A stretch of DNA of 64,000 nucleotides from Sphingobacterium corticibacter (GTDB taxonomy: Bacteria > Bacteroidota > Bacteroidia > Sphingobacteriales > Sphingobacteriaceae). The DNA is taken from the NCBI RefSeq assembly GCF_003076635.1, contig NZ_QDKG01000006.1, positions 62,001 to 126,000 on the forward strand, given 5' to 3'. Of this stretch, positions 1 to 64,000 are shown piece after piece (within the stretch, counting starts at the first letter, position 1; every line of letters begins with the position of its first letter). Both the position numbers and the translations under genes were made by a program. The notes beneath the pieces were generated by a model that saw only the letters and a list, made by a program, of their open reading frames with translations, was not told where the DNA came from and ran no database searches.

Positions 1-57
1 CAAACTGCATTGCTATTTTCATCAGAACTTTGTACTATACTTTAAAAGATAAATAAC

Positions 58-819
58 ATGGATAATCGCAAAGTAGCTTTAGTAACCGGCAGTAGCCGTG
101 GATTGGGCAAAGATATGGCTATACAATTGGCCAAAAAAGGATTTGATGTCATCGTCACCTATCAAGGCAATGTAGAAGGTGCCGACAGCACGGTTGCTGA
201 AATAAAAGCAATCGGTCAACATGCGATCGCACTACAATTGGATGTTGCTAAAAGCGGCACATATGATGCTTTTGTAAGCACAATCACGGAAAAATTAGGC
301 TCCGAGTTTGGCACAGATCATCTGCAAGCATTGGTGAACAATGCGGGAATAGGTATTCACGCAGCATTTGAAACTACCACAGAAGAACAGTTTGACACGA
401 TGGTGAATATACACCTCAAAGCGGCATTTTTCTTGACCCAAAAACTACTTCCCATATTGAATGATGGAGGTAGCATTGTCAATATTTCATCAGGCTTAGC
501 ACGCTTTAGTTTTCCAAACTATGCCGCGTATGCCATTATGAAAGCGGGTATCGAAAGCTTAAGCCGGTATCAGGCATTAGAATTAGGATCTCGTAAGATC
601 CGCGTGAATACCGTAGCTCCAGGTGCCATCGAGACTGACTTTGGCGGTGGCTCCACAAGAGATAACAAAGAAGTCAATCAGATGTTGGCTTCGCGTACCG
701 CATTAGGTAGAACTGGTTTGCCAGATGATATTGGCGGTGTTATTGCCTTCCTGTGTAGTGATGATGCCAAATGGATCAATGCACAACGGATCGAAGTATC
801 TGGTGGATTTTATATCTAG
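58..819 (+). CDS. Short-chain dehydrogenase/reductase (SDR), 253 aa
   Basis: Classical SDR oxidoreductase, predicted to be a cytosolic NAD(P)-dependent alcohol/ketone dehydrogenase. The N-terminus shows the Rossmann dinucleotide motif TGSSRGLG (from residue 11), then the NNAG motif, a catalytic-type Ser in NISSG, and the YxxxK pair at Y158 and K162. The C-terminal EVSGGFYI is the usual SDR ending and the length is normal, so the gene looks intact. The ATG at 58 is the natural start, directly before the MDNRK Rossmann strand. The substrate cannot be told from the sequence. It stands alone, followed by a long palindrome. Confidence 0.9.
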   Translation: MDNRKVALVTGSSRGLGKDMAIQLAKKGFDVIVTYQGNVEGADSTVAEIKAIGQHAIALQLDVAKSGTYDAFVSTITEKLGSEFGTDHLQALVNNAGIGIHAAFETTTEEQFDTMVNIHLKAAFFLTQKLLPILNDGGSIVNISSGLARFSFPNYAAYAIMKAGIESLSRYQALELGSRKIRVNTVAPGAIETDFGGGSTRDNKEVNQMLASRTALGRTGLPDDIGGVIAFLCSDDAKWINAQRIEVSGGFYI

Positions 820-860
820 GTCTTTGCTGTAAGGCCAACCAATAGTGAAAATTAACTTTT

Positions 861-899
861 AGATTTTCGTAGGCAAGCGCCGCTTGCCTACGAAAATCT
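861..899. repeat. Perfect 39-bp palindrome (19-bp arms, 1-nt centre)
   Basis: The arms at 861-879 and 881-899 are exact reverse complements around one central base. It lies 42 bp after the SDR stop codon and no T-run follows on either strand, so it is not a standard intrinsic terminator. It could still fold as a very stable 3' hairpin or be one copy of a dispersed palindromic element. Confidence 0.75.
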
Positions 900-1292
900 G
901 ATTTGTAATACATATGTGGTAGTCTCTTAAACTGCAGCATCCTACTGGTGAAGCCTTACCACCTCCAACAAAGATCATACTAGCATTGTTAACCATCACA
1001 CAAGACGAAAGATCTCACCAGGACGTCGTGTACACTCTTCTATTTGTTTCGATCATGAAGCAGTTCTGAAGGCTTTTTAAAGGGCACTCCCAGTTAGGTT
1101 TCCCAGCGTAGTATAAGTTACATTTGGTTGTTGAAAATTTGAGGAAAAAGTACCATTTCGAAGATATAAACCAGTCTAATAACTGTTATGAATTTATTAA
1201 ATTATGAATAAGGAAAGCAACTGCTCGAAGATGCATTTCATACTTAAATTGCTATAAGAAAAAACCAATGTATGAACTGTTAAATCAATAAG
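900..1292. other. Intergenic stretch, no gene recognised
   Basis: About 390 bases between the palindrome and the histidine-kinase promoter. No convincing reading frame, RNA gene or repeat was seen on either strand. The composition is ordinary for the window and it may hold decayed sequence. Confidence 0.5.
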
Positions 1293-1300
1293 TATATTTG
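1293..1300 (+). promoter_or_regulatory. Bacteroidota -7 box for the histidine kinase
   Basis: TATATTTG matches the Bacteroidota -7 consensus TAnnTTTG. It lies 18 bp before the ATG at 1319 and overlaps the in-frame TTG at 1298, which argues against that TTG as the start. No clear -33 TTTG element was seen. Confidence 0.5.
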
Positions 1301-1318
1301 CAGACTATAGGTTTGTGT

Positions 1319-3418
1319 ATGAATTTGACTTTACGTGGCCTTTTACATGTCATAGCTGACATGCCACATGCCGTTGCCGTTTACGATAGTGAGGATCTAA
1401 ATATCGCAGTGGCAAATGCGAAAATGTTAGCAATATGGAGTCGTAAAGATGATCTAACAGGTCGTCAATTCGGCGAGGTATTTCCAGAACATGTAGCGCA
1501 AGGTTTTGATGCCTTACTACGTAATGTTTGGAAAACAGGCCATACATACGATGCATTAGAAACAAGAGCCGACATCACGATTGACGGTATACCCACAACA
1601 AGATTTTTTGATTTTCAGTATAAAGCATTAAAGGACGAAAACGGGGAGACCTACGCCCTGTTACATACGGCTACCGATGTAACTGATCGGAAGTTGGCTT
1701 GGGAAAATGTAGCTCAGCGAGAAGCAAGCGAGGCGTCTATTAATGAAGAACTTCGAGATAACAACGAAAAGCTGAATTTAGTGTTATCCGAGCTTGAACA
1801 ACGTGACAAGGAGTTGCAAAAAGTCAACGATGAGTTAGCGTCCAATAATCTAGAGCTTATCGCTCTAAATGAAGAGTACCAGTCGACCAATGAAATGCTG
1901 CATCAGACGCACCTAAATTTGCAACAAGCCAACGACTCTCTAAAAGTTGCGTATGAAAAAGTTCAGGAAAGCGAAGATCGCATGAATCTGGCTATTCAAT
2001 CTGCTAATATCGGTACGTGGCGATTGGATGTTGCGGCATCACAAGTACATTGGGACAACAGAACACGCGAACTTTATGGTTTTTCTAGCGATGAGGTGGT
2101 TCCTTATGAAGATGTCCTGAAACACATGCATCCGCAAGATAGGCCAACAGTGCAAACCGCTATAGAACGGGCGCTCGTACCAGAGTTAAATGAAGAATAT
2201 GACATTAAGTTCCGGATAATAAGTAACTCGGGAGAGTTGTTGAGATGGCTACACTGCAAAGGAAAGGCCTATTTCGATCAGGATGGAGGCCCCACCTTAT
2301 TTTCTGGAATTGCATTAGACATTACCGAAACTATGGTGGCAAGAGAGCGCGAATCTGCTATTAACTTGCTCATTGCCGAACGTGAGCGCAAGCTGCAGCT
2401 AATTTTAGACGCTGCCAAGGTAGGTACTTACACGTTTAATAAAAAGACACGCAGGATCCAATTAAATGAGCAATCCAGAAAGTTATTCGGATTTACTAGA
2501 AAGGAACTCATAACTGAAGATTTTCCTTTAGAGCAAACAGTAGCTGAATTTATCCCAATGGCTACAGCAGCTATGGAAAACGCTATTGCAGACAACAGAT
2601 CATATGACTACAGCTATCAAATTGTAGATAAGCGGTCTGGTGCTATCAAGTGGTTACGATCCGTAGGTAACAGTCAAAGTGATCCTTCTCTAGATGTGGT
2701 TTTTGGTGTCATAATTGACATTACCGATCAAAAAGCGGAAGAAAAACGTAAAACAGACTTCTTAGGAATTGCCAGTCACGAACTACGCTCGCCACTGACG
2801 GCACTCACCGGTTATCTCCATATATTGGGATATAAAGGGAATGGTATGAGTTCTGAAAATTTAGCCAATACGGTTAAAAAAGCGGAACAGCAGACTAATA
2901 GAATGAAAGCTTTAATTGACGGATTTCTCGATGCTTCGATTATAGATGAAGGAAAAATGAGTATCACGCGTAGCGATATAAATGTAGTAGAAATGCTATC
3001 CGATATCTACCATACGTACAAAGATACCATTCATTCGCATCAGTTTAGTATGGATATACCGACTGAGAATGTCATTGCTTTCGCTGACCGAGGAAAGCTA
3101 GAACAGGTTGTTACCAACTTTTTGAACAATGCCATTAAGTACACTTCTAAAGGCGGTTTAGTGAAACTTTTCGCTTCAGTCAAGAATGATACGGTGATGA
3201 TCGGGGTGAGAGATCAGGGTGAAGGAATCTCCCAAGAGAATCAGGATAAATTATTTGATAAGTTTTTCCGGATTTCTGATCCTTCGTCAAAAGATGTTGC
3301 TGGCTTCGGAATTGGACTGTTTGTATCTAAAGAGATTGTGCTACTACACGGCGGAAATATTGGTGTCGAAAGTGAACAAGGTAAGGGAAGCACTTTTTGG
3401 TTCACACTTCCCTTATAG
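1319..3418 (+). CDS. PAS-domain sensor histidine kinase, 699 aa
   Basis: Two-component sensor kinase, apparently without membrane segments. In order: PAS domain (about 10-125), a charged coiled coil (about 130-220, rich in EL/NxE heptads), a second PAS (about 220-335), a third PAS (about 350-470), HisKA with the phospho-acceptor His487 in SHELRSPLTAL, and a HATPase_c domain with N box (NFLNNAIKYTS), G1 box (DQGEG) and G2 box (GFGIGLFVSKE). The absence of a transmembrane segment suggests a cytosolic signal, perhaps redox, light or a small molecule. No receiver domain or response regulator is adjacent, so it is an orphan kinase. The ATG at 1319 is chosen over the TTG at 1298 because the latter lies in the -7 box. 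Confidence 0.88.
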   Translation: MNLTLRGLLHVIADMPHAVAVYDSEDLNIAVANAKMLAIWSRKDDLTGRQFGEVFPEHVAQGFDALLRNVWKTGHTYDALETRADITIDGIPTTRFFDFQYKALKDENGETYALLHTATDVTDRKLAWENVAQREASEASINEELRDNNEKLNLVLSELEQRDKELQKVNDELASNNLELIALNEEYQSTNEMLHQTHLNLQQANDSLKVAYEKVQESEDRMNLAIQSANIGTWRLDVAASQVHWDNRTRELYGFSSDEVVPYEDVLKHMHPQDRPTVQTAIERALVPELNEEYDIKFRIISNSGELLRWLHCKGKAYFDQDGGPTLFSGIALDITETMVARERESAINLLIAERERKLQLILDAAKVGTYTFNKKTRRIQLNEQSRKLFGFTRKELITEDFPLEQTVAEFIPMATAAMENAIADNRSYDYSYQIVDKRSGAIKWLRSVGNSQSDPSLDVVFGVIIDITDQKAEEKRKTDFLGIASHELRSPLTALTGYLHILGYKGNGMSSENLANTVKKAEQQTNRMKALIDGFLDASIIDEGKMSITRSDINVVEMLSDIYHTYKDTIHSHQFSMDIPTENVIAFADRGKLEQVVTNFLNNAIKYTSKGGLVKLFASVKNDTVMIGVRDQGEGISQENQDKLFDKFFRISDPSSKDVAGFGIGLFVSKEIVLLHGGNIGVESEQGKGSTFWFTLPL

Positions 3419-3439
3419 AAAAAATACTCTGTTGCTATC

Positions 3440-3574
3440 ATTTTTTGTTATGAGGTCAGCATTCCCTTCTTCAACCACGAAAAAATACCAATTTCGTTTA
3501 CAGATTTTAATCCAAATGAAGACCATTCTTTTATCGGAGAAGTGGATGAGCTATTAGGTAATTACCTGTCATAA
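3440..3574 (+). pseudogene. C-terminal remnant of a DUF6985/immunity-like protein
   Basis: A frame open to a TAA at 3572-3574 reads a coherent protein tail (EVSIPFFNHEKIPISF, then DELLGNYLS) but has no start codon after the kinase stop, with which it shares its frame. The pattern resembles the C-terminus of small immunity-type proteins (DUF6985-like, recalled from memory). I take it as the surviving 3' end of a lost gene. A chance open frame cannot be excluded. Confidence 0.35.
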
Positions 3575-3641
3575 GGCAAGTTTCCCTAATTTCTTATGTT
3601 TTAAGTTTGTTATATTATAGGCAGATTGAAAATTGCGTGCT

Positions 3642-4001
3642 ATGAAGATTACAGCTCCAAATGATTGTGACAACTCACCTAAAAGAAGGATTGTGAAAGA
3701 TCTTTTGATTGACCTGTACAACGGCGATTACGACGACTTGTTGAAGAATATCAATGAAAGTTTTGTATATCAGCGGATAGATAAACCAGCTATAAATAAT
3801 AAGGAAAATCTAAAAAAACTCTTAAAAAAGCAAAGTAAACCTACAAGTCTGACAATTGATCAGATTTTATCACATGGTAAATTTGGAGCTTGCAATGGCT
3901 GTTTGGAAGTTTCCAAAGGTGTTATTCACTTCGCCTATTTTTTTGAGTTTAAGTCTGCGGGAAGCAATCTTATCAAAGCGATCACGCTATATCAGGTATA
4001 G
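3642..4001 (+). CDS. Small SnoaL/NTF2-like protein, 119 aa
   Basis: A small cytosolic protein. Its start (RRIVKDLLIDLYNGDYDDLL) and its later beta-rich stretch with a LEVSKGVIHFAYFFEFKSAG-type pattern fit the SnoaL/NTF2 cone fold: an N-terminal helix, a buried pocket and strands. Such proteins are enzymes or binding proteins with very varied roles, so no substrate is proposed. The ATG at 3642 is used; the frame also opens with a TTG at 3633. A bidirectional terminator follows about 55 bp downstream. Confidence 0.6.
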   Translation: MKITAPNDCDNSPKRRIVKDLLIDLYNGDYDDLLKNINESFVYQRIDKPAINNKENLKKLLKKQSKPTSLTIDQILSHGKFGACNGCLEVSKGVIHFAYFFEFKSAGSNLIKAITLYQV

Positions 4002-4018
4002 ATATCCGTATTTTAGAA

Positions 4019-4035
4019 TGTCTCACAGAAAGAGC
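4019..4035 (+). repeat. Cassette-border motif, copy R0 (degenerate)
   Basis: TGTCTCACAGAAAGAGC matches the TGTCTCAnAAAACGAAC consensus at 14 of 17 positions. It lies between the NTF2-like gene and the truncated porin, in the same orientation as the copies further right. Confidence 0.5.
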
Positions 4036-4055
4036 AGATAAATATCTAAAGCGTA

Positions 4056-4090
4056 AAAAACGCCTGAAGTTGGGAACCTCAGGCGTTTTT
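4056..4090. terminator. Bidirectional intrinsic terminator
   Basis: CGCCTGA and TCAGGCG arms around a short loop, with an A-run on the left and a T-run on the right, so it can stop transcripts from either side (NTF2-like gene on +, porin remnant on -). A diverged copy lies at 15319-15355. Confidence 0.8.
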
Positions 4091-4111
4091 ACCAAACCAA
4101 TTATTAACCTA

Positions 4112-4537
4112 TTACTCAATTGCAAAGTTAGTGCCAACTGTTTGCTCCTTAAATAGGAGGCCAAACCAAGCTAGTTTGGTTGCATCAACTGTATTAAATA
4201 ATCGCGTCCAAGTAAGCTGAAGTCCAAGTCCTTGTTGTATAGGACGAAAGCGGTAACCAATTTCTGGAGCAAAAACTGTGCTTTTATAGTCCCATGAATC
4301 TGTGTTTTTTGGTATAACAGCAAATGTTGTCGTAAAACCTAAAAGCAATCCACAGCGGCCTTTTCCATGTACGTAGTTGATTCCGAGTGGAAAGGCAGAG
4401 ATCCATTTATCATCTCCCACAAATCCAGTATTTGTATATCCCAATCGTGCTCCAAATCCATCTCTGCTGTCTTTTTTAAAACGTAGGTCAAAATTGGCAG
4501 ATGCCATTAGTCCACCACCAAAATTCCTATATTTGGT
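4112..4537 (-). pseudogene. 5'-truncated outer-membrane beta-barrel (porin-like) protein
   Basis: The frame encodes alternating beta-strand sequence typical of a small outer-membrane barrel (for example ANFDLRFKK, GARLGYTNTGF, APEIGYRFRP). Strand-like sequence (RNFGGGL) continues upstream of the first ATG (4505-4507) to an in-frame TGA at 4538. No signal peptide or plausible N-terminus is present, so the first half of the gene is missing. The reading stops beside a promoter and gene on the other strand, which suggests replacement by recombination. A 14-codon tail of a related gene with the same terminator is found at 15376-15418. Confidence 0.6.
4528..4535 (+). promoter_or_regulatory. Possible -7 box before the small membrane protein
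   Basis: TATATTTG fits TAnnTTTG. The distance to the ATG at 4544 is only 8 bp, so transcripts would be leaderless or would use the second ATG at 4553. Confidence 0.35.
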
Positions 4538-4543
4538 TCAATC

Positions 4544-4930
4544 ATGGGAAATATGAAGATCAAGCAAAACAGGACCTATTTATCCAACTTCGGAGAAGAG
4601 GATATGAAGATGGTATTGAGTGAGTACGCAACCTTTCAGAAACTTAGTAATTCCATTAGAATCCCTGGATTTGTGATGTTAGGTGTGATAGGAATATCGA
4701 GGGCTTTGCAGGGGATTGTACCCAAGGCGGCATTAAATATTATATCTATCATTGCTATATTAAGCCTCCTCGCATGGACAATCTTCATTGGTTTTTCATT
4801 AGTGAAGCAGAAGAAGTTAGTAAAAAATAAGCTTGAGCAGATGTCGACTACGCATAATTACCCTTTCAAAGTGCTTAGAAGCGAATTTAATACTTTAGTC
4901 AAAGGGGTGTATTCGGGACCTAAAATTTAG
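4544..4930 (+). CDS. Small membrane protein of unknown function, 128 aa
   Basis: Not recognised as a named family. A polar N-terminal half with many Met/Lys/Glu residues is followed by two hydrophobic segments (about 45-65 and 67-90: IRIPGFVMLGVIGISRAL, then IISIIAILSLLAWTIFIGF), then a basic cytosolic tail (VKQKKLVKNKLEQ). It is predicted to sit in the inner membrane as a hairpin. A second ATG at 4553 is also possible. It lies next to the accessory array and could be its left-most cargo or the last host gene. Confidence 0.55.
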   Translation: MGNMKIKQNRTYLSNFGEEDMKMVLSEYATFQKLSNSIRIPGFVMLGVIGISRALQGIVPKAALNIISIIAILSLLAWTIFIGFSLVKQKKLVKNKLEQMSTTHNYPFKVLRSEFNTLVKGVYSGPKI

Positions 4931-5196
4931 TGGAGTAAACATTCATTGCTTTAATCACATATGTTTTATCACAGAATGTACAAAGAATATGTGTGCTAAC
5001 ACAGTTTATTTAAGCTTTTTCCGCCTGTAGTTCTACGAAGATTAATATCCTACCTATCCATTTCAATTCTTTAATAGAGCAGGAGCTACCAATTTATAAG
5101 CAGCTTGAACTTTAGTGAATTTGACGTATCGCGCTGAAAGTAGGTAGCGCAAAAACTGTTGACACGAAGTTTCGGTTAATAATCGTTTTAACAAAC

Positions 5197-5213
5197 GGTC
5201 GTTTTATGCGACA
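5197..5213 (-). repeat. Cassette-border motif, inverted copy near the recombinase
   Basis: Read on the minus strand this is TGTCGCATAAAACGACC, 15 of 17 matches to TGTCTCAnAAAACGAAC. It is the only inverted full-length copy seen and lies about 100 bp before the recombinase start, so it may belong to the recombinase's own control/recombination region. Confidence 0.6.
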
Positions 5214-5256
5214 AAAATAATAGATTGACCACTTACCCTTATTCCGAAGAATACAC

Positions 5257-5323
5257 TGTCTCAAAATGTTGTTTCACTAATCTATGTTTCATAAATTAGC
5301 ACATTAAACGTTTTTATGAAAAT
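5257..5323. promoter_or_regulatory. res-like region over the recombinase start
   Basis: Holds TGTCTCAAAA at 5257, TGTTTCACTAA at 5270 and TGTTTCATAAA at 5285. TTTCATAAA (5287-5295) forms a perfect 9-bp inverted repeat with TTTATGAAA (5313-5321), which covers the start codon. Multiple partly inverted half-sites upstream of a resolvase gene are the known layout of Tn3-type res sites, where binding also represses the gene. The half-site equals the left part of the dispersed border motif, so the recombinase probably binds both (inference). Confidence 0.55.
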
Positions 5324-5897
5324 AGGATATGCCAGGGTTAGCACCCAAGATCAGAACTTAGACCTGCAGATCGATGCGTTGAAAAATGCCGGTTGCGAAA
5401 TAATATTCAAAGAGAAGATTTCCGGAAAATCAAAAGAACGCCCGGAGCTTACAAAGCTTTTCGAAAAGTTAAGGAAAGGTGACACTGTTGTCGTATGGAA
5501 ATTGGATCGCCTTGGTAGATCGCTAAAAGATCTGATCAATCTAATTACAAAAATGCAGCAACTTGACGTAAGCTTCTTGAGTATACAAGATGGTATAAAC
5601 ACCAACACTGCTACAGGTCGATTTACATTCAACATATTTGCTTCGCTTGCAGAGTTCGAAAGAGAGATTATATCTGAGAGAACAAGGGCTGGTTTAACAT
5701 CAGCTAGAGCGCGTGGAAGAAAAGGGGGAAGACCCGCTGGATATAGTATTGAAACCTTGAAGAAGATAAAGGCAGTAAAAACATTATATGATGCTAGCAA
5801 TAGTCCTTCTGTACAAGATATCGCTGATAGTTTAAAAATCAGCCGTGCTACGTGTTATAGATATCTTAAGATACATGATGAAATCGTGAATAAATAA
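5316..5897 (+). CDS. Small serine recombinase (resolvase/invertase family), 193 aa
   Basis: Site-specific recombinase of the Tn3 resolvase/DNA-invertase type. The catalytic domain begins YARVSTQDQNLDLQ with the nucleophile Ser9 and Arg7, and carries the LDRLGRS and ERTRAGL arginine motifs that shape the active site. The long E helix (LAEFEREIISERTRAG) leads to a C-terminal helix-turn-helix (about 145-190, DIADSLKISRATCYRYL). The length is normal for the family. It lies at the left of the module array, its start codon sits inside an inverted repeat of TGTTTCATAAA half-sites, and the same half-site recurs in the motif between modules. It is the best candidate for moving them. No transposase gene accompanies it. 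Confidence 0.9.
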   Translation: MKIGYARVSTQDQNLDLQIDALKNAGCEIIFKEKISGKSKERPELTKLFEKLRKGDTVVVWKLDRLGRSLKDLINLITKMQQLDVSFLSIQDGINTNTATGRFTFNIFASLAEFEREIISERTRAGLTSARARGRKGGRPAGYSIETLKKIKAVKTLYDASNSPSVQDIADSLKISRATCYRYLKIHDEIVNK

Positions 5898-5933
5898 ATT
5901 TTCTACAAATACATACACCGAGAATCTACTACT

Positions 5934-6842
5934 ATGGCAAATAAGATATCTACAGTAACTCGTAGAAACATATTTGATTTTATTCAAGCAGAAGGCTTTT
6001 GGTGGCCAGGGAGACTAAAAGAAAGTGATTTTTTATCGAGGCTGTTTGATTTGGAAACTTTGCCATCACACGATAGTAGATTCGAAAATGCTGCTGATGA
6101 TATTTGGCAGCATAGAGTTAATAATCCTATGGATTGGGATGATAATTGGATATTTTCAGATAAGAGGTTCAATTTATTAGATTGTGACGATTCGATTTAT
6201 CTGAACTTTATATGTGAAATGATACATCCGCTTGTTCGACCTGATTCAACAGAAGTAACGAAGCTTCTGCAAATTTTCAATGACGTACTAAAAGAGGATA
6301 ATTTTGAATTGTCCGAAATAACGAGACTTGGCGGCAGACCTGTGTTTGCTGGTAGACAAGTTATTTTAGGTAAAGATTCGATTGTACGGCAAAACAAAGA
6401 AATCAAGCAAAAATTCAATGAAGAATATATAACTCAGCAAATAAACTTGATGGAATCTTCAATAGAGAAATCACCTCATGTTGCAATAGGGTTGGCAAAA
6501 GAACTGGTAGAGACTTGTTGCAAAACCATTTTTGAACAGCATGATATAGCATATGATGACAAATGGGATTTACTAAAATTAATGAAGGAAACTACAAAAC
6601 TATTAAAGCTTACTCCAGAAGATATACCAAACGAAACAAAAGGAGCTGAATCGATAAAACAAATTTTAAGAAGTCTTACATCTGTAGTGCAAGGTATTGG
6701 AGAAATAAGAAACCAATTTGGAAGTGGGCATGGAAAAGATCACAAGTTTAAGGGACTTCAACCACGTCATGCCAAATTAGCTGTTGGAGCTTCATCTACA
6801 TTAGCAATCTATCTATTTGAGTCTAGTGAACTTAGAATATAA
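5934..6842 (+). CDS. AbiJ-like abortive infection protein, 302 aa
   Basis: Probable antiphage (abortive infection) protein. Residues 1-130 resemble an AbiJ-type N-terminal domain (SRLFDLETLPSHDSRF, then ADDIWQHRVNNPMDWDD). The C-terminal half matches the Abi_C pattern (GLAKELVETCCKTI, then IRNQFGSGHGKDHKF and the RHAKLAVGASSTLA helix). In this family the conserved Arg/His pattern suggests a HEPN-type nuclease fold; the target is unknown. It starts 36 bp after the recombinase stop and may share its transcript. Complete length and intact motifs suggest it is functional. Confidence 0.8.
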   Translation: MANKISTVTRRNIFDFIQAEGFWWPGRLKESDFLSRLFDLETLPSHDSRFENAADDIWQHRVNNPMDWDDNWIFSDKRFNLLDCDDSIYLNFICEMIHPLVRPDSTEVTKLLQIFNDVLKEDNFELSEITRLGGRPVFAGRQVILGKDSIVRQNKEIKQKFNEEYITQQINLMESSIEKSPHVAIGLAKELVETCCKTIFEQHDIAYDDKWDLLKLMKETTKLLKLTPEDIPNETKGAESIKQILRSLTSVVQGIGEIRNQFGSGHGKDHKFKGLQPRHAKLAVGASSTLAIYLFESSELRI

Positions 6843-6965
6843 CATATTATAAAGTCTACTAGAAAAGAAAGGGGGATTATGACCAGTGATGAAATTTAAC
6901 GGCTTTATATTTTTCGCCATATAGCGATGCAAATCAAAGATTAAAATTAATACTTTATATCATTG

Positions 6966-6982
6966 ATATATACAGTATATAT
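6966..6982. promoter_or_regulatory. Palindromic operator of the DUF4065 module
   Basis: ATATATAC-A-GTATATAT is a perfect 8+1+8 palindrome ending 2 bp before the -7 box, well placed for repression of the module. Autoregulation is usual for toxin-antitoxin operons; binding by this antitoxin is inferred. Confidence 0.5.
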
Positions 6983-6984
6983 AT

Positions 6985-6992
6985 TATTTTTG
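6985..6992 (+). promoter_or_regulatory. -7 box of the DUF4065 module
   Basis: TATTTTTG matches TAnnTTTG. Transcription would start near 7000 and give a leader of about 120 nt before the ATG at 7121. Confidence 0.5.
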
Positions 6993-7000
6993 CATAAATA

Positions 7001-7018
7001 CACCCCTATTAAGGGGTG
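7001..7018 (+). promoter_or_regulatory. Inverted repeat in the leader of the DUF4065 module
   Basis: CACCCC-TATTAA-GGGGTG: 6-bp GC-rich arms and a 6-nt loop at the expected transcript start. It could be a second operator or a 5' stabilising hairpin. Confidence 0.45.
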
Positions 7019-7120
7019 CAAAGGTAGAAAAGATTTTTGTATTACAAAAAATCAGTTTTTATTAAAATTTTTCTCTATCTATCAAGAGCATTGGCGCTCT
7101 TAAAATTAGCAAGGAAGGCA

Positions 7121-7630
7121 ATGAACAATTTCAATTTAACAGCAAATGACATAGCGACATACTTCGTAAAGAAGGGCGTGTCTCCTTTGCAGTTACAGAA
7201 GTTATTGTATTACTCACAAGTCTGGTATCTAAAAAAATTTGACAGAAGGTTATTTTCAGATGATATTAAGGCTTGGGTTTTTGGGCCTGTAGTAACATCA
7301 ATTTGGAGTAAATTTAAGGTTGTGAGAAGGAATGAGACTATTGCGCCATTTGATCATTTTTACCCTTGTCCCACGTTATTACCACAAGTTGTAAATGACC
7401 ATTTGGACAATGTTTGGTCATCGTACGGTCACTTAACTGGAAGTCAATTGGTAGATCTCACGCATTCGGAGTTACCTTGGAAAATGAGCAGAATTGGCCT
7501 TTTGGACAATCAGCCTAGTGATAATATTATTGTACTAAATTCCGCAACCATTAAAGACTATAACTTAGATCTAAATGGTCAAATACCTTATATAACTTCC
7601 GCGAAGACATTAGGCTATTTTAGCTCATAG
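7121..7630 (+). CDS. Panacea/SocA-type antitoxin domain protein (DUF4065), 169 aa
   Basis: Recognised by the DUF4065/Panacea pattern: an N-terminal ANDIATYFVKKGVSPLQLQK, then LLYYSQVWYL, KAWVFGPVVTSIW, and a later LTHSELPWK motif. Panacea-domain proteins act as antitoxins for many unrelated toxins. The ATG at 7121 starts the domain cleanly; the frame extends to a TTG at 7037 but that leader looks non-coding. The next gene follows after 4 bp, the classic antitoxin-toxin spacing, and a palindromic operator precedes the promoter. Confidence 0.85.
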   Translation: MNNFNLTANDIATYFVKKGVSPLQLQKLLYYSQVWYLKKFDRRLFSDDIKAWVFGPVVTSIWSKFKVVRRNETIAPFDHFYPCPTLLPQVVNDHLDNVWSSYGHLTGSQLVDLTHSELPWKMSRIGLLDNQPSDNIIVLNSATIKDYNLDLNGQIPYITSAKTLGYFSS

Positions 7631-7634
7631 TTCA

Positions 7635-8192
7635 ATGAACTGGATCAATCAGATTGAGCCAAAATTTATAATGAACGTACCTTTAAAAGAGGGCGATCCT
7701 TTCTTAAAAAAGCAATTATACAAATATAAGTTTACGGGTAAACCTAAAGTAGCCACGATCATCGAGCTTGAGTATTATGATTGCAATATCGTAGTGATGT
7801 CTTTTTACACAGATGGTACAGGAACAGATAAGACAAGATATAAAGTCCGTCATAATTACTCTCCCATAATAGTTTTAAGAATATTTCAGGCGTGTTTAAA
7901 AATTTTTCTACAATTAAACATAAAGAGTGATCATACCTTGGTTTTTAATGCTGCTAACGACATTGGAGATCACACACCTTTTAATAAAAGGATGTCTTCA
8001 TATGTTACTTTTCTAGAGTATTATTATCCAAATTTTACAGATGATTGTAGTTATTATGGATATATGCAGTTAAACACATTTTATTTGCACAACAAGACTA
8101 ACCCGAATGCAGATGAGGCAAAGTCCTTTTTCAATTGGTATTGCGACGTTGTCATGGAGCAACTTAATAACGAAGAATCTGATCCTAAATAG
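7635..8192 (+). CDS. Unrecognised protein, candidate toxin partner of the Panacea antitoxin, 185 aa
   Basis: I do not recognise this family. It is a soluble, Tyr/Phe/Asn-rich mixed alpha/beta protein with no signal peptide or membrane segment. Visible features: a basic central strand region (TDKTRYKVRHNYSPIIVL), an amphipathic helix (RIFQACLKIFLQLNIKS) and an aromatic C-terminal half (YVTFLEYYYPNF, SYYGYMQLNTFYLHN). It follows the Panacea gene by 4 bp and shares its promoter, which by analogy with known Panacea pairs makes it the likely toxin. No catalytic motif is obvious. The cassette border lies 69 bp downstream. Confidence 0.6.
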   Translation: MNWINQIEPKFIMNVPLKEGDPFLKKQLYKYKFTGKPKVATIIELEYYDCNIVVMSFYTDGTGTDKTRYKVRHNYSPIIVLRIFQACLKIFLQLNIKSDHTLVFNAANDIGDHTPFNKRMSSYVTFLEYYYPNFTDDCSYYGYMQLNTFYLHNKTNPNADEAKSFFNWYCDVVMEQLNNEESDPK

Positions 8193-8260
8193 GAATTTTA
8201 AGTGCACCCAAAAATCTGCCTATAAAGTATGAGTAAAAACTCCATGTAAATCAGATAGTC

Positions 8261-8277
8261 TATCTCACAAAACGAAG
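8261..8277 (+). repeat. Cassette-border motif, copy R2
   Basis: TATCTCACAAAACGAAG, two mismatches to TGTCTCAnAAAACGAAC. It separates the toxin-antitoxin module from the convergent Abi_C gene, whose stop codon begins 4 bp later. Confidence 0.7.
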
Positions 8278-8280
8278 AAA

Positions 8281-9096
8281 TTAAAATTGTCCCCAATCTG
8301 TATCTACCTCTTCTACGGCCTTACTCTTATTCTTGGCTTCAACTGCTTGAATAAACTTGACCATGGATGAAATGTTACTGAATATCAGAACGCTTTCATC
8401 ATAATTTAATATTTGATTATCATGTGCATAGCTTCGATTATTACGAATGTCATTGAAAGCATCCATAATTTGAAAACTAAATTGAACTATTTTCTCAGCC
8501 ATTGAGGATTCTAAAAAGCCCTTTTCTCTAATGGCTTTTATATATTTTCCAAACAGCCCATTAACAGTTTCATCCTTAATTAAAGTGATTTTATGAAGCT
8601 CACAAAGCTCCTTTAAAAACTTTATAGTATAGGTATGTAACCTGTCAAGCGCAGCTTCGGGCTGGTTTTTTTCTATGCTTTCACGTATGAGTTTCGCTAG
8701 GGAATGGAAGTCTTTGTCGTCATTTATGGCTTGAATAGCATCAATGTGTTCAACGACACTTGCACCAGTTATCAGACGGTTGAAGATTTTAGTATACAAG
8801 CTGTAATAATTAGCATCTCTTGCTCTACCTTGTTGATTGTTAAAATTTACTAATTCTTCAAATAGAGCCTTTAGCAATAGTCCAACTGTATAATCTGATT
8901 CAAGTTCTACAAACTTAAGTAAACGTTGACCTTTTGATCCTGAGTTATTTTCGGAGTATTTCGGGTCATCAGCATTCAATCCGGTTACATCGTATATGAA
9001 ATCGTTAAAACTAGGATTTGAAAAATTAAGAACATAACCCGCCTGAACAAGATTATCTTTAATAATTTTATTTTCTTGGTAAGACAAATTTGCCAT
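8281..9096 (-). CDS. Abi_C-type abortive infection protein, 271 aa
   Basis: A second abortive-infection-like protein, unrelated in its N-terminal half to the AbiJ-like one. The C-terminal half carries the Abi_C signature: LDRLHTYTIKFLKELCELH, then FNDIRNNRSYAHDN with the R-N-N-x-S-x-A-H pattern typical of HEPN-like ribonuclease folds. Residues 1-130 are helical with no named domain that I recognise. It forms a single-gene module of about 0.9 kb with border motifs on both sides (8261 and 9166), which makes it a good example of one cassette. Likely role: cell suicide or dormancy on phage infection; the trigger is unknown. Confidence 0.75.
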   Translation of the reverse strand: MANLSYQENKIIKDNLVQAGYVLNFSNPSFNDFIYDVTGLNADDPKYSENNSGSKGQRLLKFVELESDYTVGLLLKALFEELVNFNNQQGRARDANYYSLYTKIFNRLITGASVVEHIDAIQAINDDKDFHSLAKLIRESIEKNQPEAALDRLHTYTIKFLKELCELHKITLIKDETVNGLFGKYIKAIREKGFLESSMAEKIVQFSFQIMDAFNDIRNNRSYAHDNQILNYDESVLIFSNISSMVKFIQAVEAKNKSKAVEEVDTDWGQF

Positions 9097-9165
9097 TCAC
9101 TAAAGTAATATTTGGATATTGAAGTAACTATATAATTGATTTAAAATACTATTCAGCTATCATAT

Positions 9166-9182
9166 TGTCTCAAAAAGCGAAC
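9166..9182 (+). repeat. Cassette-border motif, copy R3
   Basis: TGTCTCAAAAAGCGAAC, one mismatch to the consensus. The core GCG-AA-CGC (9177-9184) is palindromic around a central AA. It lies between the Abi_C gene and the LRR-TIR gene. Confidence 0.8.
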
Positions 9183-9295
9183 GCATTCTTGATGCTTTTT
9201 AAAAAATTATATAGGCTTGAACTAGTCCTCAATCCTTTTTTATAACAAATGATATAGGCTTTTATTTCGATTTTTTTAAAAAATTCCTTTCAAGA

Positions 9296-10414
9296 TCATC
9301 TGTTTTTCACCAAAGATTCTACTTGTGAACTTAAGTCATGAAGAAGCTTGTCTACTTGATAATCTTGAAGTTTATTAAGGGGGCTTTCAGGATCGTTTAA
9401 AGCCTGGAATTTACCCAGGGCACTTTGTTTATATCTGCACTTTCTAACTATGATAGGAATTATTTGAGTACCTTTAGATTGGATACCTTGAATTATTTGA
9501 GGTAACTCGTCATTCATCACATATTCCGACGCGAGAAAGCTACTTGATACAAGTATAATCACAATGTCAGCATCATTGAGTTGCAATTTAATTTTTTGGT
9601 CCCAATCATCTCCAGCTTTTAATTGAGTGTCTACCCATGGATTGATCTTCAAATTTTCATATTGAAGTACTCTTAGTTCTTTAATAACAAAGTCTAACCA
9701 TTTTTTATCATCGTGGCTGTAACTTATAAATATAGATTTTTCTTCACTACGTGTCATGGGATCACTTATTTCTGACTGTTTTTCTATCTGTCTTTGTTGC
9801 TGCTTAATCTTACTTAAACAATTACCTCTTATTTTTCGTAAGGACTTATAAAAGTTATCAACATCCTTATTTTCATTATACATAGCACTAAAACAATATA
9901 CAGATTGTATGGCGGTTTGAGTATAAATGGATGCATTTACATCAAAAATTTCTAGAGGATTTCCATTTAGCCAAAGCTTTTTCAGATTTCTTAACTCAAT
10001 AAATTCTGGAAATTTGGTTAACTTATTATGAGACACATCTAACGAGCGAAGATTCGTTAAACTGGATAAACTATCTGGTAATATTGATAACTGATTTCTA
10101 GCTAATGACAACTTCTTTAGTTTTGTTAGACCTCCAACCTGCCTTGGAAGGCTTTTTATCTCATTTCTATTTAGTATTAAGGTTTCCAAATGGATAAGAT
10201 CAAAAAATTTAGCCATCAGAACGGTTATTTTGTTCATCGACAAGTCTATGGACTTTAAAAATCTTAAATGACATATTTCAGAGGGGATATGCGATATTTG
10301 ATTGTTCCTCAAATTTAAACTTCTCAAATTTTTACAATTAAATATATCACTTGGAATCCTTTTGAGATCCATGTTAGAAAGATCTAGTTTAGTCGCATTT
10401 AAAGGGATTTTCAT
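9296..10414 (-). CDS. LRR-TIR protein, probable defence effector, 372 aa
   Basis: Residues 8-160 are about seven leucine-rich repeats of roughly 23 residues (LDLSNMDLKRIPSDIF, SLNLRNNQISHIPSEI, KLSLARNQLSILPDSL). A basic linker (about 185-222, KIKQQQRQIEKQ) leads to a TIR domain (about 226-345) with FISYSHDDKKW, WVDTQLKAGDDW, VIILVSSSFLASEYV and Glu303 in NDEL, the expected place of the NADase catalytic Glu. Known bacterial TIR effectors deplete NAD+ or make signalling nucleotides during phage infection. Here the LRR may sense and the TIR act in one chain, as in plant immune receptors but with reversed order and no NTPase. It forms its own module between border motifs, together with a structured-RNA candidate. 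Confidence 0.85.
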   Translation of the reverse strand: MKIPLNATKLDLSNMDLKRIPSDIFNCKNLRSLNLRNNQISHIPSEICHLRFLKSIDLSMNKITVLMAKFFDLIHLETLILNRNEIKSLPRQVGGLTKLKKLSLARNQLSILPDSLSSLTNLRSLDVSHNKLTKFPEFIELRNLKKLWLNGNPLEIFDVNASIYTQTAIQSVYCFSAMYNENKDVDNFYKSLRKIRGNCLSKIKQQQRQIEKQSEISDPMTRSEEKSIFISYSHDDKKWLDFVIKELRVLQYENLKINPWVDTQLKAGDDWDQKIKLQLNDADIVIILVSSSFLASEYVMNDELPQIIQGIQSKGTQIIPIIVRKCRYKQSALGKFQALNDPESPLNKLQDYQVDKLLHDLSSQVESLVKNR

Positions 10415-10450
10415 GGCTTACTGAATGTAATCAAATATACTTAAAATTGG

Positions 10451-10458
10451 TATATTTG
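10451..10458 (+). promoter_or_regulatory. -7 box of the structured RNA candidate
   Basis: TATATTTG fits TAnnTTTG, 36 bp from the divergent LRR-TIR start. A + strand transcript would begin near 10465. Confidence 0.45.
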
Positions 10459-10464
10459 TAAACC

Positions 10465-10711
10465 TAAGGAGGATAGGTCATAAAATCTACGCTTGGTTTT
10501 GCCAATGCGAGGATGAGAAAAATACTTCAAGGATGAACGCTTAGGACTAGCTTGGTAAAAATGGGGGGAGAAAGTCTCTGTGGTAAGCGCAAAGGGTTGC
10601 GCTTACGGCCAAAACACAGTTATTACTAATCGCGGTTAGACTTGAAAAGCTACGGCACCCTCACTTAAAAGGCCGCCCTCTAAGCCGATACAATCACTTA
10701 GAGGGTTTTTT
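10465..10711 (+). ncRNA. Candidate structured non-coding RNA, about 247 nt
   Basis: No reading frame fits, but a Bacteroidota promoter box lies just upstream and an intrinsic terminator ends the stretch. Helices seen: a perfect 10-bp stem GTAAGCGCAA/TTGCGCTTAC with a 4-nt loop (10583-10606), extended by CTGTG (10578-10582) pairing with CACAG (10615-10619), enclosed by TAGCTT (10548-10553) pairing with AAGCTA (10647-10652), then the terminator stem. It lies in the same module as the divergent LRR-TIR gene. I could not match it to tmRNA, SRP RNA, RNase P or 6S, and no reverse transcriptase is near, so a retron is unlikely. Confidence 0.5.
10676..10711 (+). terminator. Intrinsic terminator of the structured RNA
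   Basis: CCCTCTAAG (10676-10684) pairs with CTTAGAGGG (10697-10705) and is followed by six T. It points rightward, and no protein gene lies between it and the promoter at 10451. Confidence 0.85.
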
Positions 10712-10852
10712 ATTCAATTAGAACATAGTTGTTTTGAGCAAATAATGATGTACTAAATTCTTTTGCAGGATTGTTGCTTCATGTATCTAATTTTTATACA
10801 ATGTCCTTCCATGAAACTTATTGCAAGTGCAACATTTGCTAGTTCCAAAATG

Positions 10853-10869
10853 TGTCTCACAAAACGAAC
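10853..10869 (+). repeat. Cassette-border motif, copy R4 (exact)
   Basis: TGTCTCACAAAACGAAC, exact consensus. It lies between the LRR-TIR/RNA module and the 3' end of the redox operon. Confidence 0.85.
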
Positions 10870-10915
10870 CATTGATTCCGGCAATTTTGAAGTCTTACCA
10901 TTTCGGCTACCCAAT

Positions 10916-11917
10916 CTATTTAATTTTTATTACCACCTTACCTTTTGCGCGGCCACTTTCTATATACTTTAAAGCATCATCTGTGTGTGTGAAAGTATAT
11001 ACCTTGTCAATTACAGGTTTAATAATGTTAGCTTCAATTAACTGCGTGACTTGTTCCAGCTGGCTACCGCTGGCTTTCATAAACAGAAAATGATAATCGA
11101 CATGATGTTTTTTTGCTTTGTTTCTGATACTAAAACTGATCAGTGAAAATATCAGCCTTAGATACCATGGAAGTCCTTTGTCTTTGGCAAAAGATGGAGT
11201 TGGAGGACCTGATATGGAAATGACCTGACCTCCCGGTTTAAGGATAGTAATTGATTTTTTCAGGGTTTTAGTATCTTGGCTATTAAGAACGACATCGTAA
11301 TCCTTAAGTAGATCCTCAAAATCTTGCGTTTTGTAATCAATCAATACATCGGCGCCCAGTTCTTTGACTAATCCAAAACTTTTTGAGCCGGCAGTTGTGG
11401 CAACTGATGCGCCAAGATATTTTGCGAGCTGAATAGCAATAGTACCTACACCTCCAGAACCTGCCTGGACAAAAACCTTTTGTCCTTTCTTCAAGTTTGC
11501 ATTCTCAACCAATGCCTGCCACGCTGTAAGTGCAACGAGTGGAATCGAGGCCGCTTCTTCCATGGATAAATTTTTAGGTTTGAGCGAGACATCTTTTTCA
11601 TCAATTGCAATGTATTCTGCAAACGTTCCGATATGGAAATCTGCTGGGCGTGAATAAATTTCGTCTCCTACCTTAAACTGCGATACACTTTTACCGATTT
11701 TAGTAATTACACCGGCAACATCATGCCCTAAAATGAGTGGCAATTTGTAGGGTAAAATCAACTTAAATTCACCAGACTTGATCTTCGAATCCAAAACGTT
11801 TAAGCCTGCCGCATAAACCTCAACCAAAACCTGATTGTCTTTTACAAAAGGAGTGGCAACATCAATCATCTGAAGACCTGCCTTCTTATCATATTTTTGT
11901 ATTGCAAATGCTTTCAT
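10916..11917 (-). CDS. Zinc-type MDR oxidoreductase (quinone oxidoreductase-like), 333 aa
   Basis: Medium-chain dehydrogenase/reductase of the quinone oxidoreductase group, using NAD(P)H. The GroES-like N-terminal domain has GHDVAGVITKIG and VGDEIYSRP; the Rossmann domain has VQAGSGGVGTIAIQLAK at about 150. Structural-zinc cysteines are absent, as expected for the quinone reductase/enoyl reductase subgroup. Last gene of a four-gene operon (OYE, SDR, SDR, MDR), 11 bp after the SDR. Probable role: reduction of reactive carbonyls or quinones. Confidence 0.85.
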   Translation of the reverse strand: MKAFAIQKYDKKAGLQMIDVATPFVKDNQVLVEVYAAGLNVLDSKIKSGEFKLILPYKLPLILGHDVAGVITKIGKSVSQFKVGDEIYSRPADFHIGTFAEYIAIDEKDVSLKPKNLSMEEAASIPLVALTAWQALVENANLKKGQKVFVQAGSGGVGTIAIQLAKYLGASVATTAGSKSFGLVKELGADVLIDYKTQDFEDLLKDYDVVLNSQDTKTLKKSITILKPGGQVISISGPPTPSFAKDKGLPWYLRLIFSLISFSIRNKAKKHHVDYHFLFMKASGSQLEQVTQLIEANIIKPVIDKVYTFTHTDDALKYIESGRAKGKVVIKIK

Positions 11918-11928
11918 TTTCTAATGAT

Positions 11929-12705
11929 TTATTTAATGATAGGATTTAAAGCGGCATTATCCTTACGTGGATTAATTAATCCAAATGCAAGTTTTGGAAA
12001 CAAACGATTTATGAAATAAATCAGTTTTGAGTCGCCCACCCTTATGGTATAGGTGTCTTGCTGCAAACCTTTGATTAATACTTTTACTAAGTGCGCTGGA
12101 CTTATCTTTTTATCGTCCCTGTCGGCAACCATATCAGTATCAACCAACGGTGGCAAAAGTTCAAATATTTTTACATTTGATTTTAAAATCTCTAAATGTG
12201 CCCTTAACGATCTGGTATAAAAAGCCAATGCGCTTTTTGATGCCGAATAGGTAGCCTCAATCAGCGAAGGTACTATGCTTAGAATGGAAGTAGTAGTAAT
12301 AATGGCACTTTCGCTTCTTGATGTCAGCATGTCCATAAAAAGATTGTTTAAGCGGATCACAGCAAAATAATTCACCTCCATCTCGTAAACCGCACCTTTC
12401 ACGTGTGCAGCATCTGCAATACCTAAGCTTTTGGGTGGCACACCGACACCCGCATTATGGTAAAGAATGTCGATACCTCCGAGTTGGGTTACCCTGTCGA
12501 AAAGTTCATCAGCATCGTCCGCATTTCCTGCATCACTCTGTATGGTAATTAAGTTTGGATATGCTTTTTTTGCGGCATCCAATTTACCTTGGTTTCTACC
12601 TGTAATTAGCACTGTAGCACCAATCTGCAAAAATTGTCTCGCCGCTTCAAGTCCAATACCCGACCCACCGCCGGTGATAAGGATAGTTTTTCCTTTTAAA
12701 TTCAT
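11929..12705 (-). CDS. SDR oxidoreductase, DltE-like, 258 aa
   Basis: Short-chain dehydrogenase with TGGGSGIG at the N-terminus, NAGVG, and the YSASK catalytic pair. LPPLVDTDM after the active site is typical of the DltE-like group of Bacteroidota SDRs. The C-terminus lacks the GG ending of classical SDRs. Spacing to both neighbours is 11 bp, so it is cotranscribed with the other redox genes. Substrate unknown. Confidence 0.85.
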   Translation of the reverse strand: MNLKGKTILITGGGSGIGLEAARQFLQIGATVLITGRNQGKLDAAKKAYPNLITIQSDAGNADDADELFDRVTQLGGIDILYHNAGVGVPPKSLGIADAAHVKGAVYEMEVNYFAVIRLNNLFMDMLTSRSESAIITTTSILSIVPSLIEATYSASKSALAFYTRSLRAHLEILKSNVKIFELLPPLVDTDMVADRDDKKISPAHLVKVLIKGLQQDTYTIRVGDSKLIYFINRLFPKLAFGLINPRKDNAALNPIIK

Positions 12706-12716
12706 CGATCCCTAAA

Positions 12717-13445
12717 TTAATGAGGAACATTTTCTGTAATTGGAACAACCAATTGATGAATTTTCTTAGTATCTCCCACAGGAACTTCGAATTGATTATC
12801 TGCTAAGGCAGCAAACAATTCATCGGCTACTTCTGATGCCGCAATACCATTTGCCCCACCAATTTCCGCAGAAAACGCTGTATTCACCAATGGTGGATAA
12901 AGTTCGTATACACCAAGCTTATCATTTTCTGCAAAGGTATCTCTCAAACCTTGCGTGTAACTGTGCAAAGCCGCTTTACTCGCCGAATACGTTGGCAGGT
13001 ATTTGTTTGATCTAAAAACTGCAATGGACGAAACATTTACGATTGCAGCTTCTTCCTGTTGCAAAAGCAATGGTAGTGCTAACGCTGTAAAATCGATGAT
13101 ACTGATGTAATTAGTGTTGATTTCCTGGTAAGCCTTGTCTGCAGCATTATTGTTGCTATCGCCCAAATCGTTCATAATAGCAGCACCCGCATTATTGATG
13201 ATGATGTTTACATCCGGATAGTTATTTTTCAATTCCTCCGTAATTCGTACACGTTCTGCCGCTATGGATAAATCACCTTGGATAGCTACCGTATTGTGCA
13301 ATTCTTTTAAAGCACTTTGAATGCGCTCTTCGCTACGTCCGTTGATAATAATTTTATTGCCGGCAGCACTCAATTTCTTGGCAATTGCTAGACCAATCCC
13401 GGCACTACCGCCAGAGATGAAGATTGTATTTCCTGTAGTTTTCAT
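12717..13445 (-). CDS. SDR oxidoreductase, DltE-like, 242 aa
   Basis: A paralogue of the next gene downstream: SGGSAGIG Rossmann motif, NNAGAA, YSASK, then LYPPLVNTAF in the same position as its neighbour's LLPPLVDTDM. Second gene of the operon. Two adjacent related SDRs suggest a local duplication with divergence in substrate. Confidence 0.85.
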   Translation of the reverse strand: MKTTGNTIFISGGSAGIGLAIAKKLSAAGNKIIINGRSEERIQSALKELHNTVAIQGDLSIAAERVRITEELKNNYPDVNIIINNAGAAIMNDLGDSNNNAADKAYQEINTNYISIIDFTALALPLLLQQEEAAIVNVSSIAVFRSNKYLPTYSASKAALHSYTQGLRDTFAENDKLGVYELYPPLVNTAFSAEIGGANGIAASEVADELFAALADNQFEVPVGDTKKIHQLVVPITENVPH

Positions 13446-13509
13446 TTTTCTTTATAATGTTATGTTTTGCATTCTGCTGGCAAAAAAACCGGCCAGTTTC
13501 ACAAATATG

Positions 13510-14604
13510 TTATTTATTTAAGGCTGGGTAATCTGTATACCCAAGTTCTCCTGGTGTATAAAAGGTAGATTGATCTGGCTGATTTAGTGGTGCATTTTTC
13601 TTAAATCGTTCCACTAAATCTGGATTGGCGATAAACGGAACACCAAAAGATACCAAATCAGCATCGCCATCTTGCAATACTTTTTCAGCAGTTTCTTTAT
13701 TGAAGGCTCTGTTGATAATGATGGTGCCTTCGTAAATTTTTCGGTAATGTTTGGCTACTTCCTGTACCGCTTCTGAAATTGATGATACATCTGTAAATGG
13801 TTCTATCAAATGCAAATAAGCCAAGCCGTAGCTGTTCAGTTTAGTTACGATGTAATCATATAAAGCAATGGTCTCATCATCAACCAAAATACCCATAATG
13901 CCATTTAATGACGGGTTTAAACGTACGCCTACTCGGTTTAAGTCAACAACTTCTTTCAGTTCATCTAAAATATCAAACAAAATGCGAGCACGATTTTCAA
14001 CGGAACCTCCATATTCGTCTGTTCTATGATTACTATTTTTACTAAAGAATTGTTGAAGCAGATAGCCATTTGCACCATGTAATTCAACGCCATCAAATCC
14101 CGCCTCAAAAGCATTGATGGCAGCGTGTTTAAAATCGTCAATGGTTCTTTTGATATCTTCGGTGCTCATCGCCTGTGGTTCTTCGGTCGGTTTAAAGCCT
14201 TCTGGCGTAAAAACCTGTTGCAAAGGATTTACATATGAAGGAGCCAGCGGTTTCTTTCCTTCATGAAAATCGGGATGAGAAAAAGCTCCAGTGTGCCAAA
14301 GTTGTGCAAATATTTTTCCTTCATGTTGATGAACGGCATCTGTTGTAAGCTTCCAAGCATCGATCTGTGTTTTGCTGTATATCCCAGGTACATTGATCAC
14401 ACCTACGGCTTCTTTACTGATAAAAATTCCTTCTGCGACAATCAATCCTGCGCTTGCCCTTTGTTGATAATATAACGCTGTGAGTGCCGTAGCCACATTT
14501 TCCGGATTTGCAGAACGGCTTCTTGTCATTGGAGCCATTACCATGCGGTTGCACAATTCCAGTCCATTTATGTGGTAAGGTTCAAAAATCAATTCTTTTT
14601 CCAT
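13510..14604 (-). CDS. Old Yellow Enzyme-family alkene reductase, 364 aa
   Basis: FMN-dependent ene-reductase of the OYE/NemA type, which reduces activated C=C bonds (enones, nitro compounds) with NAD(P)H. Motifs: NRMVMAPMTRSR near the N-terminus (FMN contact), LWHTGAFSHP, VELHGANGYLLQQF with the substrate-binding His, and NHRTDEYGGSVENRAR. The ATG at 14602-14604 is chosen; the longer frame would start inside the operator. First gene of the operon, divergent from an HxlR regulator. Confidence 0.9.
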   Translation of the reverse strand: MEKELIFEPYHINGLELCNRMVMAPMTRSRSANPENVATALTALYYQQRASAGLIVAEGIFISKEAVGVINVPGIYSKTQIDAWKLTTDAVHQHEGKIFAQLWHTGAFSHPDFHEGKKPLAPSYVNPLQQVFTPEGFKPTEEPQAMSTEDIKRTIDDFKHAAINAFEAGFDGVELHGANGYLLQQFFSKNSNHRTDEYGGSVENRARILFDILDELKEVVDLNRVGVRLNPSLNGIMGILVDDETIALYDYIVTKLNSYGLAYLHLIEPFTDVSSISEAVQEVAKHYRKIYEGTIIINRAFNKETAEKVLQDGDADLVSFGVPFIANPDLVERFKKNAPLNQPDQSTFYTPGELGYTDYPALNK

Positions 14605-14639
14605 TGCCTGTAAAATATAAATAAGTAAATTTGCTTGCG

Positions 14640-14682
14640 TTTTGCAAGTGCAAATATATAAACAACTTTCAATTTGCAAGTG
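14640..14682. promoter_or_regulatory. Operator between the OYE operon and HxlR gene
   Basis: TTTGCAAGTG occurs twice in direct orientation (14641-14650 and 14673-14682), and the first copy extends to the dyad TTGCA-AG-TGCAA. Placed in the divergent promoter, it is a likely HxlR binding site. Confidence 0.55.
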
Positions 14683-14700
14683 ATTTTTTTAAGTATATTT

Positions 14701-15111
14701 ATGATTGATAAAAAAAAACGGTCTGATTGCCCTATTAGCAGATCCTTAGATATATGGGGCGATAAATGGTCATTACTTATCGTTCGGGATCTGATGTTCA
14801 ATACACAATGTACGTATGGCGATTTCCTAAAATCAGAGGAAAAAATAGCGACTAACATCCTCGCTTCCCGGTTACAAACGTTGGAAATAAATGGGTTAAT
14901 TACCAAACAGGATCATCCGGTAAGTAAGGCCAAAGTTTTATATAAACTAACCAAAAAAGGGGTGGATTTGCTTCCTCTAATGGTTGAAATAAATTTATGG
15001 GCCAATAAATATTTTAGTCTTCCAGCAGAGAGGAAAGAAGAAATTGCAGAAGTGAAAAGGAATAAGGAAGGCTTTATTACGCACAAAACAGCTGAGCTGC
15101 TACGTACCTAG
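14701..15111 (+). CDS. HxlR-family transcriptional regulator, 136 aa
   Basis: Winged-helix regulator of the HxlR/MarR-like type: SDCPISRSLDIWGDKW at the N-terminus (the Cys is typical of redox- or electrophile-sensing members), then RDLMFN and the recognition region NILASRLQTLEINGLI. The ATG at 14701 begins the family pattern; an in-frame TTG lies at 14674 inside the operator. Divergent from the OYE/SDR/MDR operon, so it probably senses electrophiles and controls it, as YodB/QorR-type regulators do. Confidence 0.88.
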   Translation: MIDKKKRSDCPISRSLDIWGDKWSLLIVRDLMFNTQCTYGDFLKSEEKIATNILASRLQTLEINGLITKQDHPVSKAKVLYKLTKKGVDLLPLMVEINLWANKYFSLPAERKEEIAEVKRNKEGFITHKTAELLRT

Positions 15112-15231
15112 AAGAAGGCACTTTGCTATTCTGGTAGCTGTACAATTAACTTGCCCAAAATGGTTGATATTTACGAAAAATATCAAGATAGTATAGAAGT
15201 TATAATCCAGCTGCCTCTCCTAAATGAGAAT

Positions 15232-15248
15232 TGTCTCACAAAACGATC
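15232..15248 (+). repeat. Cassette-border motif, copy R5
   Basis: TGTCTCACAAAACGATC, one mismatch; the core dinucleotide would be AT instead of AA. The overlapping TGAGA-ATTG-TCTCA (15225-15238) is palindromic. It separates the two HxlR-linked modules. Confidence 0.75.
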
Positions 15249-15318
15249 AATTTGAATGAAAAATTTATCTTGTTGGAAGTGCTTTTATAGTACCACAAAA
15301 CGACAGATATATACAGCA

Positions 15319-15355
15319 TAAAAAATGCCTGAAGTTGGGAACTTCAAGCGTTTTT
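15319..15355. terminator. Terminator, diverged copy of the one at 4056
   Basis: GAAGTT-GGG-AACTTC core flanked by an A-run on the left and a T-run on the right. The sequence closely resembles 4056-4090, including the bases between terminator and porin remnant, so both descend from one porin 3' end. Confidence 0.7.
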
Positions 15356-15375
15356 ATCTAATTATGCAATTATTA

Positions 15376-15418
15376 ACCTACGTACATATTTGCAAAGGTG
15401 ATGCCATTCTTTTTGTTA
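15376..15418 (-). pseudogene. Last 14 codons of a porin-like gene
   Basis: On the minus strand the frame reads DNKKNGITFANMYVG and a stop, a barrel-type C-terminus that aligns with the ...GTNFAIE end at 4112 and shares the following terminator. It stops abruptly at the SDR stop codon (15419). Only the tail survives, which suggests the SDR+HxlR DNA replaced or interrupted the rest. Confidence 0.5.
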
Positions 15419-16195
15419 TCAAACTACAGCTAGTGATCCTCCATCAATTTGATAGATTGACCCTGTAATGTATGTAGATTCATCCGAGCAAAGAAATCTT
15501 ACTAAGTCAGCAATTTCACTAGGTTCGGCAGGTCTTCCTAATGGTACATTTCCAAGTTTATCCAATATATTTTTTATGATTTCCTCAGGCAATACGCCCG
15601 AATCTTTGCTTATTGAATCGACGTATGATTGCATTTGAGGTGTTTTTACTAATCCTGGGGAAACAGTATTTACTCTAATACCTGAAGGTCCCAATTCGGA
15701 AGCCAATGATTTGCTGTATGAATTAAGTGCTGCCTTAGATGCAGAATATGCCATTGTCATTTCCCAGATAGGCTGTATAGCGGGGTTCATGGAAATATTT
15801 ACTATTGTCCCTTTTTTTTGTTTTAACATGAGGGGTATTAGGGCTTTGTTGACTCTTACGGCTGACATTAAGTTTAATTGTATTTCATTTTCCCAATCCT
15901 CATCATTAATAAAATTGAACCCACCGCCGGGTGTAAGGTTGGCTCCCGCATTATTTACAATTATGTCTATTTTACCAAACTTTTCTTCAATTTCCTTAAG
16001 AAGAATTTGTCCAACATCAGCTTTTGAGTGATCAGCTTTGATAAAATAATGGTTAAGATCGTTGTCTTGGGGTTCTGAGCGTGCTGTAATTATTACATTA
16101 ATACCTTCTCGAGACAGCTTATCTGCAATTGCACGTCCAATTCCTTTAGTGCCACCGGTTACTAGCGCAACCTTGTTTGATAGTGATTTTTTCAT
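15419..16195 (-). CDS. SDR oxidoreductase, 258 aa
   Basis: Classical SDR: TGGTKGIG near the N-terminus, NNAGAN, YSASK, VSPGLVKTPQ, and an ending QIDGG that is standard for the family. It most resembles 3-oxoacyl-reductase/glucose-dehydrogenase-type SDRs, but the substrate cannot be named. The ATG at 16193-16195 is used; a TTG two codons upstream is in frame. Divergent from an HxlR regulator over an inverted-repeat operator. Confidence 0.88.
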   Translation of the reverse strand: MKKSLSNKVALVTGGTKGIGRAIADKLSREGINVIITARSEPQDNDLNHYFIKADHSKADVGQILLKEIEEKFGKIDIIVNNAGANLTPGGGFNFINDEDWENEIQLNLMSAVRVNKALIPLMLKQKKGTIVNISMNPAIQPIWEMTMAYSASKAALNSYSKSLASELGPSGIRVNTVSPGLVKTPQMQSYVDSISKDSGVLPEEIIKNILDKLGNVPLGRPAEPSEIADLVRFLCSDESTYITGSIYQIDGGSLAVV

Positions 16196-16252
16196 CGTCA
16201 AATGTTTTCAGTTTAATGTTTCAAATTAACATTCGTTACAGTATTTTTGCAA

Positions 16253-16279
16253 GTAGGTACAATTATGTATAGTACTTAC
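16253..16279. promoter_or_regulatory. Inverted-repeat operator between SDR and HxlR genes
   Basis: GTAGGTAC (16253-16260) and GTACTTAC (16272-16279) form an inverted repeat with 7 of 8 matches and an 11-bp spacer, in the divergent promoter. Likely the HxlR binding site. Confidence 0.55.
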
Positions 16280-16312
16280 ACATTTGTATGTCTTATTAGT
16301 ATTGAATAAGTT

Positions 16313-16636
16313 ATGGAAAGTAAAAATATCGTCACATCTGATAATGCATGTGTTCTACAAGAAATCTTGAAAGTTATTGGCGGCAAATGGTCTATGTCAA
16401 TTGTGTATATCTTATTTTCAGGTACTCATAGATTTAGTCAACTTGAAAAATCCATCCCACATATAAATACCAGAATGCTTATCAAGGAGTTAAAAACACT
16501 GGCCAGCTTTGATATCGTTTCCAGAAAAGTTTATGCTACGGTTCCTCCAACGGTAGAATATACCTTAACAGAAAAAGGAAAGATGTTGAAGCCTATAATT
16601 GATGATATCTATGAATGGGGCAAAGTAAATATGTGA
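16313..16636 (+). CDS. HxlR-family transcriptional regulator, 107 aa
   Basis: Winged-helix HxlR protein with CVLQEILKVIGGKWSMSIVY, FSQLEKSIPHINTRMLIKEL as recognition region, and the wing PPTVEYTLTEKG. The length is typical. A Cys at the family's usual N-terminal position could sense reactive species. Divergent from the SDR gene and the probable controller of it. The pair repeats the logic of the OYE module next door although the proteins are not close copies. Confidence 0.88.
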   Translation: MESKNIVTSDNACVLQEILKVIGGKWSMSIVYILFSGTHRFSQLEKSIPHINTRMLIKELKTLASFDIVSRKVYATVPPTVEYTLTEKGKMLKPIIDDIYEWGKVNM

Positions 16637-16719
16637 TCTTTAAAATGCGGATTTCATGCTGTAAAGCTTTATTAGATCTATGGCAGTCCCATCAAAATAG
16701 GCAAAGACATTTCCATTTC

Positions 16720-16736
16720 TGTCTCAAAAAACGAAC
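16720..16736 (+). repeat. Cassette-border motif, copy R6 (exact)
   Basis: TGTCTCAAAAAACGAAC, exact consensus. GTCT at its left is mirrored by AGAC at 16741-16744, so the whole stretch could be a pair of imperfect inverted half-sites. Confidence 0.85.
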
Positions 16737-16771
16737 TAATAGACTAGATAGCAGGTGCAGCTTAAAGGTAG

Positions 16772-16885
16772 TTGGCTATTGATTATCCGGGGGGTCGCAA
16801 TGATGACTATTTACATAAGCTGCGAGAAGACTCACTTCCAAAATTAATTTGTAAGATTGCAAAAATGCTTGAACAATTCGAATAG
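16772..16885 (+). pseudogene. C-terminal fragment of an unknown protein
   Basis: The frame reads LAIDYPGGRNDDYLHKL, then LPKLICKIAKMLEQFE and a TAG, with an in-frame stop just before it. Composition and helix pattern look like a real protein tail. It begins 36 bp after border copy R6, so it may have lost its 5' part when the module was captured. Family not recognised. Confidence 0.35.
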
Positions 16886-16893
16886 CAAAGGAA

Positions 16894-17250
16894 ATGGTAA
16901 TAGATGTACATATTTTTAGTAAACTAAAAATTGCTGAGATTGTCCCTGATAAAGTTCTATTCAATATAGATGAATGGCTTGACATAATAGGTAATTTATA
17001 CTATCAAGGATTTCACGGGGTCATAATAAATGAACGAAGTATAGCGCCATCTTTTTTCGATTTGAGATCGAAAATAGCCGGAGAGGTTCTTCAAAAATTT
17101 TCAAATTATAACATTCGATTAACAATAGTCGGCAAATTCACTGATCTTTCAAGTAACAGTTTAACAGATTTTATATACGAAAGCAATAAAGGAAGACACA
17201 TTAATTTTGTTGACTCAACCTCAGAAGCTTTGAAAACCTTTTCGATTTGA
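16894..17250 (+). CDS. DUF4180-family protein, 118 aa
   Basis: Matches the DUF4180 pattern: GNLYYQGFHGVIINERSI, then FFDLRSKIAGEVLQKFSNY, RLTIVGKF, and the highly conserved DFIYESNKGRHINF near the C-terminus. The function of this family is not known; it is often found beside regulators or accessory enzymes. The stop overlaps the next start (TGATG), so the two are translated together. Confidence 0.8.
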   Translation: MVIDVHIFSKLKIAEIVPDKVLFNIDEWLDIIGNLYYQGFHGVIINERSIAPSFFDLRSKIAGEVLQKFSNYNIRLTIVGKFTDLSSNSLTDFIYESNKGRHINFVDSTSEALKTFSI

Positions 17251-17939
17251 TGAATTTAATCAGTTCAGATTTCCGTTACAATATTAACGATCACATGGTT
17301 GAAATACCGGAAGGTCAAATTCAATTGCGAGATGACAGAATTAAAGAGACGTGGCATGTGGAAATAGAACCTTTCTTACTTTCGAAATTTCCAGTAACAC
17401 AGGAACTGTATAGGGCTGTAACGAGTGAAAATCCTAGCATCCATATTGGCAACCTACTACCTGTAGAAACGGTATCATTTTTAGACACGCTAATATTTTG
17501 CAATAAACTTTCCGAAGTAAATGATCTGCAACCGTATTACAATGTTGATGGTAAAGATATTTTGGAGAATAAGTCATCCAATGGGTTTCGTTTACCATCA
17601 GAAGCAGAGTGGGAATATGCCTGTAAGGCAGGTGTAATTGGCATTAGGTACGGCGAATTGGAATCTATAGCTTGGTATAAAGGTAATTCTGATAATAGAA
17701 CACACATCGTGGGGCAAAAGGAGCCAAACAAATGGGGGCTTTACGATATGCTAGGTAATGTCTGGGAATGGTGTTCGGACTTATACGATACGGAAATATA
17801 TGGATCATATCGCGTGTTCCGTGGTGGTGGCTTCTGCGATGATCAAAGAAGCGTAATGGCTACAACACGAAGGAGAAGTCATCCTATGAAGTTTAAAATT
17901 GATGATCTCGGATTCAGGATAGCTAAAAATGGGTTATAA
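17250..17939 (+). CDS. Formylglycine-generating-enzyme-like (SUMF1/EgtB fold) protein, 229 aa
   Basis: FGE-sulfatase domain: FLLSKFPVTQELYRAV at the start, then GFRLPSEAEWEYACKAG, GLYDMLGNVWEWCSDLYD, RVFRGGGFCDD and LGFRIA at the end. True formylglycine enzymes need a C-terminal Cys pair that is not visible here (one Cys in GGGFCDD), so oxidase activity is doubtful; other members form sulfoxides or serve as C-type-lectin-like binders. The ATG at 17250 overlaps the DUF4180 stop. It forms a two-gene module bounded by border copies R6 and R7. Confidence 0.8.
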   Translation: MNLISSDFRYNINDHMVEIPEGQIQLRDDRIKETWHVEIEPFLLSKFPVTQELYRAVTSENPSIHIGNLLPVETVSFLDTLIFCNKLSEVNDLQPYYNVDGKDILENKSSNGFRLPSEAEWEYACKAGVIGIRYGELESIAWYKGNSDNRTHIVGQKEPNKWGLYDMLGNVWEWCSDLYDTEIYGSYRVFRGGGFCDDQRSVMATTRRRSHPMKFKIDDLGFRIAKNGL

Positions 17940-18073
17940 TAGACAGAAAATTCGCGTAAATAAGGACCATAAAAGTTGTTTTAAAAATTGATGCTATGTT
18001 CTGGATGTATGTAATTATCCCAAAAATCTACAGATCTAAACTAGATAAAAGTTTCAACATAGATTGGGGCACC

Positions 18074-18090
18074 CGTCTCATAAAACGAAC
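18074..18090 (+). repeat. Cassette-border motif, copy R7
   Basis: CGTCTCATAAAACGAAC, one mismatch. The core is a perfect palindrome TAAAACG-AA-CGTTTTA (18081-18096) around AA. It is the right-most copy seen, so the array seems to end here. Confidence 0.8.
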
Positions 18091-18150
18091 GTTTTAATAA
18101 AAAAGTCTTAAATGTATTATACAGCATAATCAACGGTGCCTAAGCCTACA

Positions 18151-18516
18151 TCACCCCCTCATAAACTTTAGTTTCGAGGTAAAGATCGTCGCCATTTTTT
18201 CCGCTCTCCATTTTGCTTCATCAGCCAACTTTCCTTCAAAATGAGTATCGACTGTGCGGCACCAGATCGACAACCAGCGCTCGAAATGCGTACTATTGAT
18301 CGAGAGCTGAGCATGCGGCGGAAATGGATTACCATTGTAGGTGTGTTCTTCCAAAAGAAGCGTTTGCCAAAAGGCGTACATTTTTTCCAAATGTACTGGC
18401 CATTCGTGGATAGCCTTCTGAAAAATAGGACCTATTACCGCATCTTTTTGTACTTCACCATAAAATGAATCGACCAAAAGTTTTATATCGATAAGACTAA
18501 GAATATCGGTTTTCAT
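18151..18516 (-). CDS. Group III truncated hemoglobin, 121 aa
   Basis: Short globin of the group III (P/Ctb) type: VDSFYGEVQKDAVIGPIF, HLEKMYAFWQTLLL, then PFPPHAQLSINSTHFERWL, which contains the proximal-His region, and FEGKLADEAKWRAEKMA. It binds heme and O2/NO; in bacteria this group is linked to NO or microaerobic stress. The ATG at 18516 matches where the domain begins. The frame extends to 18627, overlapping the upstream HTH gene by 4 bp, but that extra 37-residue leader is unlike the family. Confidence 0.82.
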   Translation of the reverse strand: MKTDILSLIDIKLLVDSFYGEVQKDAVIGPIFQKAIHEWPVHLEKMYAFWQTLLLEEHTYNGNPFPPHAQLSINSTHFERWLSIWCRTVDTHFEGKLADEAKWRAEKMATIFTSKLKFMRG

Positions 18517-18623
18517 GAGCAAGATGTCTAACAGTATCACTATCGATTTGCCATAGATAATAGGACTAATATAGGAATATATTAATACAAGATTAGGTAA
18601 CTTTTCGCTGCGGATCGGTTCTA

Positions 18624-18824
18624 TCATTCAAGGTGTTTGCGGACTTCCTCTACCGAAATATCGTAGTAGGCGGCAAATTCGTCCGCAGTGAGCAAATGAT
18701 GATCCGACTTTCTGTGAGCAGCACGTACTAGACGGAAATAGCGGTAGGCTTGCCGAATGCTTACACCTAGTATAAGCGCGATATCCTGTGGATGTATGAT
18801 AAAGCGAGGAGGTGTTGTATTCAT
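18624..18824 (-). CDS. Small helix-turn-helix protein, 66 aa
   Basis: A single DNA-binding domain: HPQDIALILGVSIRQAYRYF is an excisionase/MerR-like helix-turn-helix, followed by LLTADEFAAYYDISVEEV. Small proteins of this sort are common in Bacteroidota, often beside the gene they control. It lies directly upstream of the globin on the same strand and may regulate it or simply share its transcript. Confidence 0.65.
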   Translation of the reverse strand: MNTTPPRFIIHPQDIALILGVSIRQAYRYFRLVRAAHRKSDHHLLTADEFAAYYDISVEEVRKHLE

Positions 18825-18827
18825 AAG

Positions 18828-19344
18828 CTGTCGTCTAAAAGACCGAGTGCTATCTCCAAAAAAGATGCACTAGGTGCGTGTTAAAGAATGTTTCAGCATG
18901 ACAATTATAATATGGCTCTACAATCATATTTTAGTCAGTCTTTCGCAGTTTCTACGAGCAATATTAACTTGTGTGGGTAAATATATTAATTCAAAATTTA
19001 ATTTTTATTTATGTACATTCATGGTAAATAACTGGTGAACTCCCAGCCTACTACCCGACAACTCCCCGTGAAGTAGTAGGCAATCAATGATCCTTTTTGC
19101 TAGTGTCATATTGTGTCATTTAATACCATTTCGTGTCCAATCGTGCCATCACATTTTTTATTTGCACACACCATTTTGTCTGAAAAAGTAGAGACCTTAT
19201 AAAGCTTCAACGGATACTAATTAGCTAATCGCAGTAAAAAAATAGAGTAGATAGGCGATATTAAAGCCAACCGAAATATCATTCTGAACGTTGACCAATT
19301 GTGAAGTTTCTGCTATTTTAGGGGTAACTATTTCAAATTCTACC
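18828..19344. other. Intergenic stretch with a hairpin and GTGTC motifs
   Basis: No gene recognised in about 515 bases. It holds a 9-bp inverted repeat GCCTACTAC/GTAGTAGGC (19046-19054, 19073-19081) and, at about 19100-19155, four degenerate copies of a T(A/T/C)GTG(T/C)CAT-like word. These may be binding sites or decayed sequence. Confidence 0.4.
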
Positions 19345-19587
19345 ATGATTTCGATCTCCATAAATGCGTTTTCTAAAGCGGTGAAGGTATTTTGTGCAGG
19401 CATACTATTTGGTTTGCTAGTGTTGAGTTGTTCAAAAGATGATGGATTAGGTTCCAATTATCAGGTTACGTATGTGCTAGAAGGACCTGCTGTTGTCGCA
19501 CAAGTACAATATACGCCAACCATAATGAGACGCGTGATGCGACGTTTTCAGCGTCAATTGATGCTGGAGCAGTTTTGGGTTAATTAA
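19345..19587 (+). pseudogene. Frameshifted small lipoprotein
   Basis: From the ATG at 19345 a lipoprotein signal is clear (GILFGLLVLSC with the lipobox Cys), followed by NYQVTYVLEGPAVVAQVQYT. Near 19520 the frame turns into a basic tail with no lipoprotein character. One base later, another frame continues sensibly (NETRDATFSASIDAG) and then stops. I read this as a 1-nt deletion plus truncation of a secreted lipoprotein gene. A sequencing error is the alternative. Confidence 0.55.
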
Positions 19588-19622
19588 GAAGGGCAAGGGG
19601 AGAGTGTAGAGGTTATACAACT

Positions 19623-19650
19623 AAAAGGTGCCCAGATCGGACACCCTTTT
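19623..19650. terminator. Bidirectional terminator
   Basis: AAAAGGTG on the left and CACCCTTTT on the right form a short stem flanked by A and T runs. It lies between the lipoprotein remnant (+) and the fimbrillin-like gene (-), which converge here. Confidence 0.65.
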
Positions 19651-19712
19651 ACGATGTAATATATTCATTAAGATTCGCTAACCTTTTAAGATTGCTGCCA
19701 AGGATAGATCGA

Positions 19713-21308
19713 CTACATAGCGATACATCTGATGGTTCTAGATGCTAAAAAGATAGCATCATCAGGAGCACTTAATTCTACGGTAGTATTGGTTATCAAT
19801 AGACGAACGGGGCCGCGTGATTGTGGGACGGTGCTGGTCCAGTAGTTTAGCCTACTACCTCTATTATCTATCCCGGTTGATGCGCCCTCGGTAGTAACGT
19901 TCATAAAACCTTGGGCAGGCAGCGCGAGTGCGACATTGGCGTTGCGCCTGCTTGTGAATACTGCAGCGGAGCCATAATTTGTATTACTCGCATTAAAGGA
20001 TCCTTTCCTCGTCAGGATAGTATCGTCTAATAGGTCTTGCATCTCCGTTCTTGTAGGAATACGAAAACCTGCCGGGCATATATCGTTTACACCTTTCACT
20101 GGTGATGACTCTGTTCCTGCATTCCAGTTCGTACTACTAGCAGCATTGCTGTTAAAATTAGAATTTGTAGTGGTAGCAGTGCCAGTGGCAGTATGAATGT
20201 TTCTGCCAAACTGGTAATAGTTGCCGTGTAGTGCCGATGTGATGGTTGTTGGGTTGTGCGGAAGCGTGTTGGTAACACCTAGATTGTGTAAGGCCCAAAT
20301 CTCACCATTGATACGTGCTGATGGTACGTTCATGTGTGTTATGTATTGATCGTTTGGCACGATGTTTACGATGAGGTTGTATCGAATGCCCGGTGAGACA
20401 GTCAGGTCGGTAAATGGCACCAGATTAGTTGCAGTAATTGATCCAATCGTTATAGAGGATATAGTGAATATAGTCGCGCTATTGCTAACCGAATTAATAA
20501 AGTTGGTAGATGTATTGGTTATATTCCGACTGCCGACAGTATTAAATGCAACGGTAACATTTTGATTCGTTCCGCTTGGAGTATGTGATCCGTCAGCAAG
20601 ATTCACTGTCATGCCGCTATTATGAGGTCGAAAATTTCCTGCCGCAGAGGTGATGTTATATCCAGTTTGTTGGGAGTTGATAGTAACGGTAATAAGTGGT
20701 TTTTTGTGTTTAAATACGATGTCTAATCGATTGGTTACACCGCTGTTGACTGTCATAGTTTGCTGGTAATACATCAGTGCAGATGTTCCTCCCGTTACAA
20801 CAATTTGAGAATTTGTGAGCGTTCGAGTAGCTACCGCAGGAGTGGTGGCAGGCATGGCGCTAGTTAGACCCAGAGAAACGGCGACAAATGTATAGGTAGT
20901 AGCGTTATCTAATTCTAATGCTTGTGTGCTAGCTTCTTGTCCGCGGATGTAATCACGTTCGGTCACAAATGCGCCTGCCTGATCGTAGACCAATACGCGG
21001 TAACGCATATTAGTAGCAAGAGTAGTGGTGTCTGACTCAGCCCTAGAGCCATCTTTTAGTGAGGAGGTAGCAGCTGTCTCTTCGGGTCTCAACTCGGCTA
21101 CCATCAAGAAGTCTTTGTTGAGTTCAATGGTATTGCGTTGTCTGGTAGGTTTATCAGGTATTGCCGCTCTATTGCCAATTGATTGTTCGGATTCGAAAAC
21201 AACGTCTGCTAATGCAACCTGAACGAGACCAGTGGATTGATCAGTAATGTTTTCCGACTTGCAAGATAATAAGAGCGCACATATCAGTATAGGTAAATAG
21301 TTTTTCAT
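19713..21308 (-). CDS. Fimbrillin-like lipoprotein with FISUMP domain, paralogue 1, 531 aa
   Basis: Surface or secreted lipoprotein: signal ILICALLLSCKSE with lipobox Cys16. Residues about 20-330 follow the fimbrillin (Mfa/FimA-like) pattern with NRAA, RNTIELNKDFLMVAELRP, YRVLVYDQAGAFV and TYTFVAVS. The last 180 residues carry the FISUMP (Fib_succ_major) pattern: WALHNLGVTN, YYQFGRN, CPAGFRIPTRTEM, NYWTST and a final IRC. Fimbrillins build adhesive pili or surface layers. It is one of four tandem copies, all on the minus strand. The N-terminus is nearly identical to paralogue 2 while the middle and C-terminus differ most from the others. Confidence 0.8.
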   Translation of the reverse strand: MKNYLPILICALLLSCKSENITDQSTGLVQVALADVVFESEQSIGNRAAIPDKPTRQRNTIELNKDFLMVAELRPEETAATSSLKDGSRAESDTTTLATNMRYRVLVYDQAGAFVTERDYIRGQEASTQALELDNATTYTFVAVSLGLTSAMPATTPAVATRTLTNSQIVVTGGTSALMYYQQTMTVNSGVTNRLDIVFKHKKPLITVTINSQQTGYNITSAAGNFRPHNSGMTVNLADGSHTPSGTNQNVTVAFNTVGSRNITNTSTNFINSVSNSATIFTISSITIGSITATNLVPFTDLTVSPGIRYNLIVNIVPNDQYITHMNVPSARINGEIWALHNLGVTNTLPHNPTTITSALHGNYYQFGRNIHTATGTATTTNSNFNSNAASSTNWNAGTESSPVKGVNDICPAGFRIPTRTEMQDLLDDTILTRKGSFNASNTNYGSAAVFTSRRNANVALALPAQGFMNVTTEGASTGIDNRGSRLNYWTSTVPQSRGPVRLLITNTTVELSAPDDAIFLASRTIRCIAM

Positions 21309-21521
21309 ATTGTGAAACTTTATAGTAAATATTTTTCCTATTACAGTAGTAATTAAACCAATATCTATTTTTCCTATTAATGGAATAAATTCGATATGTA
21401 TAATTGTAGATTATACGCTACGTTTGAAAAGTGATGAATACGAGCGTCACAAGAAGAGTAAGACTATCTGATCTCGTACTTGTCTTAAAGAATGATTACT
21501 TGTTGAAGCTGAATTGACATT

Positions 21522-21554
21522 GATTGCCTTGTGCGTAGTAAGCACAAGGCAATC
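21522..21554. repeat. 13-bp hairpin downstream of paralogue 2
   Basis: GATTGCCTTGTGC/GCACAAGGCAATC, perfect arms and a 7-nt loop. The same hairpin, with one change, recurs at 23478-23510 after paralogue 3. No T-run, so it may stabilise 3' ends; it marks the tandem-duplication unit. Confidence 0.65.
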
Positions 21555-21680
21555 GGTAGATGATCGCATTTCAGTATGTTGTTCGTTGTTAAGAATAGTC
21601 TATGTACGATCTTACTATTCACCATACAGTAATTCATTACTTCAAATTCACTTCCATGATTACGAAATAATTACTGTCAA

Positions 21681-23264
21681 CTATTGAGCAGTGCATCTAA
21701 GAGGTCTAGATTGCAAAAAAGCTGTACTAGAAGTGCCTGGCGAGCCCACTGAAGCATTTGTGAAGGTAATTAGCAGTCGATAAGGATCTGACGTCGATAG
21801 AGCATTACTAGCGTAAATGGCTGCCTCATGTCCTCTATCCGATACATCATTTGTTAAAAAATAACCTTGAGCGGGCAGCGTGAGTAATACATTAGCATTT
21901 CGCCTGCTTGTGAGTACTGCAGCGGCATTGTAATTCGTGTTTGACTCACTCCAGTTTCCTCTCCTAGTTACAACAACTCCGTTTAATAGTTCTTGCAAAT
22001 TGGCTCTTGTAGGTATACGAAAACCATCAGGGCACACATCGTTTACTCCCTTAATTGGTGCGGCCTCGGTTCCTCGATTCCAATTAGTAATACTAGCATT
22101 ATTGCCGTTATAATTAGAGTTTGTCCTGGTGCTTGTGCCTACGGCAACATTAATGTTTCTGCCAAATTGGTAATAATTACCATGTAGAGCTGATGTGATG
22201 GTCGTTGGGTTGTGATCAAGCGTGTTGGTGACACCCATATTGTGCAAAGCCCATATTCTCCCATTAATACGTGCTGATGGGACACCCTCATGTGTTAGAT
22301 ATTCATCCGTAGGTACAATGTTTAAGATTAGATTGTACCGAACTCCTGGTGCTACGGTTAGAGTAGTAAACGGTGTTAAGTTGCTTAAGGTAAGTGGACC
22401 AATGGTAATGGAGTTGAGGATGAAGGAGGTCGCGCTATTGCTAACCGAATTAATGTAGTTGTTAGATGTATTAGTTATAATCTGACTGCCGACAGTATTA
22501 AATTCAACAGCAACTGGTTGCGCAGTTCCGCTTTGAGTATGTGATCCGTCAGCAAGATTCACCGTCATACCATTGTTATGTGGTGCAAAATCTCCAGAGG
22601 CTGCGGTGATGTTATAGCCAGTTTGTTGAGAGTTGATAGTAACGGCAATAAGTGGTTTTCTATGTTTAAAAATGATATCCAATCGATTGATCGCATTATC
22701 GCTCACCGTCATAGTTTGCTGATAATACATCAGTGCAGATGTTCCCCCTGTTACGACAATTCTTGAATTGATTAAAGTTCGAGTAGCTACCGCAGGAGTG
22801 GTGGCAGGTATGGCGCTAGTTAGACCCAGAGAAACGGCGACAAATGTATAGGTAGTAGCGTTATCTAATTCTAATGCTTGTGTGCTAGCCTCTTGACCGC
22901 GGATGTAATCGCGTTCGGTCACAAATGCGCCTGCTTGATCGTAAACCAAGACGCGATACTGTATGTTATTACCAAGCGTCGCGGTGTCTGACTCAGCTCT
23001 AGAGCCATCCTTTAGCGATGAAGGGGATGTGGTGTCTTCGGGTCTCAACTCGGCTACCATCAAGAAGTCTTTGTTGAGTTCAATGGTGTTGCGTTGTGTG
23101 GTAGGTTCATCAGGTGTTGCCGCTCTATTGCCAATTGATTGTTCGGATTCGAAAACAACGTCTGATAATGCAACCTGAACGAGACCAGTGGATTGATCAG
23201 TAATGTTTTCCGACTTGCAAGATAGTAAGAGCGCACATATCAGTATAGGTAAATAGTTTTTCAT
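21681..23264 (-). CDS. Fimbrillin-like lipoprotein with FISUMP domain, paralogue 2, 527 aa
   Basis: Same architecture as paralogue 1: lipobox LLLSCKSE, fimbrillin-like domain, FISUMP-like C-terminus (CPDGFRIPTRANL, final LRCTAQ). Residues 1-60 are nearly identical to paralogue 1, but from about residue 60 to the end it is nearly identical to paralogue 4, about 5 kb away. This mosaic pattern points to recombination or gene conversion between copies. The upstream 300 bp are also duplicated in front of paralogue 1. Confidence 0.8.
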   Translation of the reverse strand: MKNYLPILICALLLSCKSENITDQSTGLVQVALSDVVFESEQSIGNRAATPDEPTTQRNTIELNKDFLMVAELRPEDTTSPSSLKDGSRAESDTATLGNNIQYRVLVYDQAGAFVTERDYIRGQEASTQALELDNATTYTFVAVSLGLTSAIPATTPAVATRTLINSRIVVTGGTSALMYYQQTMTVSDNAINRLDIIFKHRKPLIAVTINSQQTGYNITAASGDFAPHNNGMTVNLADGSHTQSGTAQPVAVEFNTVGSQIITNTSNNYINSVSNSATSFILNSITIGPLTLSNLTPFTTLTVAPGVRYNLILNIVPTDEYLTHEGVPSARINGRIWALHNMGVTNTLDHNPTTITSALHGNYYQFGRNINVAVGTSTRTNSNYNGNNASITNWNRGTEAAPIKGVNDVCPDGFRIPTRANLQELLNGVVVTRRGNWSESNTNYNAAAVLTSRRNANVLLTLPAQGYFLTNDVSDRGHEAAIYASNALSTSDPYRLLITFTNASVGSPGTSSTAFLQSRPLRCTAQ

Positions 23265-23477
23265 ATTGTGAAACTTTACAGTAAATATTTTTCTATTACA
23301 TTAGTAATTAAACAAATGTCTATTTTTCCTATTGATACAATAAATTCGAAATGTATAATTGTAGATTATACGCTACGTTTGAAAAGGTAATGAATACGAG
23401 CTGCATAAGAAGAGTAAGACTATCTGATCTCGTACTTGTCTTAAAGAATGAATACTTGTCGAATCTGAATTGACATT

Positions 23478-23510
23478 GATTGCCTTGCGCGTAGTAAGCA
23501 CAAGGCAATC
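23478..23510. repeat. 13-bp hairpin downstream of paralogue 3
   Basis: GATTGCCTTGCGC/GCACAAGGCAATC, the second copy of the hairpin at 21522 with one mismatch in the stem. Confidence 0.6.
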
Positions 23511-23637
23511 AATCGGTAGATGATCGCATTTCAGTATGTTGTTCGTTGTTAAGAATCGTCTATGCATAATTTTACTATCCACCTTCCGCTAGTTCATTAC
23601 TTCAAATTCACGATGATTACGGATTAGTTGCCCTCAA

Positions 23638-25269
23638 CTACAGAGCAGTACATCTGATGTTTCGAGAATGCAAAAAAGCAGCAGCGTTATTGTTGACCCC
23701 TAACGTCACTTCAGAAGCTTGTATTCGGAGACGAGTTGGTCTATTTTGTGATGTGGCCGTGCTGGTCCAGTAATTTACTTCACTGCCTCTGTCTGCTAAC
23801 CCTAATGATGCGTTGTTATTGGTATTAACGTTCATAAAACCTTGAGCAGGCAATGTAAGTACTACATTAGCGTTGCGCCGGCTTGTGAGTACTGCAGCGG
23901 CGCTGTAATTCGTATTTGATTCATTCCAATTTCCTCTCCTGGTCACAACAACTCCGTCTAATAGTTCTTGCATATTAGTTCCTGTAGGTATACGAAACCC
24001 GGTAGGGCATCGGTCGTTCACACCTTTCAATGGTGCTGCCTCGGTTCCTCGATTCCAGTTAGTAATACTAGCAAATGCACTAGTATAATTAGAATTTGTC
24101 GTGGTGCTAGTACCTATGGCAGTATTAATGTTTCTACCAAACTGATAATAGTTGCCATGCAGAGCTGATGTGATGGTCGTCGGATTGTGATCAAGTGTAT
24201 TTGTGACCCCCAAATTATGTAAAGCCCATATTCTCCCATTAATACGTGCTGATGGGACACCCTCATGCGTTAGATATTCATCCGTAGGTACAATGTTTAA
24301 AATGAGATTATAACGCACGCCAGGTGAGACGGTCAGGTTAGTAAATGGCACCAGACCAGATAAGGTAAGTGGACCAATGGTAAGGCTTAGTAGCCTGAAG
24401 CTAGTTACACTATTACTAATTGAATTAACGAAAGAGGTATTCGTATTGGTGATGATCTGGCTTCCGACGTTATTGAAAGCGATATTGACACCGGTCTCGT
24501 TGCCGCTTAGGGTATGTGATCCGTCAGCAAGATTCACTGTCATTCCGTCGTTATGCGGGTTGATACGTCCTTCCGCCGCTGTGATGTTATAGCCAGTTTG
24601 TTGAGAGTTGATAGTGACGCCAATAAGAGGTTTTCGATGTTTGAACACGATATCCAATCGATTGATAGAATTACCGCTCACCGTCAATGTTTGTTTATAA
24701 TACATCAGTGCATTTACCCCTGTTGTAGTGGCTATTCTAGAGTTTGCGAGTGTTCTGGTCGCTACTGCAGGAGTGGTGGCAGGTAAATCTGTCGTAGTAT
24801 TTAATGAAACGGCCACGAAAGTATACGTGCCGCCATCTAATTCTAGTGCTTCGGTGCTGGCCTCCTGCCCGCGGATATAATCACGCTCGGCTACAAATGC
24901 TCCTGCTTGATTGTATACCAACAAACGGTAACGAATGTTGATACCAAGAGCAGATGTATCCGTCGCTGCTCTTGTACCATCTTTTAAAGAGGAATCAGAA
25001 GCAGGATCTTCGGGTCTTAATTCGGCTACCATCAAGAAATCTTTGTTGAGCTCAATGGTGTTGCGTTGTATGATCGGTTCAGTAGGTGTCGCGGCTCTGT
25101 TGCCAAAGGTTTCTTCTGCCTCAAAAGTAGCCTCCCCTACACTAACCTGAATTAATCCCTGTCCTTGCGATCCTGTGGCATCAGATGATTTATTGCAGGA
25201 TACTAGTATAGAGACGCTGGCTAGTAGCAGTAATGCATAATGCGTCAACTTTGTAGACAAATAATTCAT
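23638..25269 (-). CDS. Fimbrillin-like lipoprotein with FISUMP domain, paralogue 3, 543 aa
   Basis: Lipoprotein (LLASVSILVSCNKSSD). Its leader and first 50 residues (CNKSSD, SQGQGLIQVSV) differ from paralogues 1 and 2 but resemble paralogue 4. The fimbrillin-like part has RNTIELNKDFLMVAELRP and the FISUMP part CPTGFRIPTGTNM, NYWTST and a final IRCTAL. Intact and full length. The divergent leader suggests two founding lineages (CKSE type and CNKSSD type) that later exchanged segments. Confidence 0.8.
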   Translation of the reverse strand: MNYLSTKLTHYALLLLASVSILVSCNKSSDATGSQGQGLIQVSVGEATFEAEETFGNRAATPTEPIIQRNTIELNKDFLMVAELRPEDPASDSSLKDGTRAATDTSALGINIRYRLLVYNQAGAFVAERDYIRGQEASTEALELDGGTYTFVAVSLNTTTDLPATTPAVATRTLANSRIATTTGVNALMYYKQTLTVSGNSINRLDIVFKHRKPLIGVTINSQQTGYNITAAEGRINPHNDGMTVNLADGSHTLSGNETGVNIAFNNVGSQIITNTNTSFVNSISNSVTSFRLLSLTIGPLTLSGLVPFTNLTVSPGVRYNLILNIVPTDEYLTHEGVPSARINGRIWALHNLGVTNTLDHNPTTITSALHGNYYQFGRNINTAIGTSTTTNSNYTSAFASITNWNRGTEAAPLKGVNDRCPTGFRIPTGTNMQELLDGVVVTRRGNWNESNTNYSAAAVLTSRRNANVVLTLPAQGFMNVNTNNNASLGLADRGSEVNYWTSTATSQNRPTRLRIQASEVTLGVNNNAAAFLHSRNIRCTAL

Positions 25270-25464
25270 TTTAATTAAATTACGAGTTAATTACGCAAAT
25301 GGAAAACTTATTTATTTTACCGCAAAGGTAATCTTACTGATTTGTTTGCCAAGATGTATTTTACCAGATGTAGTATAATCGCTACCGATTAATGGGTTTT
25401 CAGTTGGGGGAAGGCTTATTAGCATGGGAATATGTTAATGTTTTAAAGCTCTATGTAACATCTG

Positions 25465-25600
25465 CAGCAGGATCTTTGGGTCTGAATTTGATTAACATTA
25501 AGAATTATTTGTTGAGTTCAATAGTGTTGCGTTATATGGCCATTCCGCAGCTATTACTGCTCTGTTTCCTACTGCTTCTTCTGATCAAAAGTAGCGTCAG
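25465..25600 (-). pseudogene. Decayed fifth copy of the fimbrillin-like gene
   Basis: This stretch aligns over about 135 bp with the N-terminal coding part of paralogue 3 (the RNTIELNKDFLMVAELRP region), but with stops and changes. No signal peptide or downstream domain remains. Confidence 0.6.
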
Positions 25601-25972
25601 CTTTATCATAAGCGAATGGTTGTTTTTTTGTTAAAAATTTTTTTTTAAGAAATAGTGCTTCCGATTGGTTTTTCTTGGCGATTTTGTTGCTCGTCAAGGG
25701 CTAAAATGTTAATAAAACCGCAAAAGTTGTTCTTATTCACTAGAAGCTTTACAGGATAAAAAAGTGGGAAAAATAAATGTAACAGGTAGGATAGTTCCGC
25801 TTTTTTGGAACCGAAAAATTACATAATTAATTTCATCAATATTTCATAAATCAGTTGTGATTGTAACACTGATTTTGTGTCAATTTATAAAATTTTGGAA
25901 GTATTATGAACCTTTATACTAAAAAGTAGGTTATTAACAATAACATCTATTTTAAAAACATTTTATCACTAC

Positions 25973-27001
25973 ATGTACACTATTATGGCGGAAGAAACTC
26001 AACCTAAACGCAATGTATTTAAAGAACACTTTTCTATTCTAAAAAATTCAGCTATGGGTTTTGGTGAAGAAGACTGTCTGAAATATAGCGCCTCCTTAGC
26101 ATATTACACCGTTTTCTCGCTAGGCCCCATCTTAGTCTTGATGATATCTTTAGCAGGAATATTCCTTGGTCAAGATGCTATCGAAGGTAAAGTCTTTGAA
26201 GAATTGCGTGGTTTGGTAGGGGCAAGTGCTGCATTGCAGGTGCAAGAAGTGATCAAAAATCTTTCTCTATCGGGAAAATCAAGCATCACGCTGGTCATCA
26301 GTGCTGTCACCTTGCTGATCGGTGCTACCACTGTGTTTGGTGATATACAAAATACCATCAATAAAATCTGGCATGTGCGCCCTAAAGTAAAAAAAGGTTG
26401 GTTGAAGATGCTGAAAGATCGATTGCTATCATCTTCTTTAGTGATAGGTTTAGGTTTCCTATTGGTCGTTTCCTTGGTGATCAATGGTGCGGTATTGGCA
26501 TTTACCGAGCGATTGCAACGTTTCTTGCCTGATAGTACGGTCTTCCTCGTGAATGGTATTAATTTCTTTATCTCTTTTGGTATCGTCTTTATCCTTTTTG
26601 CGGTCATCTTCAAGTTACTTCCTGATGTGGTGATTTCTTGGAAAACCGTTGCCTCCGGTGCATTTTTTACGGCTTTGCTATTTGTATTAGGTCGATTCGG
26701 AATTGGCTTTTATATTGACAGTTCGGACACCGAATCTACCTATGGAGCAGCCAGTGCGATTGTGCTTATTCTGCTTTGGGTGTACTATACAGCAGCTATT
26801 CTGTATTTTGGCGCGGTTTACACGCGTGAATACGCTACATTCCACAATGTGCCAATCGAACCATCGGAATTTGCTGTGCATGTTGAGCTCACCGAGACGG
26901 AAAAAGAAGTAAATGAATTACCACAAGCACCATTGACCGAAGAAGAAAAGGATCTTAATAAGCCGGAAAAACCGGGGGATAATCGAGAAACTGCGGAATA
27001 A
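25973..27001 (+). CDS. YihY/BrkB-family membrane protein, 342 aa
   Basis: Inner-membrane protein of the YihY/virulence factor BrkB family, formerly misnamed ribonuclease BN. The typical start DCLKYSASLAYYTVFSLGPIL leads to about six membrane segments (for example VISAVTLLIGATTVFG, VIGLGFLLVVSLVI, FFISFGIVFILFAVIF, IVLILLWVYYTAAILYF), then an acidic tail (TEEEKDLNKPEKPG). Transport or envelope roles have been suggested for the family; the function is unproven. It sits between fimbrillin copies 3 and 4 on the opposite strand. The ATG at 25973 is used; 25985 is an alternative. Confidence 0.85.
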   Translation: MYTIMAEETQPKRNVFKEHFSILKNSAMGFGEEDCLKYSASLAYYTVFSLGPILVLMISLAGIFLGQDAIEGKVFEELRGLVGASAALQVQEVIKNLSLSGKSSITLVISAVTLLIGATTVFGDIQNTINKIWHVRPKVKKGWLKMLKDRLLSSSLVIGLGFLLVVSLVINGAVLAFTERLQRFLPDSTVFLVNGINFFISFGIVFILFAVIFKLLPDVVISWKTVASGAFFTALLFVLGRFGIGFYIDSSDTESTYGAASAIVLILLWVYYTAAILYFGAVYTREYATFHNVPIEPSEFAVHVELTETEKEVNELPQAPLTEEEKDLNKPEKPGDNRETAE

Positions 27002-27094
27002 GAGAGGCGCTATAAATAAGTAATTGGCAGATACAATCTTCAGTAATGATATTAATCCGATGCAACTGAAATTAACTTTAGTGAAGAATCGCAT

Positions 27095-28738
27095 CTAAGA
27101 TCGCGGAATATTTTCGGTCAGCGGGATGGCAGTGCATCTAAGAGGTCTAGATTGCAAAAAAGCTGTATTAGAAGCGTCTGGCGTGCCTACGGAAGCATTT
27201 GTGGAGGTAATTAGCAGTCGATAAGGAGCTGACGTCGATAGAGCATTACTAGCGTAAAGGGCTGCCTCATTTCCTCTGTTTGATACATTATTCGTTAAAA
27301 AATAACCTTGAGCAGGCAATGTAAGTACTACATTAGCGTTGCGCCGGCTTGTGAGTACTGCAGCGGCGCTGTAATTCGTGTTTGACTCACTCCAGTTTCC
27401 TCTCCTAGTTACAACAACTCCGTCTAATAGTTCTTGCAAATTGGCTCTTGTAGGTATACGAAAGCCTGCGGGGCACACATCGTTTACTCCCTTAACTGGT
27501 GCGGCCTCGGTTCCTCGATTCCAATTAGTAATACTAGCATTATTGCCGTTATAATTAGAATTTGTCGTAGTGCTTGTGCCTACGGCAACATTGATGTTTC
27601 TGCCAAACTGGTAATAATTACCATGTAGAGCTGATGTGATGGTCGTTGGGTTGTGATCAAGCGTGTTGGTGACACCCATATTGTGCAAAGCCCATATTCT
27701 CCCATTAATACGTGCTGATGGAACACCCTCATGTGTTAGATATTCATCTCGAGGTACAATGTTTAAGATTAGATTGTACCGAACTCCTGGTGCTACGGTT
27801 AGAGTAGTAAACGGTGTTAAGTTGCTTAAGGTAAGTGGACCAATGGTAATGGAGTTGAGGGTGAAGGAGGTTGCGCTATTGCTAACCGAATTAATGTAGT
27901 TGTTAGATGTATTGGTTATAATCTGACTGCCGACAGTATTAAATTCAACAGCAGCTGGTTGCGCAGTTCCACTTTGAGTATGTGATCCGTCAGTAAGATT
28001 CACCGTCATACCATTGTTATGCGGTGCAAAAAGTCCAGAGGCTGCGGTGACATTATAGCCAGTTTGTTGAGAGTTGATAGTAACGGCGATAAGTGGTTTT
28101 CTATGTTTAAAAATGATATCCAATCGATTGATCGCATTATCACTCACCGTCATAGTTTGCTGATAATACATCAGTGCAGATATTCCCCCCGTTACGACAA
28201 TTTGAGAATTGGTTAAAGTTCGAGTAGCTGCTGCAGGAGTGGTGGCAGGTATGGCGCTAGTTAGACCCAGAGAAATGGCGACAAAGGAATAGGTCGTGCC
28301 GTTTTCTAGAAACAACGTTTCGGTGCTAGCCTCTTGACCGCGGACGTAATCGCGTTCGGTCACAAATGCGCCTGCTTGATCGTAAACCAAGACGCGATAC
28401 TGTATGTTATTACCAAGCGCCGCGGTGTCTGACTCAGCTCTAGAGCCATCCTTTAGCGATGAAGGGGATGTGGTGTCTTCGGGTCTCAACTCGGCTACCA
28501 TCAAGAAGTCTTTGTTGAGTTCAATGGTGTTGCGTTGTATGGTAGGTTCATAAGTTGTTACTGCTCTATTGCCAATTGATTGTTCGGATTCGAAAATAGC
28601 ATCGCTTACACTAACGTTAATTAATCCCTGTCCTTGTGATATTCTTGAATCGGATGATTTGTTACAAGCTGTTATCACGAGGCTAGTTGTTATTGCCAGT
28701 AAAATAAAATAGTAAAAGAAAATCGAAATGTGCTTCAT
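27095..28738 (-). CDS. Fimbrillin-like lipoprotein with FISUMP domain, paralogue 4, 547 aa
   Basis: Lipoprotein with leader SLVITACNKSSDS (CNKSSD type, like paralogue 3), but from about residue 45 on it is nearly identical to paralogue 2, including the FISUMP part (CPAGFRIPTRANL, LRCTAI). It has an extra C-terminal tail (PLTENIPRS) where paralogue 2 stops. The chimera of a paralogue-3-like head and paralogue-2-like body strongly suggests recombination. It converges on the BrkB gene. Confidence 0.8.
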   Translation of the reverse strand: MKHISIFFYYFILLAITTSLVITACNKSSDSRISQGQGLINVSVSDAIFESEQSIGNRAVTTYEPTIQRNTIELNKDFLMVAELRPEDTTSPSSLKDGSRAESDTAALGNNIQYRVLVYDQAGAFVTERDYVRGQEASTETLFLENGTTYSFVAISLGLTSAIPATTPAAATRTLTNSQIVVTGGISALMYYQQTMTVSDNAINRLDIIFKHRKPLIAVTINSQQTGYNVTAASGLFAPHNNGMTVNLTDGSHTQSGTAQPAAVEFNTVGSQIITNTSNNYINSVSNSATSFTLNSITIGPLTLSNLTPFTTLTVAPGVRYNLILNIVPRDEYLTHEGVPSARINGRIWALHNMGVTNTLDHNPTTITSALHGNYYQFGRNINVAVGTSTTTNSNYNGNNASITNWNRGTEAAPVKGVNDVCPAGFRIPTRANLQELLDGVVVTRRGNWSESNTNYSAAAVLTSRRNANVVLTLPAQGYFLTNNVSNRGNEAALYASNALSTSAPYRLLITSTNASVGTPDASNTAFLQSRPLRCTAIPLTENIPRS

Positions 28739-28944
28739 AGTTATATTATTTATACTTTTTTTATCAATAATTTAATAAATAACGATGTTAAGTTATTTTT
28801 TTTGTTTTGAAATATATTTATTATCATCTTTATATTTATTTTTTTGTAGTGACGTATCTACGTTACTTTTGGTTATTGGAGTGTGGCTTAGATTATGCAG
28901 TGATAACTATCTTTCAACAAACGGTAACAAATGTCGTTACTAAG

Positions 28945-29025
28945 AGCAGATGTATTTGTCGCTGCTCTTTTGCCATTTTTTGAAGAGAAATTGGAAGCAG
29001 GATCTTCGGGGCATAATTCGCTAAA
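28945..29025 (-). pseudogene. Decayed sixth fragment of the fimbrillin-like gene
   Basis: About 80 bp match the stretch at 24950-25030 inside paralogue 3 (the part encoding ...DGTRAATDTS... and upstream of it) with several changes. It stands directly before the thioredoxin-like gene and extends that gene's frame artificially. Confidence 0.55.
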
Positions 29026-29086
29026 AGAATGTAAAACTCCCGAATTACTCGTAATTTTAATGCATACACACCAACTAAAAGCGCGT

Positions 29087-29584
29087 ATGTTTTACAAATA
29101 CTTATTTCTGCCGATGCTGATCTTTTTTCTGTGGAGTAGTACCGGAGTTGCACAGAGCATTCAGCAGATGCCCGCATTTCAGCAGTTTGCTCGTTATGAT
29201 AATGGAAATCAATTTACAGTAGATTCTTTATCCACGGAAGGGGTGAATGTATTGATTTTTTACGATCCTGGCTGTGGGCATTGTCAAGAGTTGGGCTATG
29301 ATATTGCTAAGAATTGGGAAATCTGGAGCCCTAATATTTCCTTCTACTTTATCTCGATGGGAGAGAAGGAGGGGGTAGATCGTTATACCGCGCAATATGC
29401 CAAAGGTTTGGATCAGAAATCGAATGTGACCTTTTTGCACGATCCCACCGGTGAATTTATTACACTTTTCGATCCACAGAACTTTCCTTCCACGTATATC
29501 TATTCTGCTAAGGATAGATCTCTAATTCAATTCTACGACGGCGTGAATACGACCAAAGATATGCAACAACACCTCAGCAAGTGA
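29087..29584 (+). CDS. Periplasmic thioredoxin-fold protein, 165 aa
   Basis: Signal peptide (FLPMLIFFLWSSTGVAQS), then a thioredoxin fold with the active site FYDPGCGHCQELG (CGHC), a central FYFISMGEKEGVDRYTA and FPSTYIYSAKDRSL with the cis-Pro. Likely a thiol-disulfide oxidoreductase or TlpA/ResA-like redox partner of the cell envelope. The ATG at 29087 gives a clean signal peptide; 29060 is possible. The longer frame upstream runs through a fimbrillin remnant and is not coding. Confidence 0.75.
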   Translation: MFYKYLFLPMLIFFLWSSTGVAQSIQQMPAFQQFARYDNGNQFTVDSLSTEGVNVLIFYDPGCGHCQELGYDIAKNWEIWSPNISFYFISMGEKEGVDRYTAQYAKGLDQKSNVTFLHDPTGEFITLFDPQNFPSTYIYSAKDRSLIQFYDGVNTTKDMQQHLSK

Positions 29585-29613
29585 TACCATGTGCTAAGGT
29601 GTTGTACAGAATC

Positions 29614-31059
29614 TTATTTCTTTCTAATGACTTCTCGAACAATCGCCATAGCGGTCTCATCTACCGATACATTGCTGTTGGATAAAACAACCACAGCGGA
29701 GCGCTCGTCGGGGATGATGGCCATAAAAGAGCTGCTTCCAGCGGTACCACCATTATGCCAGAATAGGTTTTGATCCTCTAACAAATTTGTATGCCAGCCT
29801 AGCCCAATATCCATATTGTCTTCGGGTATATAAAAGGTAAATAGTTTAGTAGCAGCCATCGCGCGTTGGATCGCATTTTCAGGTGCGGCTACCTGCGTAA
29901 TGGCATAACGCAGCATATCATTTATAGTAGATTTAATCGCTCCAGTGCCTGCCATAGCTTGCCAATTCCACATCGGCACTGCTGCACCATCTTGATATAC
30001 CTTAAGCAAGTTAGGGTTTTTAGGATCAGCTTTTAGTTCGGTGGCACGCATGAACAATGGCGTAGTAAGCGTTTCTTTCAGGTACGTGTCAAACGGTTTC
30101 TTTGAGATAATGGCTATCAATTCGCCTAACAAACCATAACCTACATTGCTGTAAGCATATTGTGTTTCGGGCTCATGATCCAGCTTTGCGTGGCGCAAAT
30201 ACGAGAAAAGTGATTTACGATTGTAGTGCGCATAGGGATCTGCTTCTACAAATGATCCCGCTGTATTCCAGTTGTCTGGCAAACGAGGTAGTCCCGAGGT
30301 ATGGTTGGCCAAGCTGCGGAAAGTGATTTTCTGCAAAGCTGGATTTTTGGCCACTGAATCTGGTAGGAATTTTACGATGCTATCGTCTAAGCTAATTACC
30401 TGACGCTCGACTAGATCAGCCAAAAGCGTCGCAGTGAATGTCTTAGTTACCGATGCGATTTCGTAGATACTTTCCTCAGTTGGTAAGGTTTTGTTCCCTT
30501 TTTCCGTTTCTCCAAAAAAGAACTTCTGCACCTTGCCGCGATGAATAATACCAATAGCCAATGAACGCGCATTCGCTTTCTGCGTATAACTTTTCGCAAT
30601 ATTTTCTAATCTAAACTCAAATGGGTCTTTGGCAACCATAGGCGCGGACGTATCGGCCAGCGCAGCTTCTTTGGCAGCCGCCACTTTGGGATCTTCTTGG
30701 TACTGCTGGAACGAAATCATATGGTAGCGATTGGTGCTATCCACTCCCAATACCAACAAAAGATGCTCGGTATCGAAGTCCAGTCGGTAACTGGCAATAC
30801 CACGCTCAAATTTTAGCCGTTCTGCATTCTTGATATTACCTAGCGCGTACAGCTGTTGCAACATCGTGCTCAACTGCTCTTCAGAGATCTGCGCTTTGAA
30901 AGTCGTGTTGGCTAGCTGATAGATGGAATCAGCTTGCTGCGTATTAAACAAATACTCAATCTGATTATATAACGCACGGTTTACCTTTTCGTCTGCAGAC
31001 TGCGCAGACGAAAACTGCACACATAGCAGAAAGCCCAGAAATAGAAAAATCTTATACAT
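29614..31059 (-). CDS. Secreted serine hydrolase of the beta-lactamase/DD-peptidase family, 481 aa
   Basis: Signal peptide (FLGFLLCVQFSSAQS), an N-terminal DUF3887-like domain (about 22-120), then a class C beta-lactamase-like hydrolase domain. The three active-site motifs are present: S203-x-x-K206 in ASVTKTF, Y303-S-N in YAYSNVGYG, and HNGGT in place of KTG. Such enzymes are D-peptidases or esterases more often than true beta-lactamases. It is intact and stands 39 bp downstream of the next gene, so it may belong to the same operon. Confidence 0.8.
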   Translation of the reverse strand: MYKIFLFLGFLLCVQFSSAQSADEKVNRALYNQIEYLFNTQQADSIYQLANTTFKAQISEEQLSTMLQQLYALGNIKNAERLKFERGIASYRLDFDTEHLLLVLGVDSTNRYHMISFQQYQEDPKVAAAKEAALADTSAPMVAKDPFEFRLENIAKSYTQKANARSLAIGIIHRGKVQKFFFGETEKGNKTLPTEESIYEIASVTKTFTATLLADLVERQVISLDDSIVKFLPDSVAKNPALQKITFRSLANHTSGLPRLPDNWNTAGSFVEADPYAHYNRKSLFSYLRHAKLDHEPETQYAYSNVGYGLLGELIAIISKKPFDTYLKETLTTPLFMRATELKADPKNPNLLKVYQDGAAVPMWNWQAMAGTGAIKSTINDMLRYAITQVAAPENAIQRAMAATKLFTFYIPEDNMDIGLGWHTNLLEDQNLFWHNGGTAGSSSFMAIIPDERSAVVVLSNSNVSVDETAMAIVREVIRKK

Positions 31060-31097
31060 ATGCCAAAATTAGGGAAAGAATTTTTGATGCAGTAACA

Positions 31098-32042
31098 TTA
31101 CTGTACTTCCAAGCTACGAAAAATAGTTTTCATCTCTTCCATGGCTCGAGCACTGATGTTATAGCCGATCATAGAATAGGCTCTATTGGTATCAAATCGG
31201 GTAATGAAATAGGCCTGAGTAATCTCTCCACTGCGCTTGCTGCGCAGATTGGCCATCACTTCTTCGGCAGGTGAGTCTCCTGACTGCAAAGAGCGAGAGA
31301 ATAAAACGGAATCTACCTCAAAAATAGCTTGTACTTGTTGGAGGATAAAGGTTGTTTTATCAGTCACTTCGGTAGTGAGGAATTTGCGGTCTATGAAAAA
31401 TGCAGCCGGTGTCCAGTTATTCTTTCCATCTTGCATGTACTGCAAGGCTGTGCCGGTTTTCCGACTGAAACGAAAGGAAGTACCTGCTGTATTGATCGTG
31501 AAGCCCATATTCTTTAAAGGATCTACTACTACATCAGGATGATAGCGAACCGATAAAATGGTCTGCATAATGGCACTATCTAAAGCAGCACCTTCTTGAT
31601 AGGGATAATGACAATTGAAGGCAATGGTTTCTTTATCATTGCCCAACACCAGAAAAATGCGTTGAAAAAGCGCGGTGTCGGTATCTCCCTTTTGCGTGCC
31701 TACATATAATCGGGCAGGCAGATCATTAATCATATATTGCGCCTGTTCTACCATGGTAGATTTGTCATTGCTGATCACCATCGGAATAGCCTGCGCAATA
31801 TATTGTTGGTATGGTGTAGTAACTTCGAGTACCATAATGGTACTTTGCGTTTCCAAATTTTGAAGACCGGTAAAACTGGTAGCCGGTTCGTACCCTGCCG
31901 AAGCGGCAAGACTCACCTTGGTACCAGCGATTATCTCATGTCGTGGTGTTTCTTCATTGATGATCAAGTTTTGCGCAAGCGCATTCAAGGTGTTCATCAG
32001 TAGGCCACAAGCCAACAGAAATACCAGTCCAATTTTAGTCAT
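31098..32042 (-). CDS. Secreted protein of unknown function, 314 aa
   Basis: Not recognised. Signal peptide (LVFLLACGLLMNTLNALAQ), then a beta-rich protein with AGTKVSLAASAGYEPATSF and repeated strand-turn patterns; no cysteine pairs or metal motifs stand out. A Phe/Ser-rich centre (TAGTSFRFSRKTGTALQY) and a C-terminal helix (AMEEMKTIFRSL) suggest a two-lobed DcrB/PsbP-like fold, but that is a guess. It starts 2 bp after the stop codon of the ATP-grasp gene, so it is cotranscribed with it. Confidence 0.5.
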   Translation of the reverse strand: MTKIGLVFLLACGLLMNTLNALAQNLIINEETPRHEIIAGTKVSLAASAGYEPATSFTGLQNLETQSTIMVLEVTTPYQQYIAQAIPMVISNDKSTMVEQAQYMINDLPARLYVGTQKGDTDTALFQRIFLVLGNDKETIAFNCHYPYQEGAALDSAIMQTILSVRYHPDVVVDPLKNMGFTINTAGTSFRFSRKTGTALQYMQDGKNNWTPAAFFIDRKFLTTEVTDKTTFILQQVQAIFEVDSVLFSRSLQSGDSPAEEVMANLRSKRSGEITQAYFITRFDTNRAYSMIGYNISARAMEEMKTIFRSLEVQ

Positions 32043-32044
32043 GT

Positions 32045-33049
32045 TTATTTTTTGCGATCGTGAATTTTGTGCTCGATGTCTTTGATGATTACGGAGATAA
32101 AATCTTGACCTGTCAGTTCAGACGCTTGCTGCAAAGCACCTGGGCTGAATACATTAATTTCCATAATCTTGCTGCCTACAATGTCTAAGCCTACCAAGTA
32201 CATGCCGTCTTTGACTAATTGATCGGCGACAAGTTTAACGACCTTGAGTGTATTTTCATCGATTTCGGCCGCATGCATGGTCGCTCCCTGATGCACATTG
32301 CTTCGGATTTCATTCTCTGGTTGCACTCTACGAACCGCAGCGTATTGGCCATTGATTTCGATCGGCTTACCATCCAATAGGAAAAAGCGAAGATCGCCTT
32401 TGCTGGCTTCTGGTAGATATTCCTGTGCAATAATATAACCATCCCGAGCGATGGCTTCTACCGTTTGCTTCAGATTTTGAGCGCTTTCTTTGTTGATGAG
32501 AAATACGTTTTTACCTCCCGAGCCTTTCAGTGGTTTCAGGATGATTTTCTCTTCATTCTTGTCAAAGAAATTTTGTACATCGGCATAGTTGCGCGTTACG
32601 ATGGTTTTTGGGCGGATGCTTTCGTCGAAGTTTTCCAGATACAATTTGTTGCTAGCACGCGTGAGCGCCTCTGGATTGTTGATTACGAAAACTCCTTGCT
32701 GCTGTGCCAATTCGGCAAACTGCAAACCAGCTGCGGCGGCCCACGGGCGCGAAATCATTTCGTCGGCCGCATCAAAACGTAGCCAAAGTACATCGATCTG
32801 CTTGAGATTGACAAGGCTCTTTTCGGTTTCCCGAACCACGTGTATAAAGTCTGACTCGGTCTGTATACTTTCGTGTGGCGATACTTGCCGTGCATGTGCG
32901 CCAACAACTACTTCGGGGTCGTAGTAGAAATCGGCCAAGCCGATGTAGAATACTTCATGTCCGCGCTCTAGCGCTTTCAATGCCAAGGAGGTCGTGGTGT
33001 AATAAGCCTCTTCTTTATGGGTCTGATTGATTACAAATGCTATTTTCAT
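32045..33049 (-). CDS. Glutathione synthetase-like ATP-grasp ligase, 334 aa
   Basis: ATP-grasp enzyme of the prokaryotic glutathione synthetase type, expected to form a peptide or amide bond with ATP. N-terminal KIAFVINQTHKEEAYYTT, then the ATP-grasp core ILKPLKGSGGKNVFLI (phosphate loop), IAQEYLPEASKGDLRFFLLD and LVGLDIVGSKIMEINVFSPG (metal-binding EIN). The ATG at 33047-33049 begins the domain. No gamma-glutamylcysteine ligase is near, so glutathione itself may not be the product. The known gene neighbourhood with a QEGLA peptidase and an N-formylglutamate amidohydrolase suggests a dedicated small-peptide pathway. Confidence 0.85.
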   Translation of the reverse strand: MKIAFVINQTHKEEAYYTTTSLALKALERGHEVFYIGLADFYYDPEVVVGAHARQVSPHESIQTESDFIHVVRETEKSLVNLKQIDVLWLRFDAADEMISRPWAAAAGLQFAELAQQQGVFVINNPEALTRASNKLYLENFDESIRPKTIVTRNYADVQNFFDKNEEKIILKPLKGSGGKNVFLINKESAQNLKQTVEAIARDGYIIAQEYLPEASKGDLRFFLLDGKPIEINGQYAAVRRVQPENEIRSNVHQGATMHAAEIDENTLKVVKLVADQLVKDGMYLVGLDIVGSKIMEINVFSPGALQQASELTGQDFISVIIKDIEHKIHDRKK

Positions 33050-33128
33050 ATGGAAATTATAATATTTGATACATGGCATTTCGGTCGAAGCGATGTGACA
33101 CGATACGAAATGGGGTAAATTGTCTTGT

Positions 33129-34958
33129 TTATTGAATCATTTTAAATATTCCTGAACTCTTTCGGAGCGCTTCCAGCTCTTGTATGTAGGGTTCTTCCAG
33201 ATAGCGTGGATGCAAGGATGGCGGTTTTATAATGCCCTTCAGCATTAGTTCTTGTATAATGGGGATATACTCTTTGCGTATCTTACCCATCATCAACAAG
33301 GTGATATCATTTCCTTCCTTGATATACTTAACCAGTTCGATCAATCCCTGTAGGTATAAGGCATCTTTGGTCAATCCGCCACTGCGGTACACACGCATGG
33401 TCATCTGAAAGGCTGTTTCGTGGCTGAAATTGTATCTTTCTACCAGCATAGAAAAGGTGTCTACGAATTTGTTGCCAGCAATCATGTGGTATACTGCCAC
33501 GACACGACCGGCTAAGATGCGAAGACGTTCATTTGTCAGCTCGCCCACCATATATTCCGATAATACCGCCAATCCTTCTTGTAGTTTTTCGTAGCCCGGT
33601 ACGCCTAATTTGAAGAGATTGAAAGGCTGTTGCTTCCCGTTAAAATACGTCACGATATGGGTGCCTACTTCATGTTGTATGAGCGCCTGCGCCCGATTGC
33701 GCGGCAAGCTGTATTGCTTACTAATGTTGAGCATGCCTTGGTTGACCATCACGCCCGAAATATCATCGCGCAAGCGCACCGTCGTATTAAATTCTGGATG
33801 TTGTGCCTTGAGGTATTGAATCTCTTGCTCGGCCATCGCGGCAAATTCCTTTGCATAGATGATATCTTTCGAATTGGTCTGCACAATGGTGTCTTCTTCG
33901 GTAATAGTCAGGATGGCTTTAGCTTTGTCGAGTAAGCTTTCAGCGACATTGCCAAAAATCTGCAAACTACCCAACATGAAACCTTCTTTGCCGCGTTCGC
34001 TTAGCATCGTCATCATAGCATCGAGTTCCCTACGTTTGTCGCGAAACAGATAAGCAATCGTAGGATCGTATAAATCTTCGATACGCAGATTGTACAAATT
34101 ACGTTTGATGATGTCTGGATCAATCGGCATGGGCCGATATTGAAAAACAGGTGCTTTGCGGAAATTATCCTTCTTGAACTGTAACCAAGCTTCGTGTGCG
34201 TTGACGGGTGTGATCAGTAAGAGGAAATCAAAGCGCTGACTTTCTTTCGCCAATTGCTGGTCGATCTCCCAGACCAGCGGAGCGATCTCGTTTTGATGTG
34301 TGATCTTAAACTCGGTTGGCTTTGCAGTGGTGTGAATTCGGATAAACTCAAAAAAGGTGCTAGACAAACTTTTTGAAAGTGTTTCCCGAAACTGTCGCAT
34401 AAGGATCGGTAATATTTCGTGCTTACCATGTAGATAGGTGTTCTTGACCCGTAATCCGATGTATTGCACTTGACTATTTTTCTTTTCCTTAAGATCAATC
34501 AGTGGTGTGGCGTCTTCTGGTCCTGTAGGTTTAGTACTAGTGATTACTTCGGCTGATAAAGCGGTACGCTCTGCATGGATATGTTTTAGCAGGTACTGTG
34601 CGACTGATTGAATGTTTTTTCGGGTAATCAGCAGATCGATGTCGTTGCGCTGTGGGGCGGAAGCCACCCAAGCTTCGACAATGAGGCATCCGCCAAATTC
34701 TTCTACTAATTTCTGAGCAATAGGCTCTAACCATTTTTGTACCGGGAAATCAGCATCGCGAATCGCCAAATAAGCATATTCCGTCTTCACCAATTCGGCC
34801 AACATCGGATCTTCCTTCTCGCCGATGCGGTAAACAAATATGTAGGGGACAATCTTATTGAAAACCAATTTATTTTTCGTTGGCAATTGCACATGAAAAG
34901 GCGTTTTCATGTGAATATTCTGCAATATGCCTTCGAGAATACTATTTTCGTTCTTCAT
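33129..34958 (-). CDS. QEGLA-motif metallopeptidase (DUF1704/MATCAP-like), 609 aa
   Basis: Matches the family named flavohemoglobin expression-modulating QEGLA-motif proteins (DUF1704), related to eukaryotic MATCAP carboxypeptidases. The metal site is IQHEVGTHIVTYF (HExxxH, residues 429-434) and QEGLAVLSEYM (460-464) supplies the third ligand. Residues 1-300 form the family's less conserved N-terminal part. Cytosolic, no signal. The ATG at 34958 is used because the frame's first TTG is weak. It overlaps the upstream amidohydrolase by 17 bp, so the two are tightly coupled. Confidence 0.8.
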   Translation of the reverse strand: MKNENSILEGILQNIHMKTPFHVQLPTKNKLVFNKIVPYIFVYRIGEKEDPMLAELVKTEYAYLAIRDADFPVQKWLEPIAQKLVEEFGGCLIVEAWVASAPQRNDIDLLITRKNIQSVAQYLLKHIHAERTALSAEVITSTKPTGPEDATPLIDLKEKKNSQVQYIGLRVKNTYLHGKHEILPILMRQFRETLSKSLSSTFFEFIRIHTTAKPTEFKITHQNEIAPLVWEIDQQLAKESQRFDFLLLITPVNAHEAWLQFKKDNFRKAPVFQYRPMPIDPDIIKRNLYNLRIEDLYDPTIAYLFRDKRRELDAMMTMLSERGKEGFMLGSLQIFGNVAESLLDKAKAILTITEEDTIVQTNSKDIIYAKEFAAMAEQEIQYLKAQHPEFNTTVRLRDDISGVMVNQGMLNISKQYSLPRNRAQALIQHEVGTHIVTYFNGKQQPFNLFKLGVPGYEKLQEGLAVLSEYMVGELTNERLRILAGRVVAVYHMIAGNKFVDTFSMLVERYNFSHETAFQMTMRVYRSGGLTKDALYLQGLIELVKYIKEGNDITLLMMGKIRKEYIPIIQELMLKGIIKPPSLHPRYLEEPYIQELEALRKSSGIFKMIQ

Positions 34959-35724
34959 TAGCAAAGTATTCGTTTAACATATCTGTTGTGTGTAACAACA
35001 GCTGTTTGTAGCTTTGAAGCTTCTCTGGGTACAATTGGCCTGTCCATTCATCCATAAAATCTTTACGAAATTCTATGGAAAGTACGCAGCCATATGCACC
35101 GTAGTGATCGGTAATGTATTTGGCAAGGTAGCCGCCGTTGAATTTGACATTCTCTCGAATATCGACCGCTGGTAAGCCTACTTCTTGCTTGCGTACCGAG
35201 GTGATAAAGGATTTAATCAGTTCGTGCCATTTGGGATTGTTATGCGCAGTGCCCAGATTTATTTCAGGGTTTTTCTCTGTGTCGATTTCTTCAAACTGAT
35301 CGTTTCTTTTGGCATTGTAACTGTGAATATCGTAGATCACAAAATAGCCATATTGCTGAATGGTATCTTGAATTAAGGCATCAATCTGCTTATACATTTT
35401 GTCATGTGTCTCGTACAAGGTATTGACCAAGTCGGTCGGCAAATCCTCATCCCACACGGAGATGCCCCAAGCTTGCTCAGGCCGCAGGTAAACGGCATCT
35501 TTACGGATGCGATTAAGATCTAGCTGAAACCGCGATGTAGCAGATATAAATCGATTGAAAGGTAATTCTGCTAATGTGCCTGTCTGCGGATCTTCTTCGC
35601 GCAATCGCGTATCATCGTCTGCTACTAGATAGGGTAGCAGCGCATCATCTATCTGATGCCCATCGTGTATGGCAAAAGCCCAGAATGGGCTGTTTGTTTT
35701 TTCGATCAGGTGTATGTATTCCAT
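34942..35724 (-). CDS. N-formylglutamate amidohydrolase-like protein, 260 aa
   Basis: Resembles N-formylglutamate amidohydrolases (HutG type, zinc-dependent): WAFAIHDGHQID near the start, FVIYDIHSYNAKRND with the metal-binding D-x-H, and CVLSIEFRKDFMDEWTG. No histidine-degradation gene is near, so the role in histidine breakdown is doubtful; with the QEGLA peptidase and ATP-grasp enzyme it probably acts on a glutamate-containing peptide. Its first 88 codons and upstream DNA are duplicated at 42686-43148. Confidence 0.8.
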   Translation of the reverse strand: MEYIHLIEKTNSPFWAFAIHDGHQIDDALLPYLVADDDTRLREEDPQTGTLAELPFNRFISATSRFQLDLNRIRKDAVYLRPEQAWGISVWDEDLPTDLVNTLYETHDKMYKQIDALIQDTIQQYGYFVIYDIHSYNAKRNDQFEEIDTEKNPEINLGTAHNNPKWHELIKSFITSVRKQEVGLPAVDIRENVKFNGGYLAKYITDHYGAYGCVLSIEFRKDFMDEWTGQLYPEKLQSYKQLLLHTTDMLNEYFANEERK

Positions 35725-35922
35725 CCGTATATATTTTTAGTAAGCAGCATCCGATGCTAACTTGCTTTATTAACTCTTAAAGCCGTAAAAAGTTTGTTTT
35801 TGGGTGGTGGATTGATGGTTTGTATTTGTGACAAATATCCGGCTCTTTTTTACTGGTCTTTGCTTCGGAAAGTTGTTTTGTAAATATTTTTAATTTAAAA
35901 GATATTTTATTTATATTTATTG
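35460..35922. repeat. 463-bp direct repeat, left copy
   Basis: Covers codons 1-88 of the amidohydrolase and about 200 bp upstream. The right copy at 42686-43148 is nearly identical (few changes, for example A/G at 35501). The two copies bracket the bacteriocin island, so the island arrived by duplication or single-crossover integration. Confidence 0.85.
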
Positions 35923-35935
35923 ATTTAACATAAGT

Positions 35936-37030
35936 ATGAAATTTCCGCGGACAACAAGTGTAATTTACTTCACAATACTTGCATTGCTAATAATAATTCT
36001 ATTGGCATTGCCAATTATTCGTATCCCCATCTCGGTATCGGCTAGAGGAGTGGTAAGACCACAGCAAGAGAGTACTTCGCTTATCTCTTTGGTTAACGGG
36101 CGAGTCACTGATTCAAATATTGATAGGAATAATCAGCTTGTACGAAAAGGAGATACATTGTTAGTTATCACGGCGGATGCGCTCCATAGTAAGCGTCAAT
36201 ATCAGCAACGACAACAACAAGACTTTACTGACCAGTTATATGATTTAAAGATATTGACGAGTGGTTTGAATGGAGACTTGAAGACAGGACAGTATCAGAT
36301 GGAACTATCTGCATGGAATGAAAAGTTAAGTGAAATACAAGTGCAGCTAGTGTTAGCTGACAAAGAATTAAAACGTAACAGTCAATTGTATGAGATGGGC
36401 ATTTTGCCACTGGCAGAGTACGACAAAAGCTTTCATCATCATGAGCAATTGGCCGTTCAGAAAAAAGTCGCCAGAGAGCAACAAATCGCTACTTGGCAAG
36501 CACAAATGCGAGATGTGGAACGGCAAATACGAACGATATCGAATGATGTGTATCAGCTTAATATTGAGTCGTCTAACAATATCATTACGGCACCTATAGA
36601 CGGTAGAATAATAGACTTTTCAGGCGTCAAACCGGGTAACTTCATTGTGCAAGGTCAACAAGTTGCTATAATATCACCAGAAGAGGATCTGTTAGCAGAA
36701 TGCATGGTTCCGCCCAATGCTATTGGATTTATACGTAACAATCAGGTTGTTCGCTTTCAGATGGATACCTATAACTATAATCAATGGGGTTTAGCATCGG
36801 GCAGAGTGATTGATGTTGACCAGCAAATTCGAGTCAATGAACAGACCGGTGAATCATTTTTTATAGTTCGTTGTAGTATTGACGACGATTTTTTAGCCTT
36901 GAAAAATGGTTATCAGGGTAAAATTACAAAGGGAAATACCTACACAGCCAGATTTCATTTAACAGATCGCACGCTTTGGCAATTGCTCTTTGATAAGGCT
37001 GATGACTGGTTTAACCCTAGTTTTTTATAA
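35936..37030 (+). CDS. HlyD-family membrane fusion protein, 364 aa
   Basis: Periplasmic adaptor of a type I secretion system. A short cytosolic N-terminus and one membrane segment (VIYFTILALLIIILLALPII) are followed by the biotinyl-lipoyl-like beta domain (LVNGRVTDSNIDRNNQLVRK), a long alpha-hairpin coiled coil (about 90-220) and the returning strand NIITAPIDGRIIDFSGVKPG. First gene of the export operon, 32 bp before the ABC gene. It links the C39 transporter to TolC. Confidence 0.88.
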   Translation: MKFPRTTSVIYFTILALLIIILLALPIIRIPISVSARGVVRPQQESTSLISLVNGRVTDSNIDRNNQLVRKGDTLLVITADALHSKRQYQQRQQQDFTDQLYDLKILTSGLNGDLKTGQYQMELSAWNEKLSEIQVQLVLADKELKRNSQLYEMGILPLAEYDKSFHHHEQLAVQKKVAREQQIATWQAQMRDVERQIRTISNDVYQLNIESSNNIITAPIDGRIIDFSGVKPGNFIVQGQQVAIISPEEDLLAECMVPPNAIGFIRNNQVVRFQMDTYNYNQWGLASGRVIDVDQQIRVNEQTGESFFIVRCSIDDDFLALKNGYQGKITKGNTYTARFHLTDRTLWQLLFDKADDWFNPSFL

Positions 37031-37062
37031 AAAGATATGCTAAGTTAATAAGGCTTGATAAA

Positions 37063-39228
37063 ATGAGTGAATCAAAAATACGTGTAAAACAGCATGACAT
37101 TAAAGATTGTGGAGCAGCCTGTTTAGCTTCCATTGGGGGGTACCACGGTTTGCATCTGCCTATTGCGAAAATAAGACAATATTGTCACACTGATACTCGG
37201 GGAACTAATTTACTTGGGCTTATACAAGGTTTATCAAAAATGGGCTTTAATTCGAAAGGTGTTCGGGGTAATGAAGAAGCCTTGCCCCAAATTCCTTTGC
37301 CAGCAATTGCACATATTATTGTTAAGAAACAGCTGCAACATTATGTAGTTATTTATAAAGTAGATAAGCAACATATTACTGTGATGGACCCAGGAATTGG
37401 CAAGCTGGAAAAATACAACTTTGAAGCTTTTAAAAAAATTTGGACTGGTGTGTTGGTTTTGTTAGAACCTAATGAATATTTCGAAAAGCGAAATGAACGG
37501 ACCAACAACATGTTGCGCTTTTGGGAACTGATACAACCACATCGTTCTGTGGCTTTTCAAGCGCTAATAGGAGCTATGGTATACACGTTGCTCGGTTTGT
37601 CTTCAGCTATTTATATCGAAAAAATAACAGACTATGTGCTGATAGATGGTAATATTCGTCTGTTAAATCTACTTTCAGTAGGGATGATCGTTATACTGAT
37701 TTTTCAGATTTTCCTTGGAGCCATGAAGAGCGTTTTAGTATTGCAAACAGGACAGAGAATTGATAAGCATCTAATCTTAGGTTATTACAAACACTTGTTT
37801 AGTCTTCCGCAGCGGTTTTTCGACACCATGAAAGTGGGAGAGATTATATCAAGGGTTAATGATGCGGTAAAAATAAGGACCTTTATAAATGACGTATCCA
37901 TACAGATTGTGGTTAATGTCCTAATTGTTATCTTCTCCTTTACATTAATGTTCACCTATTATTGGAAACTTGCTCTAGTTGTTGCTATGATTATCCCGTT
38001 TTATCTCGGTGTATATTTAATAAGCAATCGTTTAAATAAAAAGGTAGAACGAAGGTTGATGGAAGAAGGTGCTGACTTGGAATCGCACTTGGTCGAGTCG
38101 CTAACAGCAGCGAAAACGATCAAACTCTTTGGTGTGGAATCCTTTGCAAATAATAAAACGGATCAGAGATTTAGTGTTTTGTTAAAAACTGTTTATCGAT
38201 CGGTTATGAATGGCCTTCTGTCTAGTAATGCGTCGGAGTTTTTGTCGCGCATGTTTACCATTGTTCTTTTGTGGGTGGGGTCAAAATATGTTATTGATCG
38301 TTTAATAACGCCAGGTGAACTTCTATCTTTCTACGCACTAATCGGTTATTTTACAGGGCCAGTTTCTCAGTTGATTGGCATGAACAAAAGTGTGCAGAAT
38401 GCACTGATTGCTTCAGATCGTTTATTTGAGATTATGGACTTAGAACGTGAGGAATTAACAGATAAAATTGATCTCAAAACGGAATTTATTGGTAATATTC
38501 ACTTTGATCAGGTCTCATTTAGTTATGGTTCTCGGTCAAATATCTTTGTCAACTTTAGTTGTGTATTTGAGATTGGTAAAACAACGGCGGTTGTAGGTGA
38601 GAGTGGTTCTGGAAAAACAACATTGGTCGGCTTGATACAAAACCTATACCCTTTGAAAAGTGGTAAGATACTGATTGGCGAATACGACATTAGCTATGTA
38701 TCTAATTATTCTTTACGTCATCTTATTTCGGTAGTGCCTCAACAAATTGAATTATTTTCTGGGAATGTAATTGATAATATTGCACTTGGTGAGGAGTTTC
38801 CAGATATGCAAAGAATAATCACGATAGCGAAGCAACTCGATATACTAAAATTTATAGATCAACTCCCTGACGGTTTTCAAACTTATCTAGGCGAAAATGG
38901 CACATTACTGTCCGGTGGACAGAAGCAGCGAATTGCGATCGCTCGTGCTTTTTATCGGAATCCGGAGATCTTAATTTTAGATGAAGCTACATCAGCGCTT
39001 GATTCTGAATCGGAGCTCGTCATTCAAAAGGCCTTCAATCTGCTAAAAGGAATGGGGAAAACGTTAATTATCATCGCACACCGACTGAGTAGTATAGCAC
39101 ACGCTGATAAGATTATAGTACTGAAGGAAGGACAAATCATTGAACAGGGTACACATCAGCAATTAGTGGATCACGAAAATTCCTACTATGGAAAACTTTG
39201 GAATAGACAAAGTCTGGTACTACGGTAA
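37063..39228 (+). CDS. C39-peptidase ABC transporter for double-glycine peptides, 721 aa
   Basis: Processing and export protein. The N-terminal C39 peptidase (about 1-135) has the catalytic Cys in QHDIKDCGAACLASIGG and His in QHYVVIYKV, followed by DPGIG. A six-helix ABC membrane domain (about 160-440) comes next, then the nucleotide-binding domain with Walker A GESGSGKTT, signature LSGGQKQRIAIARAF, and Walker B ILILDEATSALD with HRLSS. It should cut leaders after GG and export the four peptides encoded downstream. The gene is complete; its stop overlaps the TolC start (TAATG). Confidence 0.95.
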   Translation: MSESKIRVKQHDIKDCGAACLASIGGYHGLHLPIAKIRQYCHTDTRGTNLLGLIQGLSKMGFNSKGVRGNEEALPQIPLPAIAHIIVKKQLQHYVVIYKVDKQHITVMDPGIGKLEKYNFEAFKKIWTGVLVLLEPNEYFEKRNERTNNMLRFWELIQPHRSVAFQALIGAMVYTLLGLSSAIYIEKITDYVLIDGNIRLLNLLSVGMIVILIFQIFLGAMKSVLVLQTGQRIDKHLILGYYKHLFSLPQRFFDTMKVGEIISRVNDAVKIRTFINDVSIQIVVNVLIVIFSFTLMFTYYWKLALVVAMIIPFYLGVYLISNRLNKKVERRLMEEGADLESHLVESLTAAKTIKLFGVESFANNKTDQRFSVLLKTVYRSVMNGLLSSNASEFLSRMFTIVLLWVGSKYVIDRLITPGELLSFYALIGYFTGPVSQLIGMNKSVQNALIASDRLFEIMDLEREELTDKIDLKTEFIGNIHFDQVSFSYGSRSNIFVNFSCVFEIGKTTAVVGESGSGKTTLVGLIQNLYPLKSGKILIGEYDISYVSNYSLRHLISVVPQQIELFSGNVIDNIALGEEFPDMQRIITIAKQLDILKFIDQLPDGFQTYLGENGTLLSGGQKQRIAIARAFYRNPEILILDEATSALDSESELVIQKAFNLLKGMGKTLIIIAHRLSSIAHADKIIVLKEGQIIEQGTHQQLVDHENSYYGKLWNRQSLVLR

Positions 39229-40592
39229 TGTTAATCGATAAGATGAGTTATTTTAAGACAATTGGGGTTAATAGATACATATTATCTATCATCTTAATTG
39301 TCTCTTCCGTAAAAGTGTCCTGCTCGCAAGAGCGGTGGAGTTTGCAAAGATGTATTGACTCTGCACTAGTCAGAAATTATGAGATATCGAAACAAGAAAA
39401 AGAAATTCAAATTAGAAAGTACGATTATACTATAGCTAAGCGAGAACGTTTACCCGCAGTGCAAGGCTATAGCAATGTTTATACAAATTTTGGACGTTCT
39501 CAGGATATTTTTGGAACTATACAACGAAATGATAACCTGAATAGCAACATGGGCATTACGGCGGAAATCATGTTGTATAATTTTCATAGACTTCGTAATC
39601 AAGCTAGGCAGGCCTCGATTAATATAGATAAGGAGGTATTGGAAAAAGAAATTATGGATAGGGAACTGATCACGAGAGTAGTAGAAGCGTATCTTTCTGT
39701 TCTGATGCAAGTAGCTATAGTGGAAGCTAGGGATTCGGCAGTTATGTTTTCCAGGCATTTGTATGAACGTACTGAAAAAACTACGCAAATTGGAACGACC
39801 TCTAAGAGTGAATTGCATGAGGCTAAAGCAAATTTAACACGAGAGATGCAACAATTACAGAAGGTGATTATGGATCGTGAACTTGCTCGCTTAAAGTTAG
39901 CACAGTTAATACAGATGGAAAATTACAAAGATGTACTGTTTCTTCTGGATGAATTGGATTTAAAAATGGAGCAAGAAATCTTGCCTTTGGAAGACCTCGT
40001 GTTACAGTCCTATCAAAAGCAGCCAACGGCACGAAGATATGCTTTGTCTTTGCTAGATTTGAAGCTGCAGGAGCAAATCACAAAATCACAGCTATATCCG
40101 ACCATTTCAGGTTCGACTACAGTAGCTACGACCTATTTCAACGCATTTCGGCAATCTTTTACGGATCCTTTTCTTACGCAAAGCCGAAATAATTTCGCTC
40201 AACAAGTGGTATTGAATCTTAGTATACCAATTTTTGATCGGGGCAGGTCGCGAAACCAATTACCACAGTTAAATGTCAAAGAAAGCCAATTGCGTATTGA
40301 TAATGATTTGGAGCTTCTTTGGATACGCCAGCAAACGGAGGAAATATACTTGAATTATAATGTCAACAATCAGAATATGAACTATGCAGAGGAGGCAAGA
40401 GATGATACGCGTAAAGCGCTAGACTTTGCAGAAGCTAGTTTTAAAACTGGTCAGATCAGTATATATGAACTAAATACAAGTAGACAAAATTTTATTGAGG
40501 CGGAGAGTGAATTACTGAAAGCGAGATACAGCACGCTTTTTAGCTACAAGATGTTGCTGTATCAGATTAACGATACGTATATGGTATTTTAA
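39228..40592 (+). CDS. TolC-family outer-membrane channel, 454 aa
   Basis: Outer-membrane efflux channel completing the export system. After a signal-like stretch (ILSIILIVSSVKVSCSQ) it shows the two TolC repeats with long coiled coils (LVRNYEISKQEKEIQIRK, then YEREL-type helices and ELNTSRQNFIEAESELLKAR near the end). The start at 39228 overlaps the ABC stop by one base; 39243 is a possible second start. Cotranscribed with HlyD and the C39 transporter. Confidence 0.88.
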   Translation: MLIDKMSYFKTIGVNRYILSIILIVSSVKVSCSQERWSLQRCIDSALVRNYEISKQEKEIQIRKYDYTIAKRERLPAVQGYSNVYTNFGRSQDIFGTIQRNDNLNSNMGITAEIMLYNFHRLRNQARQASINIDKEVLEKEIMDRELITRVVEAYLSVLMQVAIVEARDSAVMFSRHLYERTEKTTQIGTTSKSELHEAKANLTREMQQLQKVIMDRELARLKLAQLIQMENYKDVLFLLDELDLKMEQEILPLEDLVLQSYQKQPTARRYALSLLDLKLQEQITKSQLYPTISGSTTVATTYFNAFRQSFTDPFLTQSRNNFAQQVVLNLSIPIFDRGRSRNQLPQLNVKESQLRIDNDLELLWIRQQTEEIYLNYNVNNQNMNYAEEARDDTRKALDFAEASFKTGQISIYELNTSRQNFIEAESELLKARYSTLFSYKMLLYQINDTYMVF

Positions 40593-40625
40593 AGTTGATT
40601 AATTTTTTAAATAAAACAGTGATTT

Positions 40626-40940
40626 ATGCATTTGTTTAGATATATCGATCGTATTAATTTAATGAATAAATTGATACAAGAACAACGTACAGGTAAGCCC
40701 GCAGAACTAGCATGTAGATTAGGGATTTCTGTTTCCCGTTTATTTGTGATCCTGGATCAGCTCAAAGATCAGGGAGCTCCAATACGTTATTGTAGAGAAC
40801 GGCATACTTATTATTACGAAGGTTTTTTCTCGGTCTCAATTACTGTGGAATTTGAGAAATTGGAAAGATCCGCATTTCGAGAAATAACAGGTGGTTGTGC
40901 CTTTTTTCGAAATAATTTTGCCACTACTTTTTTTGTGTAG
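40626..40940 (+). CDS. Small winged-helix DNA-binding protein, 104 aa
   Basis: The first half is an HTH_11-like winged helix: YIDRINLMNKLIQEQRTGKPAELACRLGI-type helices and SVSRLFVILDQLKDQG as recognition part. The second half (about 55-104) ends in a tail with ITGGCAFFRNN, reminiscent of a degraded GG-leader. It is common beside Bacteroidota bacteriocin loci and may regulate the peptide genes through the 52-bp element that follows. Confidence 0.7.
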   Translation: MHLFRYIDRINLMNKLIQEQRTGKPAELACRLGISVSRLFVILDQLKDQGAPIRYCRERHTYYYEGFFSVSITVEFEKLERSAFREITGGCAFFRNNFATTFFV

Positions 40941-40953
40941 TGAGTGCGGCTAA

Positions 40954-41005
40954 TTTAGTATTGTTGATCAACACAGCGGAATCCGAAAAGCTGGAAGAGA
41001 GTAGG
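40954..41005 (+). promoter_or_regulatory. 52-bp repeated element before peptide pair 1
   Basis: Identical to 42039-42090 except for two bases. It holds the palindrome TGTTGATCAACA and CAGC...GCTG, so it can fold as a leader hairpin or act as an operator. It ends 22 bp before the first peptide's ATG. Confidence 0.7.
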
Positions 41006-41027
41006 AAGTAATTTTTAGTAATTTTAT

Positions 41028-41195
41028 ATGAATCATTTGGAAATCAATAATATTGAAGACTTAAGTTTTGCCGAAATGAGTGATGTAACAGGAGGAAATT
41101 TTTGGAAATATGCTTTCGAATTTGCTGCAATTTATGATGCCGTTATGGATTTTGGATCTGGTTTTAAACAAGGATTTGCCGATGCAACGCGATAA
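41028..41195 (+). CDS. Double-glycine bacteriocin-like peptide 1, 55 aa
   Basis: Too short for most gene finders. The leader is 23 residues: L at -12, E at -8, M at -7, V at -4 and the cleavage pair GG at 22-23 (NIEDLSFAEMSDVTGG). The mature part of 32 residues has NFWKYAFEF, an amphipathic helix and the GxxxG motif GFKQG near the end. The leader should be removed by the C39 transporter. GxxxG and pairing with the next gene suggest a class IIb two-peptide bacteriocin. Confidence 0.8.
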   Translation: MNHLEINNIEDLSFAEMSDVTGGNFWKYAFEFAAIYDAVMDFGSGFKQGFADATR

Positions 41196-41218
41196 TAAGT
41201 ATATAAATTTTATATAAC

Positions 41219-41398
41219 ATGGAAGATATTAGTAAACTAAATTTAGAAATACTATCAGAATCTGAAATTTTGGATATTGATGGTGGAGGAATTTTTGAAG
41301 ACATTGGGTATGCTATAGGATATGCTTTTGGCACTTTTTGGGATGCCCAGGGTAGTGGTATGAATGGTAATATCGGTGGCCCCTCAGCTCGTTATTAA
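41219..41398 (+). CDS. Double-glycine bacteriocin-like peptide 2, 59 aa
   Basis: Leader LEILSESEILDIDGG with L at -12, E at -8, I at -7 and I at -4 if cut after G23. The mature part begins GIFEDIGYAIGYAFG with GxxxG (GYAIG), then a Gly-rich tail. It starts 23 bp after peptide 1, so the pair is coexpressed. Confidence 0.8.
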   Translation: MEDISKLNLEILSESEILDIDGGGIFEDIGYAIGYAFGTFWDAQGSGMNGNIGGPSARY

Positions 41399-41408
41399 TC
41401 ATGTTTTG

Positions 41409-41443
41409 TTATTAGTATATGGCATTTTGCCATATACTAATAA
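41409..41443 (+). terminator. Perfect 16-bp hairpin over the CPBP start
   Basis: Arms 41409-41424 and 41428-41443 are exact complements with a 3-nt loop; the sequence after it is AT-rich without a full T-run. The ATG of the immunity candidate (41419) lies inside the left arm, so the hairpin can both limit readthrough and hide the start codon. Confidence 0.6.
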
Positions 41444-41937
41444 TCTTATTCAAATATTTGACGGATTTGTCAATAAAGAAAATAATTAATAAAAAACACG
41501 ATTTAAAAAAGTTGTTCCTGTTATTTGCAAGTATCAAGCTTCTAATGACAGGTTTTTTGTCTTTTCTAGTATCGATGTTTGATGAGAGCTTGTTGCGAAA
41601 TCCAATTGAAGACAATGCTAAATGTGTCATTTTTTTTATTACCCTTCTTATAGCCCCTTTCTTTGAAACATTTATTTTTCAATATCTAGTTTTTTATTTC
41701 GGAAGAATGTTTAGGCAGAAAAAAATCACAACTATTCTTTTATCCACTCTATTTTTCGCTCTAGCACATCAATATAATTTGATCTATTTTTTTGTTACAG
41801 TTGTTGCAGGAGCGTATTATGCTTGCACTTTCTTCTATATCGAAAAGAAGTCAAGTAACTTTACATCATTTTTGTTTGTATCGCTTCTTCACGCTTTAAA
41901 TAATTTTATTGCTTTTATAATAAATATTACATCATGA
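41419..41937 (+). CDS. CPBP-family membrane protein, probable bacteriocin immunity, 172 aa
   Basis: Abi/CPBP membrane protein (the intramembrane protease family used as bacteriocin self-immunity). Several hydrophobic segments and the motif triplet: LLIAPFFETFIFQYLVF (motif 1, where the usual EE-x-x-x-R is degraded to ET...Q), FFALAHQYN (motif 2) and SLLHALNNFI (motif 3). Loss of the first glutamate pair may mean a binding role without proteolysis. The start at 41419 lies in the hairpin; no other ATG fits before residue 43. Confidence 0.75.
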   Translation: MAFCHILIILFKYLTDLSIKKIINKKHDLKKLFLLFASIKLLMTGFLSFLVSMFDESLLRNPIEDNAKCVIFFITLLIAPFFETFIFQYLVFYFGRMFRQKKITTILLSTLFFALAHQYNLIYFFVTVVAGAYYACTFFYIEKKSSNFTSFLFVSLLHALNNFIAFIINITS

Positions 41938-41961
41938 GAATGATAATTCTTATGATGTAAT
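41926..41961 (+). terminator. Strong hairpin at the end of the CPBP gene
   Basis: ATTACATCAT (41926-41935) pairs with ATGATGTAAT (41952-41961), with an inner AGAAT/ATTCT helix. It overlaps the CPBP stop codon and should end the first peptide operon. Confidence 0.65.
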
Positions 41962-42038
41962 ATTTGAGCAATTAAGGGAGACCGTCCCTGCCAAATTTTC
42001 AGGTCGTTACCGTTATTCTCCTAGTTTTTTGATACATT

Positions 42039-42090
42039 TTTAGTGTTGTTGATCAACACAGCGGAATCCGAAAAGCTGGAAAAGAGTAGG
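42039..42090 (+). promoter_or_regulatory. 52-bp repeated element before peptide pair 2
   Basis: Second copy of the element at 40954-41005 (two differences), including TGTTGATCAACA. It ends 24 bp before the ATG of peptide 3. Both peptide pairs therefore share one control signal. Confidence 0.7.
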
Positions 42091-42114
42091 TAGAAATTAT
42101 TAAAATTTGATAAG

Positions 42115-42267
42115 ATGAATAATTTAGATGTAACAAAATTTGGTGTTCAGGAGTTGGACTCAAATGAGATGAACAGCATCGATGGCGGTTACATAGGCTT
42201 AATTGCCTTAGGTCTTAGCCTAGTAGGAGGAGCTTATTTAGCAGGCGAGGCTGCAGGTAAAGCGTAA
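42115..42267 (+). CDS. Double-glycine bacteriocin-like peptide 3, 50 aa
   Basis: Leader FGVQELDSNEMNSIDGG with L at -12, E at -8, M at -7, I at -4 and cleavage after G25. The mature part of 25 residues is very hydrophobic (YIGLIALGLSLVGGAYLAG) and ends with GxxxG (GEAAG), as pore-forming class IIb peptides do. Confidence 0.8.
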   Translation: MNNLDVTKFGVQELDSNEMNSIDGGYIGLIALGLSLVGGAYLAGEAAGKA

Positions 42268-42296
42268 TATTATTTAACTAATTAAACAAATTTTGC

Positions 42297-42422
42297 ATGG
42301 AAAATATTCATGAATTATCGATGGAAGAATACTCCGAAACTAACGGAGGCGGATTAATAGTTATTGCATTTGCGCTTGGTTTCTATATCGGTTACAAAGA
42401 AACTGAATTTGCAAATAAATAA
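42297..42422 (+). CDS. Double-glycine bacteriocin-like peptide 4, 41 aa
   Basis: Short leader MENIHELSMEEYSETNGG: L at -12, E at -8, Y at -7, cleavage after G18. The mature part (GLIVIAFALGFYIGYKETEF) is a single hydrophobic helix with GxxxG (GFYIG) and a charged tail. Partner of peptide 3. Confidence 0.75.
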   Translation: MENIHELSMEEYSETNGGGLIVIAFALGFYIGYKETEFANK

Positions 42423-42430
42423 TATTTTGG

Positions 42431-42472
42431 GCAACATTTTGATTTTTAATATTGAAATGTTGCTTATTTTTA
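42431..42472 (+). terminator. Hairpin between peptide 4 and its immunity candidate
   Basis: GCAACATTT (42431-42439) pairs with AAATGTTGC (42455-42463), followed by TTATTTTT. It can act as a leaky terminator, so the next gene depends on readthrough, as in the first pair. Confidence 0.65.
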
Positions 42473-42475
42473 ATT

Positions 42476-42637
42476 ATGGAGAGTTTTTATATTTATAGTA
42501 TGGGGAAAAATGGGTCTGAAAATAAATTGATTATTGTAATTGCAATAGCTCTTATTATAACGATATTCTTTTATATCATTGGAAAATCATTAGGGTCTAT
42601 ATATTACAACATCTCTCAAAATATCGTTTCACAGTGA
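42476..42637 (+). CDS. Small membrane protein, candidate immunity for peptides 3/4, 53 aa
   Basis: From the ATG at 42476: a short polar start, one strong membrane helix (LIIVIAIALIITIFFYII) and a polar tail. Not recognised as a family. By position (after a peptide pair and a hairpin, like the CPBP gene) it is probably the immunity protein of the second pair. The TTG at 42452 would put the start inside the terminator stem. Confidence 0.5.
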   Translation: MESFYIYSMGKNGSENKLIIVIAIALIITIFFYIIGKSLGSIYYNISQNIVSQ

Positions 42638-42685
42638 TAACATAATAACTTAAATATTTATAAGTCGAAAACCATTCAGGCGATT

Positions 42686-42950
42686 AGATGCCCCAAGCTT
42701 GCTCAGGCCGCAGGTAAACGGCATCTTTGCGGATGCGATTAAGATCTAGCTGAAACCGCGATGTAGCAGATATAAATCGATTGAAAGGTAATTCTGCTAA
42801 TGTGCCTGTCTGCGGATCTTCTTCGCGCAATCGCGTATCATCGTCTGCTACTAGATAGGGTAGCAGCGCATCATCTATCTGATGCCCATCGTGTATGGCA
42901 AAAGCCCAGAATGGGCTGTTTGTTTTTTCGATCAGGTGTATGTATTCCAT
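42686..42950 (-). pseudogene. Truncated copy of the N-formylglutamate amidohydrolase gene
   Basis: Encodes residues 1-88 of the gene at 34942-35724 without amino-acid differences, then runs into a stop. It has the duplicate promoter and may be transcribed, but it lacks the metal site and cannot be active. Confidence 0.85.
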
Positions 42951-43148
42951 CCGTATATATTTTTAGTAAGCAGCATCCGATGCTAACTTGCTTTATTAAC
43001 TCTTAAAGCCGTAAAAAGTTTTTTTTTGGGTGGTGGATTGATGGTTTGTATTTGTGACAAATATCCGGCTCTTTTTTACTGGTCTTTGCCTCGGAAAGTT
43101 GTTTTGTAAATATTTTTACTTTAAAAGATATTTTATTTATATTTATTG
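42686..43148. repeat. 463-bp direct repeat, right copy
   Basis: Near-identical to 35460-35922. It contains a broken 88-codon 5' piece of the amidohydrolase gene on the minus strand (42686-42950) and the region upstream of it. The cut lies at codon 88, where the bacteriocin island joins. Confidence 0.85.
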
Positions 43149-43175
43149 CGGTAAGGATCAGATTATTATGATGAC

Positions 43176-44285
43176 ATGATGATTAGACTTTTTAGCATAT
43201 TGCTGACTTATATTCTTTTTCTCGGAGATAACTCATATGCTCAAATCCAATTTATCGATAGCTTAAGTGGTCAGCCTATTGCAGCAATGAATGTCTTTAA
43301 TCTAGACGGAATGCTTATTGGAACAACTACTGTCAATGGACATGTTGGATTATTAACTACTAATTCTTTCGAGAAGAATTTTAGCAATTATGTCGTTACT
43401 GATCACATTGCCTATAAACCTGTTCGCATTTTTGTAGACGACTTTGAGAATACGCAAGTGTACAAAGTGATTCCGATGACGAAAAATATATCGGAAGTGG
43501 TGATTCAAAGACCTTCTTTATCCAAAGATGATGTCATTAAACTTAGCTGCTATTATAGGAGTTTTGATAACTATGATCAGAATAATCGATACTATTTTGA
43601 TGGAATCATTGATTGTTATATCCCTCTTTCGGGCACCGCTCCCAAATACGAACTGATAGATTACCGTATTTTCTTGAATGATAGTGTTCATCATGATTTC
43701 AAAAAGGTGACGGGTAATTTTTTGTCATTCAGTTTTTTGCCAGAAATATCGATAGAAAATTTGGGGACAAGATTAAGTAAACTAGATGTCGATGACGGGG
43801 CATCATATCGATACATCAGGAAAGAAGATGCAATAGTTGGGCATCTTAAAGAACAAACAGATAACATTGAACTGTACTTGGATAAGGTAAAACCTGATTC
43901 GGTATTACGTAGTAAACTTTTTGGTTTTGAACTTCAAATATTCGAAGAAAAGGTATATGAAGTCTATGGGATAAAGCAACAGCTCGAGGCAATAAATGTA
44001 TACGATTTAGAACGAATCAGTGAGACACTTATTAGCAAAATAAAACGTGGTAAAATGGAATTAATGCCCTATGAGGTGAGTACTCAATTGTATGTGCTCA
44101 ACCGGAAGATGATAACCCAAAAGGAATATAAAACATTCCAGAAGAAGTTATTTAAAAATATACGAAGACTACCAGAGACGAGCGATTTTAAAAATAAATA
44201 TTGGGAAAATTTTGCAATGCAAGGTATCCCAGAAGTCCCTCAACAGCTGCAATTGGACAGCAAAATGGAACTATTATTTCAATAA
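43176..44285 (+). CDS. Secreted protein with carboxypeptidase-like regulatory domain, 369 aa
   Basis: Signal peptide (LFSILLTYILFLGDNSYAQ), then a CarboxypepD_reg-like beta sandwich (about 22-100: IQFIDSLSGQPIAAMNVFN, GHVGLLTTNSF) and ITEVVIQ-like NISEVVIQRPS, the usual link in Bacteroidota proteins. The rest (about 110-369) is helical and unrecognised, without a TonB barrel. Before the island arrived, it probably stood divergent to the amidohydrolase gene. Second ATG at 43179. Confidence 0.6.
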   Translation: MMIRLFSILLTYILFLGDNSYAQIQFIDSLSGQPIAAMNVFNLDGMLIGTTTVNGHVGLLTTNSFEKNFSNYVVTDHIAYKPVRIFVDDFENTQVYKVIPMTKNISEVVIQRPSLSKDDVIKLSCYYRSFDNYDQNNRYYFDGIIDCYIPLSGTAPKYELIDYRIFLNDSVHHDFKKVTGNFLSFSFLPEISIENLGTRLSKLDVDDGASYRYIRKEDAIVGHLKEQTDNIELYLDKVKPDSVLRSKLFGFELQIFEEKVYEVYGIKQQLEAINVYDLERISETLISKIKRGKMELMPYEVSTQLYVLNRKMITQKEYKTFQKKLFKNIRRLPETSDFKNKYWENFAMQGIPEVPQQLQLDSKMELLFQ

Positions 44286-44370
44286 AAGATCATGTTTATC
44301 TTTAATAGGATTCGGCCTCGATAAATGTTAGATGCCATATAAACATGAGGTTTTTGAGAAACCTTTTAGA

Positions 44371-44435
44371 GAGACATTGGCCATGTCCACATCACGACCA
44401 ATGTCTCAAGTAAGCAGTTTTCAACCTGCTTACTT
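44371..44435. terminator. Two adjacent hairpins after the 43176 gene
   Basis: GAGACATTGG/CCAATGTCTC (44371-44380, 44398-44407) and directly after it AAGTAAGCAG/CTGCTTACTT (44408-44417, 44426-44435), both with perfect 10-bp arms. No T-run. They lie between convergent genes and probably shield both 3' ends. Confidence 0.55.
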
Positions 44436-44489
44436 TGAAAAATACACACCGACTGACCAATTAAGTGCGGTGCGCATCTTTACTATTTT

Positions 44490-45332
44490 TTAATGAGCTA
44501 CCTTACTCCACAAATCAGGATGATCCGTTTGTATGAGCTTTACATATGGGTAGGATTTCAAAAACGACTTATAAATTGAAGTTCCTTCTAACTCTGCTAG
44601 ATCATCGATTTCGCCTAAGGTATTTTGCCACAAAAAGACGCCTTGATCTTTTAGCGAATTCAAGTAAGCAACATCCATGAACGTATCGTCGATATGAATA
44701 ATAGATGTTAACCCACTTTCTACAATTTGTGATACATCGGCGATAGTGCGCGCACGTGGGAACGGCGTAATTTTAGGATCAAGCTGATTTAGGGAAGACA
44801 TATCGGTATGATCGTAGAGAAAAAATAGAACTTGCTCTTCCATACCTTGCTGCTGAATATCTGCCACAGCGGTACGGATGTATTCTTTACGTTCTTCTTT
44901 GAAATCAATGTCTACGATAATCTTGTTTTTACTCGCTTTCAAAGCTTCTGATAGCGTCGGAATACGAATCGAAGTCGGTGCTCCATGTGGGGATTCTCGT
45001 AAACGCAAGGTTTGAATTTCCGCATAGGTGTAGTTGTACACTTCTCCAGTTCCCGTCGTGGTGCGATCAAGGGTTTTGTCGTGCATCAAGATCAATACGC
45101 CGTCCTTAGTACTGCGTACATCGAGCTCTACGACGGTAACGCCGAGTTTGATCGCTGCTTTGATAGAAGCAATAGAATTCTCCGGATGCTGTTGATGTGC
45201 ACCCCGATGGGCAACGATATGCAGATCTTTTGCCGCAAGCTTCTTTGCGATAAATTTGGATTGTGCGAAGGCCGAAAAATGTGTCGTACAACTAAGCGTG
45301 AAAAGTAACAATATATATGTAAAGAAGTTCAT
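44490..45332 (-). CDS. Glycerophosphodiester phosphodiesterase, 280 aa
   Basis: Secreted GDPD-family enzyme that hydrolyses glycerophosphodiesters to glycerol-3-phosphate and an alcohol. Signal peptide ending HFSAFAQS, then the catalytic start IVAHRGAHQQHPENS (His-Arg and Glu), VVELDVRSTKDG (metal-binding E-x-D), and LMHDKTLDRTT (second His). All expected catalytic residues are visible. The gene lies 5 bp downstream of the purple-acid-phosphatase-like gene, so the two act in sequence on phosphodiesters. Last gene of the phosphate-scavenging operon. Confidence 0.88.
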   Translation of the reverse strand: MNFFTYILLLFTLSCTTHFSAFAQSKFIAKKLAAKDLHIVAHRGAHQQHPENSIASIKAAIKLGVTVVELDVRSTKDGVLILMHDKTLDRTTTGTGEVYNYTYAEIQTLRLRESPHGAPTSIRIPTLSEALKASKNKIIVDIDFKEERKEYIRTAVADIQQQGMEEQVLFFLYDHTDMSSLNQLDPKITPFPRARTIADVSQIVESGLTSIIHIDDTFMDVAYLNSLKDQGVFLWQNTLGEIDDLAELEGTSIYKSFLKSYPYVKLIQTDHPDLWSKVAH

Positions 45333-45337
45333 CGCTT

Positions 45338-46534
45338 TTATTTCTTAGGAAGTTCGAAGGAGTCGAATAATTCGCCTGTTAATTTATAACTAGAAAAATG
45401 TATTTTATCATTCGTAATACGAATAACTTGATACAGTTGTGTGTTAGAAGTATATTTCTCCATCCAGCGTTCTGAATCGGAATCGTACATTTTTGGACCG
45501 GCTACAGAAAGCAGATAAACTGGACGTTGGCTGCCAACAGCGCCGCGTGCATAGGTATGGTCGTGGCCTTGTAATACAAGATCAACGCCATATTTGTCAA
45601 AAATCGGCTTGAACTGTTCCATCAGAATGGTGTTTTCTCTGTTTTTGGCGGTAGAATATACGGGATGGTGCATCACGACGATGTTCCATGTCTTTTTAGA
45701 AGATGCCAAGGTTTTCTCTAACCAATCTCTTTGTGTGATAGCGGCCAATGAATCGAGCATGATGAGTTGGGAGTTGAGCGAAATCACCCGTAGATCCTGA
45801 TAATCTAAGTAATAAACGGCATCTTGAAAACCTTCTGGGCCATTCTTCGGCATGGGGAATTGTACTTTCCAATGCGGATCTAACACTAGATTTCGCAAAG
45901 AATCTCTTCTGTATTCGTGATTTCCGGGTGTGGGTACGGCCGGAATCATTTGGTGGATAAAGCCTGCGCCTTCATACCATTCGCCCCATTCGCTGTCGGT
46001 ATTGGTGCGATTGATGAGATCGCCTGCATGTACGATAAAACGTGCATTGGGCTCTTGTTGAAATGCTTTGCGAATGGAACGCGACCAACGGGAACGAAGG
46101 TCATTCTGCGCGTCGCCTAGGTAGATGAAGGAGAAGTCACCTTTTTGATCGGCCGTGCGAAATTGATTCCACGAACTCCAGTTTTCACCATCTCCTACAC
46201 GGTAGGCATAGATCGTACCTGGTTTTAGATCGGTGAATGTGACCTGACGGTAAACGTCTGATGCACCGGTTTCGCGTTTCAAAAGATCTTGCGTGCCGGT
46301 CACTGTTAGCGCAGCTGTTTCTAATTCTGGATTACTTTGCTCTTCTACGATCTGACCAATGATTTTATCCGAAGGATTAAAACTACGCCAAGATACCGTT
46401 TGTGTGGTCGATGGATCAGCAGACCAAGTCAGCATGATGCGATCGGGAAGTTGGCTTTGAGGGGATGTCTGCGCTTGACTGGTCAATAGGCAACCAGATA
46501 AGCTTAGGCTGAGCAGTATGTTTTTAATTTTCAT
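45338..46534 (-). CDS. Purple-acid-phosphatase-like metallophosphoesterase, 398 aa
   Basis: Secreted phosphatase. Signal peptide (SLSLSGCLLTSQAQTS), a fibronectin-like N-terminal domain as in purple acid phosphatases (RIMLTWSADPSTTQTVSWRS), then the metallophosphoesterase core with GDAQND, HAGDLINR, PGNHEY, VVMHHPVYS and GHDHTYARG. It should release phosphate from monoesters. Paired with the GDPD, it can take a glycerophosphodiester to free phosphate. It follows SusD after a hairpin. Confidence 0.85.
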   Translation of the reverse strand: MKIKNILLSLSLSGCLLTSQAQTSPQSQLPDRIMLTWSADPSTTQTVSWRSFNPSDKIIGQIVEEQSNPELETAALTVTGTQDLLKRETGASDVYRQVTFTDLKPGTIYAYRVGDGENWSSWNQFRTADQKGDFSFIYLGDAQNDLRSRWSRSIRKAFQQEPNARFIVHAGDLINRTNTDSEWGEWYEGAGFIHQMIPAVPTPGNHEYRRDSLRNLVLDPHWKVQFPMPKNGPEGFQDAVYYLDYQDLRVISLNSQLIMLDSLAAITQRDWLEKTLASSKKTWNIVVMHHPVYSTAKNRENTILMEQFKPIFDKYGVDLVLQGHDHTYARGAVGSQRPVYLLSVAGPKMYDSDSERWMEKYTSNTQLYQVIRITNDKIHFSSYKLTGELFDSFELPKK

Positions 46535-46580
46535 AGGAATCTATTATATATTAAGGAACTAGATTTAGTAAGTGAATAAA

Positions 46581-46620
46581 GCGATCGAGTGCAGTCCTGT
46601 TTAAGACTGCTCTCGATCGC
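46581..46620 (-). terminator. Hairpin between SusD and the phosphatase
   Basis: 16-bp arms (46581-46596 and 46605-46620) with one mismatch; on the minus strand TTTATT follows. It is a possible partial terminator, letting the outer-membrane proteins be made in excess of the enzymes, or the end of the SusC/D transcript. Confidence 0.65.
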
Positions 46621-46648
46621 TTCCTTATCAATGTTTACACGCTCGGGA

Positions 46649-48301
46649 TTACCAAGGCTTATTGGTGCCTTGTAGCAACCAAGGTTTTGACCAAGCGCTG
46701 TTTTCGTTATCCGCTTGAGAATACGTTGTTTTCTCGATACGCGTTAGTGCTTCTTCAGCATTTTTCTGGTTTACACTCATTTCGTTGGGCATGTAAGGAA
46801 TACGTACCGGCAGTTGCGTACGAATGGCTGATGGTCCAGCTTTTAGCGCAGGCAATCCGGTTCTACGGTAATCAAACCAAGATTGTGCTGCGGTAGTCCA
46901 GCTCGCGATCCATTTTTGCTCCAATATCTGTGCTTGGGTATTTTGAAAAGCAACACCATTCTGCTGTATGTATGTAGCATAGGCGTTGGCGCTACCCCAG
47001 CTTTCTAAGGAATGCAGGATACCCCGTTCGTAATACGTTTTGGCCGATGCTGGCAAATTCCAACCTTTCCAAGCAGCTTCTGCTAATATAAAATCCACTT
47101 CGGCAGCAGAAAGTAAACGCGCTTTGAGCAAATCGCCTTTAGCCTCTCTGTAGATATCGTTAATATAGGATACATGCGGATTCATCGACGTCTGCCCAGG
47201 CGTAGGATTAAGATTGTACGCTGATGGATTCTTCGAACCACTCGGTGGTAAGCCTACATATTCTGGATCTGTATCGATCGCTATTCCCTGCACCATATCT
47301 GGAGAAAGTATGCGCACACCATTCACAATTTTACTGGTTTTAGGTGGTTCGGTGGCACTTACTTGCAGTGGGATTTCGACTTTCTTCGCCCAAATGGCTA
47401 ATCGTGGATCGTTGATCGCTTGCAAGCGATTGACCAAAGTTGAAGCCATTTTCACCCGTCTGTAGCTACTTCCGCTGGCGTCATATACGGTATTGGATGG
47501 CCAAGAGTCTGCCGCATTATTACCAGCAAAGCTCATCAACACTTCCTCTTCCACAGAAGAGATGATCGGGAATTTATTTGGATCGGCCATGATCTGCTCA
47601 ATGCCTTGACGCGCAAAGGCCGTTTCTTTTTCGGATAAGCGCATGTAATACCGCAATGCTAATGCATTCGCGAAGCGGCGCCATTTAGAAGCTTGCCCAT
47701 TGAAAAATACATCTGCCGCTGGCAAGATGGACGTGTAAGCGCCATCTGGTTTAGACAATAGCTCATTGGCTTGTGCCAACTCTTCAATTATTCCTTTGTA
47801 GATAACTTCTTGACTATCAAATTTGGGGAAATTGTATTTCACATCGCCCAGTTCTGCTTTGACCGCATCGGTATAGGGCGCATCGCCCCACAAGTCGGTA
47901 ATCAAGCCAAACAGGTAAGCGCGTACGACCAAAGAAACGCCATGATGAAACTCCAAACCTTGCTCTTCGGCATGCCGGCGCAAGAGCTCATTGTCGCGCA
48001 GATAACCATAGTACGGATCCCAGCTTAAGATTCCGCCTGTCCATTCGTAATCGTTGTGCGAATCGAACCACGCATCGTATTGCGTATGCTGTACGACACC
48101 GCCAAGGTTCACGAAGCTTAACTCATTGTATTTACTCCCCATTCCGGTTAGGATAGTCGTGAGTAATAAGTTAGGGTTGGCATTTTCTTCACTTACGCCG
48201 TTAGGATTGATATTGAGCTCTGTCAAATCTTTACAGCCCGATAGTCCCAGGCCGACTAAGAAGATTAGCGCTACTTTTGTTATTTTATTGAAATGATTCA
48301 T
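46649..48301 (-). CDS. SusD/RagB-like outer-membrane lipoprotein, 550 aa
   Basis: Surface nutrient-binding lipoprotein of the SusD-like type. Signal IFLVGLGLSGCKDL with lipobox Cys, then ELNINPNGVSEENANPN, typical of the SusD_2 branch, TPR-like helices, and the conserved ALRYYMRLSEKE and VDFILAEAAWKGW segments. It forms the lid of the SusC channel encoded just upstream (18 bp apart). The substrate is probably a phosphodiester or phospho-compound, judging by the two hydrolases downstream. Confidence 0.88.
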   Translation of the reverse strand: MNHFNKITKVALIFLVGLGLSGCKDLTELNINPNGVSEENANPNLLLTTILTGMGSKYNELSFVNLGGVVQHTQYDAWFDSHNDYEWTGGILSWDPYYGYLRDNELLRRHAEEQGLEFHHGVSLVVRAYLFGLITDLWGDAPYTDAVKAELGDVKYNFPKFDSQEVIYKGIIEELAQANELLSKPDGAYTSILPAADVFFNGQASKWRRFANALALRYYMRLSEKETAFARQGIEQIMADPNKFPIISSVEEEVLMSFAGNNAADSWPSNTVYDASGSSYRRVKMASTLVNRLQAINDPRLAIWAKKVEIPLQVSATEPPKTSKIVNGVRILSPDMVQGIAIDTDPEYVGLPPSGSKNPSAYNLNPTPGQTSMNPHVSYINDIYREAKGDLLKARLLSAAEVDFILAEAAWKGWNLPASAKTYYERGILHSLESWGSANAYATYIQQNGVAFQNTQAQILEQKWIASWTTAAQSWFDYRRTGLPALKAGPSAIRTQLPVRIPYMPNEMSVNQKNAEEALTRIEKTTYSQADNENSAWSKPWLLQGTNKPW

Positions 48302-48319
48302 GTTTGGTACGATGTCAGA

Positions 48320-51300
48320 TTAAAATGTCACATTTACTTTGAAACCTATAGGTAGGGACCAAGGCGCTACATTGTAGCGTTCTATTCCTTGCTTGAATTG
48401 GATACCACCATGCGAGCTGGTTTCCGGTTGGAAAGCCAATTCTGGATCGACACCCACTTTCGCTTTGGTCCACAAGATCAAGTTGCGCGTATATAAACTA
48501 ACGCTACCACCGCTGATACCTAAATCTTGCAACCATTTGCTGGTCAGGTCATAACTGATGCCTAGTTCACGTAATTTGATAAAAGATGCATCGAACGTGG
48601 CTGCATTCATGAAATCCCATGGATAATTGTCGGAGTAGGAGATGTATTGTGTGCCTTCCCCGCCCAAGTTTTCCGTGTATCCAATAATATTATTATTGGC
48701 ATCATATTGCGCGATAACGCCAGGATTGAACACGCCGTAGTTGCCGACCACGCCGCCGGAGTTGATCGGATAGCCACCATATTGTTCACCCGGCCCACCC
48801 ACGATCGGATAGCGATTGCCTTGTACACGTACCAAATCATTCGCTACCAAATAATCGCGTAAAGCTTCGCCAGTCAATCCATTAGGATTAATCAACTGAT
48901 CCAAGAAACGTTGTGTGGTAAGATTGGATTCGAAGTAACGATAGGTCTGCGACATGAATTTCCCTCCGAAGCGCATATCGGCAGCGATGTTCATGCTCCA
49001 TTTTTTATAGCGTAGGGATGATTGTATTCCCATGCTGAAATCAGGATTAAAATTGCCGATCTTATTTTTGGTATTGTTGATCCGTATTGCTTGCCATGAA
49101 CCATTTCTATCTAAAATAGGATAACCATGGTACGGAGATGAAGGATCATTGACGGTGACGAGCTCCGAATCATATAAGTCGCCGATCTCGTCGCCAACGT
49201 AGGTGCGTGCTCCGCCTCGGCCTTCTGTCCACAATGTGTAGAAGTTCACTCCTTCCGACAGCTCTTCGATACGAGTACGGTTGCGGTGCCAGTTGGCACC
49301 GATATCCCAAGTCCAGTTTTCGTTGGCAATTGGGCGACCAGAAACCGCTAATTCGATACCTCTACTGCTCAATAATCCAGCATTGATATTCTTCGCATTG
49401 AATCCGCTGGATCCCGGTAGCGTCGTCGGGATAATTTGGTTTTTGTTGTCTAATTTATAATATGTTCCTTCCAGCTTCAATCGGTTATTCCAAAAACCGA
49501 TGTCGGCTCCAATTTCATACGAAGTGGCTATTTCTGGTTTGAGATCTGGCACCAATAAGGAGCCCGAACGGGTCAATCGCAGCAATTCGCCCCAACTTCC
49601 CGGATTACCCAACACGTTGGTTAAATTATACGGATACGTATCGTTACCTACACGAGCCAAGCCACCGCGAAGTTTAAACAGACCGATTGGTTTCGGTAAA
49701 GAAAAGATACGATCAGCCAACAAGCTTAATGATGCGGATGGATAAAAATAAGAGCGGTTGTTGACCGGTAAGGTACTCGACCAATCATTACGACCAGTAA
49801 CATCTAGATAGACCATATCACGATAACCCATGTTGATCAATCCGTACACCGAGTTTACCGCTCTTTCCGACATCGAACTGCTAAAGTTTAGATCCAACGG
49901 ACTGATATTGGAAAGACTATACAAGCCCGGAGTAGTAAGTCCAGATCCCGGTTTGGAGGAGTTGCTCACGGCTGTTCCTTTGTTATAACGGAGATTTCCG
50001 CCCAATGAACCGGATACATGAAAGTCACCAATTTCCTCCTTGTAAGTGGTCAAGAAGTCGATGTTCTGCTCCATATTCATCAAGTTCACGACGCCATAAG
50101 CTCCGCGCGGTTCGTTGGTATAGCTGTATGGGATTTTGGTTTCCCTGTTTTCCCAATAGATATCTACTGCATAGCGTACCATCGCGCTCCAATTGTCTTT
50201 GATATTCCAATCCAAACGCAAGTTTCCAAAAACACGGTCGCGCACAAATGCATTGTTCACGCCATAAGCAAGGAAGTATGGATTGTTTTTATTTCCGGGA
50301 GATTGGGATAGTTGCTGAATGCCTTCCTGACCGGGAACCCAATAATTCTCCAAATCCAAGATGTTTATATGCGAAGATACTTCGTACGCAGCTTGCATGG
50401 GGTTGGTGCCTCGATTACCTGCCGGTCGATTGTTCGAATTATTGCGACTGGCGTCGAATGACAGACCTAACGAAAGGTTTTTCCGCAAATGCATCGTCGA
50501 ATTCAAGTTCAGGCTATTGCGAAATAAATCGGAGTTGGGTATGGTTCCTTTATTCACCATGTTAGAATACGAGAATCGGTAATCTACTCGCTCACTACGA
50601 TTCGCTATAGAGATTCCATTGGTACTGGTAATGCCCGTTTGCACGAAGTTCTTGATATTGTTCGGGTACGATTTTAGCTCTGTGGGAATCAGGTTTCCAT
50701 TCGCATCTCTCGGGCTATTCCATTGAATAGCGTGGTAGCCTTTATCCAATGCTGGCCCCACCATATAGCTAGATCCTTCCTCAATTATAAGATCACCGGT
50801 CACATCACTCGGTGTTAGTGGGGTAGTACCGCTAGCAAATTTATTGTGCAGATTGATAAACTTATACGGGATGTCGAATACCGTATTGCTCGTGACAGAA
50901 ATAGTCATCTTCTGAGCATTTTTACCACTTTTTGTCGTAATCAAAACGACACCATTTCCGGCGCGTGATCCATACAATGCTGCCGCACTTGGACCTTTCA
51001 GAATAGAGATGTTTTCGATATCGTCTGAATTGATGTTGGAGATAGCATTGCCATAATCTACTTTGTTGTCGTCGCCAATCTGACCAATATTATTCACACT
51101 ATTCATCAACGGAACACCGTCTACCACAAACAAAGGTTGATTGTCGGTGCTTAGTGATGAAGCGCCACGGATCACCATATTGACAGAAGAACCAGCAGGG
51201 CCAGTAGAACTGATGGATACGCCGGGAACTTTGCCAGCCATACCGATCATAAAATTGTCGTTGTTTACACGGTTCAAATCTTCTCCTTTGATACTACCGA

Positions 51301-51982
51301 CTGCATAGCCCAGTGAACGATCTTGCCGTTTGATACCTAACGCAGTCACCACTACTTCACCGATTTCATTGCTACCTTCTTGTATGGTGATTTGGCGGAT
51401 ATTGGTGTTTTGCGCATCCAGCCTTAGGTTTTGTACTTCCTTGCTGCTATACGCCACATGCGTGATCTGGATAGTATAATTGCCTTCTGGAAGTCGTACT
51501 TCTGCCCGCCCATTCGCATCGGTAAGTATCGTTTGTCCGATAGATAATATCTTTATCGTAGCGCCTGCCACAGCTTGCTGACTGTCGTTGCTGACTTGCA
51601 GTCGCAACGGAAAATTAGCTTGCTTACCTTTCTTAGTTACTAATACCACACCACCTGCGACTTTTTTGTATCCGATATTCGTATCGGAGAGGATATAATC
51701 CAATACGTCATCAAATGTGACATTTTGGAACTTCTTCTCTTTGATCTGGATCTTGTCCAGTCTCAATGCCGGTAGATCATAGCCTATGGCCAGTCCCGTC
51801 TGTTGTGACAATTGTACTAGGGCTTGTGCGGCAGTGCTGTACTTGAGCTGGATGGTGATATTGCCGTTTAATTCCTGATTTACGCGTGCGCTTGCCGAAG
51901 CGTCAGGCAATTCTGCAAAAAACACAGCTGTGCAGAAAAGAGCCTTCGTCGCTAGTTTGGTAAGCTTTCCTATATTATACAT
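48320..51982 (-). CDS. SusC/RagA TonB-dependent outer-membrane transporter with STN domain, 1220 aa
   Basis: The N-terminus has a signal (LATKALFCTAVFFAELPDASA), then an STN domain (about 40-105: AQALVQLSQQTGLAIGYDL) as used for FecR signalling, a CarboxypepD_reg-like domain (about 120-205), the SusC signature IGEVVVTALGIKRQDRSLG, a plug (VDGVPL, ISILKGPSAAALYGSRAGNG), and a long beta barrel ending GFKVNVTF. It imports the ligand bound by SusD. The STN domain and the adjacent anti-sigma/sigma genes indicate cell-surface signalling control. Full length. Confidence 0.9.
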   Translation of the reverse strand: MYNIGKLTKLATKALFCTAVFFAELPDASASARVNQELNGNITIQLKYSTAAQALVQLSQQTGLAIGYDLPALRLDKIQIKEKKFQNVTFDDVLDYILSDTNIGYKKVAGGVVLVTKKGKQANFPLRLQVSNDSQQAVAGATIKILSIGQTILTDANGRAEVRLPEGNYTIQITHVAYSSKEVQNLRLDAQNTNIRQITIQEGSNEIGEVVVTALGIKRQDRSLGYAVGSIKGEDLNRVNNDNFMIGMAGKVPGVSISSTGPAGSSVNMVIRGASSLSTDNQPLFVVDGVPLMNSVNNIGQIGDDNKVDYGNAISNINSDDIENISILKGPSAAALYGSRAGNGVVLITTKSGKNAQKMTISVTSNTVFDIPYKFINLHNKFASGTTPLTPSDVTGDLIIEEGSSYMVGPALDKGYHAIQWNSPRDANGNLIPTELKSYPNNIKNFVQTGITSTNGISIANRSERVDYRFSYSNMVNKGTIPNSDLFRNSLNLNSTMHLRKNLSLGLSFDASRNNSNNRPAGNRGTNPMQAAYEVSSHINILDLENYWVPGQEGIQQLSQSPGNKNNPYFLAYGVNNAFVRDRVFGNLRLDWNIKDNWSAMVRYAVDIYWENRETKIPYSYTNEPRGAYGVVNLMNMEQNIDFLTTYKEEIGDFHVSGSLGGNLRYNKGTAVSNSSKPGSGLTTPGLYSLSNISPLDLNFSSSMSERAVNSVYGLINMGYRDMVYLDVTGRNDWSSTLPVNNRSYFYPSASLSLLADRIFSLPKPIGLFKLRGGLARVGNDTYPYNLTNVLGNPGSWGELLRLTRSGSLLVPDLKPEIATSYEIGADIGFWNNRLKLEGTYYKLDNKNQIIPTTLPGSSGFNAKNINAGLLSSRGIELAVSGRPIANENWTWDIGANWHRNRTRIEELSEGVNFYTLWTEGRGGARTYVGDEIGDLYDSELVTVNDPSSPYHGYPILDRNGSWQAIRINNTKNKIGNFNPDFSMGIQSSLRYKKWSMNIAADMRFGGKFMSQTYRYFESNLTTQRFLDQLINPNGLTGEALRDYLVANDLVRVQGNRYPIVGGPGEQYGGYPINSGGVVGNYGVFNPGVIAQYDANNNIIGYTENLGGEGTQYISYSDNYPWDFMNAATFDASFIKLRELGISYDLTSKWLQDLGISGGSVSLYTRNLILWTKAKVGVDPELAFQPETSSHGGIQFKQGIERYNVAPWSLPIGFKVNVTF

Positions 51983-52063
51983 ATATTTGTGAAAATGTTT
52001 TTAAACATGATTGATTAAGGTGCTCACTGATAGATTTTGCGGTTTGACAGTTGAGCACTTTTT

Positions 52064-52091
52064 CTTTGAAAAGCCCCCCAGCTTTTCAAAG
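52064..52091. terminator. Hairpin between FecR and SusC
   Basis: CTTTGAAAAGC/GCTTTTCAAAG, perfect 11-bp arms with loop CCCCCA; a second pair GTGCTCA/TGAGCAC lies at 52020-52058. It separates the regulator from the transport operon. No T-run. Confidence 0.55.
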
Positions 52092-52102
52092 TGATTCATC
52101 TC

Positions 52103-53077
52103 TTATCGGTAAAGTATTATTTCATCATTTTTCCTCCTGTAATTTATTTGGTGTATGGTGCAGATCATGGTGAGTAGGTCATCGACCGATCGTACCTGTG
52201 GCATCAAGATCGAGTACCTAAATGTTTCGGTATTCAAGCTATCGCTGCGCAATGTCAAACCATATCTGCTGTGCATGACTTCTTGCAATTCGCCAAAAGT
52301 CGTGTTGTGTAGAAATATTCCATTTCTAGTCCATAAATCGGCATTTGTGGGATCGCTATTGAATAGCTGAAAGCCATTTTGTGCGTCGTAGCGTAGGCTT
52401 TTTCCTTTGGTGAGGAGCTGCTGCTCCTGGCTTTGTCGATCTTTGACCAGCACTTTTCCGGTCTTCACATCAATGGTAACCCGCTTCCGTTGTGTCGAGT
52501 GCTTCACATTGAAGGATGTGCCTAAAACCTGTATGGATAAGTTCCCTGTTTCTATCGCAAAAGGATGTAAGGTATCTCGCTGCACATCAAAGAAAGCTTC
52601 GCCCTGATCCAGGTAAATTTTGCGCTCCGCGGAATAGCTTTTTTTATCAAAACGTATTTTGGAGTTGCCACTTAGCCAGATCGAAGAATGATCGGGTAGT
52701 ATGTATTCTTGCATTTCTCCAGCCGGTGTAGATACCTCTTCGAAATTGTTGGTCAAGTGACTAGTTAGCGCAGTTATAGACAAAGAATTGCGGTCTAAAA
52801 ACAAAAAGCTAATGGTACAAATCAGTACGATGGATGCGGCGATAGATATGAAAACCGGACGTCTGATCAAAGGTGTTGGCTTTATCAGCGGTGTGCCATA
52901 TGGCATGCGAGCAAGAAGATCTGCTTTTATCTGTTCTTTGTGATGTGTATCTCTGAAGGGTGCAATATTGTCATTGCTTATCGAGTCGAACCAACCATCA
53001 ACATGTTGCTCTTCCTCTTCGGATAATTTTCCGTCGAGGTAATTTTTCAGTATACGCTTAAATCGTTCTAAATTCAC
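52103..53077 (-). CDS. FecR-family anti-sigma factor, 324 aa
   Basis: Membrane anti-sigma factor. N-terminal cytosolic domain (FKRILKNYLDGKLSEEEE, about 1-80), one membrane segment (VFISIAASIVLICTISFLFL), then the periplasmic FecR domain with EVSTPAGEMQEYILPDHSSIWL, FDVQRDTLHPFAIETGNL and VLGTSFNVK, and the usual C-terminal STN-like DUF4974 part (about 250-320). It holds the ECF sigma encoded upstream until the SusC STN domain signals ligand. Confidence 0.9.
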   Translation of the reverse strand: MNLERFKRILKNYLDGKLSEEEEQHVDGWFDSISNDNIAPFRDTHHKEQIKADLLARMPYGTPLIKPTPLIRRPVFISIAASIVLICTISFLFLDRNSLSITALTSHLTNNFEEVSTPAGEMQEYILPDHSSIWLSGNSKIRFDKKSYSAERKIYLDQGEAFFDVQRDTLHPFAIETGNLSIQVLGTSFNVKHSTQRKRVTIDVKTGKVLVKDRQSQEQQLLTKGKSLRYDAQNGFQLFNSDPTNADLWTRNGIFLHNTTFGELQEVMHSRYGLTLRSDSLNTETFRYSILMPQVRSVDDLLTMICTIHQINYRRKNDEIILYR

Positions 53078-53141
53078 CTGTGCTATTTTATACTGCTATT
53101 ACAGGCGATACGACCGAAAGTACTTTAATAAAACATTTTGT

Positions 53142-53786
53142 TTACGTTAAGTAATTATGAAGAAGGAAAGAGTTGGTAAGAAAGAAGAGAATGACGTCGT
53201 GATCTGCAAAACGCTTAGTGATATCTTTCTCCAAAATTCTTTTTGCGTCGGAAAGGTAGTTTTTGACCGTTTGTTCGGCAATATTCAAGGTTTGCGCGAT
53301 CTGACTGATGGAGCAATCGTCTAGGCGCATGAGGTACACTGCTTGTACAAGTTTGGGTAACTTAGCTACAGCGCTGTCCACGATTTCTTCCAGTTGCATA
53401 TAGTGTTGCATCGTACTTCCACCAGAGCGTGTGAAGGTGTCCATACGTTGTATAGCTTGATCCAATACCTGTTTACGAACCTTCTCTAATGCGTAATAAT
53501 TGAGGATTTTGTTTTTTAACGCTTTGAAAAGATAAGGGCCTAATGTCGGATAGTCTGTGCTGATTAGCGTGCGCCGCTCCCAGAGATGAATAAACAATTC
53601 TTGGACAATATCTTTTGCCGTGTCTTCATCTTGTAGGTGCCGATACGCAATAGTATACAGCTGCTCCCAATAGCTGTCGAAAAAATAAGTAAAAGCCATA
53701 GGATCACCATCTCTGAAACGAGTGATATAGGTAGATTCTTCCATAGGTGTGGTCTGGCTCACAGCACAAAGATAATGTTCCAACAT
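53142..53786 (-). CDS. ECF RNA polymerase sigma factor, 214 aa
   Basis: Sigma-70 region 2 (FTYFFDSYWEQLYTIAYRHL, DTAKDIVQELFIHLWERR) and region 4 (LVQAVYLMRLDDCSISQIAQ, LNIAEQTVKNYLSDAKRIL). Typical Bacteroidota FecI-like sigma linked to FecR/SusC. The ATG at 53786 is listed; the internal ATG at 53744 (MEESTYITRF) fits the usual family start and may be the real one. It should activate the Sus locus downstream. Confidence 0.88.
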   Translation of the reverse strand: MLEHYLCAVSQTTPMEESTYITRFRDGDPMAFTYFFDSYWEQLYTIAYRHLQDEDTAKDIVQELFIHLWERRTLISTDYPTLGPYLFKALKNKILNYYALEKVRKQVLDQAIQRMDTFTRSGGSTMQHYMQLEEIVDSAVAKLPKLVQAVYLMRLDDCSISQIAQTLNIAEQTVKNYLSDAKRILEKDITKRFADHDVILFFLTNSFLLHNYLT

Positions 53787-53911
53787 TATCAAATTATTAG
53801 CATTTTGGCTGATTTGCGGTTTGGATTGCGAGTGGGTAAGTCACGCAGGGACAAAATGTTGTTTGTCCGTTTCCGAATGCAGCTTAGATTATTTCACGTA
53901 ATTTTGGCGTT

Positions 53912-55003
53912 ATGCTGCCTGCTCCGGAAAACCGACGTAAGATTGTTCATATCGATATGGATGCATTCTATGCTTCCATAGAGCAACGTGATTTTCCTGA
54001 GTTGCGCGGTAAAGCATTGGCTGTAGGTGGTTCGCCAGATGGACGTGGTGTGGTAGCAACAGCGAGTTACGAAGCGCGTAAATTTGGCGTGCGATCAGCG
54101 ATGTCGTCCCGTCAGGCATTGCAATTATGCCCTCACTTGTTGTTTACCAAACCGCGCTTCGAGGTGTACAAGCAAGTTTCGGATCATATTCGAGCCATTT
54201 TTAGGCGCTATACTGATCTCATCGAACCTTTATCACTAGATGAGGCCTATCTAGATGTGACAGAAGATAAGGCGGGTATTGGCTCTGCCATTGATATCGC
54301 CAAAGCCATAAAAGAAGCGATCAAGCGCGAGCTTAACTTAACCGCTTCGGCTGGTGTTTCCGTGAATAAGTTCATTGCTAAAATAGCCTCCGACTTTCAG
54401 AAACCCGACGGCCTCACCTTTATTGGTCCTTCTAAAGTGATTCCATTTTTAGAGGCGCTGCCGATTGATAAGTTTTTTGGGGTGGGGAAGGTGACAGCGC
54501 AAAAGATGAAAGGTATGGGCATACATAATGGTGCAGATCTGAAAAGTTTTTCGGAATTCGACCTTAATCGGCATTTTGGAAAATCGGGCACCTTTTTTTA
54601 TCACATGGTACGCGGCAATGATACGCGACCAGTGCGGCCAAATCGTATTTCAAAATCCATTGGTATTGAAGATACATTCTCGGCGGATATCTCTGACAAA
54701 GACGAAATGATGCAGGAACTCAAAACGCTCTGCGAAAAATTGGAAAAGCGATTAGAGGCTAAAGATAAAATAGGTAAAACGGTAACAGTGAAAATTAAAT
54801 TTTCTGACTTTACGCAGATTACGCGTAGCAAAACACAGTTGTATGAAATCGAGGGAGCGACTGCCATGTATGAGCTTGTGCAGGAGCTGATGGATAAGGT
54901 CGATGTGGAAGGATTGAAAGTTCGACTACTGGGCGTCACTATGTCCAACTTTGCCGAACCTGAATCAATTCCCAAAGAGGGACGCCAATTGCGATTGTTT
55001 TAG
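53912..55003 (+). CDS. dinB: DNA polymerase IV
   Basis: Y-family lesion-bypass polymerase. IVHIDMDAFYASIEQRDFPE carries the first catalytic Asp and the steric-gate Phe/Tyr pair; SLDEAYLDVTEDKAG carries the catalytic D-E. The thumb has GVGKVTAQKMKGMG (HhH), then the little finger domain. The C-terminus RQLRLF is a beta-clamp binding motif (QLxLF). Length 363 aa is normal. Divergent from the ECF sigma gene; TAATTTTG at 53899 could be its -7 box but lies very close to the start. Confidence 0.95.
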   Translation: MLPAPENRRKIVHIDMDAFYASIEQRDFPELRGKALAVGGSPDGRGVVATASYEARKFGVRSAMSSRQALQLCPHLLFTKPRFEVYKQVSDHIRAIFRRYTDLIEPLSLDEAYLDVTEDKAGIGSAIDIAKAIKEAIKRELNLTASAGVSVNKFIAKIASDFQKPDGLTFIGPSKVIPFLEALPIDKFFGVGKVTAQKMKGMGIHNGADLKSFSEFDLNRHFGKSGTFFYHMVRGNDTRPVRPNRISKSIGIEDTFSADISDKDEMMQELKTLCEKLEKRLEAKDKIGKTVTVKIKFSDFTQITRSKTQLYEIEGATAMYELVQELMDKVDVEGLKVRLLGVTMSNFAEPESIPKEGRQLRLF

Positions 55004-55021
55004 TATCATCCGTAAAAAAAA

Positions 55022-55116
55022 TAGAGACTAGATAATCGATTACCTAGTCTCTACAATAATGCAAAAAGAAGAAAGGTTATTAGAGAGCCAGTCTGCTTAT
55101 GCAGATCGGCTCTCTA
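55022..55116 (-). terminator. Tandem hairpins ending the fimbrillin-like gene
   Basis: TAGAGAGCC/GGCTCTCTA (55081-55089, 55108-55116) with an inner TCTGC/GCAGA helix, then TAGAGACTAG/CTAGTCTCTA (55022-55031, 55044-55053), followed on the minus strand by a run of T (complement of the A-run at 55014-55020). Good terminator for the leftward gene; it may also stop dinB. Confidence 0.7.
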
Positions 55117-55119
55117 AAA

Positions 55120-56706
55120 TTAGTTTGCAGGACAAGGAATTACTCTTACTCCGTAACCTCTACCGTGCATGACGGTGATGTTGATCACGGATTGCGTGAT
55201 GACCACCTTGTTCTGACCCGTTGTATTCCAATTAATCTTATTAAACTTCGTGTCGTCGCTAAATACGATAGGATATAGTGCTCTGTCTGTATTATTTTTT
55301 CTTCCGAAAAGGGATACTTCACCTTTAGCGCTGATGACCAATTTCACAGATGGATAATCTTTGTTTCCAATAATATTCCAAATTTCAAATACATTGCCTT
55401 GACCCCAAATGCCTCCATCCGCAAACTTAACGTTCCGCTTAGGTAAGTTAGACGCCGTAGTGTACTCGAATTGAATTTCTTTGGTTGCTAACTTTTGTCC
55501 GTTAATCTCCATATTGAACGAATTGTCCAATTCATAGATGTCAAACGTATAGCCGTAGTTTGCGCCGCTAGCGTATAACGTGTTTGTCTTTACCGTGCCA
55601 TTTTGACTACGCCATTCAAACGTATCATCTCCGGTAGGCTCCGTACATGGGTTTTTGATCTGCAAGACTAGGTCATATTTTTGGTAAGGAGAGATTAAGA
55701 AATCTTCCAAGACCAAATTGTTGCGCACAGTAGATACTTGTTTGCCATTGATGGTGGCATTAATCAGTAAATTGCCAATCACTACGTCAGTTGTAGTTAC
55801 TTGTGGTGAGATTAATAGGGTTGGACTTGCTGTTACACTACGCAAGCCACCGCCCAAATTGGGGTAGTTGATGGCTACCGAAGCGGTATCAGTAGTATAA
55901 GAAAGTGTGCCATTGCTTAGTTTTACGGTGCCATTTTTACGTGGCGTAGCGGCTCTGTTCCCGCGTCCGGTGAACCGTACATTCGTTAACGAAACGATAT
56001 CGCCACGGCTATCATCAGTGAGGCGTGTCGTCATCGTAATCTGGCTGAACTGATGTTTTAGAATGATTCCTAAATAGTTGTCGCCTTCAGAAATTTTCAA
56101 TGTGCTTCTGAAGTACATCAAATCTTCACTAGACGTAAAACTCGCGGTAGATAGCTTGGTGCCGTTGGACACTTCTGGTAACTCGGCTGAACTATTTACT
56201 GAGTAGGCGATAAATGTGTAGGTAGAGCCGATGCGTAGTTTGTCGAAACCAATCGGTGCTTTGCCCACTTCATAATCCATTTTGCCTACATAATTATCGC
56301 CTAAATACGCTAAAACACGGTATTTTACGCCAGTAGCCAGCGGCGTTCTAACGGTAGTTGCCGCTCTATTCTGAGTAGCAGCAGCTTTGCGATCATTGCC
56401 ATTAGCCTCTGAGGCCGACGCGTTTGCTCGAGGTGTTAGGGTAGCCACCAATTGAAAATTGTTCTCTAAGCTAATTACCTTTGTCTGTTCTTCCTCTACG
56501 TCGCCACCCGCATGGGTTGCTGCGCGGGAATTATTCACCTCTTCTGCTTCCATTTCAGATCCTAATAGCTCTATGGTGACATTCGCGTCGCCACTCACTG
56601 CCGAGCTAGATTCTTTGCTACATGCGCTGATTGTCAGTAACGTGAAAAGTGCTATCGCACCTGCCAAAAGATTTCTGCTATTCATAAATGTTAAATGCTT
56701 TCTCAT
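55120..56706 (-). CDS. Fimbrillin-like surface lipoprotein, 528 aa
   Basis: Lipoprotein (IALFTLLTISACSKESS). The N-terminal half follows the fimbrillin pattern of the 19-29 kb family (NSRAATH, VISLENNFQLVATLTPR, YRVLAYLGDNYVGKMDYEVG, TYTFIAYSVNS), but the C-terminus has no FISUMP domain and instead a unique beta-rich part with CTEPTGDDTFEWRSQNG. Likely a pilus or surface subunit. It overlaps the small upstream gene by one base (TAATG), so both are translated together. ATG at 56706 used; 56685 possible. Confidence 0.75.
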   Translation of the reverse strand: MRKHLTFMNSRNLLAGAIALFTLLTISACSKESSSAVSGDANVTIELLGSEMEAEEVNNSRAATHAGGDVEEEQTKVISLENNFQLVATLTPRANASASEANGNDRKAAATQNRAATTVRTPLATGVKYRVLAYLGDNYVGKMDYEVGKAPIGFDKLRIGSTYTFIAYSVNSSAELPEVSNGTKLSTASFTSSEDLMYFRSTLKISEGDNYLGIILKHQFSQITMTTRLTDDSRGDIVSLTNVRFTGRGNRAATPRKNGTVKLSNGTLSYTTDTASVAINYPNLGGGLRSVTASPTLLISPQVTTTDVVIGNLLINATINGKQVSTVRNNLVLEDFLISPYQKYDLVLQIKNPCTEPTGDDTFEWRSQNGTVKTNTLYASGANYGYTFDIYELDNSFNMEINGQKLATKEIQFEYTTASNLPKRNVKFADGGIWGQGNVFEIWNIIGNKDYPSVKLVISAKGEVSLFGRKNNTDRALYPIVFSDDTKFNKINWNTTGQNKVVITQSVINITVMHGRGYGVRVIPCPAN

Positions 56707-56876
56707 TACCACTGTGAATCTCCTAAGTCAATGGTTCTGTAGTCGGTATCCAATTCCTCCCATTCCTGACCGATTGCACCATTTTGGTTGGTGGGCAATA
56801 CGGAGGACTTCACAATATCATCTTCCATCTGTACCAATACTACCTCAATTACGGGGCTTACATACTTTGATTTCAT
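56706..56876 (-). CDS. Small conserved-type protein before the fimbrillin-like gene, 56 aa
   Basis: Acidic peptide MKSKYVSPVIEVVLVQMEDD, ending DTDYRTIDLGDSQW. The KYxxPxIExxxxQxE start is typical of small genes found ahead of Bacteroidota fimbrillin-like or surface lipoprotein genes. No signal peptide. Function unknown; coupling to the lipoprotein gene by stop/start overlap supports it as real. Confidence 0.65.
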   Translation of the reverse strand: MKSKYVSPVIEVVLVQMEDDIVKSSVLPTNQNGAIGQEWEELDTDYRTIDLGDSQW

Positions 56877-57782
56877 TATTGTTTTTTTAAGGTTGATGTT
56901 TGTACAGCTCAGAGATTCAGCAGTCTTTTTGCTGCACGGTAAAAATGTTTTTCATAGGCAGTTAAACGAATTAGCTGCCACTTATGCGAAATGTAGCATC
57001 TACATTCCAAGTGTTGATGTGGTTCTAAATTTAAAACCGCTGGCAAAACTATTACAATTCGACAGTTTCGTTCCAGCTTCTGCTACATTTAAAATTTTTT
57101 GTAGCTAATTATCTACGAATCAAGTTACGGGAATTTTGTTTTTGTTAATTTTTGTGTCCTAACAATGTGTTTTTGAGGTGTTTTTTAGGTGATGTTTGTA
57201 AATCTTTCTTAATTGTGATGTGTTAGGGTGTGTGAGGTAATCATTAAATGGATTTTGGGTTTATTTTAGGTTCAATAGTGTTTGTTTACCTTATAATTTA
57301 TCTTAAGGGCGAGATAATTTATTTTTTTATTACTTTTACGGGTGTAAATATTTTAAAATCATCCTATTTATTGTTTTTTCGCGGGATTGATTATTTTCTT
57401 CTATTTCCTTATGATTTTGAAGGTATGATTGGGTGCAGTAGCCATGATTTTAGTCTATTTTGAAACTAGCAAATAATGACATTATCAAGGAATTCCTGAC
57501 GAACTTTTCACGTGTCGAGGAGTAGTTTAGAGGTTATTTTTTTAAGAGTTTTCAGATTTTTTGTACTTGTTGGAGTAGAATCACTTCTCGACGTATCGTA
57601 CTATGTGTTTTGTAACAGATAGTTTTATTACCAATATACTGCTGTCGCAAAAAAAAAGCTATTTGTTGATCAGGTATCTTACAACATTTTGTTTTGATAC
57701 GCTACGTATTATTACCATGATATTGCTAAAGTTAGTTCTCTTCCGTTTAGGTTTCATTAACATGTACTTAATAGGGGTTTTA
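56877..57782. other. Long AT-rich intergenic stretch, no gene recognised
   Basis: About 900 bases between divergent genes. Several short frames exist (for example 57248-57463, hydrophobic) but none has a convincing start signal, motif or neighbour. It probably holds promoters of both flanking genes. Confidence 0.5.
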
Positions 57783-57790
57783 TATCTTTG
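57783..57790 (+). promoter_or_regulatory. -7 box for the GH92 gene
   Basis: TATCTTTG fits TAnnTTTG and lies 27 bp before the ATG at 57817. Confidence 0.5.
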
Positions 57791-57816
57791 TGGATATACT
57801 TTCTGACAAGCTATTT

Positions 57817-59847
57817 ATGAAAAAAATATTCTTGCTGTACCTATCCATAGCAGCTCATACCGTATTTGCCCAAGTAGATCAGGTCAATGTTTTTCTAGGA
57901 TCATCTGGTGATCATGGTCAATTATCTCCAGCGGCATCTTCCGCATTTCACCAACTCAGTATTGTGCCGCTTACCAATCCGACCACACATACCGGTTATG
58001 AATATTTGGCGAAAGAAATTCGTGGTTTTACGCATAATCGCATGGAAGGGGTAGGTTGCCAAGGTGCGGGCGGCGTATTGTTGATTCAGCCGTATTTAGG
58101 TTCTGGCGAGCGCATTTCTACTTTGCATAAGAATGCAGAAAAAGCTGGGCCTGGTTTTTATGAGTTGGGAACAACAGAAGGTATTTCTGCGCAGATCGTT
58201 TCTTTTCAGGATTATGGACGCGAAGTGTTTCGGTTTCCATCTGGAGCAAAAGGTTTCTACATCGATCTAGCGCATACTTTTAACAATGCATTTGTCGACA
58301 ATCATTTCGAGAGACAGGGAGATCGATTGGTGGGAGCGGTGCGTGCCAAAACTACCTGCCATGTCGGGACTTACACGATTTATTATGCTTTGGAAGTGCC
58401 TCTCGCGGCAGATTGGCGCATCGAAGGCAATAAGATTTGGGTTACTCTACCAGAAGACACGAAAGAAGCAGAATTAAATATTGCATTTTCCGCAGTAGAT
58501 AGTCTTTCTGCTTTAGCGCGCTTGGAGCGCAATATGCCAAGCTCCTATGCTGACTTAAAGCAGGCTGCACAACAAGATTGGAATCAGTGGTTGGGCGCGA
58601 TCCAGGTACAAGGCGATCCAGAACTTACAAAATTATTCTACTCCCTATTTTATCGCGCTATACAATCACCTTATCGCATAAGCGAAATAGATGGAAGTTA
58701 TCGCGCCACAGATGGTCAGGTTCGTCAAAGCAAAACACCGCGCCTACATGGCTGGGCAGTTTGGGATAATTATAAAACGCAATTGCCTTTGTTAGAATTG
58801 GCCTATCCTGCATTTTACCAACAGGTGGCTTCATCATTATCTGACTTGTATCGCTATGGAAAATATGACTTTGCTGGTCCATTCGAGCCAGCCAACTCCG
58901 TACGTACGGAGCATGCTGCGGTTGTTTTGCTTGATGCGCAACGCAAAGGATATGATATTCACTTTGATGCTATTCGAGATTCGCTGATTCGGGATACCGC
59001 TCGATTCGATTTTGCCAAGCCAGATAAATCTCTGGAAGCAGCCTATGATATGTGGGCGATGGATCAACTGTTTGAAGGCAAAGATCTCAGATATAAGCAG
59101 CGAGCGCAGAGCTACAAAGCCGTTTGGGACAAGGAGTTTAAAGATTTGTCTAAACGTGATGTGGATCGTATGTCTGCCCGAAATATGTATCAAGGAACTA
59201 TTAGACAATACCGCTGGAATGTGCCTTTTGATGTTGCAGGATTGGTAGAATTGGCCGGTGGGCAGAAAGAATTCACCGCACAATTGGATGATTTCTATGA
59301 TAATTATTATTTCAATAGAGCGAATGAACCCGATTTGCAATCATTTACCTTGTATAATGCGACGACAACACCGTGGCGCTATCAAGAGTGGGTGCATCGC
59401 TTAGCCTTGGATACGGTGGTGCAATATTATTTCAATGATAATAGTCGCGGTATAGGTGCACACATTGATCGAATTTACAAGAATGAACCAAAAGCATTTG
59501 TGCGCACGATGGATGATGATGCAGGTGCCATGTCGGGTTGGTGGGTGCTGTCGGCTATTGGTCTGCATCAGCCGCTGATCGGCGAACCGATCTACTATGT
59601 ATCGGTGCCGTTTTTCGAAGCCGTTCGCTTGGAAAATAATGGAAAACCATTTCACTTGAAAAGGAGTGGACCAGATGGCGGTCGCTACATTCAGCAGATT
59701 TTGCTGAATGGCAAGGATTTAGGTCGCCTGTGGATCACCAGAGAAGAAATTGCCAATGGCGGTACATTGGAAATCAAAACAGCCAAAGAACCTACAGAAT
59801 ACGGCGTAGATCAACCTTGGGTAGCCGCGTATCCAGATTTGCAGTAA
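57817..59847 (+). CDS. GH92-family alpha-mannosidase, 676 aa
   Basis: Secreted glycoside hydrolase family 92 (calcium-dependent exo-alpha-mannosidase). Signal peptide (KKIFLLYLSIAAHTVFAQ), then VNVFLGSSGDHGQLSPAAS, GFTHNRMEGVGCQGAGG, the barrel part LHGWAVWDNYKTQLPLLEL, YDMWAMDQLF, NEPDLQSFTLYNATTTPWR and MDDDAGAMSGWWVLSAIGL, which match family motifs. Somewhat shorter than the usual about 750 residues. It starts at 57817 and leads a SusC/SusD pair, so it trims alpha-mannosides for import. Confidence 0.9.
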   Translation: MKKIFLLYLSIAAHTVFAQVDQVNVFLGSSGDHGQLSPAASSAFHQLSIVPLTNPTTHTGYEYLAKEIRGFTHNRMEGVGCQGAGGVLLIQPYLGSGERISTLHKNAEKAGPGFYELGTTEGISAQIVSFQDYGREVFRFPSGAKGFYIDLAHTFNNAFVDNHFERQGDRLVGAVRAKTTCHVGTYTIYYALEVPLAADWRIEGNKIWVTLPEDTKEAELNIAFSAVDSLSALARLERNMPSSYADLKQAAQQDWNQWLGAIQVQGDPELTKLFYSLFYRAIQSPYRISEIDGSYRATDGQVRQSKTPRLHGWAVWDNYKTQLPLLELAYPAFYQQVASSLSDLYRYGKYDFAGPFEPANSVRTEHAAVVLLDAQRKGYDIHFDAIRDSLIRDTARFDFAKPDKSLEAAYDMWAMDQLFEGKDLRYKQRAQSYKAVWDKEFKDLSKRDVDRMSARNMYQGTIRQYRWNVPFDVAGLVELAGGQKEFTAQLDDFYDNYYFNRANEPDLQSFTLYNATTTPWRYQEWVHRLALDTVVQYYFNDNSRGIGAHIDRIYKNEPKAFVRTMDDDAGAMSGWWVLSAIGLHQPLIGEPIYYVSVPFFEAVRLENNGKPFHLKRSGPDGGRYIQQILLNGKDLGRLWITREEIANGGTLEIKTAKEPTEYGVDQPWVAAYPDLQ

Positions 59848-59954
59848 TAGCGAATCTGGATAACCGATTTTTTTACAAAAATTTAAAAGCTTGATTCCGA
59901 GAGAATAGTGTATTTATGACACTAAAAAGACTACCATTTACATAGATTATATAT

Positions 59955-59994
59955 TATATTTGCTCGCGAATTACTACTGCACGTATTAATACGT
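59955..59994 (+). promoter_or_regulatory. SusC promoter box and palindrome
   Basis: TATATTTG (59955-59962) fits TAnnTTTG. ACGTATTAATACGT (59981-59994), a perfect 14-bp palindrome, lies about 12 nt past the expected transcript start and could be an operator. Confidence 0.5.
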
Positions 59995-60078
59995 CTACTG
60001 ACGCGACGCATTTATCTAATCTGAGAGAGTTAGTTTCTGCCACTCCGTTTAGCAAATACATTTAAATTTTTGTTTAAT

Positions 60079-63000
60079 ATGCAAAGAAAACTTACTACTA
60101 TTTCCTTTATTTTTAGCCTCTTGCTGGCGCTTGCGGTATTGCCAGCGCACCGCGTAGCCGCGCAACAACGCGTGGTAGAAGGGGTGATTACTGAATCGCT
60201 TACCGGCCAACCAATTGCTGGTGTGAGCGTACGCGTTGTTGGCCAACAATTTGGTGTTTCTTCGCAAGAAGATGGCCGTTATCGTATAGAAGTCAAACAA
60301 GCCGATGCGCGTTTAGAATTCTCTTACGTGGGCTACGGAACAGTGCAACGCCCAGCTACTGCTGGCCGATTGGACGTGGCTTTAGAAGCTGCCAGTCGGG
60401 ATTTGGGTGAAGTCGTGGTTGTGGCTTATGGTACATCGCGACGCGAGAATATCACCGGTTCGGTTGGTACGATCAACGGCAAGCAATTAGAAAACAGACA
60501 AATTTCTAACCTTTCTAAAGGTTTGGAAGGTCAAGTTCCCGGCTTACAAGCCGTCGCAGCTTCCGGACAACCCGGGACTGATGCGACCGTGCGTATTCGC
60601 GGTATCGGTTCGATCAATGCGTCGAGCAATCCGCTCTATGTGGTGGATGGCAACCCGTACGCCGGCGATATTAACGCCATAAACCCGAATGATATTGAGT
60701 CCATCAGTGTGTTGAAAGATGCGGCCTCTAGCGCTTTGTACGGTTCGCGTGGTGCGAATGGTGTGATCATCGTGACTACCAAAAAAGGTCGCGCTAGCGA
60801 TCGTGCGGCGATCAATTTAAACGTGACCAAAGGTATTTCAAACCGAGCTATTCAGGATTATAAGCAACTATCGACCGACGATTATTTCCAGTTGTACTGG
60901 GAAGCGTTGCGCAATAAAAACTTGTCCAATGGTTTGGCGGCAGATGTCGCTGCGCGTAATGCCAGTGCTGCTGTAGTAACAGATTTGGGTATCAATCCTT
61001 ACGGATCGAATTTTCCAGAACCGGTGGGGTTGGATGGTCGTTTGGTATCCGGAGCAAAAGCACTATGGGATGATAGCTGGACGGACGTGTTGCAGCGTAC
61101 AGGTCAACGTTTACAAGCCGATTTGAGCATTAGCGGCGGTGGTGAAAAGCATAGTTATTTTATTTCTGGTGGTTATCTAGACGATCAAGGGATCGCGATT
61201 GGTTCTGGATTTAAACGTTATAATGTGCGCGCAAATATTGATACGAAAGCTCGCGAATGGTTGAATGCAGGTTTCAACGTGGCAGCCAGCAGCACGTTGC
61301 AACAGTTTCCACAATCGGAAGATAGCAACACGGCGAACATTATCAACTTTACGCGATTAACACCGGGTTTCTATCCGTATTACGAGCGCGAAGCTGATGG
61401 TAGCTACCGCTTAGATGCTGCCGGCAACCGCATTTGGGATTTTGGAGAATACCGCCCAAGTGCGGCTATTCCACGCTCTAATTTGGCGGCTTCTTTACCG
61501 TTGGACAAAAATGATATCCAGCGTGAAAATGCTTCCGTGAGGACCTATTTAGAAGCAGTGTTCAGTGATAACTTAAAGTTTCGCTCTACGTATAGTGTTG
61601 ATTACATCAACAGAAACGATCACTTTTATGTGAATCCTTCCGTCGGTAGAGGAGTAGAATACCTTGGATCGGTTAATAAAAGTAATGTACGTACGGTTGG
61701 CCAGACATGGAATAATATCCTGACGTATGACAAGCAATTTGGTTTGCATCACCTGAATGTATTAGGCGGTCAGGAATTTTACAGTTTCCAAACCACCAAT
61801 ATGAGTGGCAGTCGCCAGCGTTTTGTATTGCCAGGTTTGGATGAGCCGGTAGCGGCATCGCAGCTGAATTCCTTTACCGGATTGAGTCAAGATTATCGAT
61901 TGCTGAGCTTCTTAGGTCGTGCCGAATACGGCTATGATAATCGCTATTTATTGTCGGGATCCATCCGTACAGACGGTTCGTCGCGCTTTGCGGCAGGCAC
62001 ACGTTGGGGCACATTCTGGTCACTCGGCGCAGCTTGGAAGATCTCCAATGAATCATTTTTGCAAGACCAAAGTTGGTTGGATCAGTTGACTTGGAGAGCG
62101 AGTTATGGTGGACAAGGGAATGATAATTTAGGTGTTTATTATGCGTATCAAGGCTTGTATTCTATTCTCAATAGCTTGGGTGAGGGCGGTACGGTCACCA
62201 ATCGTTTGGCAACGCCAGACTTAAAATGGGAAACCAACTTGAACTTCAATACCGGAGTCGATGTGGCAATTCTTAAAAACCGCATTGCCTTGTCTGTCGA
62301 ATATTTCAATCGCCAGAGTAAAGATCTATTGTTCACCATGCCGATGGCCTTATCTACAGGATATACCGGATATGATGCCAATATCGGTACGATGCGCAAC
62401 ACGGGTATTGACGTAGATATTCGTACTATTCCAGTACGTAATGAAAACTTTCGCTGGAATTTAGACCTGAACTTTTCACACTTTAAGAATCGCATTACTG
62501 AATTGCCAACGGCAAACAATATCATCCGTGGTAATAAGATGCTGCGCTTAGGTGGATCGATTTACGATTTTTATCTACCGACTTGGGCTGGTGTCAATCC
62601 GGAAGACGGATCACCATTGTGGTACAAAGCAGATGCGGATGGCATGCAAACCGAAGAAACGACTTCGGTATATGGAGACGCAGGTCGCTTTATTCAAGGA
62701 AGTTCCTTGCCAACTTTGGTTGGTGGTATCACGAATAACATCACGTACAAAAACTTTGACTTAAACGCTTTATTGAGTTTCAGTTTGGGTGGTCAGATTT
62801 TAGATAATGACTATATTCAATTGTTGAGTAATGGTAATAACCCAGGTCGTGCTTGGAGCGAAGAGATGCTGAACCGTTGGACTCCAGAAAACCGCGACAC
62901 CGATGTGCCCCGTTTGACGACGGACAACTTAAACTGGACTTCGGCGTCAACACGCTTTTTGTACGATGGCAGCTTTGCCCGTCTGAAGAATCTGAGCGTG

Positions 63001-63192
63001 GGTTACACTTTTCCAGAAGCGATGATGACTCGCATTGGCATCAGCCGACTGCGCGTGTTTATTCAAGGTGAAAATCTCTTCACTTTGTACAAACACAAGG
63101 GGATGGATCCAGAGCAGACCTTAGAGGGAGCAACCTATTTCCGTTACCCGGCTATTAAGACATTCTCCGGAGGAGTACAAATCGCATTGTAA
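60079..63192 (+). CDS. SusC/RagA TonB-dependent outer-membrane transporter, 1037 aa
   Basis: Signal peptide (FIFSLLLALAVLPAHRVAAQ), a CarboxypepD_reg-like domain (about 30-110: VVEGVITESLTGQPIAGVSV), SusC signature LGEVVVVAYGTSRRENITGS, plug with NPLYVVDGNPYAGD and ISVLKDAASSALYGSRGANG, and a beta barrel ending FSGGVQIAL. There is no STN domain, so unlike the transporter at 48320 it is not controlled through FecR. It probably imports mannose-rich oligosaccharides produced by the GH92 enzyme. Confidence 0.9.
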   Translation: MQRKLTTISFIFSLLLALAVLPAHRVAAQQRVVEGVITESLTGQPIAGVSVRVVGQQFGVSSQEDGRYRIEVKQADARLEFSYVGYGTVQRPATAGRLDVALEAASRDLGEVVVVAYGTSRRENITGSVGTINGKQLENRQISNLSKGLEGQVPGLQAVAASGQPGTDATVRIRGIGSINASSNPLYVVDGNPYAGDINAINPNDIESISVLKDAASSALYGSRGANGVIIVTTKKGRASDRAAINLNVTKGISNRAIQDYKQLSTDDYFQLYWEALRNKNLSNGLAADVAARNASAAVVTDLGINPYGSNFPEPVGLDGRLVSGAKALWDDSWTDVLQRTGQRLQADLSISGGGEKHSYFISGGYLDDQGIAIGSGFKRYNVRANIDTKAREWLNAGFNVAASSTLQQFPQSEDSNTANIINFTRLTPGFYPYYEREADGSYRLDAAGNRIWDFGEYRPSAAIPRSNLAASLPLDKNDIQRENASVRTYLEAVFSDNLKFRSTYSVDYINRNDHFYVNPSVGRGVEYLGSVNKSNVRTVGQTWNNILTYDKQFGLHHLNVLGGQEFYSFQTTNMSGSRQRFVLPGLDEPVAASQLNSFTGLSQDYRLLSFLGRAEYGYDNRYLLSGSIRTDGSSRFAAGTRWGTFWSLGAAWKISNESFLQDQSWLDQLTWRASYGGQGNDNLGVYYAYQGLYSILNSLGEGGTVTNRLATPDLKWETNLNFNTGVDVAILKNRIALSVEYFNRQSKDLLFTMPMALSTGYTGYDANIGTMRNTGIDVDIRTIPVRNENFRWNLDLNFSHFKNRITELPTANNIIRGNKMLRLGGSIYDFYLPTWAGVNPEDGSPLWYKADADGMQTEETTSVYGDAGRFIQGSSLPTLVGGITNNITYKNFDLNALLSFSLGGQILDNDYIQLLSNGNNPGRAWSEEMLNRWTPENRDTDVPRLTTDNLNWTSASTRFLYDGSFARLKNLSVGYTFPEAMMTRIGISRLRVFIQGENLFTLYKHKGMDPEQTLEGATYFRYPAIKTFSGGVQIAL

Positions 63193-63204
63193 GACTTTTA
63201 AAAA

Positions 63205-64000
63205 ATGACCATGAATTTATTCGCGAAAAAATATAAAATATACCTTCTCTCTATCTTTGTACTGGCACTGTCGGGCTGTAAAGATCAATTGGATACAATG
63301 CCTACCGATGCGGTAACTGATACAGAGATTTACAAGAATACGAGTAATATCCAAACGGTGATCAACGGAACTTGGCGTTACCTGAATGATACTTATTTCA
63401 CTTTTGCTAACCCAGGTTATTCGGCTTTTATGCGCACGAGTGATGCGATGGCTAATGATGTGGCGGTGACTACCAAATACGGTTATCGCGATCCTTATGC
63501 CTTTACCGAACTGTTTGACAGATCGACGAATCGGGTAAATGCTTTTTGGACTTTGCTGTACAAAGTGATCGATAATACCAACAATGTAATCGCTAAAACC
63601 GAACAAGCGGAAGGCACGCGGGAAGAGAAAGATTTATTAATCGGTCAGGCCAAAACATTGCGCGCCTTTGCTTATCTAAACTTTGCGTCGTATTACCAAT
63701 TTAGCTATCTGAAAGACAAAAATGCGCTCACAGTGCCTATCTATACGGAGCCAAGTACAACCGCTACGCAAGGTAAACCAAAAGCCAGTTTGGAAGAGAT
63801 TTATGCCTTGATTACATCAGATTTGACGGATGCAATCACTAAATTGGAAGGATACAATCGCCCAAGTGCGCAGAAATATCGGGTGGATGCTCATGTGGCC
63901 AATGGATTGTTGGCACGTGCATATCTCAACATGGGGCAATGGGAATTGGCCGCTACGGCTGCCGCGAATGCAGCAGAAGGATTTCCGCTGATGAATGCGG
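63205..64000 (+). CDS. SusD/RagB-like lipoprotein, 3' end outside the window
   Basis: Starts 12 bp after the SusC stop; ATGs at 63205 and 63211. Signal and lipobox (YLLSIFVLALSGCKDQLD) are followed by PTDAVTDTEIYKNTSNIQT, typical of SusD, and the TPR region (LLIGQAKTLRAFAYLNFASY, GLLARAYLNMGQWELAA). It forms the binding partner of the SusC above. The frame is open to the window end, about 265 codons of an expected 500-550. Confidence 0.88.
   Translation, partial: MTMNLFAKKYKIYLLSIFVLALSGCKDQLDTMPTDAVTDTEIYKNTSNIQTVINGTWRYLNDTYFTFANPGYSAFMRTSDAMANDVAVTTKYGYRDPYAFTELFDRSTNRVNAFWTLLYKVIDNTNNVIAKTEQAEGTREEKDLLIGQAKTLRAFAYLNFASYYQFSYLKDKNALTVPIYTEPSTTATQGKPKASLEEIYALITSDLTDAITKLEGYNRPSAQKYRVDAHVANGLLARAYLNMGQWELAATAAANAAEGFPLMNA

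Follow-up and report, generated by a model that had tools for sequence, protein, structure and literature searches.

A candidate island for two two-peptide bacteriocins with one shared exporter in Sphingobacterium corticibacter

A complete set of neighbouring genes in Sphingobacterium corticibacter probably serves to make and export small antibacterial peptides in two distinct pairs, as judged from their sequences; the peptides closely resemble two-peptide bacteriocins of lactic acid bacteria. We are fairly confident that these genes form a self-contained bacteriocin island, with two cognate class IIb-like (two-peptide, unmodified) bacteriocins and one shared exporter. The island lies within a stretch of 64 kb, hereafter the window, which was analysed as a whole. 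A sequence-only reading had already proposed two two-peptide bacteriocin candidates with one exporter, arguing mainly from a GxxxG motif in each peptide. That core stands, and the motif is weak when taken alone. The reading is instead supported by conserved gene pairs, by matches to lactococcin G models below threshold, by a cerein match of the third peptide, by a plantaricin K-like core in the second and by a membrane protease of the CPBP type. The paired system recurs across the family and appears to be undescribed. To our knowledge, work on two-peptide bacteriocins has dealt almost exclusively with Gram-positive bacteria. A Bacteroidota family that combines cognate pairs with immunity genes would offer a test of how such peptides cross an outer membrane or work behind it, and of their receptors.

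Two pairs of double-glycine precursors

The leader pattern comprises leucine at position -12, glutamate at -8, a hydrophobic or aromatic residue at -7 and the double glycine (GG) at -2/-1. Among the 183 small open reading frames (35-80 aa) of the window, a strict scan finds this pattern in four, whereas 0.03 are expected from block-shuffled windows. All four are real frames of the plus strand, as the sequence-only reading had stated together with their leader residues: pep1 (41028-41195), pep2 (41219-41398), pep3 (42115-42267) and pep4 (42297-42422). The residue at -7 is M, I, M and Y, respectively. Each mature part also contains the GxxxG motif attributed to it, namely GFKQG in pep1, GYAIG in pep2, GEAAG in pep3 and GFYIG in pep4, and pep2 has GYAFG and GNIGG besides. 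By composition alone, the probability of finding at least one such motif, estimated by shuffling, is 0.17, 0.90, 0.73 and 0.22 for pep1 to pep4 (jointly ~0.02). The motif is thus weak evidence for pep2 and pep3, where composition makes it likely. Overall, leader and context provide strong evidence, and GxxxG taken alone provides weak evidence. In the nearest homologues the motif occupies the same position (GFAIG and GYVVG in alpha peptides, GLKEG and GLKAG in beta peptides). It is not invariant, being absent from the beta peptide of one locus (L051) and replaced by AxxxG in the S. faecium homologue of pep4.

Several class IIb traits are recognised in these precursors. Two different GG-leader peptides come from adjacent genes, their pairing is kept in relatives, and all four peptides carry a GxxxG or GxxxG-like motif. 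The class IIb peptides known so far are mostly cationic, a usual but not absolute trait which pep1-pep4 do not share: the net charge of their mature parts is -1, -2, 0 and 0, that is, neutral or acidic. Unmodified, the mature peptides would have masses near 3669.7, 3758.7, 2347.3 and 2563.4 Da.

The first pair resembles lactococcin G. The beta-like partner, pep1 (mature part NFWKYAFEFAAIYDAVMDFGSGFKQGFADATR), matches NF038034 (lactococcin G-beta / enterocin 1071B) with E 1.5e-6 and 28.3 bits, and the alpha-like partner, pep2, matches NF038035 (lactococcin G-alpha / enterocin 1071A) with E 1.9e-5 and 24.7 bits. Both scores are under the curated cut-off of 37, which places the pair outside the lactococcin G family as these models delimit it. 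The genes are ordered beta then alpha, and each peptide matches its own partner model, as do several homologues. With the mature parts alone, pep1 retains its NF038034 match (E 0.0031) and pep2 matches neither lactococcin G model, so the scores are partly due to the leader.

Against the PDB, pep2 matches plantaricin K best (E 0.23), with ten consecutive identical residues, IGYAIGYAFG; the local score of this segment was reached by 0 of 5000 shuffles. Compared with the same segment, the alpha homologues of S. prati and Pedobacter score above all 5000 shuffles and that of Rhinopithecimicrobium faecis gives P 0.0008. In PDB searches the plantaricin K match comes from the single pep2 sequence only: profiles built from the alpha and beta alignments returned no bacteriocin relative, and the Pedobacter alpha peptide as a single query gave no match. 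Adjacent beta-alpha genes are kept in S. prati, R. faecis, S. faecium, S. siyangense and others, with looser versions in Pedobacter and one further genus. No plasmid match was found for pep2.

The second pair is related to a different class IIb family. With 22.2 bits, pep3 (mature part YIGLIALGLSLVGGAYLAGEAAGKA) exceeds the cut-off of 21.5 of TIGR03949, the NCBI model of lactobin A / cerein 7B (class IIb), and qualifies as a member. Its homologues in S. faecium (L068:3087), R. faecis and Pedobacter sp. ISL-64 reach 32.7, 24.7 and 31.4 bits. Its partner pep4 (mature part GLIVIAFALGFYIGYKETEFANK) has no match to this model, and one homologue in the pep4 position scores 18.9 bits, under the same cut-off. 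Homologous pep3-pep4 pairs are found in S. faecium and Pedobacter. In S. faecium the pep4 homologue (L068:3272) adjoins the pep3 homologue, and the same locus includes a pair of the pair-1 type, which is the combination seen in the window. Two pairs in one Bacteroidota locus had been regarded as unusual. This view is wrong for the family at hand, since R. faecis (L065) and S. faecium (L068) have two pairs each and Sphingobacterium sp. xlx-96 (L062) has at least six GG peptides. In xlx-96 (L062:10412-15121, the same region as L055) these peptides are accompanied by partial copies of the RNA leader element described below, an arrangement reminiscent of module shuffling at this element.

The physical character of the peptides bears on a rather unlikely alternative, a surface-bound and contact-dependent system like Cdz of Caulobacter, in which type I-exported glycine-rich peptides aggregate on the producer and kill by contact instead of diffusing. 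The Gram-negative layout is the same, with a pair of small GxxxG proteins, a type I exporter to secrete them and a small membrane immunity protein (PMC5380434), and the second pair is very hydrophobic (GRAVY 1.19 for pep3 and 0.71 for pep4). However, CdzC and CdzD have extended GxxxGxxxG zippers and RTX-type-like N-terminal secretion regions (PMC5380434), whereas pair 1 is only moderately hydrophobic and its GxxxG motifs are scattered; the overlapping GYAIG and GYAFG of pep2 are the sole approach to such a zipper.

Exporter and immunity-type genes

The HlyD / C39-ABC / TolC exporter claimed upstream of the peptides is confirmed by Pfam and is intact, all three genes lying on the plus strand. 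The HlyD-type periplasmic adaptor (35936-37030; PF13437, E 4.8e-14) is the first gene in relatives as well, with 46-55% identity. It is followed by a C39 peptidase / ABC exporter (PCAT) of the type expected to cleave after GG (37063-39228; PF03412, E 1.9e-35, with PF00664 and PF00005), which is ~70% identical in relatives, and by a TolC-like outer-membrane channel (39228-40592; PF02321, E 4.7e-38). The dedicated PCAT exporter typical of class IIb is therefore present. Two more C39 exporters are encoded in the genome (G000:C6:207113 and G000:C5:284046), only ~30% identical to that of the island. No strict-leader GG peptide was found beside either of them; on both grounds they were rejected as additional parts of the system.

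Beside each pair lies, by sequence, a candidate for the membrane-associated immunity gene that is characteristic of class IIb. Pair 1 is followed, here and in relatives, by a gene for a CPBP / Rce1-like membrane protease (41419-41937, plus strand; PF02517, E 1.3e-9). Its conserved motifs are ET..FQ, F.L.H and HA..N, the first being ET..FQ and not EExxxR. For plantaricins EF and JK, immunity is provided by proteins of the CPBP (Abi) class (PMC8538875). Directly after pair 2 lies a gene for a 45-aa one-helix membrane protein (42500-42637, plus strand). Similar small proteins occur in two other loci (L051 and L055), and related pair-2-like loci have either a small protein of this kind or a putative zincin peptidase (DUF3267). 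For the CPBP and the 45-aa protein alike, it is their position that makes an immunity role probable.

In Sphingobacterium sp. xlx-96 (L055:8137-8304 and 8311-8454), a leaderless 47-aa protein resembles the mature core of the adjacent GG peptide with a score of 82, above all 2000 shuffles. So strong a likeness to the toxin core suggests immunity by mimicry in that strain. For the 45-aa protein of the window mimicry was considered and rejected, its similarity to the toxin core not being significant (P ~0.05-0.08).

Regulator, RNA leader and island borders

Between tolC and the peptides, in a conserved position, lies the gene of a 104-aa winged-helix DNA-binding protein (40626-40940, plus strand), the probable local regulator. 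No Pfam family matches this protein above cut-off. Its AF2 model has a winged-HTH core with a pLDDT of ~90 over residues 11-60, and the nearest folds are regulators of the NiaR / BirA type, a weak match (best E 0.035). The gene is present in 28 of 94 genus genomes, and the 27 named loci with a copy belong to Sphingobacterium, Pedobacter, Rhinopithecimicrobium, Nubsella and unassigned Sphingobacteriales.

A probable operator overlaps the regulator gene at its 3′ end: the inverted repeat CACTAC-TTTTTTTGT-GTAGTG around a T-run (40922-40942). A conserved TAATTTAG (40951-40958) follows 15 nt downstream of the repeat and resembles the Bacteroidota -7 element. Regulators with the helix ARIIEYL or ARIIEHL go with repeat arms AATGC/GCATT in each of the 11 loci concerned; loci with the helix YV.(L/I)D.L have arms of the CACTAC/CCACTC kind where the repeat is clear. 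At every locus whose repeat is clear, the recognition-helix type thus varies together with the arms, which suggests that the regulator binds the repeat. The two regulator/repeat types may also simply be two lineages. No clear inverted repeat precedes the second operon of the window, where the downstream half of the element, which is the RF02914 RNA described below, is kept.

This local regulator would also suit peptide pheromones, that is, exported GG peptides sensed by kin like the class II-like inducers of lactic acid bacteria, which are likewise processed by C39 exporters and carry GG leaders. We hold this to be very unlikely: no two-component system (histidine kinase, response regulator) is found in the island, the pairs are conserved with immunity-type genes, and the mature parts are long, helical and glycine-zipper-like.

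Both operons begin with a DUF805b cis-regulatory RNA (RF02914) on the plus strand. The first copy of the leader element spans 40954-41017 (RF02914 at 40973-41007, 48.2 bits) and the second 42039-42102 (RF02914 at 42058-42092, 49.9 bits); both belong to the family by its gathering score of 35.6. Together they form a 64-nt repeat with 92% identity. No further site in the genome passes this score, and both copies lie 20-25 nt before the start codon of a GG peptide. In 17 of the 28 regulator-bearing genus genomes DUF805b occurs 33-44 nt after the regulator gene, a constant spacing.

That DUF805b might be bacteriocin-specific was considered and rejected. The element is above threshold in 76 of 395 sampled phylum genomes, and GG peptides lie downstream in about one third of the checked genus loci and in fewer of the phylum sample. 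Elsewhere it mostly precedes genes for small or exported proteins. Across further Bacteroidota loci (L104-L161) the distance to the start codon is again a near-constant 20-25 nt, and the targets include GG peptides and a TOMM-like precursor. DUF805b thus looks like a general leader element. No account of its function was found, and the present locus provides a concrete biological setting for it.

The genes from hlyD to that of the 45-aa protein are bounded by a 463-bp direct repeat whose copies differ by 4 mismatches. The left copy (35460-35922) is the 5′ part of an N-formylglutamate amidohydrolase-like gene, and the right copy (42686-43148) is a truncated gene fragment, which implies a recent insertion or duplication. 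As the amidohydrolase gene and its QEGLA neighbour stand together in relatives, the island appears to be an insertion. Beyond the right copy, a 369-aa associated protein, probably exported, is encoded at 43176-44285 (plus strand). In 10 genus genomes a homologue is encoded no more than ~7 kb from the regulator gene, and others occur alone elsewhere. It has no Pfam match, and its structure model is too poor to use (pLDDT 44).

The neighbourhood also includes an ATP-grasp-like gene (32045-33079, read from its translation) which, together with weak leader-only matches to TIGR04149 (rSAM-modified RiPP; E 0.04-0.08), could point to RiPP precursors modified by an enzyme encoded outside the island; we give this hardly any credence, since the mature parts contain no Cys, no RiPP-modifying enzyme gene was found within the island, and the amidohydrolase and QEGLA genes beside the ATP-grasp-like gene look like housekeeping neighbours, being kept in relatives of which several are without a regulator or alpha-peptide match.

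Proposed mechanism and relation to known systems

For two class IIb-like pairs with a shared exporter, we infer the following course for cleavage and export, for pore formation and synergy, and for immunity and operator binding. The C39-ABC protein would cut each precursor after GG and, together with HlyD and TolC, carry the mature peptides across both membranes; GG cleavage and two-membrane export are established for this class of exporter. Outside the cell, pep1 and pep2 would act as one cognate pair (beta/alpha) and pep3 and pep4 as the second, full activity of a class IIb bacteriocin depending on both peptides. By the precedent of lactococcin G and plantaricin JK, the GxxxG helices of each pair would be expected to associate within the inner membrane of related bacteria, rendering it leaky. 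Self-protection against pair 1 would come from the CPBP protein and against pair 2 from the 45-aa membrane protein. The pair 1 operon is probably under the control of the winged-helix protein, acting through the upstream inverted repeat, and the DUF805b RNA probably sets translation or transcript fate of both operons.

More tentatively, the island might represent a branch of genuine class IIb bacteriocins in Gram-negative bacteria, one that shares ancestry with lactococcin G, plantaricin K and cerein and has not just converged on them. Pairs and their immunity genes would then be exchangeable modules served by a shared exporter and an orphan DUF805b, with a regulator co-evolving with its DNA site. 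We regard this wider proposal as possible and somewhat doubtful.

The literature searched gave no locus-level account of the present system. Novelty is limited, as Cdz (PMC5380434) and, according to a commentary on the IIBacFinder survey, class II precursor candidates in Bacteroidota (PMC12648078) are already reported; as far as that commentary goes, the region of the window may be among these candidates.

Among Gram-positive systems, lactococcin G and enterocin 1071 have in common with pair 1 two adjacent GG precursors, GxxxG helices and partner-specific model matches. They differ in being cationic and in using LagC, whereas the pair 1 peptides are acidic, stand beside a CPBP gene and come from a Gram-negative producer with HlyD and TolC. 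Plantaricin JK shares the IGYAIGYAFG of PlnK with pep2 and, through PlnL, the CPBP (Abi) class of immunity protein; a match between pep1 and PlnJ was not found, and producer, exporter and regulation are unlike, the island having no two-component system. With lactobin A / cerein 7B the relation is through pep3 and three homologues above the TIGR03949 cut-off, here in a Gram-negative context.

Two Gram-negative systems are closest in setting. Bacteroidetocins are GG-leader peptide bacteriocins of Bacteroidota with C39-ABC exporters, but they are single, Cys-containing, class IIa-like peptides associated with a thiol oxidoreductase and lacking an immunity protein. Cdz of Caulobacter (CdzA, B, C, D and I) is a two-peptide toxin which is exported by type I secretion and acts by contact (PMC5380434). 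It resembles the island in its Gram-negative host, type I secretion, two GxxxG peptides and small membrane immunity protein, and differs from it in its peptides and leaders, in its aggregating, contact-dependent action and in that neither a winged-helix regulator nor DUF805b is known there.
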